Shown: piece after piece, positions 1 through 64,000 of the stretch
How the letters are laid out: each line of letters begins with the position of its first letter
Numbering within the stretch: the stretch's first letter is position 1
Assembly: GCA_000827205.1 (NCBI GenBank)
Contig: KN832560.1
Location: 1,307,442 to 1,371,441 of the forward strand
DNA length: 64,000 nucleotides
Origin: Plicaturopsis crispa FD-325 SS-3
Taxonomy: Eukaryota > Basidiomycota > Agaricomycetes > Amylocorticiales > Amylocorticiaceae
Reading direction: 5' to 3'
Made by a program: the position numbers and the translations under genes
Notes under the pieces: model-generated
What the model was told of the DNA's origin: nothing
Seen by the model: only the letters and a program-made list of their open reading frames with translations
Database searches by the model: none

Positions 1-453
1 CAGCACAATGCTTTAGAGGCGCGAGCGATCTGGGGGATTACAGATGGCTCTGAATGAGAGGGTGTTTATGTCTGTTCGACATTATGGATCAGTATTTCAT
101 ATCGGCGCCTGCGAGCGGTGACACAAAAGACTTGCCTGATACCTTTGGAGGATTCCGCAGAGATAATAAGGGCGTGAATAGGAGCAATCACAACAATAGT
201 ACTGAGCAGAATGATGTATGCTGATTCAGAGCGAGTCCGTACTAACAAATACACCTGCAATATCAGCGACTTCAAGCAAGCAAAATCATCAGTCTTTCGC
301 CTCTCTACCATGGATACTAGGAACTCACCCGATCTTAGAGAAAGGTCGAGGAAAGTTTTGGCTTCGACCATGATATCGATAGACGAGAGCAAGTCGCAGC
401 AGTGTCGCCGCACCGTGAGCGTCAGTTGATCGGACCGCGAAATCACAATTGGG
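1..453 (-). repeat. Orphan 5' flank of a DUF6699-like gene cassette
   Basis: This stretch matches, in the same orientation, the sequences upstream of DUF6699-like copies B and C (around 10.9-11.4 kb and 13.3-13.8 kb), including the run from 'gttcgacattatggatcag' to a box reading 'gatcggaccgcgaaatca'. In the other copies the flank lies just upstream of a minus-strand gene. Here the gene body would lie to the left of base 1, so a further family member is expected outside the window, or the flank was stranded by rearrangement. The similarity stops abruptly near 453. Confidence 0.75.
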
Positions 454-1027
454 CAGAACATTAAGATTACCGGGGATATTTCGGAAAGTTTCCGAAATTC
501 GAAAAATCCCTCCAGGCCGATTCTGGTCAATTCATCTGGACGTATTTTTCTTGAAAGTTCCCTTCAGCCAAATCGTGCAGTAAATTCCTGGAGGACCAAT
601 GATCCACGCCTTTTCTTGATAAAAACCATTGAGTGGTTTCAGGTGCATTTTGCCTTGAGGGAAAATGAAGGTTATCCAGCTTGATCTAAAACATCTCATT
701 AATGTCTTAAGCCACATTTATGCAAAAATGCCTTCATAGATTTTGACCTTTATTGAGATTCAGCTAGATATGTATCAATTTCCATGGAGTGATTTCGCAC
801 ACAATATTCGTGGACCGGTTTTGGCCCTGAATTGGGTTCAAGACTTACACATATGTCGGGAAGAAATTACAGATTATAATGATTTTGAAAACGTCCACTT
901 CATTCGACACTGTAGTCTAGCGGCTCAGCGCATAGCGGATTTGGTATGGTCCCTCGTAGGCGCTCGTTCGAACCGCCCTCGCTCGTATGCTTATATTTTT
1001 ACAGCCCCTCGCTATGGACTAATCGAC
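454..1027. other. AT-rich segment, candidate insertion next to the assembly gap
   Basis: No gene is supported here. The segment is clearly more AT-rich than its neighbours and begins exactly where the cassette flank loses similarity to its paralogues. In the other copy of this region the cassette flank runs almost directly into the cerato-platanin segment (13860-13884), whereas here the two are separated by this segment plus the gap, about 1.29 kb in all. That is what an insertion would look like. A tRNA-like stretch with A-box-like and B-box-like motifs sits near its right end (about 912-985). Confidence 0.45.
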
Positions 1028-1744
1028 NNNNNNNNNNNNNNNNNNNNNNNNNNNNNNNNNNNNNNNNNNNNNNNNNNNNNNNNNNNNNNNNNNNNNNNNN
1101 NNNNNNNNNNNNNNNNNNNNNNNNNNNNNNNNNNNNNNNNNNNNNNNNNNNNNNNNNNNNNNNNNNNNNNNNNNNNNNNNNNNNNNNNNNNNNNNNNNNN
1201 NNNNNNNNNNNNNNNNNNNNNNNNNNNNNNNNNNNNNNNNNNNNNNNNNNNNNNNNNNNNNNNNNNNNNNNNNNNNNNNNNNNNNNNNNNNNNNNNNNNN
1301 NNNNNNNNNNNNNNNNNNNNNNNNNNNNNNNNNNNNNNNNNNNNNNNNNNNNNNNNNNNNNNNNNNNNNNNNNNNNNNNNNNNNNNNNNNNNNNNNNNNN
1401 NNNNNNNNNNNNNNNNNNNNNNNNNNNNNNNNNNNNNNNNNNNNNNNNNNNNNNNNNNNNNNNNNNNNNNNNNNNNNNNNNNNNNNNNNNNNNNNNNNNN
1501 NNNNNNNNNNNNNNNNNNNNNNNNNNNNNNNNNNNNNNNNNNNNNNNNNNNNNNNNNNNNNNNNNNNNNNNNNNNNNNNNNNNNNNNNNNNNNNNNNNNN
1601 NNNNNNNNNNNNNNNNNNNNNNNNNNNNNNNNNNNNNNNNNNNNNNNNNNNNNNNNNNNNNNNNNNNNNNNNNNNNNNNNNNNNNNNNNNNNNNNNNNNN
1701 NNNNNNNNNNNNNNNNNNNNNNNNNNNNNNNNNNNNNNNNNNNN
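1028..1744. other. Assembly gap (717 N)
   Basis: A run of 717 undetermined bases. Apparent long open frames through it are artefacts. Its position between duplicated sequences suggests repeats that defeated assembly. Confidence 1.
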
Positions 1745-2271
1745 TCAAGAGGAGACCGTACATCCATCCTTCGACTATTATACGCTGGCTAGACACGGGC
1801 ACGGGACTTCAACGACCGGGACGCGACTCAGATTCGCTGCCGTAGGAGTTACCTGGCGCTAAGAGCAATACGGGGAGGGCAATCTGGGGAACGAAAGGCT
1901 GCAGCTCGATGAGAGCTCAGAGCTGGCGTAGGCCATGGTCATGTTAAGTTCGTGGTGCGGCGCGGCAATCAGCATTTCTGCAACGATGTTAACGCTGACT
2001 TCAAGTCCGAGTAGCCTCATGCCGTTATGCATACGACGCATACGTTGTGTGTACAAACGACACAAAAAGTGCGGCAAAGCCGAAATATGGTGTCCAAATT
2101 GTCCATCACAAAAGTCCAAGTCCAAGTCCAAGTCCGAAGCAACCCTACTTATACACCCACATACGCCGCTAACTCTCGTCCACCGCTATTACTCTGTGAC
2201 GAGACACTGATTAGTGGCTGAGGTATGCGAAAATCGAATGAAACTTGCCTTTGCATCGTCTTAACCTGCGT

Positions 2272-2703
2272 TTACAGTCCACACACCGACTTGTCCACTT
2301 GTGCCACGTCCGCCTGCACGATCCCGCGTCGCCTCCCAGCCCATTCGTCAATGCATTCATCGCCTCCAGTGACAAGTTGAACCCATCCTCGGCATGGTCG
2401 ATTGCCAGCACATTGATGCTCGTCTGGTTCCCGCTGTCGCTCGTGTACGAGCTTCCAGCACGTCCCACAGCTCGCCGAGTTCCATCCCCCAATTGCTGCA
2501 GCGCCGCCGATGTATGGGTCCGAGGGGAGCCCTCCGAACGTGTGGTACTTGGACTCGAGGCCGTGCGAGCCGTCAGAGCACGCGACGGTGTCGAGCGAGG
2601 TCGACGCGACGTCATAGGTGCCGTCCCAGGATATCTGGTCGGCGACTGCGAAGGCGGGGAGGAGGAACACGGCGAGGGCAGCGGCGAAAAATGTGGATTT
2701 CAT
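2272..2703 (-). CDS. Cerato-platanin family protein with a frame-shifted central segment
   Basis: Small secreted protein of the cerato-platanin family, which in fungi are cell-wall-associated or secreted proteins with expansin-like folds that act in growth and can elicit plant responses. The open frame encodes 143 residues: a signal peptide (about 1-21), a normal N-terminal half through the CGTCWKL motif (residues 79-85), an altered segment (86-126) and the normal C-terminal 17 residues ending SVCGL. Against the intact copy at 14585-15019, this gene lacks two bases near 2449 and one base near 2324. The two deletions cancel, so the frame stays open but about 41 residues are read in another frame, replacing the conserved core and adding three cysteines. 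It may be a decayed gene that is still open, a sequencing artefact, or a new protein. The family assignment is firm; function is doubtful. Confidence 0.75.
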   Translation of the reverse strand: MKSTFFAAALAVFLLPAFAVADQISWDGTYDVASTSLDTVACSDGSHGLESKYHTFGGLPSDPYIGGAAAIGGWNSASCGTCWKLVHERQREPDEHQCAGNRPCRGWVQLVTGGDECIDEWAGRRRGIVQADVAQVDKSVCGL

Positions 2704-2800
2704 GATGATCTCGTGAGTAGACTTGTTGCGTAGGATATAGGATCTGGGTTAGGGGAGAACTGACGACGAGTGGATAATGAACAGGACTTGAATGTACCAG

Positions 2801-2810
2801 CCTTTATAGA
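2801..2810 (-). promoter_or_regulatory. TATA box of cerato-platanin copy 1
   Basis: On the minus strand this reads TCTATAAAGG, about 100 bp upstream of the start codon. The same box occurs at matching distance in the other two cerato-platanin genes of the window. Confidence 0.6.
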
Positions 2811-2866
2811 GCATTACAGTCATCGCATATACCAATTATTTGCGGCTTGGGCATCGTCGAGCGATT

Positions 2867-3045
2867 TGGTAAAACCCGTCGTCGGTCTCGTCTATGGCGA
2901 GTACGTCGAAGTTGGTCTTATTCCCGCCAGCGCCCGAGTACGTGAGCTTCCAGCACGTCTAGCAGCTTGGGGAATCGTACTCTGTGATACGGACGCGCTA
3001 CCGATGTTCGGTAACGTGGGCAGCCAGTCGTAGGTGGTCGCGTCA
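2867..3045 (-). pseudogene. Cerato-platanin gene fragment (relic)
   Basis: This stretch aligns with the interior of the third cerato-platanin gene (about 16296-16480) at roughly 80-85% identity by eye, with small indels. It begins abruptly at the edge of the segmental duplication, lacks both gene ends, and has a TAG stop where the glycine codon of the conserved CGTC motif should be. Weak similarity may continue to about 3090. It is therefore a truncated, decayed copy of a cerato-platanin different from its immediate neighbour. Confidence 0.8.
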
Positions 3046-4984
3046 CAATTGCGCGTGTGTACCGGACTCCAAGATTCGGTGTCGACTATTTCGCGTCGTC
3101 TGCTTGTTGTCGTCGAACGGACGTCGCACTGATCAGGATCAGCAGTGGTTCAGGAAAGCACATGGCCGCGCTCGGGGACGCCGCATTATAGTAGTATGTC
3201 ATATTCACTTCTCACTAGATCGCATCGCTGAAACGACTTGCTTGCATGCCTCTTCTCCACAGGGCACGGCGTGGCGACAACGGAGATGTGCAGGCCCAGT
3301 CTGCGTCTACAGCAAGCCAAGGCGGCGGAGGCGCGATACGTGATCGCGCAAGCAACACCGAATTACGAACGTACAACGAAAACAGTTTAGCCGGAGATAT
3401 TGGCATTGCATTTGCACTCGTCATGCCGCCGCTCGGAGCCGAAGGTGCTTCGATATCCAGGTATATAAGGTGAGCATTTCAGTGTCTTGTCCTCCCTCCG
3501 CTTGCCATGCTGGATGCCGATGTACGGGCCTTCGTTGTTGATATTTTGCCTGCTGATGTTGGGCGTATCCTTCACAGCTCCATCGACGGGCCGGAGAAGA
3601 GGCTGACATCTACGGCGCGAGTAAAAACGTGCGCTCATATAGTTTCGGGTGCGCTCGCGGTCTGACTAGTTTGCAGACAGGGTCGAACCTTCCTTGATAT
3701 GCTCCCTCAGCATACCGTCGATTACACAAGGGCACTGCACGGAGTTTCCCATATCGGCGGCTACGATAGTCGCAGAAACGAGTAACTATGAAAATGACAT
3801 GCGTCAGTGCATTGTGTTCAAGTCTTCGTTGAAAAACGCCTGATTCCCACTGATCACGCAGATTGTTCTGTGGCCTCTTTAGGTGCTGTTGCACTCGCTA
3901 GAAGCACGACGCTGGCGTTGGCGAGCAACCTGCGGTTAGTCGTGTAGATTATGTGCGGGTGTCGATGGTGCTCATAAAAGTTCCCTCCAGTCGAGGCGCC
4001 GCACGGCTGGAGGCCGACGGCGTCATGGCGCCATGGCGCCATGCCTGGTGCCCAGGGACAAGCACCCTCTTTCTTTGTGGAAAGAAGCACGGCGTCGTCT
4101 GCGTTGGGCGCTCCCCCTCAGCGGGCGGCGCACGCACGCGGGTCTTTGAGGGTTTCGGTATTGTCCTTAAATTGCGCGGGCGCTCGACGGCTTTTGCGGT
4201 GTTTGGGATGTGCCCTCGTTGTAGGTGGCAATTCTGTCGCCCGGGTGGTTTCGTTGTCCGGCGCGCGCACCGTGTCCTATTGCGGGAGAATACCTCGTGC
4301 TCGAGGAAGAGGTCAGAGGAATGATCGACGTCATCCGCTGTATGGCGCTCTCCTGCGAGACGCGAGACTCGGTGCCCTCTGCGAATTCACGCATGCGACG
4401 CGGCAGAAGGCGCAAAGTCTGTTGCGGCCCTCGCATGTTTGCGTTGTCCGGCGGCGACTGACTTGCCCGGTTTCAGGACGTTGTGGTCAAGAAGGCGGTC
4501 CCCGCACCGCGTGTCGCTGCTGGTCCGGTTTCGTGCGCAGCTTGAAACCTAGACCGCAAGGTGAGAAGCGCACCCACGACTGCGAGTACGTAGATGACAG
4601 ATGTCTTCGCTGTGCAGAGCAGGCATGTAATCAGAAACGGAATGCAGTACACTTGTCTACGCACATCTCCACAACGTTTATGCGAATGGATGTCTGACTT
4701 AAAATCAGAGTGGTCCAGGGGAACGATAATTGTATATTTGAGTTCACTACTACACGCAAAGTATCTCAGACCGTTCGCCTTTTTGACCGCGCGAAGCCTG
4801 GCCGTAGATGAGATCGATGAGATGCGGTCCTTCGTCGAGTGCAAACACGTACGTGTCTCCATCCTTCAAATCAGTCAAATCCAACAGATGCGACGGTGTT
4901 CTTCAAAGAGTACAGGACAGAGGCACTCGAGAATGCATCGCGAGCCTCGCAATAGCATCCCCGTGGATCGCGTATCCTGCAGAC
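3046..4984. other. No gene recognised
   Basis: Several open frames of 60-218 codons exist on both strands, but none shows a recognisable motif, a convincing start context or paired splice signals. A short palindromic stretch of repeated GGCGCCAT lies near 4024-4041. Confidence 0.5.
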
Positions 4985-5680
4985 GCGCCTGCGAACAAGA
5001 ACGAAAATTAGCAAAAATCATCGCAGCCCATCAAAATCTGCTCTGACCGGCGAACACGTCGGTCGCCCGCCTCGAAACCTTCCACGTAGGACGGCATAGG
5101 TATTTCCAATATAGACCCGGTACAGCTAAGTACCGCCAACAAGAATGAAAATTGTCTTGCGACACGAAAATCGCCGTCGCCCACGAAGATCGGCTCTGAC
5201 CGAAAGACGCGCACGCCGTTCGCATCGATTCAACGCACGTAGCATGGAATAGGGATCCCTCATGGAGGGCCGATGCATAGAAGCACCGCCGATTAAAAGT
5301 GAAAATCGCCTACTCCGCGAAAAATTCGTCACCGCCCGCCCCCATATATGCTCTGACCAGTGACAGGCGAACGCATCCGCCGCCTGCCTCGAAACGTCGC
5401 ACGCAGCACGGCGCGGGTATCCATGGAAGGCCAGTGCACACAACGGCCGCCGAAGAAAAATAAAAATTGCCGTAAAACACGAAAAATCATGGCCGCCCAC
5501 GAAAATCTGCTCTGACCGGCCAACGCACCGACCGCTCGCTTTAAAATAAGAAACGAGGCATGGAATGGGTGTTCCCCATTGAGGACCGGTGCACAGAAGT
5601 ACCGCCGACGACAAACGAAAATCGCTTCGAGACGCGAAAATCATCCTTCGGCCGCGAGAACAAACGCGCGCGACTAGACA
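4985..5680. repeat. Degenerate tandem repeat, about four and a half units of 153-159 bp
   Basis: The anchor CTCTGACC recurs at 5041, 5194, 5351 and 5510 (spacings 153, 157 and 159). Each unit also holds a block like 'gtgcacagaagtaccgccga', then an A-rich GAAAATCG block, then a GCCCACGAAAATC-like block. The units are well diverged, so the array is old. It lies directly downstream of the truncated kinase gene. Confidence 0.8.
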
Positions 5681-5814
5681 AGAACGCACGGGGGGAGAGT
5701 GGCACCTACAACACAGAAGCGTTCCCCAGCGAAGGCGAGCGATCCCGCGAAGACTTGCCGTAAAATGGCGAAAACGCCGACAAGCACGACGCACGCCGTG
5801 CCTAGCGACGGTGC

Positions 5815-7303
5815 TCACCAGCATGGTCCTTCCACGCGCTCAGCATCCCGCTGCACGCCGTCGTGATCGTGTACGTCCTCGCCGAATGGCAGCCGCCGCG
5901 TCGCCATTCCGTAGAGCACAACGCCGCAGGCCCACGCATCGGTTTCGCGGCCGTCGTACGGCTGCCCAGGTATCACCAGCTCCGGCGCAGCATACGACTC
6001 GCTCCCACACCGAGTCGTAAGCGGTGCAGCCGGGTCGATGAACCGCGCAAACTCAAAGTCGGTGAGCTTGATTAGCGGGTACGGCGGCGGCGGGACGGGG
6101 TCGGAAGGTGCCGTCGTGAGCAAGATGTCTGTCGCTAATCGTCAGGTAGGGGTAATATAGCAGACAAAGGGAGGGGACGCACTCTCGAGCTTGATGTCGC
6201 GGTGGACGAGCCCGACGCCGTGCATCCAGGCGACGGCCTTGCAGATCTCGCTCCACATGCGGCGAACCGTTTGCTCGCCGCGGTTCGCGTGCACAGCGTC
6301 GGCGTTGACGAGGTCGAAGAGCTCGCTGCCGGGCAGGTGCTCCGGGACAAGGACATGGTGCGTAGGCGATGTGAATGCAGCGAGGTGAGCGACAATCATT
6401 GGATGCGAAATGTACTGCAGACGAAAAAATCAGCACAGTGGAAAAAGGGCATCTTTAGATCAGGGACTCACCCGCAGCACCTCGCCGACCTCGCGCACGA
6501 AGCTGACGCGGGTGCGGTTGTCTGATCGCGAGGTCATCTTCACCGCTACTAACCGACCGTTACCGCTTTCGGTGCGGACGACAACGCTCTCGCAGGGGAC
6601 GTCGCCGTCACGCTCGTACACGTACACGCGCGTCCGACGCTCGCATTGCGCTCGAGGCCGGGATTCCTCTCCTTGGTGACGGGCTGCGTCCCGTCGAGCG
6701 GCGTGACGGTCTTGCGGCGCATGCGTCTCGGGCGGGAGGGCAGCGCGTCGGCGGGCGCGAGCCAGACGGCGGAGAAGGTGCCCTGGCCGAGCACGCGGAT
6801 GAGCTTCAATGTGAGTGGTGGATCCGGATCGGCGATGACGGTGCCTGGTCCCAGGACGAACGCAGGCTTCACATCAGGTGGACGCGGCGTGATCTCGGAC
6901 TCGCTTGGGGGGACCGGAGGCGTCGATCGATGGGGGATATGGGCGAGGGTGTGCGGTCGAGATCGGGGGCGACTTCGCCGTGGCGAAGAGACGTGTGTCG
7001 AGAGGGGAAGAGGCGTGAAAGGAGATGGGGTGGTGAGCGGGATCGAGAGGCCGGACGAGAGGGGTTGTATATACTTGGCGGCAGGGTGGGGCGGGTGTCG
7101 ATAGGCGAGGGTATAGCGAAGAAATCGGTGTCCAGCGAGGGCATCTTTCGCGGAGGCGGGCTTGTCTCGTACGAGGACGAGAAGAATGCGTCCGTCTTGG
7201 AAGACGTAGGCGGGGAAGTCGGCGGGGATTCATTGAAAAAGGTGGATGCGAGCGACGAGCTGCTGTGATTACTCAGCTGTGAGCGTGCCGACGAGGAGGA
7301 CAC
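5815..7303 (-). pseudogene. Serine/threonine protein kinase, apparently broken
   Basis: A Ser/Thr kinase of a type common in agaricomycetes, with a long Ser/Pro-rich N-terminus. Visible landmarks in order: glycine loop GQGTFSAVWLA (near 6770), VAVK lysine (near 6540), HRDIKLEN catalytic loop split by a 53-bp intron (near 6190), DFE in place of the usual DFG (near 6040), and GSESYAAPEL with a DAWACGVVLY segment. Problems: the reading frame changes near poly-C runs at about 6890-6930 and again between the glycine loop and VAVK with no intron to explain it; the C-lobe stops soon after subdomain IX, just before the tandem repeat; and the first open segment has no ATG until 7144, being in frame with the stop codon of the gene upstream. 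It may be a pseudogene, or its frame breaks may be assembly errors. Confidence 0.6.
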
Positions 7304-7315
7304 ACCATTTTTCCG

Positions 7316-8592
7316 TCAATTTGCGCCGATCGCTGTTTCATGAGAATGCAGCACGAACGCGGCTGGCATGTCGATGCCAAATCTCTGCACGATATACGCG
7401 TCATCTCGGGCCAGACCCCCAAAATATATGTTACGGGCTAGCCAATCGAGCCGCCTCATAGCGGGCGAATGTTTGAGCAAGGATGAGGCGGGTTCTCCGT
7501 GGGCATCTTTCCGGGTGCGATTGGCTCGGTACGCGACTGTGCAGGCCGTGATTTCGAGCGGTGAAAGGGCCTGAACCTCCCCCTCGAGGACGGGAATGTA
7601 CAGGTCCGAGTAAATTTCATCAAGGACGTCGCCGCATGTGATGCCAATGCTGGCATCTTCTGGGTTGACCTGAATGACCCACGGGAGAGACCTACACACG
7701 ATATAGATCTTGCGTGTTCGGGGAAATGTTGCAGGGGACCGCAGGTACTCCGACCAGGCCTTTGCAGACACTTCGTGGGAGCAGCGCGCATACGACGAGG
7801 GAAATACTATCTCCCAGTCGATGCGATTTTGCTGCTGCGCCTCACCAGAAGGCGGGCATAGGAGAGGATTCAAGTCCAGACTTGTATCGACATGGTGAAG
7901 GAGTATCGGTTTGAGAACTGGACCATCTACACGTTCATTCAGTGACAAGGTTCGCATGTTATAGTGAGTTAGAGGGACGAACGACCCGGTCCAGCTAACC
8001 AATGATCGACGATGGCATCCTTGAATGCATCCCGAGAGTGATCCGGCTGATGTGTCCAAGGCCGTAGTAGAGGTGAGCCGGATCGCCGAATAGGCAGTTT
8101 CGCGACAGGTCGGGTGGTCCTCCCTGAAGGAAGCAGCCGTTGCTCATGTGTGTAGTCGAAGAGGGACGCTGATCTCCCGCCGATGGGAGAAGCAGGACCT
8201 CGGACTGCGATGAGATATGTCTCGAAACCTTGTCGCCCTACATTAATCTCATGCCGAAATGGCCGCTTGTCATGCGTCATCAGGTCGTTTTCGTCTGTTG
8301 TGGCACTGGTAGAAACTACCGGCTCATTATCGTGCCTTCTTAGGTGGGATGGTCTGGGGAGAGGGACCGACTTTGTGATGCGCGCGTGAGGACCATAGTA
8401 ATCTTCCCGTGACGTTTGCGGGCGCGCGAGCTTTTCGAACCGGGAGGTGATGTCCGAGATGGGGTCTGCTTGACGTTCAGGCTGCTCTCGCAAATGCCGT
8501 GCGGGGTCTGGGATAGTAGTGCGAAGGATGGATGGGCCCGGCTCCGCTTGTCGATGATTTGGCCGAGACGAGCTAGAGGCGAGGGTACTCAT
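7316..8592 (-). CDS. DUF6699-like protein, copy A
   Basis: Member of a fungal family of unknown function that I recognise as DUF6699. Two exons (8592-7986 and 7926-7316) join in frame to give 405 residues. The N-terminal half is a low-complexity tail with two short conserved motifs, PGPSILR and RFEKLARPQTSREDYYGP. The C-terminal half is the folded domain, with SYARCSH, SPATFPR, a CGDVLDEIY motif and a terminal FGGLxRDDAY motif. No signal peptide or membrane segment is seen. The phase-1 intron sits at the tail-domain junction, as in all five copies here. The stop codon lies 13 bp from the first open codon of the kinase downstream. Function and cellular location are unknown. Confidence 0.8.
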
Positions 8593-9260
8593 GGTCAGAA
8601 TAGGTTTTCGATGATAGCAATGGCAATGGATTGCTGGGCTGATGCGTATCAACGACGTGATATGCCAAGGTTGATTGTGGGCTGTCAAAAGGCATTCTGA
8701 ACATAGGTCTTCCTTGAGGATCCTAGATTTAAACATACGTACGTGTTGCAGAAATTGACCGACGTGATATCGAACCCTGTGCATATATGTGCCAGAACGT
8801 GACGGAATGCTGTTTGACGAATGCGAGGGTTTGAAGCAGGGCGTTGGATGAAAGGTCGGCTGCATATGACTTTTAACCGTTGGGTGACTACAAAAGGCGC
8901 GATAGGCACAAAAGGCTTGCCTGGATGTTCCGGAAGGACGTGAGAGGGACGGAAGCATAATAATAGTATAGATGCAAAGTAATCCAGACAATAGCAGTGA
9001 GTAGCGTATGCGAATTGGAGTCGACCCAAAGCAGTCGGTAACAAATAACCTTGCACAATAAGCGGCAGCCGAAAAATCGTCAGTCTGCCTTATGCCATAA
9101 TGAGGAGATGTTCACGAGTGCTTACCTAGAGCACAATATCGGTACTGAGACGACAGTTTCGACAGCCTCAAGGAATGTGTAGCCAGGACAGTGTCGCACT
9201 GTGAGCGTCAATCAAGCGTCAATTGATCGGACCGCGAAATCACAATTGGGACTCGGACCC
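8593..9260 (-). repeat. 5' flank of copy A
   Basis: Related to the flanks of copies B and C and to the orphan flank at 1-453. The 'gatcggaccgcgaaatca' box is at 9225-9242. It probably holds the promoter of copy A. The remaining bases to 9440 hold nothing recognisable. Confidence 0.6.
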
Positions 9261-9440
9261 TTTTGCAAAGTGCATATTAGCCTGATGACGGACTGTCTAT
9301 ATGAAACAAAACTGAACAACAAGTACCAGCTAGAATTGCTATGCCAGACATCAAAACGCGCGACAGCTTTGTCTTCTGGCCCAGGACAGCGCGCAGTGAG
9401 AAGTGACAAAAGCTGGGGGTACACATCGAGGACGTACCGC

Positions 9441-10742
9441 TTATGCTGCCTTGATTGCGGTGTCTTGTGAGTGCAAGACAAAGGCCCCAGGCATAGCGAC
9501 ACTAAATCTCTCTGCGATATATGCGTCGTCACGACTAAGTCCGCCGAAGAAAGTTTTGTGCGAGAGCCAATCTAGTCTCCTCATGGCAGCCGAATGTCTC
9601 ATCAATGAGACGGTAGGCTCTCCATGCTCATCTCGCCTTGTCCGATTGTGGTGATACGCTGCATCAAAAGCGTTCAAGTCGGATGGAGGCAGCACTCGAA
9701 TTTCCTCACGGACCACCCTCACATATAGATACGAGTAGATTTCATCAAGAACGTCGCCACACGTTATGCCCACGTTGAAATCCTCGGGATTGATGTGGAT
9801 GATCCAGGGGAATGATCGTGATACGATGAATATTTTGCGTAGTCGAGGAAAGGTGGCGGGAGAGTGAAGGTGTTCGGACCAAGTCTTCTCAGACACAGTG
9901 TGTGAGCAGCGCGCGTAGGATGAAGGAAACAGCATTTCCCAGTTGACGCGATGTGAGAATGTTTTATCTAATAGAGGTGGGCAGAGCAGGGGGTTCAGTT
10001 CTGGACATGCGTCCACATGCGGGAGCAGTAATGTTGGAAGGACTGGTCCATCTGCCAGACGAAGTCTCAATCGATCATGCCCCGTGCAGAAACAGAAACA
10101 GAACATACAATTACTCCCGGTGAGCCAATGATTGACAACGACGTCTCTAAATAGATCGCGAGAGTGGTCTGGTTGATCCTGCCGTGGGCGTCTCAGTGGT
10201 GTGACAGATCGGCGACGCGGCCTACGGGAGGCGGGCGGTGGTTTCTTCTCTGAAGGAAAGGTTGCTGCCTTCCTATACACAACGTATTCGGGGAGGACCC
10301 CAGACGCCTTCGAGTTTGAAGCAACCAGTTCTCTGTTTATAAGTGAATTAGGATAAGGTCCCACCAAACCTGGACCAAAAACGGGTACGAATTGTTGCTG
10401 GTAGAGGAACGGCAGCGTGTCCTGCGCAATTGCATCGATGCGACGACCTGCTACATCGCGTTGGCTCGTCAACAGACCGTTGTGTCGTACTAGGTCGGGG
10501 ATGCCACCTGGCTGTGAGGGCCTAGCGAGATGGTCGTGGTGCTCCGAGCGAGCCCCGGGCCCATAACAGTCCTCCAGTGACATCTGTGGGCGTCCAAGCT
10601 TTTCAAAGCGAGCATTGACCTCTACGAGGGCGTCCTCTTTCTCATTCGAAGCATCTCGCGGACTCAATGGAGAGTTCGTGCGTACCGAGCGAAGGATTGT
10701 GGGGTCTGGCTCTGCTCGGGGGCTGGTGGGAGCGGTGCTCAT
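9441..10742 (-). CDS. DUF6699-like protein, copy B
   Basis: Two exons (10742-10109 and 10051-9441) give 414 residues. The intron is free of stops and in frame, so the gene can also be read straight through; the splice sites match those of the paralogues. The start at 10742 was chosen because it corresponds to the starts of copies A, C, D and E, although the frame is open further upstream. It has the PEY-rich tail, the RFEKLGRPQMSLEDCYGP motif and the full domain with CGDVLDEIYSYLY. It is most like copy D, which lies 21 kb away in opposite orientation. Function unknown. Confidence 0.8.
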   Translation of the reverse strand: MSTAPTSPRAEPDPTILRSVRTNSPLSPRDASNEKEDALVEVNARFEKLGRPQMSLEDCYGPGARSEHHDHLARPSQPGGIPDLVRHNGLLTSQRDVAGRRIDAIAQDTLPFLYQQQFVPVFGPGLVGPYPNSLINRELVASNSKASGVLPEYVVYRKAATFPSEKKPPPASRRPRRRSVTPLRRPRQDQPDHSRDLFRDVVVNHWLTGSNCMFCFCFCTGHDRLRLRLADGPVLPTLLLPHVDACPELNPLLCPPLLDKTFSHRVNWEMLFPSSYARCSHTVSEKTWSEHLHSPATFPRLRKIFIVSRSFPWIIHINPEDFNVGITCGDVLDEIYSYLYVRVVREEIRVLPPSDLNAFDAAYHHNRTRRDEHGEPTVSLMRHSAAMRRLDWLSHKTFFGGLSRDDAYIAERFSVAMPGAFVLHSQDTAIKAA

Positions 10743-11480
10743 CGCGGAAGTTGTAAGTCCACTGTCGGGGCTAGAAAATGACGAATGTGTCGAGTGAGGC
10801 CCAGCCGATGATGGCTGCGAGATGCATCTTAGTGTCAACGAAGTATGGCTAGTAAGTTGGAACGCACATGCGCAGCAACGCGATATCCGGGATAGCACAA
10901 AGAATGCAGCTATGTATTCCAGAGATATTCGATGTTAGCAAGATATTTCTGAGGGTTCGAGCGATGAGGGGGATTGCAGATGGTATTGAATGGGAAGATT
11001 TGAATGACTGCTCAGCGTTATTGCTCAGTATTTGATGCCGGCGACTGCGATCGTAAAGACAAAAGACTTGCCTGGGAGCTTGAGAAGATGCTACAGAGAT
11101 AAATGGAGTGCGAATTCGAGAGCAGTCGCAACAATAGCACTGAGCAGAACGATGCATGCTAGTCATTCAAAGCAAGTCCGCGACAACTACACCTGTAGCA
11201 GCGACTTCAGCTAACATGATTATAATTATTCTTCCACTTTTGTATCGTGGGCACCGGATACTCACATAGTCCTAGAGAAGATGCTGAGGCAAGTCCTAGT
11301 GTCGACCATGACATCGATAGAACGAGAGCAAGTAACAGCAGTGCCGCCGCACGGTGAGCGTCAGTTGATCGGACCGCGAAATCACAATTGCGACTCGGAT
11401 CCTTTGGCATGCCGTGCCTCAGAGGCTCTTCTTCATCCTGACTTCGTCAGCTAGGTAACAAGCATACTGAAGCTTGAAAG
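10743..11480 (-). repeat. 5' flank of copy B
   Basis: Shares long similarity with the flanks of copies C and D and the orphan flank at 1-453; the conserved box is at about 11367-11384. Similarity to the copy C flank continues to about 11480. The following 340 bp to copy C show nothing recognisable. Confidence 0.7.
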
Positions 11481-11817
11481 ACATTCGCGACCAATCTGAT
11501 ATGCTCATGGTTCGTACACGTCTCGACTGTCTTTACCGAGCCCAGGACAGGCATCAAAGTTCAAACCCGTTGATATTTTGCATCGTTCACGCGTTCAGCT
11601 CGAGGAGACTCGTTTGAACATACTTAGCATTGCGAGTAACAGCGCTACTGTCGACTGTGTATTGCAACTAGCAGGCACGCAATGAGACCAACAGTGGCGA
11701 GCGATCATGCAAGTATGGTAGCGGATTGGCACTCGACGGCAGTCGCATAGGCATTGCACATCCTTGAGATGAGATTATCAGTATTGCGGAAAGACGATGC
11801 CGATGTTGACGCACCAC

Positions 11818-13124
11818 TCAAGACCCCTCGAACGGCAGCTCTTGAGAGTGCAAGATAAACGTCGCAGGTAGGTCGGTGCCAAATCTATGTGCGACGTACG
11901 CATTATCACGGCTTAGCCCTCCAAAAAAGGTCTTACGAGCAAGCCAATCGACTCTCCTCATAGTAGCTGAGCGGTGCAATAAAGAGGCAGCCGGCTCTCC
12001 GTGCGCGTCTTTCCTCGAGCGATTGCGCACGTATGCTGCATGGAATGCCTCCAGATCGGTCGAGGGGAGGTCCCGAATATCTTTTTCGCGCACAGAGAGA
12101 TATAAATACGTGTAGATTGCATCGAGGACATCGCCACAGGTCACGCCGATGTCGACGTTTCCGGGGCTGACATTGATGAACCACGGAAAAGATTTCGATA
12201 TGACGAAGATTTTGCGCAAGCGCGGAGATGTAGCAGGAGCACGAAGGTATTCGGACCAAGTCTTGTCAGACACTTTGTGCGAGCACCGGGCGTATGACGG
12301 GCGGAACACTATCTCCCATTGAACGCAGTGTTGCTGCTGAGACGACGAAGGCGGGATAAGCAGAGGGTTTAACTCTAGGCAAGCCTCAATGTGGGGTAGC
12401 ATCATGGGCTGCAAAACTGGGCCACCTGGGAAAGGTAGTGTCAGTTGGATCGTGCCGCTAGCAGAATTGAAAATATAAACGAACAACCATTGCTAGCTAG
12501 CCAGAGACCGGCAACAGCATCCGTGAACACGTCGCGAGAGAAATCCGGCTGATTGCGCTGAGGTCGTCTGAGAGGTGGAACGGATTGTTGATGGGGTCGA
12601 GGGACAGAACGCGAGAGGGTCCGCTCCGAAGAGAATGCTACTGCCTTCTTATGTGCGACGTTCTCGGGGCGGACAGCAGGGGGCATCGGAGCAAAAGCAA
12701 TAGGGCCTCCCTTGGTAAGAGATGGAGGAGGAGGGCCTGCTGAAGTCAGGCCGGACAAGGGCACGATTTCTTCTTGATATACGGACGGCCTTTTGTTTCG
12801 TTCGTCCGCGTCGCTGCGACGAGCCGCCACGTCGCGTTGGCTATTCAAAAGTCTGGCATGTCTCACGGAGTCGTCGGAGAGTCCCGCGGGCTGGGCATAG
12901 TCGGAGCTGTCCGTGCATACCCCAGGCCCATAATAATCCTCCCGTGACATGCGCGGGCGTCCGAGTTTTTCGAAGCGAGCATTGAGATCTGCAAGGGGGT
13001 CATCTCCCTTTTCCGGAGCATCTCGTGGACGTAGAGGAGAATTCGTGCGTGCCAGGCGGAGGATCGAAGGGCCTGGCTCTGCTTTTCTATGATTCGGCTG
13101 GAGACTGACGGCTGCGCTGCTCAT
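11818..13124 (-). CDS. DUF6699-like protein, copy C
   Basis: Two exons (13124-12488 and 12425-11818) give 414 residues; a second ATG one codon upstream (13127) is possible. The tail has QPNHR followed by PGPSILR and RFEKLGRPRMSREDYYGP, and the domain carries SYARCSH, SPATSPR, CGDVLDAIYTYLY and FGGLSRDNAY. It is intact and has the same phase-1 intron as the other copies. It lies in tandem with A and B on the minus strand, spaced by the repeated flanks, which points to unequal crossing-over as the origin. Function unknown. Confidence 0.8.
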
Positions 13125-13860
13125 CATAAAGGTTGTGAATTTGACAGCGACTTTTGAGGCCGTGAACCGATTGGGTACGTTTGTTGAAGGCGCAGTCGAA
13201 TGCCAGCTGTCAAACACGTTTTAACCGATGCAGTGTGTCAGGATATGGGTCGGAACGTACCTATACAGCGGCAAGGTAGCGGGCTAATGGATTCTGGATA
13301 GATAGAGACGACAGCACGATGCTTGAGAGGCTCGAGCTATCTGGGGGCTCTGAAGGAGAAGGTGTCTAGGTCTGTTCGACATTATGGATCAGTATTTCAT
13401 ATCGGCGCCTGCGAACGGTAATACAAAAGACTTGCCTGAGAGCTTTGGAAGATATGGCAGAGATAATAGGAGTGTGAATAGGATCAATCACAACAATAGC
13501 ACTGAGCAGAACGATGTATGCTGATTCAGAGCGAGTCTGTAGACTCTGTACTAACAAATGCACCTGCAATATCAGCGACTTCAAACAAAATCATCAGCCT
13601 TCCTACCATAAGTACCGGGAACTCACCCGATCCCGGACAAAGTTCAAGGAAAGCCTAGCGTCGACCATGATATCGATAGACCAGAGCAAGTATAAGTAGC
13701 AGCAGTACTTGTCGTCGCAGTGCAGAGTAAGCGTCAGTGTGGATCGGACCGCGAAATCAGACGCGGATCCTTTCTTTCGCACTGTATGTCACAGTGTCCT
13801 TCTTCATCTTGACTTCATCTGCTATGTTCTGTCTGGACTTAGGATGCATACTCTACCTAT
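13125..13860 (-). repeat. 5' flank of copy C
   Basis: Closest to the orphan flank at 1-453, with near-identical runs around 13370-13410. The conserved box lies at about 13743-13759. Here the flank leads almost directly into the cerato-platanin segment, unlike the left copy. Confidence 0.75.
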
Positions 13861-13950
13861 ATAGACTATGCGGGCTCGGGTGGGACCGTACATCCGTTCA
13901 TCGACTATTCTACGCTAGCCAGAACCAGGTATCATAGTACGGGACTTCTA

Positions 13951-14133
13951 TGTCGGAAATTTCCGGACCGGATTATAATGCATTATAATTTAAGCGTCCG
14001 ATTCAAACCCCGTTAGAACGCGTTATAATCCCGTTACAATCCCATTAGAACGCCATTAGAACCGGATTACAATGCATTGTAATGGGATTATAATCGGACT
14101 CTTAAATTTGAACGGACTCCGAAATTTCCGACA
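13951..14133. mobile_element. MITE, 183 bp, with TA target duplication
   Basis: The element is bounded by TA at 13949-13950 and 14134-14135 and has 13-bp perfect terminal inverted repeats reading TGTCGGAAATTTC inward. Inner blocks (TTTAAGCGTCCGATT against TTTAAGAGTCCGATT) are also inverted, and several ATTATAATGC-like short palindromes fill the interior. It has no coding capacity. The duplicated segment at 1811-1812 lacks it, giving a natural empty site. TA duplication suggests mobilisation by a Tc1/mariner-type transposase. Confidence 0.85.
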
Positions 14134-14584
14134 TACGACCGGGACGCGACCCAAATTCGTTACCGTAGGAGCTACCTGGTGCTACGATCGATACGGGGAT
14201 GGCAAGCTGGTAAACGAAAAATTGCGGCTCGATGAGAGATTAGAGCTGGCGATGGCGATGGCCGTGTTAAGTTCGTGGTGCGTCGATTAGCATTTCTACA
14301 ACGATGTTAACGCTGACTTCAAGTCCGAGTAGCCTCATGCCGTCATGCATACGATGCATACATTTTGGGCACAGACAACACAAAAAATTGCGAACAAGTC
14401 GAAGTGCGGTGTCCAAATTGTCCATCAGAAAAGTCCAAGTCCAAGTCCGAAACGACCCTACTTATACACCCATATACACCGTTAACTCTCGTCCGCCGCT
14501 ATTACTCTGTGACGAGACGCAGATCAGTGGCTGAGATATGCGAAAATCGAATGAAACTTGCCTTGACATCGTCGTGACCTGCGT

Positions 14585-15019
14585 TTACAGTCCACACACC
14601 GACTTGTCCACCTGCGCCACGTCCGCCTGCACAATCCCCGCGTCGCCTCCCAGCCCATTCGTCAGTGCATTCATCGCCTCCAGTGACAGGTTGAACCCAA
14701 CCTCGGCATGGTCGATCGCTAGCACATTGATGCTCGTCTGGTTCCCGCTGTCGCTCGTGTACGTGAGCTTCCAGCACGTCCCACAGCTCGCCGAGTTCCA
14801 TCCCCCAATTGCTGCAGCGCCGCCGATGTATGGGAATGAGGGGAGCCCTCCGAACGTGTGGTACTTTGACTCGAGGCCGTGCGAGCCGTCAGAGCACGCG
14901 ACGGTGTCGAGCGAGGTCGACGCGACGTCATAGGTGCCGTCCCAGGATATCTGATCGGCAACTGCGAAGGCAGGGAGGAGGAACGCGGCGAGGGCAGCGG
15001 CGAAAAATGTGGATTTCAT
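14585..15019 (-). CDS. Cerato-platanin family protein, copy 2 (intact)
   Basis: A 144-residue, intronless gene for a secreted cerato-platanin. It has a hydrophobic signal peptide (about 1-21), the QISWDGTYD start of the mature protein, the four family cysteines (one in VACSDG, two in SCGTCW, one in SVCGL) and the conserved INVLAID and LEAMNALTNG cores. These proteins act in the cell wall or outside the cell. The gene is the intact counterpart of copy 1 and shares its promoter. Confidence 0.95.
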   Translation of the reverse strand: MKSTFFAAALAAFLLPAFAVADQISWDGTYDVASTSLDTVACSDGSHGLESKYHTFGGLPSFPYIGGAAAIGGWNSASCGTCWKLTYTSDSGNQTSINVLAIDHAEVGFNLSLEAMNALTNGLGGDAGIVQADVAQVDKSVCGL

Positions 15020-15117
15020 GATGATCTCGTGAATAGACTTGGTGAGTACGATACTGTGATCTGGGTAAGGGGAGAGCTGACGACGAGTCGATAACGAACA
15101 GGACTTGAATGTACGAG

Positions 15118-15127
15118 CCTTTATAGA
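15118..15127 (-). promoter_or_regulatory. TATA box of cerato-platanin copy 2
   Basis: TCTATAAAGG on the minus strand, about 100 bp upstream of the start codon, in the same place as in copy 1. Confidence 0.6.
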
Positions 15128-15171
15128 GCACTACGGTCATCGCATATACCAGTTATTCGCGGCTTGGGCAT

Positions 15172-16199
15172 CGCTTCTCCCATCTTTCTCATGGACGATC
15201 ACCAGGCCGCTGTACACATCGGACACAGCGATGCGAAGACTAGGCTTCAAGGTCAGACTGCCGTTAGTGAAACGGTCATATGAGTCCGGGCGGGGATGGT
15301 TTGTCAGCGCATCGCTCTGCGTACAGACCGCTGAAACCCGTTTTTGCAGAACTTGGACGCCTGGATGGGCTTGGCCGACCGCATTCGAGGCTGTCATACG
15401 CAGACTATTCAATTTCCAGCCGTATGGCCATTGTTCTCGGTCAATACGGAGGTCATTCGACTCGCCGTCGCAGGCGGTGCACACACCATGTGGAGGAACA
15501 AGGTTGCGTCCACGATGCATCGACCGTGGGCCCGAACGTCGAAGGTGGGGTAGGAAGGCCGACATTGACGCGGTGTCGGACGTAATCCGTGCAGTGTACT
15601 TCGGATGTACCCACCGTATGTGCACCCAAACTTCCCCACAGCGTTGTCGAGCCTTCCTTGCCGGCGTCTGATCCGAGTACTTGAAGTTTCACTTAGAGCC
15701 CTGGTAAGCATTCGCCATTTACCCAACTTACACCATCAACGACAGAGGAGCTCATTGAGACGTCACAGTAGCAAATACGTAGGTGGAGATCAGCCGTGGC
15801 ACAATTCCAGCGCTCAACCTTGCCATGTCCGCGGCGATACGGCAGAAACTCGGCGTATTCGATCCTGATTCTTCGCCAGTACCACTGGCCTACGCATTCC
15901 TAGAATTTTAGCTGAGGGGCCAGTGGTTTGATCTTACGAGACTCTATGCATGCGAAACCAGATGCAAGGGACATTTCCTCCAAGTCCATTCGCTACACAC
16001 AAAATACAAGCAACGTAAGTCTTCCCAACAGTACTACTTCGTGTCCACCAATATTCGACCCCTTATCCTTACCATTGTTCTTCGCAGGGGTCATCAATAG
16101 TCGCCACTGCGGGGCGCTGTAAACGGCACATCGTTAGTTATCCCCCGCTGCACACGCAATATAGAAATACCAACCACCTTCGCGCTACGGTGATGATCT
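15172..16199. other. No gene recognised
   Basis: Overlapping open frames occur on both strands (the longest 188 codons) without recognisable motifs or credible exon structure. I see nothing I can name. Confidence 0.4.
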
Positions 16200-16625
16200 T
16201 CACATCCCGCACACCGACTTGTCGACCTGCGCCGCATCCGCCTGCACTATGCCCAAATTTCCACCCTTCCCGTTCGTCAGCGCATTCATCGCCTCGAGCG
16301 AGAGGTTAAACCCGTCGTCGGTCTCGTCTATGGCGAGCACGTTGATGCTCGTCTTGTTCCCGCCCGCGCCCGAGTACGTGAGCTTCCAGCACGTCCCGCA
16401 GCTCGGGGAGTCGTACTCCGTGATGACGGACGCGCCGCCGATGTACGGGAAGTTGGGCAGCGAGTTGTAGGTGGTGTAATAGGGCTCGAGGACGCCAGAG
16501 CAGATGACGGTGTCGAGGGACTCCGACCCGTTGTCGTAAATGCTGTCCCACGACACCTGAACAGCGGTGGCGAATGTGGGGAGGACGGCGAGAGCGAATG
16601 CAACTGCGGAGGATGTGAATTTCAT
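16200..16625 (-). CDS. Cerato-platanin family protein, copy 3
   Basis: A 141-residue intronless gene. The start at 16625 gives a standard signal peptide (MKFTSSAV..., cleavage near residue 20). The mature part has QVSWDSIYDN, four cysteines (VICSG, SCGTCW, SVCGM), INVLAID and LEAMNALTNG. It is clearly diverged from copies 1 and 2 and lies outside the duplicated segment, so it is an older paralogue. The relic at 2867-3045 derives from this type. The frame is open upstream of 16625, but the longer version would bury the signal peptide. Confidence 0.95.
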   Translation of the reverse strand: MKFTSSAVAFALAVLPTFATAVQVSWDSIYDNGSESLDTVICSGVLEPYYTTYNSLPNFPYIGGASVITEYDSPSCGTCWKLTYSGAGGNKTSINVLAIDETDDGFNLSLEAMNALTNGKGGNLGIVQADAAQVDKSVCGM

Positions 16626-16710
16626 GACGACTCGAGGACAGGTGAGATAGGATGAATGTCTTTGTGAATAGGACAACTAATCCGATGCTTTGCAGTCATC
16701 CTGCGCACAA

Positions 16711-16720
16711 GCCTTTATAC
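16711..16720 (-). promoter_or_regulatory. TATA box of cerato-platanin copy 3
   Basis: GTATAAAGGC on the minus strand, about 90 bp upstream of the start, matching the box of copies 1 and 2 in sequence and distance. Confidence 0.55.
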
Positions 16721-17457
16721 CAATGCGCCCGCCCGCGTTCTCCAAAGGAGTGGGCTGCTACACCGGTCTCGGCCACCTACTACGCTCTACGTGATCTCAC
16801 AGCGGATACAGTCCCCCGCCCCGCAATGTATTGGGATCGTGGAATGGATGCCGCCGCCCATCTTTGGACTGCTCGAGTGCTTTCATAGACCAGAAGAAGG
16901 TCCTTACAGCGGCAATTTGGTACAGACTTGGCATTCTCTGAGCACATCCCGGCAAATTTCTCACTGGTTCCTCCCTCGGCGCGCGCGCCTCTTGGTCGCA
17001 TCCATGTCCCGTGGTCGAATTCGAATTTCATATTCGGTCATGTGTATTTCAGAATGCGAGTAGAGTGGATAGTTTGTAATCTGGGCTCGCACTGACGCCC
17101 ATAACTTGCATGTAGGCGTGCCTATATGGACGCCGTCCCTGTCGCTTCGGAACGAACATCATTCAATCCTGCTCCGGGCTCGACTCGAGCTTTCAATGGC
17201 TACATGTGCAATGCACCTTCTTCGGCCTGAAATGAACGCAAGCTATGCACACGCCGGAAGGCCATGCCGTGAACAACGGCGGAGGGGAATCGGCGTGAAA
17301 GTGAGTCGTTAGCGATCCTCATTTGCCGGCATCGACGCTGATTATTTGTGTAATGCTCGAAGGGATGTCTGTATTATTATTATGAATGGGTCAAACAAAC
17401 GCAACGAGCGACAGGATGAAGCTTTCGATGTCCATTGTCCATGAATAAATCCAAAGC
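16721..17457. other. No gene recognised
   Basis: Intergenic between two minus-strand genes for secreted proteins. It presumably holds the rest of the cerato-platanin promoter and the 3' end of the next gene. Nothing else is visible. Confidence 0.4.
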
Positions 17458-17949
17458 TTAATCGAGGAGGGTCGCGTTCAAAGCAGCCGCGACGCGCTCC
17501 GTGAAGTCCTCCGAGGTGCTGTCGACAACTGCGAGACAGTCGACGCGGGCGGTTCCTACACACACAATTTGAGTTATTACCGACACGAACATCCTGGTCA
17601 TAGGGGTTGAGCTCACCAGCACCGTCGTAACCCGCTCCGCAGCGGTCGTACGCCTTGCCTGCGCGGTGGGCCAAACTGGTCAATCGAACGAAAATGTCAG
17701 CAGGACGTGAGGGGTATTCGCGTGAACTGCAACTCACGCAATGCACTTGTTGTTCCAGGTAGTGCAGAATGCATCAACGTCGGTGCTGTTGTTGGGGATC
17801 TACGGGAATACTTTTGATCAACATGCCTGCAACATGCCGCAGAGGAAACAAGGACGTACGGCGACCTCGCGGGTGACATCCGCACCCTGGGCAACTTGCA
17901 GAGCGGCGAAGAGACCGACGGAGAGGATGGCAACGGCGTTGGAGAACAT
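17458..17949 (-). CDS. Small secreted four-cysteine protein
   Basis: Four exons (17949-17860, 17799-17738, 17675-17617, 17555-17458), all with GT-AG introns, join in frame to 102 residues. The start MFSNAVAILSVGLFAALQ and an Ala-Gln-Gly-Ala-like cleavage region give a signal peptide of about 22 residues. The mature protein of about 80 residues has four cysteines, spaced as FC, KC, RCG and DCL, and potential N-glycosylation sites (NNST, NAT). I do not recognise a named family. Size, signal and cysteine content fit the small secreted proteins of basidiomycetes that act in the cell wall or at host or substrate contact, but that is inference. Confidence 0.8.
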
Positions 17950-18023
17950 TATGAGACGTTAATGGGTGGTGAGTTTTGATTGCGGGGAGATCGTTGGATG
18001 GTCTCTCCACAAACCAAGTCTAT

Positions 18024-18033
18024 GTTTTTATAG
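18024..18033 (-). promoter_or_regulatory. TATA box of the small secreted protein gene
   Basis: CTATAAAAAC on the minus strand, about 80 bp upstream of the start codon at 17949. Confidence 0.5.
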
Positions 18034-18434
18034 CAGCACGTTGATGACGGAGCTTCCAGACCGTGACTGATCCGTCCTTACTATGAAGGCCCTGCGTTGA
18101 TGGAAACTGACACAAGGGCAAAAATGGCCGTTTGAAACGTTGGTCAGCAGCGGGCGATTCAAATGTTAGAGGGGCGGTGAGCCACGAATGATGGATCTTT
18201 GGATGCATGTGTGCGGGCAGCGGTTACCCGATGCACGCAGGCTAGCGATATTAATATTGATATTCAGTAGGGTCACCCGTTGCAATAGGGTAGAATAGGA
18301 TGCAATAACTTTCTAAGCGACTGAATTTCGGGCTTCCTCCCCTTCACCTCGGCCAGGGCTTGATTCGCCTCGGCCAACGAGACCGACCTTGCGCGTCGAC
18401 CCATCAGCGCCGCACCAGGCCGCGCCTACTTGGA

Positions 18435-18897
18435 TCATTGTAGACATGCTGGAGTTTCAGTCACGATGTTCCTTGCCCACAGACACGACATTCGACACGA
18501 TCCTGAAATGAAATGCGCGTGATAGTAAGCCAACGCAACGTTTGCAAATGGGCGAGACTCGCCTGGTGGAGTATTTTTGCGCCGAGTGCGGGATGTATGT
18601 CGTTAAGCATCGCTAACCTTGCAGCGCATCCTGCTGTTGGCGAGACATGTCGCGTACGCTCGGCATGAGTGCCCCGGCACACACACACACAGTGGTCCGT
18701 AATTGTCGAGCAACGTCCCTGAATTCTGGCCTGCTACTATGCTCACGCGTAATATACAGCCCTGCGAGAAACAGAGGGTTAGTGATTGAGCCTTGGAAAC
18801 GATGATTGTGCATCTACTCACCTGCGAGATCCCAACCTAGAAGCTCAGTGTCAAGTGATGCATCCCATAGAGATAGTTCGCACTACGGAGTCCACAC
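18435..18897 (-). CDS. Possible gene of unknown function
   Basis: Coding character is suggested by three segments that join in frame over plausible 55-60-bp introns: one encoding LWDASLDTELLGWDLA, one encoding YITREHSSRPEFRDVARQLR with MPSVRDMSRQQQDALQ, and a last one ending at 18435. The 5' end is not resolved: the first visible exon starts after a CCGTAG acceptor near 18892 and no upstream exon joins it cleanly. I do not recognise a family. It could be a small gene or a decayed one. Confidence 0.35.
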
Positions 18898-18962
18898 GCC
18901 GAAAAGATTCACTCGTGCGCACCTGCCGAAGGCAAGGGCGCTACGGTTGGAAGGCAAAACAT

Positions 18963-20171
18963 GAATAATTGAGTGGTGGATGCGGATGTTGGATACAAGT
19001 GTAGGGGTTGCAAACTTGCGATTAGGCTAAAAATCCGATAGATAGTAATGACGAACAGGTTCTATTTTCCTCCCCGCCCTCTACGACGAAGCCATTGCCC
19101 GGTCTTCACCGTTCAATCTATATCTTGAATCCCAGGGCGTTCATGCATGCGACGTGCCTCTGGACGAGTTCTCTGCATTTTTCGTCCGCGTGTGCAGGGT
19201 CCGCGTTGAGAAAGCAGTCATCCCGGGCCGACTTAGTTTCAGGGCACGCGCAGCATCTGTTGTTGGTCACGGACTGTCAGGTTTGTAGCACCGTAGGAGT
19301 GTCATTACACGTACGGTTTCAAGCCCTGCGGATTGAGCGGATTAACTTTGGGGTCTGTGGGGTCAAATGGTTTCGCTGGTGCGGAAGACCACAACGACTT
19401 GATCTGCAAATTCTTGTTATGTTAATTGTGGTCCACCTTGTACGGATTCGTTCGCACATACACTTTCAAACATGCCCAGCAACGTTCCACCCTCCGTGCA
19501 GCTCTAAAACCAGGCTCAGAGGTAGTAAATGGGCAGCAAGTTTCGCCGTCGTGGAAGTTGCACGCAAGAGGAGAGGACGAGACCGGAATGACCAAGCAAA
19601 AGGGCTCAGGGGGAATGAGTGAAATGGGACAGCGCCCCTATACACGCCTCTGGAGTCCCGGCCGTAGCCCAACCGTAGCCTGAACGAAACTGCCAGACGA
19701 AACGGCTCATACTTTGCTGACCACTTCATGTATTTTACAGGTGAGTACGCGTTGGAGTACAGGAGCCCCAAAACTGACACACAATAAAAACAGCTGTATT
19801 TTGTGGCATCTGTGTCAGACTTGAGTCTATGAAATTCCGAAGAGCATGGACTTGAACCCACCGCAAGTTTCAAGGACTCCACCAGCTGCAGGATCACCGG
19901 TCACCGGAGAGAGCAGAGTCGCCTTGCTTCAAATCACCGTTATACTCGGCATGCTCTATCGACGTGCTCGATGAAGAGTGTATATCGACTTGGGCGTGAC
20001 CAGCGTTATGTTTTGCGGCTGCGCTCACCTCACGATCAATTACAACAGCTCTGATCCCTCTATCAAGCTCGAGAGCCCGCGAAAACAACGAATGATATAT
20101 GCAAGGTGACAAGGATATGCAAAACGACAGCACGATAACAAGAAAACAGGTTCATGTTTTACAGCATCAGA
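18963..20171. other. No gene recognised
   Basis: Open frames of up to 175 codons occur on both strands but show no motifs or splice structure that I can support. This includes the upstream side of the uncertain gene at 18435 and the downstream side of the next gene. Confidence 0.4.
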
Positions 20172-23100
20172 TTACCGCTTTCTCTTGCTTCCGGTCTCCA
20201 CCCCAGCAACATCGGGCGTGTTCGCTTTGCTTGCGTCCAGCGGATAGAGGACGCCATCCAACGCCGCCTCGACATCTGCGTAACGCGCACCCATAAGCTT
20301 TGCGAGCTCGGTGTCCCCTGGCGCGATGCTAGCCAAGAACTGCTTCGCCCGCGTGTGCCGCTTTTTCCATTCCGCATGCTGCTGGACCTTGGCCACGGTC
20401 ACGCTCTTCGCGTTCGCGTTTCTCGTGCGCGGGGCCACAAGGCTAATCACGTCTGCCGCATCGGAAATCCGCTTCTCAATATGCGCGCGCTGCTCCTTGG
20501 GCACGGGCACCCTACCCCGCGACATGGACGTGTCCGCCATGAAATGGTCGAGCTTGTTGCATTCTGCGCACCCGCAGCCAATTTTGCGAACTTTGGTGTT
20601 TTCGGTCGGTTTTGCTCCGAGGACGTGGTGCAGATGCAAGCCGACCAGGATCCGGAAGAACAGGCCAAATGGTTCGGTCTGCATGTCGATTTCGTGGTCT
20701 TTCAGCGCCTTGCGAAGGCCGTTCACGACGGGGACGTATACCGTAGTAAAGGCGGTGGGAACGTCTTCCTTCAATGACGGTGAACTGATGATTTTATTGA
20801 ATAGCGCGCCGCACGTATTCCGATGGCCCGCGGAAATGCACAGGTCGACGATTTCCATGACGTGTGCGACCAGTTTGGAGGCCTTAGGCGATTCCTCTTG
20901 CCCGCGGTAATCGAAGACCGACGCATCCCACTGCAAGATGGCACCACGAAGACATTTCTCCATGACCTTTTCGAAGTCGGCTAAGCGCTTTGAGTCTCCC
21001 GGTGTCACTATTGTGTCCCGCTCGCTTTCCAGAGATTCCGCTAGCATCGCCCAGAAGTTGTATATAGATGAAACCTTCACGACCTGTGGCAGAACGCTGG
21101 AGTGTAGGATCAGTTGAGTGTGTTTTGCGCGGGTGACCAGATCACCTACATATCTGAGATGAAGGCAATGCGCCCGCTTTGGGCCGCTTCGACAAAGTAC
21201 GCCACATCCTTTTTTGTGGGTTTTGGGTCTGAGGTGAGGACGTGACTGGTTTGCGCCTTGCACCAACCAGTCACCGTGTCTCGGTCCCCATCAACCCTGG
21301 TTATAGCATTGACAACTGTGTCCAGAAATGTGAACCCTTCCGTCATGCTTTCCCGTCTAGTCAGCACACGTTCGAACCTAAAAATGGAGTCGAACCATTA
21401 GATTATTGGTGGTGATGCATACGGCCAGAAGGATGGAGACACACGCAGGTCGCACTCGCTCAAACGAGAACTGCTTCCATGCCTTGAGGAGTCGTGGGTG
21501 TCCGAGCCCCGCAAAGCTAATGCTTTCACCGCCAGCGTTCACGGCTTTCTCCCATAAAGATACGTCATTCCATGTAATGGATATATCTGCAATCGCACAT
21601 GCAGCTGCGATGTGTTTAGGCCCTAGGCTGCCGAGGACTTTATCGACGAGCGCCTCCTCTGCAGACGAACGGGCAGCGGTGACGGCTTTGAGGAGACTCA
21701 GCGTGTATTCTTCCCCGCCGCGCGATAGCAGGTACGAGATTTCGTACTCGGCTGGGAGGAAAACGAGTGCTGTGCGATGGTGATCTATCGGTTCGTGATG
21801 GATGTTAGCCTGTGAAACTTCGCACTGGGCTGCAACGCAGTGGACATACCAAACCGCCAGCCACCCGAGTCCTGACAGACGTGGTAGAGTGAGCGACATA
21901 ATATTACATTTAATTGGGCGTTCTCACCTGATCGACTTCTTCATCATCGGGCTCTCCTAACTTGTAAAAGCCGTCCGGTATTATTTGCTTTGATTCGACG
22001 TCAATGCTAAGATGAGGGATGGGGTTCCGGTCGATGTCAGCAACCGAGTGCGAGTCAACGTCCAGGCCAGTTGTGGGGTCAAGGCAGTCCCAGAAGTCGG
22101 TGGACGTGTTCTTGGAGGGATTCGGTTTCGGGGGATGCGCATCACCGTCCTCGTCCTCGTCTGTGGCGTAATCAAGATATTCGTCGTCGTCGTTCCTCTC
22201 CGGATACCCATGTCCGTATATTCGCGTCTCAAGCTCTACCAGAAATGCTTTGAACCCCGTCTTCGCACAAACCGCCTTCGCGAGCTGCACCTTTCGCGCA
22301 TCTGCTGGTTCCATACGCCGCACACTGTTCGCACTAGAATAGTTGTGCTTCAGCATGTACGCGACCATTTTTACCTCGTCCGCTTCCTCTGCATATTCGC
22401 TGGCACCCCATCGCTGGAGAACTCCGTATAGCGCGCGGACCGCATGTATGGAATCGTATGGGCATGGATGGGTGTGCCTGAGGTCGTAAACAAGGGCGAG
22501 ACGGTATCCAGATGTTACTGGCTTCATCGTGGGCGCGGAATCAACGTGCCAGGACAGTAATGACGCGGCTGACTGGGAACCGGGCCCCATGTCGAGAATT
22601 TGTGGGGAAGACGAAGGCTGGGATACTTCTAGGCGCCCGCCTGTGTAGCGCGACGGCAAGGCAATCACAATTTTTGCGAAGGTGTTTTCTGGCCCTGGTT
22701 CTTTGGGCCTAGCGCGACGAGCGAGATGGTGTTAGTGGTACTTTTCAATCCGGATATTCTGTGGAACGTACACTTTGGGTACTGGATATCTTGCCGTAGT
22801 ATGTGGTTAGCTTGCGGCGCGAATTGAACTTCAAGTAATACATGTAAGCGTACCTTGATCCCTCTTTCTGGACGATCAACTTTCGGAACACACACTTGGG
22901 AGTAGAGACACTCTGTGCAATTCCCAGCGCAGCGCTAACCGTCCTAGCGACGCCATGGACGTACTCTGCCCACGCCGCGTTTCCAAACGTCACCTCATCG
23001 GCACCCGCCTCCCAGTGGGTGAGCCCCTGGTTTGAGTACTTTGTTTGCAGACTCCAGAATTTCTCCATCGAAACGCGTGTGATGAGTTTTTCGGCGAAGC

Positions 23101-23372
23101 TCGCGTCAAGGGGCAACATGACGCGCCCTTTGCCCGCAATGTGGATCTCTGGATCGGGTGCCTTGGGAAGATAGGACGAATAGGCATACGCGCCTTCCAA
23201 CGCGGATGTGAGGTCTGTCTGCGGGTGCATATAGGTTGCTGAATGGTTATAATCTATAGTATTTCGTCCAGCGTAGTACCCGAAGACGACGTACCCTGAG
23301 ATTGTGGTTGCAGAGCAAATCTGAGTGGACATCCGAGACCTCATCTTCACTACTCGTAGCAGTATTCTCCAT
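20172..23372 (-). CDS. 2-oxoglutarate/Fe(II) oxygenase-fold protein, ligand residues missing
   Basis: A large multi-exon protein of a fungal family related to prolyl 4-hydroxylase-like 2OG oxygenases. The start at 23372 opens an acidic N-terminus (SSEDEVSD), and a 76-bp intron follows. Family landmarks are TFGNAAWAEYV, KLIVQKEGSR, IVIALPSRYTGGRLEV, KPVTSGYRLALVYDL, and a long C-terminal region ending in a basic tail (GSKRKR). In active relatives the iron is held by an HxD just after the KL...EGS segment and by a histidine just before KPVTSGYR. Here the best in-frame splicing gives YPVPKVPKEPG where HxD is expected, and DSAPTMKPVTSGYR where the histidine is expected, so all three ligands seem lost while the frame stays open. 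It may be a non-catalytic member. The splice at the first site uses an 18-bp micro-exon and needs RNA support. Confidence 0.7.
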
Positions 23373-24330
23373 GGCTATAGCTGCCAGAATAAGTGCCGTT
23401 TGAGAGCACACGAAAGTTTAGACGGACAAAATTGTTGCGCGTCCGAGTTGGCGCGTCGTTGGGCACCGCGTATAGGGGCTTTGCACCGTCCTAATCTAGA
23501 CCTTCCCCTAATCAAACTGCCCAGCTTCCGAGTTTCAAGTTCAATCTCGTTCACTCTTCAGCAACGTCCTAAGTTTCAACATATTTTCGCAAGAGATCCA
23601 ACAAAGATCCAACGTGAATATGTTGCTCAACCCCCCAATGAGTGCTCGTGCGACGTGTGCCCATAAACTTGCACCTTGAGGTGTGTTTTTCTGCTTGCGA
23701 TACAACGCGGCCGGTACTGCCGACTGAAAGCATCATATTCATAGGTGGAATACTAGACTTGTCAGTCCTTGTGAAGCATACGGCTGTTGAACTAGGAGCT
23801 CGCACGTCTTGTTCAGGCTCTTCAAAGAGCCATGTTACGGACCGTCGGCCTACAAACTTCCACCCTTGGCACCCTCGACGCAACGATGTTCGATTCCATC
23901 AGAGGTAGATGCACTCTGTCGATCTACTTGCAGGTAGCGCTCATTCTCGATGCGTCTTCTGGGTGATGCGTCCGCTTAATTTCCACTGTTGGTAGGTCCC
24001 AGAGCGCGCCTCCAGGCATACCAGAACATGCCACGTGGACAGAGAACATACATTAACCTCTGAGGGTTTTTGGCCGTTCGCTGCTGGCTTTACGATAATC
24101 CCGGGTCACACCAAGGGCACACGAAATGGCACGTCTTCTAGCCAATCGCAGGACGCAGGTGTACATGTCCCTTCGGATAAGCATGGAGCAAATATCGTAT
24201 TTGGAAGCGCTTGTTCAGGTATTTACACAACGAATAAAATTCCCAATTGACGTGGCGGCTCTCTTGTCTCAGCCATCTGCAAGCCCTTGTCCTCCCTGAT
24301 TTTTCTCGTGCTCTTTCTACGTCTCCTGCT
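23373..24330. other. Shared divergent promoter region
   Basis: Just under 1 kb between two divergently transcribed genes, the oxygenase-fold protein (minus) and the P-type ATPase (plus). No gene is supported; it presumably carries both promoters. Confidence 0.5.
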
Positions 24331-27300
24331 ATGGATAGCACGAAGGAGGAAGCCTCAGAACCTCCAGCTCAGGATCAACCGTCCGCCCGAAATGAAGACA
24401 TTGCGGCGGCAGCCCGTGCCGTTGCGTTCCCGGAGGAACGTGAAGCCCATGACGAAAAGCACATCGGTGGAAGGAGACCCAAGGGTGCGGAAATGAACCG
24501 CGAGCTCACACAGGAAGACAGAGATCTCGCAGCTGCTGGATATGAACATCTCGATGAACAAAGAACGAAGCAGAACGCCCGAGAATTGGACAATGTCGAT
24601 ATCACCGAGCACGCTTTGTCCTTCGAGGCAGTTCAGGATGCTTTGAAGACCTCGTTCTCCGCGAAGGACCCGGCTAGCTCTGCGGGACTCACTTCTGAGG
24701 AGGCCCGTGCAAGGCTCGCACGCGACGGACAAAATATTCTGACCCCTCCGAAGAAGAAGTCGGCGCTGAGAAAGGTTTCGTCCCCCTCTCAAGAGTGCGG
24801 GGCCTCAGCTGATCGGCTTTATTTACAGTATTTTGACTGCTTGATGACCATGTTCAATCTTCTTCTGATCCTCGCTGGTCGGCTTTTCGTCATTCGTCGT
24901 CCGAGCATGGATTGACTTTCACTACAGGTATTCTGGAATACATACTCCTCGGCATACAATTCAAGGTACGGCTCCCCAGCCGCTTTATGTGGCGGGTCTA
25001 ACAGTCCTATTTGATGCAGGAAAATTTCCAGAATACTTATCTCGGCGGAATCTTGATCGCTGTCGCGTTTCTCAATGCGTTCATTGAGTTTTACCAGCTT
25101 CAAAAATCCGAAGCAATCCTCGCGTCCTTCTTGGCCATGATTCCGCCCTCATGCCGTGTTGTTCGCGACGGTACAATCTCGTCCATCCCTGCGGCGGAAC
25201 TAGTCAAAGGTGATATCGTGCTTCTGGTACGTGCATGCCCCTGCTTGCAGACGTCCTTAGCAGAGCTAACCATCGGACAATAGCGCGTTGGCGACAAGAC
25301 ACCGGCAGATCTGGTACTATTTGCGGCGAGTGATCTGAAAGTCGACAACAGCAGTTTGACGGGCGAGTCTGAGCCGCAAGAGCGCGCCCCCCTCCCTACT
25401 GGCTCTAAATCCAGGCCGGTTGAAGCAGAGAATCTGGTCTGTAGTCTGAATTGGTCCTTGCCGACTGCTTCTGACCGTCTCATAGGCTTTCAACTCCACA
25501 TTAGTTGTGAACGGCGAAGCATGGGGAGGTAAGAGGTCGCTAAACCGTTGCATGTTCGCCGCTGAAGCCGTTGCCTTTACAGCTGTCGTTCGAACAGGAG
25601 ATCATACGTTTATCGGTCTAGTGATTCCATCTGTGTGTTACACCGTCCGCTAACACAAATCGTAATGCAGGCCAAATCGCTGCCCTCACTGGCGGGGAAA
25701 GTGGCAACCAGTCGCCTCTCGGGGTGGAAATGTGCGTCAGTCGGCTAAACATACGTGGGCTGTCTAACAACAACCTTCTAGTGGCCGTTTTGTCATGATG
25801 GTCTCGTCTATTGCTATCATATTCGCGATCGTTTTCTTCGTTGTTGGCATTACAACAGCCTATAAGGGCAAGGCCGCGCAAACCGTCACATTTGCAGTTT
25901 CTATCCTAGTGGCGTTTGTTCCTGAGGGATTACCATCTGTTGTAACGCTTCTGTGAGTAGCTATACGCTCACCATCTCTCGGGAGCTAGACCTGATTATG
26001 TGCAGACTTTCTATAGCTGCGAAGAGGATGGCAAAACAAAATGTCCTCGTCAAAGATCTCCAGGGAGTCGAAACTCTGGGCTCAGTAAGTAAACATGCCG
26101 GCCTTTTCTCATTTTGGATGCTTATGCCTCACGTAGCTTACTTTGCTTGCCACCGACAAGACAGGCACGCTCACTCGAAACCAGATGACAGTGATTATAT
26201 TCCCAAATCTAGTTGACTACTCCAAATATTCACGATACGGTTTAGGTTACAAATGTCTGGAGCGGCGGGAAGATGTATTCGGCTTTCCAAGTACGTCGCT
26301 TGCGTCTACAAGGTGCCCTTTGCTGATTAGTCCACGCAGTCAAACAACGACGACCAAGATACGGAGAAGTTCTCTATCGAGGCCCCCGGCATGTGCGAAA
26401 TGGTGGACATTGCAGCCCTCAACTCTCGTGTCAAGTTCGATAAGACAGACGTGCCCTTCGATCAGAGAGAAATACTGGGCGACGCTACTGAAACTGGGCT
26501 GACGCGCTTCGCTGGCCGCCAGCTTCCGCAATACGATGAGCATCAGAAACGATTCCCTAAGGTTTTTGAGATCCCGTTCAATTCGACAAATAAATGGGCG
26601 TTGGTTATCGTACGTGTCTGTTTCTCTGAATCTGGTTTACACGACTGACTATAGTTGACAGCTGAACAAAGCGCATGCGAAGGGTGACCTTACTGCATAC
26701 ATCAAGGGTGCACCTGAGCGTGTTTTGGCGAAGTGTTCTACATATCTCAGAGACGGTCGAGAGATACCAATCTCAGATGAGTTTCGCGCGCTGTACGACG
26801 AGGCTTACGACGTACGCCACGCCGCACTTCTGTTCCCTGTGCGAAAATTCTGCTAACATGGTGATCGGTAGTACATGGCGTCTCGTGGGCATCGCGTCAT
26901 CGCTGCTGCTCAGGCTCTGCTTCCACAGGACACGTATGGAGAAGATTATGCCTTCTCTAAGAAGGAAGGGGAATACCCCAGTACCAATTATTGCTTCGTT
27001 GGCCTTGTGTCTTTGGAGGACCCTCCGAAGCACGGCGTTCGTGAAGCTATCGGTGCTCTCCGTCTGGCAGGCATCAAGGTCATGATGGTCACTGGTGAGG
27101 CATACATAGGTTTCCAATACGCATGCTCTGACGCTATCTCAAATACAGGAGATCACCCGAAGACTGCCGAGGCGATAGCCCGCAAGATAAACCTCATACT
27201 TGGTGACACCAGAGAAACTCTGAGTGCGAGGACCAATCGCAACATCGAGGATATCTACGAGGATGAGGTGAACGCAGTCGTGGTCCATGGGGATGATATA

Positions 27301-29516
27301 GATCGTTTGGAGGGCTGGCAGTGGGACCAAAGTGCGCGTCTCTTGTCTACCATTACCATTGGCATGCTAACGAAGTTGTCTAGTCTTTGCCAAGCAGGAA
27401 ATCGTCTTCGCGCGTACCTCCCCGAAGCACAAACTTGAGATTGGTAGGCTAACCGTGACTATCGCAGGTGGCAGCTTTCTCACGGCAACGTTACAGTCAA
27501 ACGCGCTCAAGCCCTGGGACATATCGTGGGAGTGTAAGCGTGTCCGTTGGTTTTTTTTCCTTCACTACTTACTTAGAGTTACCAGAACGGGGGACGGAGT
27601 AAACGACTCGCCTGCACTGAAGAAGGTGCGTTCCCATCTAAAGCCTTGGTTGTTGGCGAAATCGTTACTTACTTAGCCCGCATGCAGGCTGACCTCGGGA
27701 TCGCGATGAATATATCTGGGTCCGATGTCTCTAAGGAAGCAGCAAACATGATATTGCTCGGTAATATTTCTCAACTGCACGTCTGGTATATCAATGCTCA
27801 CTTTACTCACACTATTTCAGATGATAACTTTGCTTCCACCGTCAGTAAGTGGTCTTAGATCGAACACCGAAACAATGCGGATTGCTGAAGCATCGTTCTT
27901 AGAGGGTGTCGCCGAAGGCCGACAGATCTTCGTCAACCTCAAACGCTCTATCCAGTATGTCCTCGATGCTAACAGCTCCTGCTACCGAGGACCTGACTAC
28001 TTTGATTGACTAGATACACGCTTTCTCACAGTACACCTGAAGTCATCCCGCAACTTTTATGTATGTCAAAAGCACCTGTCCTTCAAGCTGCTGAGCAAGA
28101 TCTGACCGTGCAACAGATGTGGTGGTGCCGGTACCACTCCCACTCCCTGCCATCCTCATCCTTGTCATCGGTGGGTGTCTCTGATTCTACGCGTAGAAAG
28201 TTCAAAAGCACTGACGATTGTGAAGATCTCGGCTTTGAGCTCTTTGTCGCTGTAAGTGGGACATGCACGTCGCTGTTCGTCTTGACTGACAACCCTCCTA
28301 CTGGCAGCTGTCATTTGCTTGGGACAAACCAGAAACGGAAGATGGCCTCATGCGCATGAGTCCACGTAAACCTGGTTAGTGCTAGTTACGCTACCCAATC
28401 CGATCTACTAACGAGTTCCATCGTGGATTATATAGTTAACGACAGGTCTATCCGTTCGATAAAGAAGCGGGCTATGCGGCGCACAAAGACGCTAGCTCGC
28501 GATACCGAAACCCTTCAGCCCATACCACCGGGTCGCGTGTCCGCAGGTGTGGCCAAGCTCAAGGCACCATTCACGCGAGCCTTTTGGGAAGACGCGCTGG
28601 AGAGTACAGACGGTGAGACCTTGGTGGACGCTAAATTGCTGAGCTATGCGTACCTGGAGGCGGGACTCATCGAGATGATCGGAGCGTGCGTTTCATTGTT
28701 CTCTCTGCGCGTATGAGTAGTAAGCTGCGGACTGACGAGGTTTTTGGGGTTGGCAGCCTCGTCGCGTACTTCCTCGTCTTCTTCAAGAGCGGCTTTTCAC
28801 CCAATGATTTGCGCAGAGCACAGCTCCAGATTTCTAACCGTTCGTTTCCATCTCATCCTCAACGTCTAGGTGCTGAGTGCTCTTTTGACCTCAGCGTACT
28901 TCACAAAGAGTAGCCCGGACTTTGTGAATAGCTGTGGACAGATTCTCGATGCATCGAAGCAAGTCGACGCTTTGGCGAAAGCCCAGTCAATTGGTGCGAT
29001 CCTAGATATACATGATTTCGGGGACAAGGCTGATATCCACTGAGCAGTGTACCTGTCAGTCTTCATCATGCAATGCTTCAACGTAAGTACTCACTCTCTG
29101 TCGCTACCCTTCTCACACTCGCACCACCAGGTCTTCGCCGTCAAAGCGAAATTCGCGTTCCCCTTCGGCCGGCGCGTCGTCGGGAACGGGTGGAACTTCG
29201 CGGGCATCCTCGCGGGCGCGTGTCTCGGGATGTTCGTGATCTACACGCCGCCCCTGCATGTCGTCTTCGGGGGCACGGACGCGCTGTCGCCGCTGTACTG
29301 GCTCGTGCCCGTTGCGTTTGGCGTCCTGCTGCTCGGGTGGGCAAGCGTGAGGGTGCTGCTGTTGAAGAAGTCGATCGAGAGCGGGAAGGTGAAGGATATC
29401 GCGGGGCTCATGATGTGTACGTGCACCGTTATCGAATTTGAAACGCATGCCGCTCACGGGAATATCTTTCAGTCCCGACTATGAGGACGATGAGCATGCG
29501 CTCGAAGACACATTGA
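24331..29516 (+). CDS. P-type ATPase, Na+/K+-type (group IIC)
   Basis: A membrane cation pump of the group that includes animal Na+/K+- and H+/K+-ATPase alpha subunits; fungal members are held to transport alkali cations at the plasma or an internal membrane. I could join 32 exons, all with GT-AG introns, into one frame of 1159 residues. Motifs in order: N-terminal cytoplasmic domain with ITEHALSFEAV, TGES in the actuator domain, PEGLP in the fourth membrane segment, KDLQGVETLGS then DKTGTLTRN (phosphorylated Asp), KGAPER, TSPKHKLEIV, TGDGVNDSPALKKADLG, and six C-terminal membrane segments ending in FPTMRTMS. Every catalytic motif is intact. Exon 1 is 24331-24774 and the last is 29473-29516. 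It converges with the MCP1-like gene, 90 bp away. The many tiny exons (several of 24-50 bp) are unusual even for basidiomycetes. Confidence 0.95.
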
Positions 29517-29606
29517 ATATTACGGCGCACCTGAATGATTAGTTACAGAGACTAGGGTATATACACGTCCATATATCGTGAAGAAGTAGCACATGTGTAC
29601 AGTAAT

Positions 29607-30410
29607 CTACAGCCGGTATATAGCAGATTGGGTGAAAGCGGCGAGATATCTCTCTGCCACCGACGCGAAGGTCATCAGCGGCTCTTGCGAGAGGAACACC
29701 AAGCCCGAGATAATCGACACCGCCGAGCCCAGCGCAATGATCCTCGACACTTCCTTCTTCATTCCGCCAAACGTCTTTCTCAGGCGTGTATTCCAGATCG
29801 TGCGCATGCCCTCCGTAGAATGGATAGACATCCCGCCAATGAGACCGAGGTAGAGGAACCAGCTACGCCACGGGAACGCGCGCAGGCCGACCTTGACAAA
29901 TTCGTAGTCGAGCTCCGCGGGGCCGACGGCGAAGATGGGCGCGCCGGGGAGGGCGGGGCTGATGCGGTGCGTGAAGTAGTGGACGGGGAGGAACGCGAGG
30001 ACGCCAAACGCCGAGACGGTGAGGAGGCTGGACAGCGGGCGAGGCGGGCGCTCGGGCGGTGACAGTACACGTTTCAGAATTGAGGCTAGGATATGGATTA
30101 CGATGGGCGCTTTGACAAGGTACGTTTCGCCGAAGGGTGTCTGGTAGTACTCGCGCCCCAAAAGCTGCAAGGCGAGAGTGTTGTGAATGATGGCACAATT
30201 CGTATACCACCTCAGACTCACCATGACCTGCGACGCGAGCGAAGAACCGCCCAAGTTTGCGAGAACGGGCGCAGAGAGGTGAATGAGGAGAAACGTCGTG
30301 ATAAATGGCGCGGTGCCATGAGCAATGTTGGTTAGGTATGGGATGGCTGCCTTCCTATACCCCGCCAATGCGCCGCTGGAGAATGGTCCTGACGAGACGC
30401 CCTTGTCCAT
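29607..30410 (-). CDS. MCP1: MCP1-like mitochondrial outer-membrane protein (DUF1691)
   Basis: Homologue of yeast MDM10-complementing protein 1, a multi-pass mitochondrial outer-membrane protein linked to lipid homeostasis. The family signature is clear: IAHGTAPFITTFLLIHLSAP, LGGSSLASQVM, LLGREYYQTPFGETYL and a C-terminal PWRSWFLYLGLIGG segment. Several hydrophobic segments are spread along the chain. A 57-bp intron that has no stop and is in frame interrupts SQVM and LLGRE (GTGAGT...TTGCAG), so an unspliced reading would carry 19 extra residues. The start at 30410 is the first ATG; the frame is open upstream, so an extra 5' exon is possible. Confidence 0.85.
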   Translation of the reverse strand: MDKGVSSGPFSSGALAGYRKAAIPYLTNIAHGTAPFITTFLLIHLSAPVLANLGGSSLASQVMVSLRWYTNCAIIHNTLALQLLGREYYQTPFGETYLVKAPIVIHILASILKRVLSPPERPPRPLSSLLTVSAFGVLAFLPVHYFTHRISPALPGAPIFAVGPAELDYEFVKVGLRAFPWRSWFLYLGLIGGMSIHSTEGMRTIWNTRLRKTFGGMKKEVSRIIALGSAVSIISGLVFLSQEPLMTFASVAERYLAAFTQSAIYRL

Positions 30411-30899
30411 GGCTACCTTCAAGTCAAAGAAAACGATGATGAAGGTCGGGAACAAGAGGTAAATGTCGACGATAATTGTCGACTCTAGGCAAGCTGGTCT
30501 ATCGGACGCGTCGCCTCGGCGTGCTGTCTAGGGCCAATCAGAAGGCGGGGGATTCACTCGGCCCGCCCCGAAGCTACTTTACTCTTCTGCTGCATTCAGG
30601 CTTCATACAATTCACGCCTACGAGGACTGCACTACATATCTATGATTTTGCTCTACAACCGTTGGACTAGGACATAGCGACTCCTGGACCAAAAGCGACG
30701 AAATGGCTCTGCTGCGCGACACAACAGAGCCTGAGGAACGTCTAACCATGCACCTACGGAAGAGGTGTATTTTCCACAATCGAGAGGTTTCGGCCACCGG
30801 TGTCCTCGTCTGACGGCCGTCCGCAGAGTAGCACAAAGAGACCAGGAACTGCCGCTGAGAGTCGATATTGGATGTACGCGGTGTCCCTGTCAAGTCCCT

Positions 30900-31474
30900 A
30901 CTTGCACTCGTATATCGACATCATGGTCGACGCTAGGACTTTCCTCGACCCCTTCTCTAGGATTAGGTGAGTATCCGCTGTCCAGGGTACATGGTGGAAG
31001 ACTAATTATGTTGGCTGAAGTCGCTGATATAGGTGTATTTGTTACGGACTTGCTTTGAATTAGCGGCCATCGTTTTGCTCAGTGCTATTGTTGTGACTGC
31101 TTTCGAATTCGCACCCATTTATCTCTGTATCATCTTCTGAAGCTCTCAGGCAAGTCTTTTGTGTTTCCGATCGTAGTCGACGACATCAAATACTGAGCAA
31201 CGACATTGAGTAGTCGTACAAGTCTTCTCATTCAACACCATCTGTAATCCCCCGCATCGCTCGAACCTCCAAAGTATCCTGCTACTGTCGTTGTATATCT
31301 GGGCCACGTAGCTGCATCCACCCTGCTATCTCGGATATCTTGTTGCTGCACAGGTGCGTTCCGACACATTAACCAAGCTTCGTCGACACTGAGGTACCTT
31401 TCACAGCTATCGTCGACTGTGTTTCATTCGAGAAACCAGCCTTTATTGTCTACAGTAGACTTACAGCCTCAGCG
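30900..31474 (+). repeat. 5' flank of DUF6699-like copy D
   Basis: Reverse-complement relative of the flanks of copies A-C, recognisable from the segment around 'ggtcgacgctaggact' to 'catcaaatactgagcaacg'. The 'gatcggaccgcgaaatca' box of the other flanks is not seen here. The 490 bp between this and the MCP1-like gene hold nothing I can name. Confidence 0.65.
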
Positions 31475-32792
31475 ATGAGCAGCGCTCCCGCCGACCCCCC
31501 TCAGCCAAACCATCGACGAGGAGAGCCAGGCCCCTCGATCCTTCGCTCGACACGCACGAACTCTCTACTGGATCCAGGAGATGCTTCGAATGAGGGAGAA
31601 GACACCGTCGCAGAGGTTAATGCTCGCTTTGAAAAGCTTGGACGCCCGCGAAAGTCACTAGAGGATTATTACGGACCCGGGGCACGCTCGGAGCATTCCG
31701 ACGATCTCCCTAGGCCCTCACGGCTAGAAGGCAGCTCCGGCAAGCTCGTACAAGACAACACGTTGACGAGCCAACGCGACATGGCGGCTCATCGAAGCGA
31801 TGCAACTTTGCAGGGTGCATTGCCGTTCCTCTATCAGCAACAATTCGTACCCGTTTTTGGTCCCGGTTTGAGCCCGTATTCTCTTCCGTTCATAAACGGC
31901 GAAATGATTACTTCGGCTTCGATACCGCCTGGGGCTCTCCCCGAATACATCGTTTACAGGAAGGCTGTAACGCTCCCTCAAGAACAGAAACCGTCGCCTC
32001 CCGTCCGCAGACCTTGTCGCCGATCCATTCCACCTTTAAAACGCCCACGGCAGGACCAACCGGATCACTTTCTCGATGTATTCAGAGATGCCGTCATGGA
32101 TCACTGGCTAACTGGGAGCAATCGTTCGTCCCCTTTCTTTTTCTACGCGTAGCGTGATTCATTGGATCCTACCTATGTCAGATGGACCAGTCCTTCAGCC
32201 ATTATTGCTGCCTCATGTGGAAGCATGCCTGGAGCTGAACCCCCTGCTTAGCCCACCTTCACCGGATGAAACACCCCAACATCGCGTCAACTGGGAAATG
32301 TTATTTCCGTCATCATATGCGCGCTGCTCGCACACTGTGTCTGAGGAGACCTGGTCCGAACACCTCTATTCCCCGGCTACCTTTCCGCGACTGCGCACAA
32401 TCTTTATCATATCGCGATCTTTTCCCTGGATCATCGATGTCAACCCCGAAGATGTCAACATCGGCGTAACGTGTGGCGACGTCCTCGATGAAATCTACTC
32501 GTACCTGCATGTCAAGGTGGTCCGCGAAGAGATTCGGGCTCTTCCTTCATCAGATTTGAGCGCTTTCAATGCTGCGTATCAAAAAAATCGTGCGAGGCGA
32601 GATGAGCATGGAGAACCTGCCATCTCCTTGCTGAGACGTTCGGCTGCCATGAGGAGACTAGATTGGCTTTCCCGCAAAACTTTTTTCGGCGGACTGGATC
32701 GCGATGACGCGTATATCTCAGAGAGATTCGGTGTAGCCTTCCCCGCGACGTTTGTCTTGCATCCACGAGAGACCGCCGTCAAGGCAGCTTGA
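31475..32792 (+). CDS. DUF6699-like protein, copy D
   Basis: Two exons (31475-32123 and 32182-32792) give 419 residues. The tail has PNHR, PGPSILRSTRTNS, RFEKLGRPRKSLEDYYGP and a LPFLYQQQFVPVFGPG stretch shared closely with copy B; the domain has SYARCSH, SPATFPR, CGDVLDEIYSYLH and FGGLDRDDAY. It is intact, with the same phase-1 intron. Together with its flank it looks like an inverted duplicate of a B-type cassette moved 21 kb. Function unknown. Confidence 0.8.
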
Positions 32793-32959
32793 GCAAGACG
32801 TCACCAACATTCACTCTTAGCATTTTTCGATACCCACGCGCAATCCTTGACTAGGAAACACTGTCGCCCGTTTCTTTGTCCTTGGCTTAGTACTTGATAT
32901 CGCTAGCTCGTGCTTGTTCCTCGGAATCCGTAGTGTCCTTGGTGCTATCTGCATCAACT

Positions 32960-33195
32960 TGAGAACACGTACATACCTTGTACTGGTGATTGTAGATGAA
33001 ATACAACGGCCCCAGGCTTTGTAGTACGAAGCACGTCGACATACTAGGAGACCCTTGTACAATTTCGACGTCGACGGTCGGATACAAGTGTCGAATACAA
33101 GGGATGGTGCCCCGCGCGCCAACGGGCTGCAGCGGCGCAGCTCAAGTTGAAGTACTGGAGACTCACTTTGTCTTCAGCCTTCAGCTTCAATCAAT
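32960..33195 (+). repeat. Direct repeat, left copy (stranded promoter-like segment)
   Basis: Matches 34895-35160 in the same orientation, including runs such as 'agcacgtcgacata' and 'acccttgtacaatttcgacg'. In the right copy this sequence ends just before the start codon of the S10 peptidase; here no S10 coding sequence follows. Confidence 0.7.
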
Positions 33196-33290
33196 CATCC
33201 GTGAATCTGTGGCAGCATAATACACAATCCTACGCCACTACTTATGAGGGAAAGTTCATATCTGTGTCGTATTGAGGGAAGACACGTATA

Positions 33291-34615
33291 CTATACTATG
33301 ATATCGATTGGCACGGCATCCGCATCCTGCGACAGCAGAACAAAGGTTGCAGGCATAGCACTATCGAATCGCTCCTTCACGTATGCGTCGTCAGGCTCGA
33401 GCCCGCCAAAAATAGTGTTACGAGCAAACCAATCGACTCTCCGCATCTCATCGGAGTATTCGAGCAAAGTTGACGCAGGTTCTCCATGCTCGTCTCTCTG
33501 GCTGCGGTTGGTTCTATAGGCTGCCTTGAAAGTGTCCACCTCCGAGGGGGACAACTCTGCCAGCTCTTCGTCCAGCACTGCGTCGTATAAGTACGAGAAG
33601 ATCTCGTCGAGGACGTCCCCGCACGTCACACCGGCTTTGGTGTCTTCGGCATTCACATGGATCGTCCATGGAAAAGATTTCGAGGTGAGGAACATCTTGC
33701 GTAGTCGGGGGAAGGTAGCCGGCGAATGAAGAAGATCCGACCACGCCTCTTCAGACACATCCCGGGAACAGCGTGCATAGGAGGGCAGATATATCATGTT
33801 CCATTTGACACGATGCGACGGTGAAGTGTCGTCGACAGAGGGTGGGCAAAGGAGGGGGTTGAGCACCGGACGGGCATCAACGAGAGGGAGAGTCCAGGGA
33901 GTAAGAACCGGTGCATCTGAGACGACATGTTCAATAATCAGCGTGCATGCAGCAACAAGCTCGGTCACGTACAGCCACTGCCAACAAGCCAATGAGTTAC
34001 TAAGATATCCTTGAACGCGTCCTGAGAGTAATCTGACTGCCGTCTCCGAGGTCGTTGAAGTGGCTTGCCTAAGTATCTTGCAGTTTTAGCGATGGCGACT
34101 GGAAGGTATCTGTTTGTAGAGACGGACACCGCACCAGATGCGAAATACTGAGGACGGGGTTTAGACTGCGGTGATCCAGAGAACATGGATGTTCCTTTCA
34201 TCGGGGGAGGAGGGGGGCGACCTGCAATAGCGGAACGTGCAACAGGCCCTGGTGGTTGCTGGTGTACAAACGGCCGATGTTCGTCCCTGACTGGACCGTG
34301 GCGACGGCCTACGACGACATCCCGCTCAGCTGCTAGGACATTGTCGTTTGGAAGGGACTGGCCAGTCGGGTATGATAGCTCTGGCAAAGGATCCGACTTC
34401 CCTGCCTTGGGCCCATAGTAATCTTCGCGCGACGTCCGTGGACGCCCGAGTGTTTTCGAGCGAGCAGTGTTGCTCAATGCAGGATCACCGTTGCGTTCCG
34501 GATCATCTCGTGCGCGCCGAGAAAGCTCGGATGTCGAGGTTGGCACCCGGAGGATCGATCGACCTGGTATTGCCGTGCGATGGTTCGGCTGGGGCGGATG
34601 GGCAGCGCTGCTCAT
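33291..34615 (-). CDS. DUF6699-like protein, copy E (divergent)
   Basis: Two exons (34615-33973 and 33916-33291) give 422 residues. The tail keeps QPNHR, PGRSILR and LGRPRTSREDYYGP but is otherwise diverged. The domain has SYARCSR, SPATFPR, CGDVLDEIFSYLY and FGGLEPDDAY. Its C-terminus (VPIDIIV) differs from the others. It keeps the common phase-1 intron but not the cassette flank, and it lies between two direct repeats. It is the most distant copy in this window. Function unknown. Confidence 0.8.
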
Positions 34616-34894
34616 GGAAAATGGAGGGCGCGTAGTTGAGATGTAGGTCGCAACGAAGTGGACGTATGTGCACGCTCAGATGGCACGTTAGTTTGAGGGC
34701 GTTGATTAGCTGCAGTAGAACATGTCGTTGAGCATCGTCATTTTTTGCAAGGCAGATACGGCGCACCTTTTGTGTATATTCTAAAGATCCTATGCGTGAT
34801 ATTGTGCAGAACAAATGTAGATGTGCGATAGAAAACAAAGAACAGAGCGTAATAACAGAAAACTACGCGAGGTGAACGGTGAATGAGGCTTATA

Positions 34895-35160
34895 TCGACA
34901 TACAGACACACCTTATATTCGTGACGATATGATTACAATGGCTCCAGGCTTGGTAGTACAAAGCACGTCGACATACGAGGAGACCCTTGTACAATTTCGA
35001 CGTCGACGGTCGAATACAAGCAGTACAAGTCGAATACAAGGGAAGCAGCCGCGCGCCAACGCGCTCCACGCGAAATACACGTGGGGCCGCAGCAGCTTCA
35101 AGCACACAAAACTGAGCGCTAGCTTGTCTACAGCCTTCAAGCTTCAACCAAGGCTCTGTA
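34895..35160 (+). repeat. Direct repeat, right copy (promoter region of the S10 gene)
   Basis: Counterpart of 32960-33195. It ends within 20 bp of the S10 start codon and so includes its proximal promoter and 5' leader. The two copies frame DUF6699-like copy E. Confidence 0.7.
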
Positions 35161-35176
35161 GCTATAGTTGTTTCAG

Positions 35177-37359
35177 ATGTTTGCCCTGTCTTTGCTACGG
35201 CTGATTGTTTTGCTTCAGACAATATTTTCGCCTGGCATATATGGTGCGCAATACCATGACCAGAGCACGCCGCGGCTGAACGACGGATTCAAGCTGCAAG
35301 AGACCAAAGTCTCTCCGCACTTGCCCGGCCATCAGCCAGCATTGCTGCAGCTCTCCCTTCTCGACAGCTCGCATGATTTTTCGACGCTATCGCACCCCGC
35401 GTTCCCGCGTCATTCTGTGCGCATAAAGCACACAGAATTTTGCGATCCGACAGTCAGGTGAGTCAGTCCAACCTGAGTGAGGTATCTATTCGCGCATTGA
35501 CGCCGGTATACCGCTGATAGGGCGTATACGGGCTATATCGATATTGAAGCAAGGCACCTCTTCTTCTTCTACTTTGAGAGTCGGAATGATCCCGCGCACG
35601 ACGATGTACTGCTCTGGTTGAACGGCGGTAATCTCATAATTCACCTAGATATGTATATACGTCAACGTGCCTCATGCGCCGTCACACAGGTCCAGGAGGC
35701 TCGTCTACACTGGGGATGCTCATGGAGCTTGGACCTTGTACCATAGACGGAGCCAACCAGACGAAATTCAATCCATACGGCTGGAATGATCGCGCAAATG
35801 TGCTTTTCTTGGAGCAGCCTGTAGGCGTCGGCTATTCGTACGCGGACTACGGCGAGACTGTTGTGCGCATTCCACATTTCTCTCCGGTCTATGACACGAC
35901 CTCACGCCGGCTATCTTTTCTTCGCAGACCACCACTGAAGAGGCGGCAAAAGATGTCGCGGCATTCATGGCAATATTCTTTGAATCCATAGAAGGTCTGA
36001 GCGGACGTGCATTCAGTATAGCGGGAGAATCGTATGGGGTCAGCATGGACGCGTCAACTTAATTCTCGCGCTCGTGGGCTTATTCGAACTGTAGGGCCGC
36101 TACGTCCCCCTTTTTGCGGCCGAGATCTACGACCAGAACCAGCGGTTAGAGGCGGCTGGAATGAACCGTATCAATCTGTCTTCAGTCATGATAGGTAAGG
36201 CAAGTCACATTTCGCTCGTCGATCGACTCTGACACCCGCGGCTCGTAGGCAATGGCATTGTGGATCCCTCTTAGTAAGTCTTGGTCGTAATGCAATATCC
36301 CATAGGCCACAACGATTCACCTCATGGGCCAGCATGTCATCCGCGTATCACGAGATCCAATGCACAAATACATCAGGATCGCCGCCTGTACAGAGCATCG
36401 CGTACGTTGTCCTCGACCCGTCACGCTCAGCGTGATTTCTTATCGCGCCATATTCTTGCCAGAGCCTGTGTGCGCATGAAACAAGCCGTATGCGACTATT
36501 TCCTCTACACGTATACCGGTCGTAGCTAAAAGGGAATCTCTCACAGCTCCCACGATGTGAAAAAGCCTGGCGCGACAACTGCATTGACTCCTTCGACGAG
36601 ATGAACTGCCGCGCCGCACGCACGTTCTGTAGCACAGAACTCATGGGCCCTTTCGAATCTACAGGTAAGCTGTGGTCAAGCCACCGTCATCTGTGTGATC
36701 ACTTATCTAACCATGTCCAAGGTCGAAGCATGTACGATATACGAACGGAATGTATTGGTCAAGTACAGGACACACTATGCTACCCCATCACAATGTATGG
36801 ACTTCCTGCTACTCCCCTACAATCTCCTTACTGACGCGACATGACAGAAACATAACAGCGTACCTCGACTCCCCCTCCACCCGTGCCCTCCTCGGCATCC
36901 CCGAATCCTTCCCGCCGTACAAGCCCGTATCTTGGCGTGTCAACTCGGCATTTGACCTCTCCGGTGACGAGCTCCGTCCGAGCCACCTGCATCTCGCAGC
37001 GCTGCTTGACCGTGGCGTGCGGGTCCTCGTCTACGCGGGGATGTACGACATGATATGCAACTGGGTCGGCAATGAGCGCATGGCGCGTGCGCTGGAGTGG
37101 AATGGCCAAGCTGAGTTCGGGCGCAGTGAGCTGAGGAAGTGGATCGTCGACGGTGAAGAGGAAGGGCTCGTGAAGCAAGCGGGGAATTTGGCATTCGTTG
37201 CGGTGAAGGATGCGGGACATATGGTACGTTGTGCTGCCGTATCGTCTCAGATTTGAACCGCTGACGATTTGACTTCGTCAGGTTCCGTACGACAGGCCGC
37301 GCCAGTCGCTAGCTCTCGTCAACACCTGGTTATCCGGGACACCGTTCGAGGGCCGTTGA
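35177..37359 (+). CDS. Secreted serine carboxypeptidase (family S10)
   Basis: Releases C-terminal amino acids from peptides at acidic pH, outside the cell or in the vacuole. The start at 35177 gives a signal peptide ([18 protein letters not shown]). Landmarks: TGYIDI, LLWLNGG joined across an intron to [23 protein letters not shown], the nucleophile motif GESYGGRYVP, the Asp region [17 protein letters not shown] and the His motif DAGHMVPYDRP. All three catalytic residues are present. The usual PGCSS motif has Gly for Cys, which also occurs in some fungal members and removes one disulfide partner. About nine short introns are present; the one after GNGIVDPS uses a CAG acceptor that restores the frame. 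The 530 bp downstream to the next gene hold nothing recognisable. Confidence 0.9.
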
Positions 37360-37889
37360 TCTTATGAAGGGACGTATTCAGGTACTCAAGAAACTTCTGC
37401 GTTGTTTATGAAGGGTACGGGATGATCGTGATATTGCTAAGCTATCATTGCTAGCTTGTATGTCAAGTATATCCGAAGAGGCTGTAAGTAGCAGTCGTGA
37501 CTCGGTCTAGTCCGTTTTTCAGTAAGAGCGCAAATGCTTCCCTGTTTACAACGTCGTAAGTGGGAAGTCGAGTCCAAGAGATTCCGAGAAGAGTGGGGGC
37601 GGCATACTGTACAGAAAGATTTAACAGTTACAGGGTACGTTAGCGAAGATAAAGAAAATGGAGAGTCCCGAAACCACTGAAAGCAAGGGCAGAGGAAAGC
37701 GAAGGGGAAGTGCGTCATGTCCAACGCGACGGCAAGATATGCAGAGAGACCAAGGAAATGAAACGGCGTAGTTTGGAGTGCCATAATATGCAGAGCTACG
37801 TGAAGATGTGAGTTAAGCCAGAAATCGTATGGCGAGCGTTCCAAGGCGGACGTACAAGGGAACCATTTGACGGAGAGGTGAACAGAGAA

Positions 37890-39047
37890 TCAATGATCGA
37901 GCTCTTCAATAAATTTTGTGCCGCCCTCGAATGTCCGTATAGTCATGCCCGACTGGGTCGACATATGCCGCGACGATTCTCGTATAGGCGTATACGCGCC
38001 CTCAGGAGAGGACAGCACATCGGGCGACTCGCTACGCATCGATCCTGTGACACTGACGTGTCTTGTGGGTGATGCGACGCGATCCGGAGTACGTGACTGA
38101 TTCGGAAAGGCGTACGCAGACCCGGGGGAATACAGGTCGACGTGAACGCTCGAGGCAGACTCCATCTCCCGGTAAGCCTCCGCAGTGCTCGGCGAGTCCG
38201 GGCGGCTTCGTGAGGGCGGCGCCGCAAATGACACGCCTACGGGGGGTGAGGGGCCCGCGTGCTCAAGATGCCGGTCAGCACCCTCCCCGCGAACCTCCCA
38301 GTCGTCACCCGACGCCGCCTGGGTCCATCCCTGCCCTCGCACGCCTCTGCCTATCCGCAAAGCACCGGTTACCCTGTCCTTCAACGACTGTGGAGTCGAC
38401 GTATCGCTCGCGGAATAATTGAACGGGGACGATGATGCTAGATCGTTTGCCCGCTGCTGATAATGATGTGTTCGTGCACGACGGAGCTCACGATCTCGCT
38501 TGCTCGGTTCGTGGTTTCGTAAGAGGTAGAAGACCGCGCCACACGATACAATGATTATGAGAATTAAGCAGACGATGAGTGCAATGAAACCTATGATTGA
38601 CCAGAAGGGAAATTAGCCAACTGCAAGCAATACAGAATGTCCCTGCACCAGGTCTGCAGGTATACGTACCTCCAGATGAACCATTTATTTCAGGCATCTT
38701 CGACATGGCAGCACTCTTCGGAGGACCCGTAGGTGCCGGCTGGGATGTACTGGAACTTGGGACTGGTGTCGACGATGGTGTCGGCTGTATTGTGAGCGTG
38801 GAGAGGACCACGTCCACCGTTGCGGGTGTTATAGGTGTCGTAGGCATTGTTTCGTGAAAATTCGTGGTCAGATGCAGTATCCGAGGGCGTGTCTCCACTG
38901 ACGTCGATGAGAAGAAAGCGTGCGATCCGATAACACAAGTCCCAGGATACTCTACAAGGTATCAAGAGCTGCTCCAAGTGCCCCGCATAAAAGAAAAACT
39001 GGACACAGACAATGCAGACGTGGTAGAACGAGACGAGAACGAGACAT
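37890..39047 (-). CDS. Single-pass membrane protein with Ser/Thr/Pro-rich ectodomain
   Basis: Exons encode, in order, a Thr/Ser/Pro-rich region (TPITPATVDVVLSTLT, TPSSTPVPSSSTSQ), a glycine-flanked membrane segment (GFIALIVCLILIIIVSCGAV) followed by a basic RNHEPSKRDRELRRAR stretch, and a cytoplasmic tail rich in Ser/Pro that ends in FEGGTKFIEELDH. The join between ectodomain and membrane exon is in frame. The 5' end is uncertain: an ATG at 39047 opens a signal-peptide-like exon (CPVFLLCGALGAAL), but I could not join it to the ectodomain frame with a strong donor. The layout recalls fungal wall-sensor-like type I membrane proteins; no named family is recognised. Confidence 0.65.
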
Positions 39048-39450
39048 GCACCGACGTGCAGGTCCTCGTCTATGGCGGACAGCGGGACCAAATTGGAAAA
39101 CGGACGCGAAATGAAGCGCCGACATCCGAGTCCGTCTTGCACAAAACGGTCACTATTTATCTGCGCACAAAGGACTGTCTTGCTCTCTTGCTGTGGACTA
39201 GCGCCTCGGTTTCTCTTTGTCCACAACGCAGCGTGTGTCTTGCCAGCCTCGCGACAATTTCAATGGGCTTTTTCCGGCAGTTTCGCGATTTGTACTCGTC
39301 GAGTTGCTTTACCGGTCGTGCACTGGCCCGTCGGGGTGGCCTCGGGATGGCTCGCTCATAGTAGCGACCAGCAACCATTGTCCTTGAGAGTATAAGACAG
39401 CAAAAACACTCACTCATGGCCAAACTTCTACCCACCAACGCGCTATCGCT

Positions 39451-41611
39451 ATGTCCCATACCCCGACGCCTCTCAATTACGCGTCCGACCCGCTTTTGCC
39501 CAATGAGATATTGCAGGAGCTGCGGCTAATCTACCGCGAATGGCTAGAGCACGAATCGTGCGACTCCGCCGTGATGGTAAGTTCTTCACTTTCGGCCCTG
39601 AGCGCCGCTAAACGTGTCTTTGTAGGGCTCAGATTTAGTGGCCAAGCATACCGAGGATCTGCGTTTTGCGGACAGCCTCTTTGTTCGTTTAATCAAGGCC
39701 GCAGACGCGTTCGAGGAGTACCTACGCGTCATTAAGACTGTCTTGGGTGCTACTAAGAAGGATGCTTATGGCTATGATACGGCACGTTGGCAAAAGCGTC
39801 TATTTTCACTGTAAAGCTTACAACTTGAACAGAAAGCCATTGTTCCAGGGGTGGCTGCCCATACGCTTCGTACCCGCAGGCGCCTTTTCGTAGCCCGGTC
39901 GTTGACGTTCCCCCCTCCGGATATATATACTGAGGACAATCTCGACAAGGCGGTATGTGCGATTACTCGATAACCTTGTGCCTGCTCACAAGGTCTCACT
40001 CTCACAGATCAAACTCATGCCCGCAGCATGTTCAGTGTTTCGACCGTGCGATTTCTTCGATGGCCTGTCGGAGATACGTCCGGGACACCACGGATGGGCA
40101 TTTGTGTTTCGTCGAGAGCTAGAGCAAGAATTATTTGGACGCGAGCGTTTCCAACTTATTCATGTAGATGAACAGAACAAGAAGAAGTTCTTTGGCGTAT
40201 ACACAGCAATGCGATGGTCAGAGGGCGACATGAATGGACCCGAATTCCTGACTTTGAAACCTAAAGTGCGTCCTAGTCCGCTCTCGAGTAGACGGCAAAG
40301 TTTTTGACCCCATCTGTTCACGTCTAGGTCCGTGAGGCTATCATCATGCATCTAAGCATTGGCAGAGCCTCTGATGTTGCACCTATGCTCGCCGCGTCCC
40401 AAACGACCGTCTCGTGTGTCATCCTCCGCTGTGTGATGGGCGTCGAGCTTCCCTTAGAAAAGGCTGGACTGTTAGCTTCTGTCGGATTCAAGGACTTCTT
40501 GGAAGAGACCCGCGTCCGGCGCTTTCAAGAATACGACGAGAATCGCTTTCGGTACATTCAAGATAAGCCTAATTCTTTCTCGAGGGGGACCGTATTTTCT
40601 GCTCCCGTCGCGCCAATTCCGCCAAAGCTCGACCCCAGCAACGCGCTACCTCACGACCCATACATGCAAGGACCTGGTAGCCGTGCCGGAGCCCCTCGCC
40701 GTGGAACTCCTCACCAGACGCCACCAAGCCAACACATGACTATCGCTCAATCCAACACGCCTCAAGGACTCGGTACTCTGCCCCAAGCCGCCACGGACAG
40801 TTCAGGGAGGCGCCTCAGCATCCCCCAGGCTGCATCTCATGACCCTGTGCCGCCTCCAAGACACTCGTACAATCCCACTCCTTCCGCTTCAGAGGCTTCC
40901 CAGTCGGACGGTCCATCAAGCTGTCACGGTGGATCTCAGCACGGAAGCGATCATGTTCCTGCCATTCCTCGAAGCCCCCTTCACTTCGGGCATGGCCACC
41001 CTGGGAATGCCTATGGACAGGGACCGAATATGCAGGAACCGCAGATCGCACCGCCCAACCATGTCAATCGCCCCGTATTCCAGTCGAATGGATATCCCCG
41101 CGCGCAGCATCACGGTTCGCAGCCAAGTTGGAATCCTCCTCCACCTTCTTACTTTGGCCGCCAACTCCAGAACACTGCGTATCCAGGCATGGTCCGCTCA
41201 AATCAACATGTGCAGCCACAGACGTCTGGGATGGTCCGGCACGTGGGTGCCACCAACACGAATGTCTATTCTACTCTAGCGCATAGCAACGGCTCAAATG
41301 CGACACCGCAGAGATATCCTCCTCCCTACGCCGCCCCGCCAATTGTTCACGGACGCGCGCTCAAAGATAATCCGAATTGGGCGCCTGCGCCGTTTAAACA
41401 TGAAGTGCGGATGGCGAAGGGCGATCGAGCGCAGGCGCCCCCTGGAATCATGATGCGAGGGCCTGCGACATCCGTTAGCGGAGCTCCGCGTGCGCAGCTG
41501 CAGCCCATACGCACATCCCCTGCGCAAAGATACACCGTCCCCCTGCGCAAGATTTCTGAGGAGAAAGATAAGGATGCTGCGACGGGCGGACAGGAAAACG
41601 CTGGGGCATGA
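39451..41611 (+). CDS. Unrecognised fungal protein with disordered C-terminal half
   Basis: Exons with GT-AG introns encode an N-terminal helix-rich part (NEILQELRLIYREWLEHES), a central folded part (CDFFDGLSEIRPGHHGWAFVFRRE, IHVDEQNKKKFFGVYTAMRW), and a C-terminal region of over 300 residues rich in Pro, Gln, Ser and His that looks disordered. The first exon ends at ATG before a GTAAGT donor. One intron near 39790-39835 is unusually short whichever donor is used (35-47 bp). There is no signal peptide. I do not recognise the family; the central block looks like a conserved agaricomycete domain, possibly nuclear judging by the low-complexity tail. Confidence 0.65.
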
Positions 41612-44332
41612 AGACAAAGAGGAAGTTCCTATCGATCGGTGGCGTCTGCGTTTATCTTCTCTCGATCTGCTTGTTTTGTATTCACTCACGTTGTGGAGAC
41701 CGTCAGCTTTTGACGATACAATATATTTCAATTAAAACAATGGCTTGCGCTCGACGGGGCTCGAACACGGGATGCGTCGGCATTCAATGGGCGCATTCGA
41801 TCGGTTTGGATCTCAGTCGCTTCAGCGCCCGAAATCTGCGGACCCAAAAAACGGACGATTACCCGGCATTTACACTTGCCCTGTGATATATGCGATGTTT
41901 GCCAAGGGGTAAAAAAAGGGTCACCGGACTCCGGTGAACTATGCCTCTTCGAGAGGCGTCGGGGCACCGCGCATCCGTCTGCCCTGATGTTATCGTGCGT
42001 CAGATTTATTTATCAGCTCCGCCGTCTGGTTCCGCGCTTGCGTTGCTTTGTTCATTGAGGTCGAGGCTCACAGGTCACCAGATTCTCGCATCCGTTCAAC
42101 GAGGGGCCGTTCGCCCAGGAGCCGCGCACATAGAAGTCCATCCGTCTCTCGCTCAGGCTGCTGTAATATCGTCGCAGATACTTTGCTTGCTCGCTAGGGT
42201 GGGGGGCGGTGGGATCTTCGATAGCTTCATCATTGGACCCACGGTCGAGCACAATGTCCCCTCACGAACTGCGTCCGCTAATGCGTGCTAGAACGTTATC
42301 CCGAAGGCCGAAACTCGAGCGCCCAAGATGACACCACACACACCGCTCAGCACATCAGGCTGACATAGATAATACACACATATGGCGGCGTGCGGCGGTG
42401 TTAGGTGACGGACTGGTATGCTTATAGGACGCGCTGTCCAATGGAGATTGATGCGACTGCTGAATTGCGACCAATTACCCGGACGAAAACTTGGAGACAT
42501 CGCCAAAGTGCGAGCGGCGAACACAACAATATTTACGCACAGTGATGATGCCAGACTCTTTTCCAATCCATCATATACAGCGCGACGTACAATCCTATGC
42601 GGCCAGAGGCGGTGAAAAGGACTGAAAATTGGTGCCATGGAAAGGGTCACATCGTCACGGACAGCATAATTAATGAGATCTCAAGCACGAACTCGGAGAT
42701 GCGTGCGGGGCTGCAAAATGGCTTTGCCGAGAGCTTGCCATCCGAGTTCGAATTCTAGCACCTGATTGGTAAATTATGATTCACTATCGAGTACCGCGCC
42801 CCTGGCCTACCGCTTGCTATCTACTTGCCACTGGTACTTCAAAGCTGAGACGCACCTTTAGCACACGCAATCATTCGTGTGCAATTTCTGCGGCGTTACA
42901 CGAATCACCGGCGGTGTGCGAGTCGTGATACGCTCCATAGGTTGTTGTCGAGGTTCGGGCGTTCAGTATCGCAAAGAAGCCTGACCGCGTGTGAATTGGC
43001 GCGCCATCTCTGTTCGGCAACTATTCGGTGCTTCTCTGGTTCAAGATGGAAAAGTTGTCTGCAAGCGGTGCCAATCATCCCCTCGTCTACGGAAAGTTTG
43101 TGCCTCTTTCGTCTGCGGGCCTTTCGTTGGAGAAGGAAAGAAAGCCTAGAAGTCGTCAATATCAGAGATGCGTTTTCTCCCCTCCTTTTCGCCCATCACA
43201 GGAGCTGCGAGCCTCGTGCTTTCTACAGGTCGCGACCCATGAGGCTAGCCTGAGTCCCCGAGACGTCCAGAGATCCTGGGGGCTGGCCACGTATGATATA
43301 TTTTCGAAGACACCGAAAGGAACGCCAAACGGCAATTATCGGCCCGTCTCAAGCTGGTATGTTTCGAATGGCTTATTTGGAGAACGAACGAAGCTCACGC
43401 GGTTAGATGTGAGCCGGGCTCGTTGGCTATTCTGTGGTGTCGAAGCCATAGAGCGTTCTCGAGGATGGAGTACTGCCTTATAGCACCGGGGGACATCGTA
43501 ATTTTGATAGTGATCAGGCTTTTTTGACGGTGGCGGGTACCAAGCCTGGTGCGGATGCCCTCCCGGTCTTTCAATTTGCTTTGTCCGCCTCTTCAGGCTG
43601 CCAATGATTTAGTCGGTTCATGATCGTTCATTGTTCTCGACGCAAGCGCTAATGAACTTTGTCAGTTTTCATGTCGATTGCATCAAAGGAGGCAATTCAT
43701 ATAGTTTTGGGTGCAGATCCAAAGGAAAAATCCCCCAAGTCGCCGCGGCCTCATCAAAATAGGGTCAAAAGTTATTAGATTCGGAGTTGTATAATGCAGG
43801 CACATGATGGCTGCGAATAACGAGGGCGCCACATAACGCTGAGGGACTTTCGGGGGGTTGTGAGTTCAAACGCTATCATTTTACGCACTTTTCGTGGTTT
43901 GAAGAGAGCTGAAATGTTCTGCACCGTTAGGAACGCCGATGGCATACACTTTGAATGGGCGGGACCTGCACATTTGCTGTACACCGGAATGAATGCCGTC
44001 GAGACCCCTCGATCATGATCGAGATCCAGAGGGTGAGCTTGATGAGGATATCAAGCGCCAGCACACCGGCAGGCATTGTGACATATCCCCGCTCGACCTC
44101 AACTAATTTGCCGGTCAGTACAATAGCCATTTGCGCCCAGATTCGCCGAGAGATTGACATTTCCACTCCGAATGCGATACTGGCAAAGGGTCGTCCGCGA
44201 AGCAAGGAGAAGGCGGGTGGCTTTTAAAAGGACGAAACACGAAGATCTCTCGTTCTCTCTCTCCACCTCTTCCGCACCTCAATATTTCACCGGGCCCCTT
44301 CGACGCCCTTCACGACATTTGACGACTACAAA
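41612..44332. other. 2.7 kb without a supported gene
   Basis: Many short open frames but no recognisable domain. A tRNA-like stretch on the minus strand at about 41742-41835 has a TTCGAGCC T-loop but poor stems. A hairpin (CACCGGACTCCGGTG) lies near 41921-41936. The downstream end must include the promoter of the HMG-box gene. It may be old mobile-element debris, but I see no terminal repeats. Confidence 0.4.
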
Positions 44333-45941
44333 ATGGCACCCGTCTCCGGTCAGGTAATGGGCTGGCAGCCAGACATGTCGGAACCGAACGAGATAGTCGA
44401 CATCAATACCCAGGTAAGTGTCTGCCTTGAAGTCTATACGAGATCTGACCAACGCTTCATGGTCTTTGCCCAGTATCAGCACTTTCCAATCCCATCTAGT
44501 CCCGACTCATCGATAGGCACGATCGAACCACATAGCCCTATTCTTCTCTCCCGTCCTCGAAGGGTTGCCCCCTCCACCGATCGTCGCGCGCAGCGCAATC
44601 TGACGAAAAACCCCGACTACGTCGCTCGGCCCCGGAACTCGTTTATCATCTTCCGCTGCGAATACTCGGAGCTAAACGCCATAGCAAACGTCCCAGCCAA
44701 GGCCCGCCGTCCGAAACACAGCGACAAAACTCTCTCAAAGCGTGCAGCGGAAGTGTGGAAGACGATGTCTGACGCGCAGAAGCAGCCGTACCACGAGATG
44801 GCGCAGTCCGAGCGGCTGGAGCACGCAGAAAAGCACCCATCATACAGATTCCAGCCGTCGAAGAAAACACAGCGCCAGGGCTCGCGCGATTGCCAGCGCC
44901 AGCCATCGCGGGCGGCGTCCAAGCCCCGGAGCCTCAAAACCCCCAAGGCTAGCTCGGGAACGTTATCTGGGGAGGAATCGGCTCCTCCACCACATTCGCC
45001 ATCGTCGTCGTGCGCACCTAGCCCATCTGTATCGTACCCGCAGCAGCGCTCGTCGTCTGTTCCCACCACCACGGATCGCTTCTTTGCAGACGTTGTTCCC
45101 TCATCGTGCCGCTCGCGCAGCAGCGATGTAAGGCGCCCGAGCACTCTCCCCAATATGTTTTCTGCCCTCTCGCCAATGGAGCAGATCAGAGAGAGCTCAC
45201 GTATGGTGTTCTACGGCGAAGACCTCACTAGCTCGTACAGCAGTGGTTCTCAGTTCAATGGTCCTGGCGCTGGGTACAGATCGTTGCCAAATGCAACGGC
45301 CGGCCCCTACGTTCCTTTCGAGCAGCAACATCAGGTAAAGTCAATTCTCATTCGTGACCGCCCAGAAGTCTAATAAATTCTCTTCAAAATAGGCGATGCC
45401 GTCAACGCCATACGAGAGTGTCGATCCCTTGATGCTTCAAGGCGATAACACCTACTCCTCCCCTTCCTACTCCTCTCCTGCCTACTCCCCGCCCGCGTCG
45501 TCTCCGCTGGACCAGGTCGCATCCTCCCTCACTGAGCTCGACCGCTACGGGTACAGCAGAATGCCGCTCTACTTCGACCCCAGCGCAAACGTGAGCCCCG
45601 CCGAGCAGCTGCCCGCCACGTTCGGCTCAGACCAAAATGATACCACCCCGTACGCCGACTATCGCCAGGCCCTCCAGCAGAACGAGATGCCTTCGCCTGT
45701 GCAGGATGCCGAGCTCTCGTACCACGAGGTGTACGCCCGTGAGCAGGCGCTCCAGACGTACGCCATGGGCCTCAACGAGTACCGGCTGGGATATCCGTAC
45801 GACGCCTACGGCGATTACACAAACGGTGGGACGTGCGCGGCGCCGGACGAGATGCCCATGGCAGACAGCTTTCCGGGCTATGAAGAGATAGCGGACCAGC
45901 TGGCGTACAGCATTGTCTTCCCTGTCCCGAGGGAAACGTGA
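44333..45941 (+). CDS. HMG-box (MATA/SOX-type) transcription factor
   Basis: Three exons (44333-44413, 44474-45334, 45393-45941) give 496 residues. An HMG box spans about residues 76-160: YVARPRNSFIIFRCEYSE at its start, then SKRAAEVWKTMSDAQKQPY and HPSYRF, which is the MATA_HMG/SOX subclass that binds DNA as a monomer in the minor groove. The box is followed by a basic, Ser/Pro-rich region and a long C-terminus rich in Ser, Pro and Tyr that could activate transcription. Basidiomycete relatives regulate mating, development or stress responses; which one applies cannot be said here. Confidence 0.9.
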
Positions 45942-46857
45942 TAGGTCCCACTATCTTCAGCGATCGCTCTCTCGAGCCAATTGTGTTCTTTTTATGATTA
46001 TGTTATTAACGCGTTACTTATGTTCCTGTGTAGCCATAGCTTTTGGGGGTTCCCTTGTAGATACGAGGCGATATCTCCGGCCGTCTTTTCCATGCGGATT
46101 TCTTTTTTGTACGATGCTTTCGTGGATGTTATCTAGCGCTGTTCTTAGTTAACGTTCGGTCTCAGCTTTGTTCCCCTCACGGACTTGGGTTATTTAGATT
46201 TTATCGTGTACAATACTGTCTTTCGTTCTAAGAACCTCACTTCCCCGAGCTGGTCCGAGGAGGAATCACCGTCAACGTCCAGGCACTGAGTTGCACTCCT
46301 TACGTCGTCTGTAACGACCTCATAGGCGCCCCTGTTCAGCTTCAACTTCAAAAGTACGAATAACCTGTGGGCCATTACTCAGAGAACACACAACTGCAGC
46401 TCAAATATCATGATATTGCGAGAGACACCTCGAGGGTCCCAGTCAGACGATACAATCGTATGAAATGACAGCCGGGTTATCTAAGTAAAACGCGGAAAAA
46501 CTGCACCAAGGGCAGAAACACCGGTGAGTAGAAGAACAACACCTGCACGGAAAGGGTATTAGGTCGCAGACACGTATGCTAGCCATGAGGAGACCGAAGC
46601 GGCGGAAGGTTAGTCCAACACCAAGCCCCTGTTGTCGTTCAGGAAGAGAATGTAATGCGCGCTGGGCGCGTGATGGATTGTGGTGGAAAAAAAGGAGACA
46701 CGAGCAGGAGAGCAATGCGACAGATGATGATGCGTATATCGATACATGACCGCGCCCGATATCGGTGGGACGCGGTGGATGCGTGTGCGTATGAGATGAA
46801 TGTGTGGGATAGTATGAGAATCCAGCCGAGAGTGTGTGCATATGAGATGGTTCCGGT
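45942..46857. other. Convergent 3' intergenic region
   Basis: Lies between the 3' ends of the HMG-box gene (plus) and the PL14 gene (minus). No gene is supported; both 3' untranslated regions should be here. Confidence 0.5.
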
Positions 46858-48152
46858 CTATAGGGTATCGAGGATGGCAACCGAGAAGTCTGAGAAGTAC
46901 GCGTCCTGGTCCTTGGGCGAGGCGTACTCGGATGTGTGTCCTGCCGTGATATGTGAGCAAGAATCTTATTAAATATGACCTGTGACGCCAACATACCTCC
47001 GAAGAAAGTCTGCATCTGGATACCACGCATCCTCCCTGCCGCGCTGTCGCGAAGGATGAGACCGTCGACGTTGACAACGCTCTTGCCGCCAACGAAGAGT
47101 TCGATCTCGCCGTTTGCCTGCCCGGCGTCGTTGAGCTTGACGCGCTGACTGACCGTCGTCCAGCTCCCGGGCGTGAACGAGTAGGAGCCACGGCCGACGG
47201 ACGCGCCGTACGTCGGGTTGCAGTCGGACATGGGCTTCACGTCGCACACCTTCTTGTTTGCGGCGAATTTAGAGTCGGTGTACGGCGGCAGGTAGGTGTA
47301 CAGCTCGCCCGTGCCGTTCTGGCGCCACATGAGTCGCGCGGAAAAGCACGCAGCCGACCGACTACCACCGGAGCAGCTTATGGATCCTTCTGCGGTGTCA
47401 CCTCCGTCTAATGAAAGAAATCAGTGAGAATTAGGCCTCTCAGTTCAAGAGAGGGACGTACAGAGGCCGGGAAGCTTTCCGGCAAGGTTGAAATCGAAGT
47501 CACTCGGGAAGTATACTGTATCATTCAGGATATTAGGAAAGCGCGATTTCAGTACGAGTGGCTTTTACTCACCTGAGTAACCTAGTGTAGCCTCCTTAGC
47601 AGTGGTGATGTCTATGTCCTTGGGACCGGGTGCGTAGAACGACAGGCCACCAATAGGCTCGTTCGTGAGTGCATACGCGCCTTTGGGGTAATGCGCCTGT
47701 ATGGCTTCCTTTCCGGCCTTGCTAACGTAATTGTGCGATAGCTTGCTCAAGACGTTCGTCGGGTTCAACGTCTCGTCTGATAAATTGCGTGCATTGGAGG
47801 CGGCGAAGGACGTGGACCATGAGGTCTTGTCGTTTCCCTGCGAGACAGGGAACAAAAGGGAAAGAAGGCTTTTGGGCTTTGCTGATGCAGTTGTAGACGA
47901 CGAGGCGCTGGATGAAGATGTAGTGCTGGCAGAAGAGCTGACCGAGAAACTGGACGAAGCAGATACAGCTAGCGTGCTGGTTGCTCGTGTAGCGGTTGCG
48001 GATGATATCGACGATGTCGAGAGCCTGGAGGAGGTCACTCTGGGCCTACACGACCGGCGTGATATGCGTCTGTGGTGTGTCGGCGTCGCATTCACCAGTG
48101 TAGAGGCGAGCACGACGAGAAGGAGCAATGAATGAGATATTGAGGCGTACAT
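46858..48152 (-). CDS. Polysaccharide lyase family 14 protein (glucuronan/alginate-lyase-like), secreted
   Basis: The start MYASISHSLLLLVVLAS is a signal peptide, followed by a Ser/Thr-rich linker of about 70 residues and then the lyase domain. Family landmarks: VYFPSDFDFNLAGKLPGLYG across two introns, SGGSRSAACFSARLMWRQNG, RGSYSFTPGSWTTVSQRVKL, IELFVGGKSVVNVDGL, IQMQTFFGG and, after the last intron, the ending SPKDQDAYFSDFSVAILDTL. PL14 enzymes cleave uronic-acid polysaccharides by beta-elimination. The Ser/Thr-rich N-terminal linker is likely O-glycosylated and separates the signal from the domain. The enzyme acts outside the cell. Substrate is not predictable from the sequence. Confidence 0.85.
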
Positions 48153-48914
48153 TGCGATTTGGATGATGACCGGGGGGTGTGAGGAGATGAAAAGAACGTC
48201 AGATAAAAGTCAGTAAATACGCTGAGAGCGTCGTTAAGAAAGAAAACAAGTCGAGGGCGGGAATATGGGCGGATAGAGGAGGAAAGGGGGATGTGGGCGG
48301 AAGAAAGAATCGAAGTCTCGACATATGGCAGCGTTGCCACGGCCCCCAATACTATGTGCCTCGCTGAATTCACAATGCTTGCCTCATCCTATTTTCCGTA
48401 CGTTTGACACTGCTATGCATTGTCTAGGCGTGTCTATGCGTATGAACTCGGAATGCCCAGTCATTGTTGCCAGAAATCGAACAAAAAGTAGCAGACCAAC
48501 ATCGAACGCGAACAATGGACGGAACAATGAACGGCGCGCAAACATAGGGGCTACGGTGTTTGGACCACCTTGGACCCATATACTGCACCGGTAACCAAGT
48601 TTTCGAAACTCGAAAAGCAAAGACAAGAACGTTTCAATTCCAGTAGAGACCATTCAAAACTGCTTACCCCTACAGCAGTACTGAGAGTAGGCGGGTAACC
48701 GCGTCATTGAGCGGAAGATGGGAGCGGAAGTAAAGTTCAGGCGAATTGCTCCACAACGACATGCTGCAACGTTAACTACATAGCTGCAACTCATCATCAG
48801 AAGACTCAGCCAAGACTCAGCCCATACAAAGCTTTTGGATCTGAATAATATCAATACAGTTACAGAAACTTGTACGCCAGCGCAAACCCGGACGACAGGA
48901 ATTTATACATGCGT
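48153..48914. other. Intergenic region
   Basis: Between the promoter side of the PL14 gene and the 3' end of the OPT gene. No gene is supported. Confidence 0.5.
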
Positions 48915-51900
48915 TTACCACGAAGAGGGGCCGAAGAATTGCTCGTCCGGCCCAAGCGTCTTCAGCGTCACTCCATTATAGTCGCCAGTGTTCATGTACA
49001 CCGTGTTTCCCCACCACGTCTGCAGCGTGGTCGCGCCTATGGTCCCGTTGGCAGGGAACTGGAGGCAGAAGAAGATCACCACGACGGATATCGCGAGGCC
49101 GGAGTCGAGGGCGGCGGACAGGACGTAGTTGTACTTCGTCCACCACGCAAAGTATCGCCGCCTGATGACGAATTGGAAGACGAAGCCCACAATTGTCCAT
49201 GGCACAAAGTTGACAGCGGATGCGGGAGGAATGAGTCCTGTTCCGCTAAAAATGACAGGCAGGCTAAGAGAGCTATCGTCAGGAGGCGTGCACAGCAGGC
49301 AGTCATTGCGAAACAACTCACTTCACGTATTTCCAGAAGCTATTCGGGTACTTCTTCGTGAAGACGTACGGGATTATGGGAGCTATCGCGCCGATCAAGA
49401 AGAAGTACAAAAGCACACTACAAACGACATGCATCAGAAAACGGGTCGATACTAGCTTGGAAGACGACACGAACTTGTAGATCTGTCCTGAAGAGAATTG
49501 GCGTTGGGGACCAATAACACCCCAGATGATGGATGCAGTGCCGAAAACCTCTGTGTTCGGGCAGGTAAAGCCGTCCTTCTGCTTCGGCGTGCACATGTCT
49601 GGGATGTTCGTGAACATCCAAGCCTGCACACCTAGTTGTGTAGTGCCCGCGACGACAGTGGCCAATACCTGCGACCAGAACATAGGCCGTGGTGGGATCT
49701 GCGCGCATGTCATTTAGCAACGCGCAACAGGAGCCGTCATCGTCAGCCGTACCTTCATGTAGTGGCCGAGTTTGAAGTCAGAAGTGAACTGGAGTGCTTG
49801 CGACATCGAGATGTAGCCCCACGTCTTGAACATCATCATCGCGATCGGGCGACCTGGGAGCACGTAACCCACAATCAATTCCGCAATGACTGTGATTCAG
49901 CCCTGTCAGCGTGCGACATAGTGAACACTTGAGAAAGAAGCAGACCATTGAGTCCGACTTGCTGATTGGTGATAGCCTGGATCATGCCGATGGGTACAGT
50001 GTACACAAACGAGATCAGGAGCGCAAACACGAACGCCCACACCGGCATCTCCGTGTGCCAGACCTCGATCGAGACCAGGCCGAACACGAACATCACGGCG
50101 AAGACGACCGCGTACCACCACTCGGGCACCTGCTTGTACTTACTCATGAGCCGCGCGTGGATGTCCGGCTGCTCGCTCAGGGCGCGGCGGCTCTGCACCC
50201 AGATCTGCTTCCTGTAGTACAGGAATGCGTGCATGCTATGCACATGTCGCTGAATCAGGATCTAACCTGTAGAGTGTATGGAAGTGAGGCTTACATGGTC
50301 GCTGTGATGCTGGCGAACGAGATACCGTAGTTCAGCGCAAACGTGGTACTCAGGAATAGTGGCGAGTATTCCTTGTACGCGGTCTCATTGAAGGTCGTGT
50401 CCGCGTTGAGGATCTGCGTGACGTCATACACAGCGCCTGTGTTGTCGAAAGAGTCCCTCGTGGACATCGGAAGGTAGCTCGAGTACCATGTGTTGGTGTA
50501 GTACAGGATCGGCGTGATGAACCAGAAGAAGAAAACGAAGCCCGCCGCGACGTTCGCTTCGGCCCACCAGGGTGTAGCCAGCCTGCACGACTGATGTGAA
50601 CACGGGGACTTGATTACGAGTATACTATGATAAAAATGCTCACGGGCTGCCGATGAACGCAATCTCGGACCAGTCGAATGTGATCATTGACATCCCGAGA
50701 CCACTGGTGTATCCAAACATCTGGTTGACTTTCTATGGCGACAAGCAGAAGGTTAGTAGAGCGCAGACAATGCAGGGCGGCACGCTACTTACAACATTGT
50801 TCGGGGCGATCCACGTAACCCAGGAGAACTGGGAGAGTGCGGTGAAAATGTATCCGGGGAAGAAGTACCAGACGAACGCGCAAGTGAACGCGTAGACGAA
50901 GAAGCGTTCACGACTGACACCACCAAGGGTGCCGACTCCGGAGTAAGCCTGTGAGTGGAGGGTGTTGAAGAGAGCACAGAGGACCAGGTTGGCGGGCCAG
51001 ACTGTAACACGTTGTGAGCAATGTATCAAGTCAACGGAGCCTGAACCATACTCATAGAAGGTGGTGCGACCAGGAATCTGCGCGCAATGCCACCGATTGA
51101 AAATCCAATGAGCTGCGTAGACATGGTCACCATCCACTGGTACCCGAAGTTGTAAGTTTGGTTATAGAAAATACGTTGGACGGCAACGATGTCTGTTGCG
51201 TACGCAGAGGTCGCGCCAACCGTAGCCATGACCGTGATTAGCACATGCTCCTTGACCGTGAAGGGTCCCGGGTTGAGCGAAACGCCAAAGAGCTTGACAT
51301 TAGGTACGAGCCGTGCCCACGCGCGCCCGATAGGGAATGAAAGCAATTGCGCAACGAGCTGTCAAGCAATGTGAGCAGTAAATACAAAACAGGTAGATGT
51401 CGACATACACCACTGATTGTGACTGAAGGATAGCGGAAGTAAAAGAATTGGTTCAGGCCCGGGATCAGGATTGCCCAAAGAAAGCCTGCCAAGCCGTCAA
51501 TCTCCTGCGTTTATGCTTAGAGCTTAGCCTTTAGGCACGGGCGTACCGATAACCCAGGTCCGTATGGACGAAACGGTCATTTCGGTGTCATCTGTATTGG
51601 AGACCGCAGACCGTACTTCGGGGTAGGGCGAATCCTCCTCTGCAACACACGGCGTCAGCAAGGGTTCCGAGCCAAGGTCCAGGGGATTTCGACTGACCGA
51701 TAATACCAAGGGCGTCCTTGTCAATGTTTGGGTCGTCAAACTCGGCACCAGTGACGGCCTAGAGAAGGGATAGTGAGCCAAGACCCACATATACACGCAT
51801 GGGTAGAGATGCGCACCGCGATGGTCTCGTCTGTGATGGGCAGGCCCACTACGCACGAGAGATAAGGACCATCAGAACCACATTTCAAGGCACTGGACAA

Positions 51901-51983
51901 CCAGAACAGGACTGACGTTCCCCCTTCTCTTCAGTGTCATATTTCTTGAGAGACGGACCGCTCTGGAGGTCAGACGTGGACAT
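48915..51983 (-). CDS. Oligopeptide transporter (OPT family)
   Basis: Proton-coupled importer of tetra- and pentapeptides and similar compounds, with many membrane segments. The start at 51983 (MSTSDLQSGPSLKKYD) leads through several short exons; the acidic N-terminus EEDSPYPEVRSAV is typical. Family motifs are present: SLNPGPFTVKEH (the NPG motif), WPANLV, WVTWIAPNN, KLGHYMKIPPR (the KIPPR motif), and a C-terminal half with FVIRRRYFAWWTKYNYVLSA. It ends at 48915 with FFGPSSW. All exon joins I checked keep the frame, so the gene appears complete. Expected at the plasma membrane; it could take up peptides released by secreted proteases such as the S10 enzyme 13 kb away, which is inference. Confidence 0.9.
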
Positions 51984-52826
51984 GGTGGCAGCACGGACCG
52001 CTAGCGAGTGGGACGGGGGGAAGCAAGAGTAGACGGCGACAGCGTCTCGAACTTCTTGTATTGCCTAGCATCCGAGGTAGCATATCGACCGTGAGGTTCT
52101 GATCCACCCATCACACGATGGAGTGGAGAACACTATATGGCTTTGCCCCGATGAGATAGTAAATTTAACCCGCTCGGTGATGGTCATTCCCGCATCTTGG
52201 CAATTGATCTCCTTTCATATTGCTGTTACATACATACTTGCAGTGGATCCTGCAGTACGTTCGACCGGCGACGTTTACACCTGCGAAACGATGTGAACGC
52301 CATAGTAAACCCAATGCATATGTGGCTGCGTACCATGTGAGAGCAGTCTTCCTCCAGTCGTAGTGTGGGACAGTGCCAGACCGGTGCTAGATTTTAGATG
52401 CTGGACACGACTCTCCACATGCGTTGCCACTGCCGAATCGACCGAGGAAGACAGAAGAACTTCGTCAAGTTTCGCTTCGACCAACTAGGCCAAAATTGGA
52501 ACTCCGCGAACTTGAAGAAATAAAGCACCAGTGCCTCCGACTGTCGACATGCTCTTACAACCTGAACGTACACCACCACGTACACCGCGTCCCCCACATT
52601 GCTTTATTCTGGCCTCGCAGCGGGCAAACGAAAACTAGACTTGGCTACCAACCTTGACTCGTAGTACCCCGGTGACACAAGGATTCGGAAACCCATTAAC
52701 AAAGTAGCCGATCTGAGTCCGAAAGGCTCCATTTCCACGAGATCACCACAAGTGAGCAGGCCTCTAGACTTTGAAGACACCTGCTACTAAACATAGATCC
52801 AAGTATAACCTCGAGCTAGATTCACA
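51984..52826. other. Divergent promoter region
   Basis: Between the OPT gene (minus) and the methyltransferase gene (plus). No gene is supported. Confidence 0.5.
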
Positions 52827-53629
52827 ATGTCAACCTGTGCCCCGGGCCATTCGCATGATTACTCCGCAGAGAATGCACGCCATTTCGACGACGCCGCACG
52901 CACATCGGCGGGCGATCGCCCGGAGGCCGTAGAATTGGCACGGAGACTCTGCCGCGCTTTCAAACGCGCCTATCCATTCGACGAGGAATCCACGACAGTT
53001 CTAGATTATGCATGTGGTACCGGTGAGTAGAGCCTGTTCTGCGATGAAAGTGGCTAGATCACGAGAGGTGGCCAGGCTTCATCTCGCGCGAACTCGCACC
53101 TGTAGCTGCAAAGATCGTGGGCGTGGATATCAGCCAGGGAGCCGTGGATCAGTACAATCAGCGCGTCGCAAATCAAGGGATTGCCCCAGAAGAAATGCAG
53201 GCCGTCTGCACTGCGCTGAAGGGTGTCGAAGGCGAATTAGAGGGAGCCAAATTCGACGTAGTTGTGGTGCGTACAAGCTCATGAATGACTCGCCCACCCA
53301 TTCTACGACGCGGCGGTCTACAGTGCGCCTCCTCGTACCATCACTTCGTGTCCATCGCAGACGTTACTCGCACTCTGGCTTACTTTCTCAAACCTGGAGG
53401 CGTCTTGCTCGTCACGGATCTGATAAGGGGCGAGCATGTCGAAGGGCTTTTCCCGCACGTGGACCACATCGTCGCCCACAAAGGGGGCTTTGAGGAAACG
53501 GACATCAAAGCGGCGTTCGACGCTGCTGGTTTGCAGGAATTCCGGTTCGAAAAGGCGGCATCGGCGAAGAGACATGGACACGACGTTGATTTCTTCTTGG
53601 CCATTGGTAGGAAAGCTAACGATACATAG
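52827..53629 (+). CDS. Class I SAM-dependent methyltransferase
   Basis: Three exons (52827-53022, 53076-53266, 53324-53629) give 230 residues. Motif I is VLDYACGTG, joined over the first intron to FISRELAP; the acidic end of the second strand is KIVGVDIS; motif IV lies at KFDVVV, followed over the second intron by CASSYHHF; and KPGGVLLVTDL marks strand 5. This is the core that binds S-adenosylmethionine. No targeting signal is seen. The C-terminus is HGHDVDFFLAIGRK. The substrate is unknown; relatives include small-molecule methyltransferases of fungal metabolism. It converges with REV1, with only 32 bp between stop codons, so their transcripts must overlap. Confidence 0.9.
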
Positions 53630-53661
53630 GTGCTAGAATACATACGGAATAAATACACTGC

Positions 53662-56600
53662 TTACTTCAGAGATAAAGAGCCTCCAAATTTCTTTCTCGC
53701 GACAACGTCCATCCTCGACTTCACGTCGCGAAAAGCTCGCCACCATGCCTTGCCAACCCTCGCAGGCGCATCATCCCCTGTGGCGTCACTCACATCCTGC
53801 TTCTCCCATTCTCCCCAATGGCGCCTCAGCAATACGAGCCACCATTTCACGACCGCCACCGCTTTCTCCACGCCAACGTCCGTCGATATCTGTCCGTCCA
53901 CGCAACGCACCAGCCACCGCGCGAAGAAGTCCACGTCCTTCGCGTTCGGCGGATGCTCGCGGAACCCATCTACCCACTTCCCAATAACACCCTGCACGTC
54001 TTCCGTATCCGTGAAATACAACTTCTCGCCCTTCGCCTTTCCCTGCTGCTTCAGCGTCGGGGGCGGTGGGAAGCGCGCTTGCGGGGGCGGGCGGCGGCGG
54101 ATGGGCGCAGACGGCGAGCGGGAGGGCGGCTTGAGGATCTTGCGCTTCGCGGGCACGATGACGTTCGGACCCCCAGGTGCCTTGGCAGCGCGCGCGGCAG
54201 AGAGCTGCTCGCGCTGTAGGTCGGGCGGCAGCGCGGCGAAGACCTCTGGATCGATGTCCAGCTTCCTCAGCTCCGCATCTGATATGATGACACTGAATGC
54301 TCCAGGAGCCCGTCTGGAGAAGAGCGTCGATTTCCTGGGCGATATGGATGAGCGGCTCCGCGGAGCCAGCTGCTGGGTGATGCGCTTTACGTTGGCCATG
54401 CCTTTGACGGTTATTCTTCGAGGTGGCCATAGCTGCGCGGCAGGGGGCTCGGATAGGCGTGCCCGCGATGGCCCAGCGACGGGCGGCGGAACTTGCTCCA
54501 CTGCAGGAGATGCCGAACGGCGTTTGTACTCTGTCTCGAGCTCAGCACGCAGCTCCGCCGGCAACGCGTCGAAGACAGACATGTCCACCTGAGAAAACGA
54601 GGGCAGGTCCAGATTCTGTGCGTCTGCAGCAGTAGGCTCCGCAATTCTCGACGGCCCGGCTACAGGGTCTCCATGGATGAGTCTATGGCCTGCAGGAGAA
54701 GGTGCCTCCACACGTATTTGTGGATACCCCATAGTGGACTCATCCGCTGATGCTGCTGCTTTGGCATGACTATCCACTGGTTTGAACGGTAGCCTTGCCT
54801 GTCCCGGTTCAGGAGCCGCCGAAAGAGAGCTCGATTCCAGTTTCTGTATCTGTATCCCGATGCCCCGAAGTTCTTTCGGATCGAAGTTCCAGGATTTGAG
54901 CAGCCTCCACGCGTGCTCGCCAATGACCTTATCGTCGCTGGTCGCACGCCCACCAGTCGCCGCTAGGGGCATCTGTTTGTTGAACACGTCGCAGGCACCG
55001 TGACCAAGGAACTAGATTTGTTTTAGGGTCAATCACCGCATGCCTTGAAATAGTATACGCACCTTGGGAGGCTCGACCGGGGCATCAGGATCGCGTTTCA
55101 TGATTTTCAAAGTCAACGAGCGTCCGAGCATGCCAATGGCATTAAGCCTCCTGGCGACTTCCTCGGCCATCTGGAACACAAACACCTCCGCTTGGTCGTT
55201 GTTCTCAAACCGTATCCCGTACTGTCGGGTATGCATTAGCCGTACTCGGGCGTAAGATGACACGGGCGGCGAGCTTACATTGATTTCGCAAGATACTGAT
55301 TTTCTTGGTTTATCGGACTCGAGTTTCCTATCGTCGATGCCACGGATGGCGTTATAAAGCGTCTCGCCCGTGCTCTTGCCCAAAGCATCGCATAGCACCG
55401 CCTTGCTCTTTTTCGATAATTCTCCCAGAGTGGTTACGCCAAGCTTGTCCTGGGCTTTCTGGCGCGTGGACGAGCCAAAGCCGTGCAGGTCATCGATATC
55501 CAGCGGCGCAAGAAATTGAGGGAGCGAGGCAGGGAGGAGGTGGAAAGACCCTGCCGGCTTCGCACGGCGTGTGGCCAGCCGAGCGAGGAGAATGTTGTGT
55601 CCGATCCCAATACTCACTGAACCGTGATGTAAATCAGCAACGCCAGTGAGATCCCCAAGGGACTCGTACCTTCGCAGCCTGTCGTCGCCCTGACCTGAGA
55701 CCGTATTGCTTCAGCGAAATCCTTTGCAGGATCCACAGGGGAGCTGTACAGTTCCTCCGACGCAGCATGTTTGATTCTCGCTACGCTGCTCGTGACTTCG
55801 ATGAGGGCTTCATCTACGGAGACGGCCTGCAGATCGTCTGCGTGCGACATCAGGATCGTATAGAATTGAAGTGACAATGTCTTGTATCTACCAGAGCGAG
55901 CCCGATGAGCCCGATTCCACAGATGAGATTACTGGATGCACGTACTGTTCGAATTCATATGGTATTGTCTGAATATCCGGACAAAGTTTTCGAGCCTGCT
56001 GAAGACTATAGGAAGGGGTAAGTTCGACTGTACAACGAATCAAGACGAAGCGTATACCTCATGCCGTTCTTTATTCCAAACTTACGCGCTTCGTAGCTAG
56101 CGCTGGCAATCTCACTAGTGCTCGATGCCCCGCCTTGAGTTCCCTGCGAGTGGCAGACCACCACTGGTTTCCCGCGTAAATGGGGACGCGTGATCAACCC
56201 CGCAGAGACGAAGAAACAGTCAAAGTCACAGTGCATAATGACCTTCTCCGCACCACCGTCGCTCTCCTTCTCCTTCCCCTTTCCCTTATTCTTCGACGGG
56301 GACTTCATCACAAGCTCCTCCCCACGCATACTCACTCTCGCACCGTCCACATTCTCCTTAACAATCTTCCCCACAGGATCATCACTGTCCGCGGCCGCGA
56401 CAAGGCCGCTCTCCGCACGTTCTTGCGCCTCCATCACAAGACCCTTCAGCTCCGCCTTCCAGGTCGACAGGTGGTGCAGCCGCGAGTTTTTGTAATATCC
56501 TTCGATGAAGTCAGCTGCGACCGAGGTATGAGCGGACCGCCATTCTGGATTGGCCATGGCGCGGGCTGCTGCGACGTTTGACGCGTCTGCGGCGTAATGC

Positions 56601-57557
56601 GGGACGCGAGCAGCCTCTGCAGCAGATCTAGGGTCGGTAGTGTAGATTGGTGCAGGGCGCCGTGGTTGAGTGCTAGGTGGTGGTTCGAGTGCTTCTTCGT
56701 CTGCGGAGGATGTCGGAGCAGCAGGAGGGTGAGACATAAACACGTTGGCAATGGATTTCTGCACTGTCGTGGCGTTCTCAGCAGCTTCGACAGGTTTGAA
56801 GATATACTTATGCCATGGAAGGAGGACGCCTGCCTCGGCACTCTCGACGAGCCAGTCCGGCCGTGCCACTTTCATCTGCTTAAACTCTCGCATTTTGGCA
56901 GGAGTCAAGGAACAAGTGATGATGTGGGTGCTATGAAATCTGGCGTGAGTGAACGGTTCATTTAGGAGCTAGATGCGAAGACATACACCATAGCCTTCCT
57001 GTCCAAGTACGGATGGAACACTCCTCCGTGCTTGACGATGAGCTGGCGGAGATCTTGAATTGAGGGTTCTGTCCAACCATTTATCTTCAAAATCCGATCA
57101 TCATTGGGGAACGGTTCTACGAAAGAGACACAACGAGGCTTACATATATGGCGAGCCCCTTGAATATGCCAGAGCCGTCACTGTCCAACTGCGTGTTCTG
57201 GATCTGCAACTTCGCGCGCTTCCTGCGCATATACTGGCCCATATCGCCAAATCGTGAAGCACCATATACGTCCGAGTCCGCATCCTGAAGGGTGCCATGG
57301 CTGTTCGTTGCTGAAGCTAGGCTCCCGGGCCGTGGTTCGTCGTCGTCGTCGTCATTCGAGCGTGCGCGTTTCTTTGACCCTCCTTCATGATTTCCGGTCC
57401 GCTGCTGAGATGACTCTTGCGTCACGGTCTGCCGTGTTTCCTCAAGCTGAATGTCGCCTGGCAGAACAGCAGTTTGAAGTGCTTCTATGAAACCAGGATC
57501 GTCCGAGCCAAAGTAATCTGATGAAACGCTGCCTGATCCAACCAAAGGACGCTCCAT
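53662..57557 (-). CDS. REV1: DNA repair protein REV1 (Y-family translesion polymerase)
   Basis: Deoxycytidyl transferase and scaffold for translesion DNA synthesis in the nucleus. Domains in order: an N-terminal acidic region (SSDYFGSDDPGF), a BRCT domain from GLAIY and INGWTEPSIQDLRQLI to PDWLVESAEAGVLLPW, a linker, the polymerase palm with HCDFDCFFVSAG (catalytic Asp) and SVDEALIEV (catalytic Asp-Glu), the fingers/thumb with SIGIGHNILLARLATR and DDLHGFG, the little finger, two ubiquitin-binding motifs (FDALPAELRAELETEY and FAALPPDLQREQL), and a C-terminal domain that in the family binds other translesion polymerases. All active-site residues are present and the exons join in frame. The full domain set implies a working gene. 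Confidence 0.95.
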
Positions 57558-58149
57558 TGACCGAGAACTAGTGCAATGTCAGGCATTACTAGAGTCCCGG
57601 CTGCCTATTGACTTGGGAGGGGCAGTTTGGCGAGGAGGCTCGGAGCTAGCTTTGGTTTTGTGCAAGTTGCAGTTGGTAGGACTCAGGAGTTGTGGCTGAA
57701 ATCATTACATAGGGGCTTCTTCGTCCAAATATGGTGCTGAGTCCTTCAACGTGAATAAACCAGAAAATACCCAAAAATAATAACATCCTGCTCTTTCTTC
57801 CTACCACCATGTCCTCGGCACGCGAGCTCTTCGTTTCACGCATTATAGCAGTACTGTCAGCACTGGAACCGCCGCATACATGCTAGGAAGGACAAGGGAA
57901 CGGAGCCGCCTTCGTAAATGAAAACCACGTGTCAATATTTGGCCGCGGCGCGCGTATGTAAATTTCCCATTGTTCTCCGCCTTGCACCTGCATCGCGCAG
58001 ATTTCCATTGTTCTTCGTGGGCGCCTTTATTCTTGTTCGGACAATTGGAACCATGGCAATTCCGCCTCCCCGCCGTCCTTTTCTTGGACCAGCATTTACG
58101 CCGACTTTCTGTTTTCTACCACCATCACTTTCTCTTTCGCTAGCTCGTC
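57558..58149. other. Divergent promoter region
   Basis: Between REV1 (minus) and the cysteine-rich receptor gene (plus). No gene is supported. Confidence 0.5.
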
Positions 58150-60977
58150 ATGTTGTCGAGCATCTTGCTCGCTGTTCCCCTCGTCTTTGGCGCGTCTGTC
58201 GGTGAGTCTACCGAGGCATACGACGAATGCATCGTCACTAATTGCTTCGTCTAGTCGCCCAACCATCCCCCGCTGTCGTCTGCGTTGCAGGTCAATGCCT
58301 TCAAGGGCTGTCAAATACAACCAGTGCGTCCGTTGTTCGTGCCTCCCTTCCCCTAGCTAACGCATCGCCGCAGTCGGAGCAACCTTGTCGGCACCAGGCG
58401 CATCGACAAGCCTCCTTTTACTTCCAGGGCAATACCAATCATCCACAAGTCCCCAACTACTACATGATACTCTCACCGCGAGCGGCGCGTCCTTATCACC
58501 GTCCGCCGGCTTCTCGAACACAACATCCGTTTCCTTGCCGCTCAATGTCGCACTCCAGCCTGGATTATCGATATATCAGAATGCATTGTACTCCGGCCAA
58601 GCATCGTTCTCCCAGCTGCCATCCACACCTGCTGGCAACAACTCCACCCCACTGTCCGCCGGCTCGCTCGCTCTCGCATCCAATGTGTGGGCAGCGGTTA
58701 ATGCCGGCTCCAACAACCGCGTCATCCTCTGGAACTCTGTCCCCGATATCTCGCAACTTCCCTCTAGCAACGCAGGATCGCTGTCCCTCCTGGACATGCA
58801 GTCATCTTCGTGCTCACCACCGTGCTCCGGCTCCGGTGTGTGCACCGCGAACGGCACGTGCTCGTGCCCACCTGGGTTCAACGGCACGTCCTGCGAGTCG
58901 TGCGCTGAGGGCTTCTTTGGACCGTCGTGCCAGGCCTGCCCGGCGGGCTGCACATCGTGTGACGAGGGTATCGGAGGCACGGGCAGATGCCTCAAGCCGA
59001 CTGTCAGCAACGCGCCGTCGTCGTGCAACTGCTTGAACGGCGCGTGCCAGTCCAACGGCCAGTGCGCTTGTAATGCCGGCTGGACGACCGCCGACAACGG
59101 GACGGCATGCGCAAAGTGCCAGACCGGCTTCTTCCAGACAACGACTGGCGATTGCCAAAGTAAGTCCCTCTATGTACGTTGTGGGTCCTCAGCGACTAAT
59201 GAAGACACGTTCTAGTTTGCCAAATTGGATGCTCTTCATGCGCAGACGGTACGGGAGAATGCACGACCTGCAAGAGTGGGTTCACGCAGGACGCGAACGA
59301 CCGCACCAAGTGCGATGCCCAAGCCTCTACCTCGTCTTCGGGTACACCTTGCCCCGACGGCTCGTTCTCCAGCAGTGGCACCTGCACCCCGTGCTCGCCG
59401 TCATGTCAGACATGCACTGGCGCGACGTCCAATGACTGCGTGATCTGCAAGTCGGGCACGTTCTCGTTCAATGGAAGTTGTGTGGGCACCGACGGTAATG
59501 GTGTTTGTGCTGGAACGGGCGGGCTCATTGCCAATAACGATAATCACGAATGCGACGCGTGCGGCGCGAAGTGCACCTCGTGCAAGATTCCGAACTTCAA
59601 TGTCGCGTCGACGCCAGACCAGTTACAATGCACCGGCTGTCTGCCCGGGTTTGTCCTCTCGCAGGGCAAATGCGTCGAAAGCTGCCCATCTGGCACTTTC
59701 CTCTCGCCCACGGATAACTTGACGTGCACAGGTGTGTTGATCCACTCTGATTAGCAACTCTTCCATAACTGACAAATGACATCCCAGCGTGCGACTCGTC
59801 ATGCGGTACTTGCGTCGGTGACGCCAAGTTCTGTCTCACTTGCGCGAACAACCAGCTTGCATCGCAAGGCTCCTGTGTCGCGTCCTGCCCATCCAACACC
59901 TTCTCGTCTTCTGGACAGTGTGTTCCCTGCCACCCTGATTGCGCAACATGTTCCGGCTCGGCGTTCAACCAGTGCTCGAGCTGCACCTCCACGCGGCCCG
60001 TCCTCACCAGCGGCCGCTGCCTTCCTACGTGCAGCCAGACGCAATTCTTCGACAAGACGTCCTCGTCGTGTCAATCGTGCGACTCCAGCTGCTCTAGCTG
60101 CTCCGGTTCAGGGCCCAGCAACTGCCTCGCGTGTTCGTCATCTTCGCAAGTCCTCAAGGGCGGCTCATGCGTCTCCGCCAACTGTAACGGGACCTCCAGC
60201 GTCGTCCCCGGACTTGGCGTCTGCCTATCTGACCTCGTCGTCGCGCCACAAGCCTCGGGCACCAGCGCCGCCCCGTCGCTGCCCTCTGTGACCGGACTCA
60301 ACACGCCGACAACCGTGACACAACGCCGCCCGCTGGAGTGGTGGGAGATCCTGCTCATGGCGCTCGGCTGTGCGTTCATCTTCCTCGTCTTCCTGTGGTG
60401 CTGGCGCCGGCGCGCGCGCAAGACCCGCGCGAAGCGCACGCAGCAGTTCGCGCAGGCGAAAGCGCTGGACACGCGCACGAACTGGCGCTGGCGGCTCGTG
60501 CGGTTCGGTGAGAAGCTCTTCGGGCACAAGGCGAGCCGCCGCGTGGACGTGGAGCAGGGGCGCGACATGGACATGGACATGAAGCGGCTGCGCCTGCGCG
60601 AAGAGGCGGAGGAGGAGGCGCTGCACGACCGCGAGATGGAGAAGATCGTCGGCGCGTACCAGTACTCGCGCGCGTCGACGCTGCCGTCGCTGCACTCGTA
60701 CAACCACCACCAGCACCGGCGGCTGTCCGCGGACTCGCTGTACTCGCAGGTGACGGGCCTTCCGCGGCGGACGCCTGAGCCGCGGCAGCCTGTGAAGGAC
60801 AAGGACCCGCGCTCGCGGTTCTCGTCGACGACCGTCGGGAGCTCGCTGCGGTCGAAGCCGTCGATGCGGTCGAATAACAGCGCGGCGCCGCCCATGCCCA
60901 CAGATGCGGAGGCGTATGCGATGTCGTGGCGGGAGCCGAATCACACGGGCGGCTCGAAGAATCCGTTCAGACGATAG
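58150..60977 (+). CDS. Cysteine-rich single-pass membrane protein (EGF/furin-like repeats), orphan receptor
   Basis: Five exons (58150-58201, 58255-58323, 58374-59159, 59216-59731, 59788-60977) give 870 residues. A signal peptide (MLSSILLAVPLVFGASV) is followed by a Ser/Thr-rich domain of about 160 residues, then roughly 450 residues of repeated CxxC and CxxCxxxxG units (e.g. CSCPPGFNGTSCESC, CHPDCATCSGS) like EGF, laminin-EGF and furin-like repeats. A membrane segment (WEILLMALGCAFIFLVFLWCW, about residues 658-680) precedes a basic, Arg-rich cytoplasmic tail of about 190 residues. No kinase domain is present. Such proteins are conserved in agaricomycetes without a known ligand. It is expected at the plasma membrane. 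Role unknown; a sensor or adhesion function is an inference from layout. Confidence 0.85.
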
Positions 60978-61660
60978 GCGATACCGGAGCTTGCTATCGA
61001 GCCATGTGGACTTTGTTTAGATGGATGGGATGGACATATTTCGCTCACTTTCATGACTTTCATTTCCTTTGTTGATTACTTTACCATCCTTGCTATAGCA
61101 CTAGTAGTTACATGCATTTGTACCCCTACACATTGTAATCATATTTTCCATCCCTCTATCGCTGCAACTTCAAGTCCAAGTTGTCCTGTCGGACGCGGCT
61201 TGAACCGCGTCGTGTTGATTGCCCTTCGCTTGCTCTGCTGAGTACCTTGTCCTCCTTTATGATTCCGCGGCTGCGTTATCGTCGCCCCAGAAATGCTCTT
61301 CGTATATCTCCTTCGGACCGTTCCATCCAGGCCAGCCAGATATCACTGACATCTGTGCAAAACGTGTGTAATTCGAGGGTGGACGCCCGAGCGCTGTCAT
61401 GTGTACTGATCTCTAACGGCATGTAGCGCTGCATGTCTGGCTTTTCCTGGCCGTCTCTCCAGCTATAGCCTGCCTCAAGGCAGAGAAACAACGATGCCAT
61501 CGTCGGATATCGTTCTCCGGTTGGACAGGTCCTCATTATTGCTTTCTCACCGTCCTGGTTGCTGGTTGCTGTCTGAGGCTGCTTCGTCCCACCCACCCTC
61601 TGCATCTCCCCTTGACGGTCACGAAGTCTCTACGTAGGCTCCTCCGTGCATCGGACTGAC
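60978..61660. other. Intergenic region
   Basis: Between two plus-strand genes. It holds the 3' end of the receptor gene and the promoter of the phosphatase gene; no further gene is supported. Confidence 0.5.
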
Positions 61661-63142
61661 ATGATTGCACCCCCGACGGGGCGCACTCTTGCGTACGCGA
61701 GCGACATACCGGGAAGCAGACTTGCGCCCGAGGACGGTCCGTTTCCGTACCAGGAGCTGCGGGACCAGGATGTGTGGACAGAGCTGGCCGCACTGGCAAA
61801 GCCCCAGAGCACGACGTTCGATTCGGCGCAGGCGCACAAGGCAGACAGCATTAACTTCCAGCCGTGTCACGTCTCGCGCACGCAGGACCGGTATGTCGTG
61901 CAACAGCTCAATATACACGGTCGAATGTGGACCTTGACGGGTGTCTTTGATGGTGCGTCCAGCAGTCAATACACTAATGCTCGCAGTTAACCTGGTTCGT
62001 TTTCAGGCCATCTTGGAGACAGTACTGTCGAGCACACTGCGTTCCATATGCCCATTATCATCCGGAACTTACTCCTAGACGCATTCAAAGACGATCCCTC
62101 GCGTCTCACATCTCCGGCATTCATCGCTGATCTTCTCGCACGATCCATTACCTCTTTTGACGATGCCATAGCCAACGATGTGCTGGGTCTATTTCCGGGC
62201 GGCATTGACGCGCTTTCGCGCATGTCAAACAAAGAGATACAGAACATCATCAACGACCAGAATGACGGCGGGCGGAATTACCAGAAAGCCAAGCTATGTA
62301 TGCATGGCACTACTGCCCTCATATCCCTCGTCGACCCAGAGCGCGAAAACCTGTGGGTCGCGAACCTCGGCGATTGCCAAGCTGGTCCGTTTCCGTTTTT
62401 GCTTCCTTTCTTACGTCTGTTTAACCCTCAGCACGTGCGTAGTCCTCGTCTCGCACGAACGCGGCGAAGAGTGGAACATTCAAGTGCTGACAAAAAACCA
62501 CAACGGCGACAACGATGCGGAGGTGGACCGCGTGCGGTCTGAGCATCCAGGCGAGCCGGGATGCGTCGTAGACCGACGCGTTCTCGGTGCGATCGCGCCC
62601 TTCCGATGTAAGCCACTGCCGTGCGTCTGCACGCGGTAAGAGAGGCTGATGTCCGCGCGACCGCAATAGGTATCGGCGACGTCCCGTTCAAGCAGCCGCC
62701 CGAGTTTACGCGGCGGATTCTGTACAACCTATACCCCGGATTCCACGATACCTCCCCATGGGAGGAGTTCCTCGTCCGCAACCGGACGCCACCCTACATA
62801 TCTGCGCAGCCCGAGGTTACGCATCACGCACTCAGCTTACCTGCGTCTACACCGCGCCGACAGTTCTCGCCGCAGACCCGCCCCGCACGCTTCCTGATCC
62901 TGACCTCCGATGGCTTTTCCGATCTATGCCACGGTGGTGCGGGCGAGCGGGAGGTCATTGGCGCGTGGGCACGGAGCATGGTTGGTCGCCGGTCACTGTC
63001 GGAGAAGTCCGACAATATGGCACTGCGGCTGCTCTGGCACGCGCTGGGCGGCGAGGACAGTTCGAGTGTCTCGAGAGTGCTGACTCTTGATATGGATGGG
63101 CCGTGGATCGATGACACCGCCATCGTTGTGCAAACGCTGTAA
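61661..63142 (+). CDS. PP2C-type protein serine/threonine phosphatase
   Basis: Metal-dependent phosphatase related to PP2C and pyruvate dehydrogenase phosphatase. The start at 61661 was chosen as the first ATG (MIAPPTGRTLAYASD). Landmarks: SRTQDRYVV, the metal-binding motif VFDG joined over an intron to HLGD, GTTALISLV, WVANLGDCQA joined to VLVSHERG, RFLILTSDGFSDL and, at the C-terminus, WIDDTAIVVQTL. The Asp residues that bind the two metal ions are present. In the metal-binding motif Leu replaces the Gly usually found after DGH, as in some basidiomycete members of the family. Location could be cytosolic or mitochondrial; no clear signal is visible. Confidence 0.85.
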
Positions 63143-63382
63143 GTAAGTTTGCGTGTATGTTTGCCATTAATGTACTTGCCATGCGTAGTTGCTGTAACTG
63201 TTTTATCTCTTCTGTTTTTTCTCTTGCTTTGGGTTTACGGGGACCGTAATCGGTAGGGCTATGTCTGGGAAACACGGTGGACAATTTGCCCGTCGATAAC
63301 ACTGGTATAATAGTGGTCGCCCGTTAGCTACATTTGTAACTTCAAGCTGGTCCGCTACGTCGCATAACTTATGTTCGACTGG

Positions 63383-64000
63383 CAGTGTTGTCAAAGGAAT
63401 GACGGCCGTCATTCCGGGACTGGCCGTTTACGGTTTTGCCAGGTTTTTACGCCGGAATTACGCCGGAATCGAGGGAAATCAAAACCGTCAAGAACGCGAG
63501 TCTAGACAACCACGAGGCGGATAACGCGACGCGACGCGCCAGTGGCGCCTAATGAGAATGCTCAGGGGACGCAGACCATGGCAGCACGTCCACGCAAGGC
63601 TCTCGGAAAATATGTATGAAGTCGGTTTCAGGTGCATACTTAGCGTATGAATTTTCTAGGCTCAAAGAAGATAAGGGAACATTGTTTCAGAGGATGGCAT
63701 TGCAAACCAGCACTCCTTTAAGGCCTGTATACGAACATTTCACTGAAACTAAGCCACGAAAAAATTTCCAAAGGACCTCGCCGCCTATACTTGGCTTAAA
63801 TCAATGTTAGAGCTACCCACTCCTGCGAGCGAGCGTTGCAAGGCCCTCCAGACCAAGGCCGGTTAGAGGACATGGCTCGGATTTCCTTTTTTAGCACACT
63901 TCACATCATTTCACAAGTTCTTGACGCCTACTTTACGCCCCGTCATTACGCCGTCAAAAAACGGCAAAACGGCATTCCCAGGAGTTTACGCCGTCATTCC
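63383..64000. mobile_element. Left part of a short hAT-type element, cut by the window end
   Basis: The left end reads CAGTGTTGTCAAA, the CAGTG-type terminus usual for hAT elements, and runs into a perfect 20-bp palindrome (63396-63415). The last 10 bases of the window, CCGTCATTCC, are the inverted complement of the sequence at 63396-63405, with further GACGGCGTAAT-like subterminal repeats before them. The element should therefore end about 13 bp past the window. The inside has no transposase I can recognise (one open frame of 64 codons), so it is probably non-autonomous. Confidence 0.6.

Follow-up and report, generated by a model that had tools for sequence, protein, structure and literature searches.

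Does an open reading frame that survives two frameshifts belong to a gene still at work, to a gene only recently lost, or to an intact gene misread during sequencing and assembly? The question is raised by CP1, a cerato-platanin gene copy on the minus strand at positions 2272-2703 of the window (the whole stretch of 64,000 nucleotides analyzed here). Its open frame runs for 143 codons and a stop, and alignment to an intact paralogue, CP2 (14585-15019, minus strand, 144 codons), reveals two gaps that shift the frame. A preliminary description of the locus offered three readings: a young pseudogene, an assembly error, and a new secreted protein. The evidence assembled below gives the best support to the first and leaves the second a lesser but real chance; the third gains no positive support, the substitutions in the altered segment fitting the old frame.

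The paralogy of CP1 and CP2 is certain (96% identity in a DNA search). When 1812-2856 and 14135-15173 are aligned globally, the CP1 gaps fall at 2448 (two bases) and 2322 (one base), 126 bases apart and in agreement with the losses first described near 2449 and 2324. The single missing base falls in a short run of one nucleotide, where 2322-2324 are equivalent placements. The coding parts show no other indel events, and over their 432 aligned columns they differ by 16 substitutions (3.7%), 12 of which are transitions. Translation agrees with what had been said of the product: the frame stays open for all 143 codons, the last 17 residues are identical to those of CP2, and residues 1-85 match as well, save for A12V and F62D. 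Between these parts, residues 86-126 are read from an alternate frame (2322-2448, minus strand, five substitutions relative to CP2), which brings in additional cysteines at 98, 104, and 117.

Searching the 33.2-Mb genome with PF07249, where counts are lower bounds, yields five matches at four loci, all on contig C7: CP1 (two matches, one in each frame), CP2, CP3 (16200-16625, minus strand, 141 codons), and CP4 (beyond the left edge of the window, about 74 kb away). A DNA search of the genome with CP1 returns the same four loci. Across the segment the three intact paralogues, CP2, CP3, and CP4, all keep to the normal frame. The old-frame piece of CP1 scores 35.2 bits to PF07249 taken alone, so a cerato-platanin can still be recognized in the segment's old frame.

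The absence of a stop codon from the shifted segment has a simple explanation. The preliminary description expected a stop to be the commoner outcome of random decay, and for a gene of this codon make-up the expectation is borne out: synonymous-codon shuffles of CP2 (61% G+C) leave the segment open in CP1's alternate frame in 1379 of 5000 trials (28%), and none of the 5000 leaves the other alternate frame open. The expectation does not carry over to the actual sequence, whose sister gene is open in the same alternate frame. In CP2, that frame meets stops only at indices 29 and 42 and is open from codon 44 onward to the gene end; 61 of its 104 possible 41-codon stretches are free of stops. The missing stop in CP1 therefore needs no selection, and the surprise at it is removed. 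This openness belongs to the CP1/CP2 pair and not to the whole family (the homologous segment, in the same alternate frame, has one stop in CP3, at index 105, and two in CP4, at indices 105 and 121), and the ancestor of CP1 and CP2 probably had it already.

The substitutions that separate the two copies indicate which frame selection has acted on. Read in the old frame over the whole coding sequence, 12 of the 16 differences are silent and 4 are changing (dS 0.122, dN 0.012, dN/dS 0.10). The flanks diverge by 12.9% downstream and 9.8% upstream, or 0.132 when pooled and corrected; dS is near this value, so the silent sites behave as neutral DNA while the changing sites are constrained. Gene conversion homogenizing the coding region alone is likewise not needed, since the coding dS is near the divergence of the flanks. 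CP1 has no substitution relative to CP2 over 2407-2518, and a short patch of conversion or of mixed reads may lie there. Read in the old frame, four of the five differences in the shifted segment are silent and one is changing; read in the new frame, one is silent and four are changing. Polarizing with CP3 and CP4 assigns the single residue change of the old frame (codon 107) to CP2; among the other four differences, one is derived in CP1, one is probably derived in CP2, and two are not assignable. The substitution pattern against CP2 gives no sign of selection on CP1's new segment.

The only old-frame residue change assigned to the CP1 branch is F62D, three adjacent base differences outside the shifted segment (2519-2521, minus strand), in which two changing differences adjoin a silent one; the three are perhaps a single event. 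The position is a conserved one, occupied by F in all three intact paralogues and in four of five solved cerato-platanins, the fifth being gapped there. Had the segment's four differences other than codon 107 arisen without constraint, the chance of seeing no residue change among them would be 0.004, or 0.015 if three are counted, values that are too small because they assume equal mutation rates and transitions (12 of the 16) are more often silent. The unconstrained part of the CP1 branch is at most its last 22-39% when the whole coding sequence is used (95% upper bounds under the various assumptions used), and at most 47-63% from the shifted segment alone; late substitutions are too few to show a constraint-free pattern after the lesion. 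The substitution pattern shows that CP1 behaved as an ordinary cerato-platanin gene for the greater part of its existence.

Damage is not confined to CP1. Beside it, at 2852-3038 on the minus strand, lies a CP3-like cerato-platanin remnant that has lost both ends, contains a stop in frame, and shows three indel events. It is 86% identical to 16287-16475, inside CP3, with 23 differences in 186 aligned columns (7, 5, and 11 at codon positions 1, 2, and 3). At 2852-2856 a junction joins the upstream DNA of CP1 to this remnant: two BLAST blocks abut there (1812-2856 with 14135-15173, and 2852-3038 with 16287-16475), about 1.1 kb of the sister block (15174-16286) is absent, and past roughly 153 bases upstream of CP1 the aligned sequence is unlike the sister block. 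Most simply, block 1 would have suffered a deletion that truncated the neighboring gene, sparing about 153 bases of CP1's original upstream DNA. A TATAAA motif stands at -105 in CP1 and at -106 in CP2, and to judge from it the core promoter of CP1 is not obviously broken. On the other side of CP1 is an assembly gap of 717 N (1028-1744), the only N run in the window; its end lies 528 bases short of the CP1 frame, and the distances to the two CP1 gaps are 578 and 704 bases. F62D, the remnant, and this assembly gap are additions to the preliminary description.

The duplicated block reaches beyond the left edge of the window, positions -1757 to 445 matching 11581-13759 at 77%. Its divergence is uneven: a pair of genes with the DUF6699 domain within it has a dS of 0.92 versus 0.12 for the cerato-platanin pair, and the stretch 22-445 differs by 8-14%. 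By this contrast the right part of the block is younger, which suggests a later, shorter duplication or a conversion, and the dating given above for CP1 holds only for this younger right part.

The surroundings contain further repeats and relatives. DUF6699 (PF20415) genes and their relatives cluster at 7316-13127 and 30900-33925, and the genome holds at least 27 PF20415 matches, 11 of them on contig C7 and 2 of the 27 with internal stops. Two consecutive minus-strand frames in the first cluster, 12441-13127 and 11818-12405, match one longer frame at 9441-10742, and are perhaps divided by an intron instead of a break. The CP2 block alone (as far as the CP1 block is sequenced) carries, at 13950-14135, an insert about 185 bases long whose ends are inverted; a DNA search of the genome finds it once, and it matches itself on the reverse strand and looks like the remnant of a hairpin-type transposon. 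Another duplicate of 1.2 kb, 92% identical and with its copies about 15 kb apart (window -8941 to -7705 and 6087-7300), flanks the same region.

What CP1 would encode can be predicted by comparison with its relatives. It matches PF07249 over residues 24-143 with 77.3 bits (cut-off 24.4), versus 136.6 bits for CP2, whose best solved relative is Epl1 (3m3g, E 1.9e-37). CP1 scores below CP2 for every solved chain; of its alignments to five solved cerato-platanins, two end at residues 86-87, and three extend to 114, 141, and 143. The start of the protein is signal-peptide-like by eye from the translation. Cerato-platanins as a rule have four conserved cysteines forming two disulfides, in the description given by PMC4024134; CP1 keeps these (C42, C79, C82, and C141) among a total of seven, disulfides being predicted only. 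The new 41 residues have no Pfam match at E up to 1, which disposes of a known Pfam domain in the segment. Lost from CP1 are the conserved residues from T86 to G125 that are invariant in CP2-CP4, D103 included. By hand count, D103 of CP2 aligns with the aspartate at chain residue 86 of 2kqa, which is D77 of the Ceratocystis cerato-platanin, so that CP1 lacks the conserved second half together with the D77 equivalent. The mutation D77A in the Ceratocystis protein abolished its paper-fragmenting activity and strongly reduced elicitor responses, according to PMC5444802. Single-sequence AlphaFold models, weak evidence when made without an alignment and poor for both proteins, give CP2 a pLDDT of 47.7 and pTM of 0.45 with strands at 82-89, 94-100, and 129-137, and CP1 a pLDDT of 35.0 and pTM of 0.17 with no helix or strand. 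The predicted CP1 protein most likely has no cerato-platanin activity, and if made at all it should misfold.

We consider it probable that CP1 is a young pseudogene, a recently broken duplicate. A stretch with two neighboring cerato-platanin genes would have been duplicated about 12 kb away, and CP1, as its substitutions show, was then kept under purifying selection in its normal frame for most of its existence. Its neighbor was reduced to a remnant, the 1.1 kb or so between them presumably having been deleted in block 1. Late on, probably within the last 22-39% of its life, CP1 would have acquired F62D and two small deletions; these sum to three in a place where the alternate frame lacked stops, and the frame would so have stayed open. 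CP1 is read as broken because the selection visible is on the old frame, because of F62D, because a decayed gene lies beside it in the same block, and because invariant residues have been replaced; measured against the intact paralogue, its disabling lesions are the frame-shifted conserved core and F62D. Some observations count the other way. Two coding indels are slightly many for this timing, since the brief interval after the loss of constraint should yield 0.32-0.56 of them and the probability of two or more is 0.04-0.11. A restored frame without stops is also what a functional compensated pair should show, and the intact TATAAA, a Pfam match that passes the cut-off over 24-143, and the three of five solved matches that reach into the segment would all seem to speak against a pseudogene.

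A less likely but tenable explanation is that CP1 is intact and that the gaps, perhaps with the changes at 2519-2521, reflect poor contig-end sequence in duplicated DNA, whether through assembly or base calling. The closeness of the window's sole N run fits this account, as does old-frame purifying selection that looks unbroken, with no residue change in the segment assigned to CP1; the indel count, a little high for the time available, points the same way. A survey of compensatory frameshift pairs in vertebrates and insects offers a further caution, in that six of its 624 candidate genes were accepted after all filters, one of which was presence in more than one species, as its report describes them (PMC8935012, 2022). 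An error would, however, have to consist of two independent mistakes that happen to sum to three. The density of indels in the gene is not above that of the flanks (2 in 432 versus 4 in 602), the flank indels of the CP1/CP2 pair are likewise small (1, 1, 5, and 6 bases), and the adjoining remnant shows that real decay has taken place in the block.

Two other accounts take the gaps to be real, and both seem very improbable. The compensated pair might have made an expressed and selected seven-cysteine variant: the frame is open, the start is signal-peptide-like, the four conserved cysteines are joined by three new ones, TATAAA is retained, and the Pfam score is over the cut-off. Pairs with transcript support are known, for example in RAB36, where a 2-base deletion is followed by a 1-base deletion 99 nucleotides away, in the account of PMC8935012. 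The segment's substitutions nevertheless track the old frame, and four of the five would alter the new protein; F62D adds a change at a conserved residue; the protein has lost conserved barrel residues along with its D77 equivalent; and the new segment has neither a Pfam match nor (a weak point) a predicted fold. It is hardly more plausible that the deletions, in one step or two, gave an expressed secreted protein whose new core has been caught before selection could shape its frame, and we would put as little weight on the form such a protein might take, with a new cysteine-bearing core of 41 residues set between the N-terminal half and the tail of a cerato-platanin. Alternatively, the sequenced strain might carry a defective, gapped allele while other strains have an intact CP1. 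A recent loss in an otherwise selected gene does resemble a null that is still polymorphic, but the neighboring remnant suggests that the block is of less importance, and we rate such an allele a long shot.

If CP1 is a broken duplicate, its importance lies almost wholly in annotation: because it passes the Pfam cut-off, it would probably be entered by an automatic pipeline as an extra secreted, cysteine-rich cerato-platanin. It illustrates clearly, on a small scale, that an open frame taken by itself can mislead, because the sister gene already carries the long open alternate frame. Should the protein be expressed, CP1 would represent a very young protein novelty created by frameshift in a secreted family. 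Among the open-access papers listed, judged by titles and the openings of abstracts, we found no report of a frame-shifted cerato-platanin or of a compensated frameshift in a fungus.

Set beside other cerato-platanins (PF07249), CP1 is alike in its small size, CGTC motif, four cysteines, N-terminal half, and last 17 residues, and differs in the unrelated, frame-shifted 86-126, the three added cysteines, and F62D. It resembles ordinary decay of duplicate genes in its late lesions, its partly lost neighbor, and the intact sister genes elsewhere, and differs in having so far no premature stop. CP1 also carries what defines a compensatory pair (pCFM): its two indels, each of 1-2 bases, lie close together on one branch only and between them bring the reading back into frame. 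In the survey of such pairs, as it describes them, most candidates, nearly all of them single-species, miss the high-confidence set, and four of the six accepted pairs combine a two-base with a one-base deletion (PMC8935012). CP1 follows RAB36, RASSF4, and Wds in having the two-base deletion and then, downstream, the one-base deletion, in the same order. Its 126 bases are longer than the 7-99 spanned by the six, and it differs from the pairs described there in lying in a duplicate beside a decayed gene and in being known here from one genome's sequence. The CP1 pair would thus be a further candidate compensated frameshift in a decaying duplicate, of an ordinary kind in a neat form.
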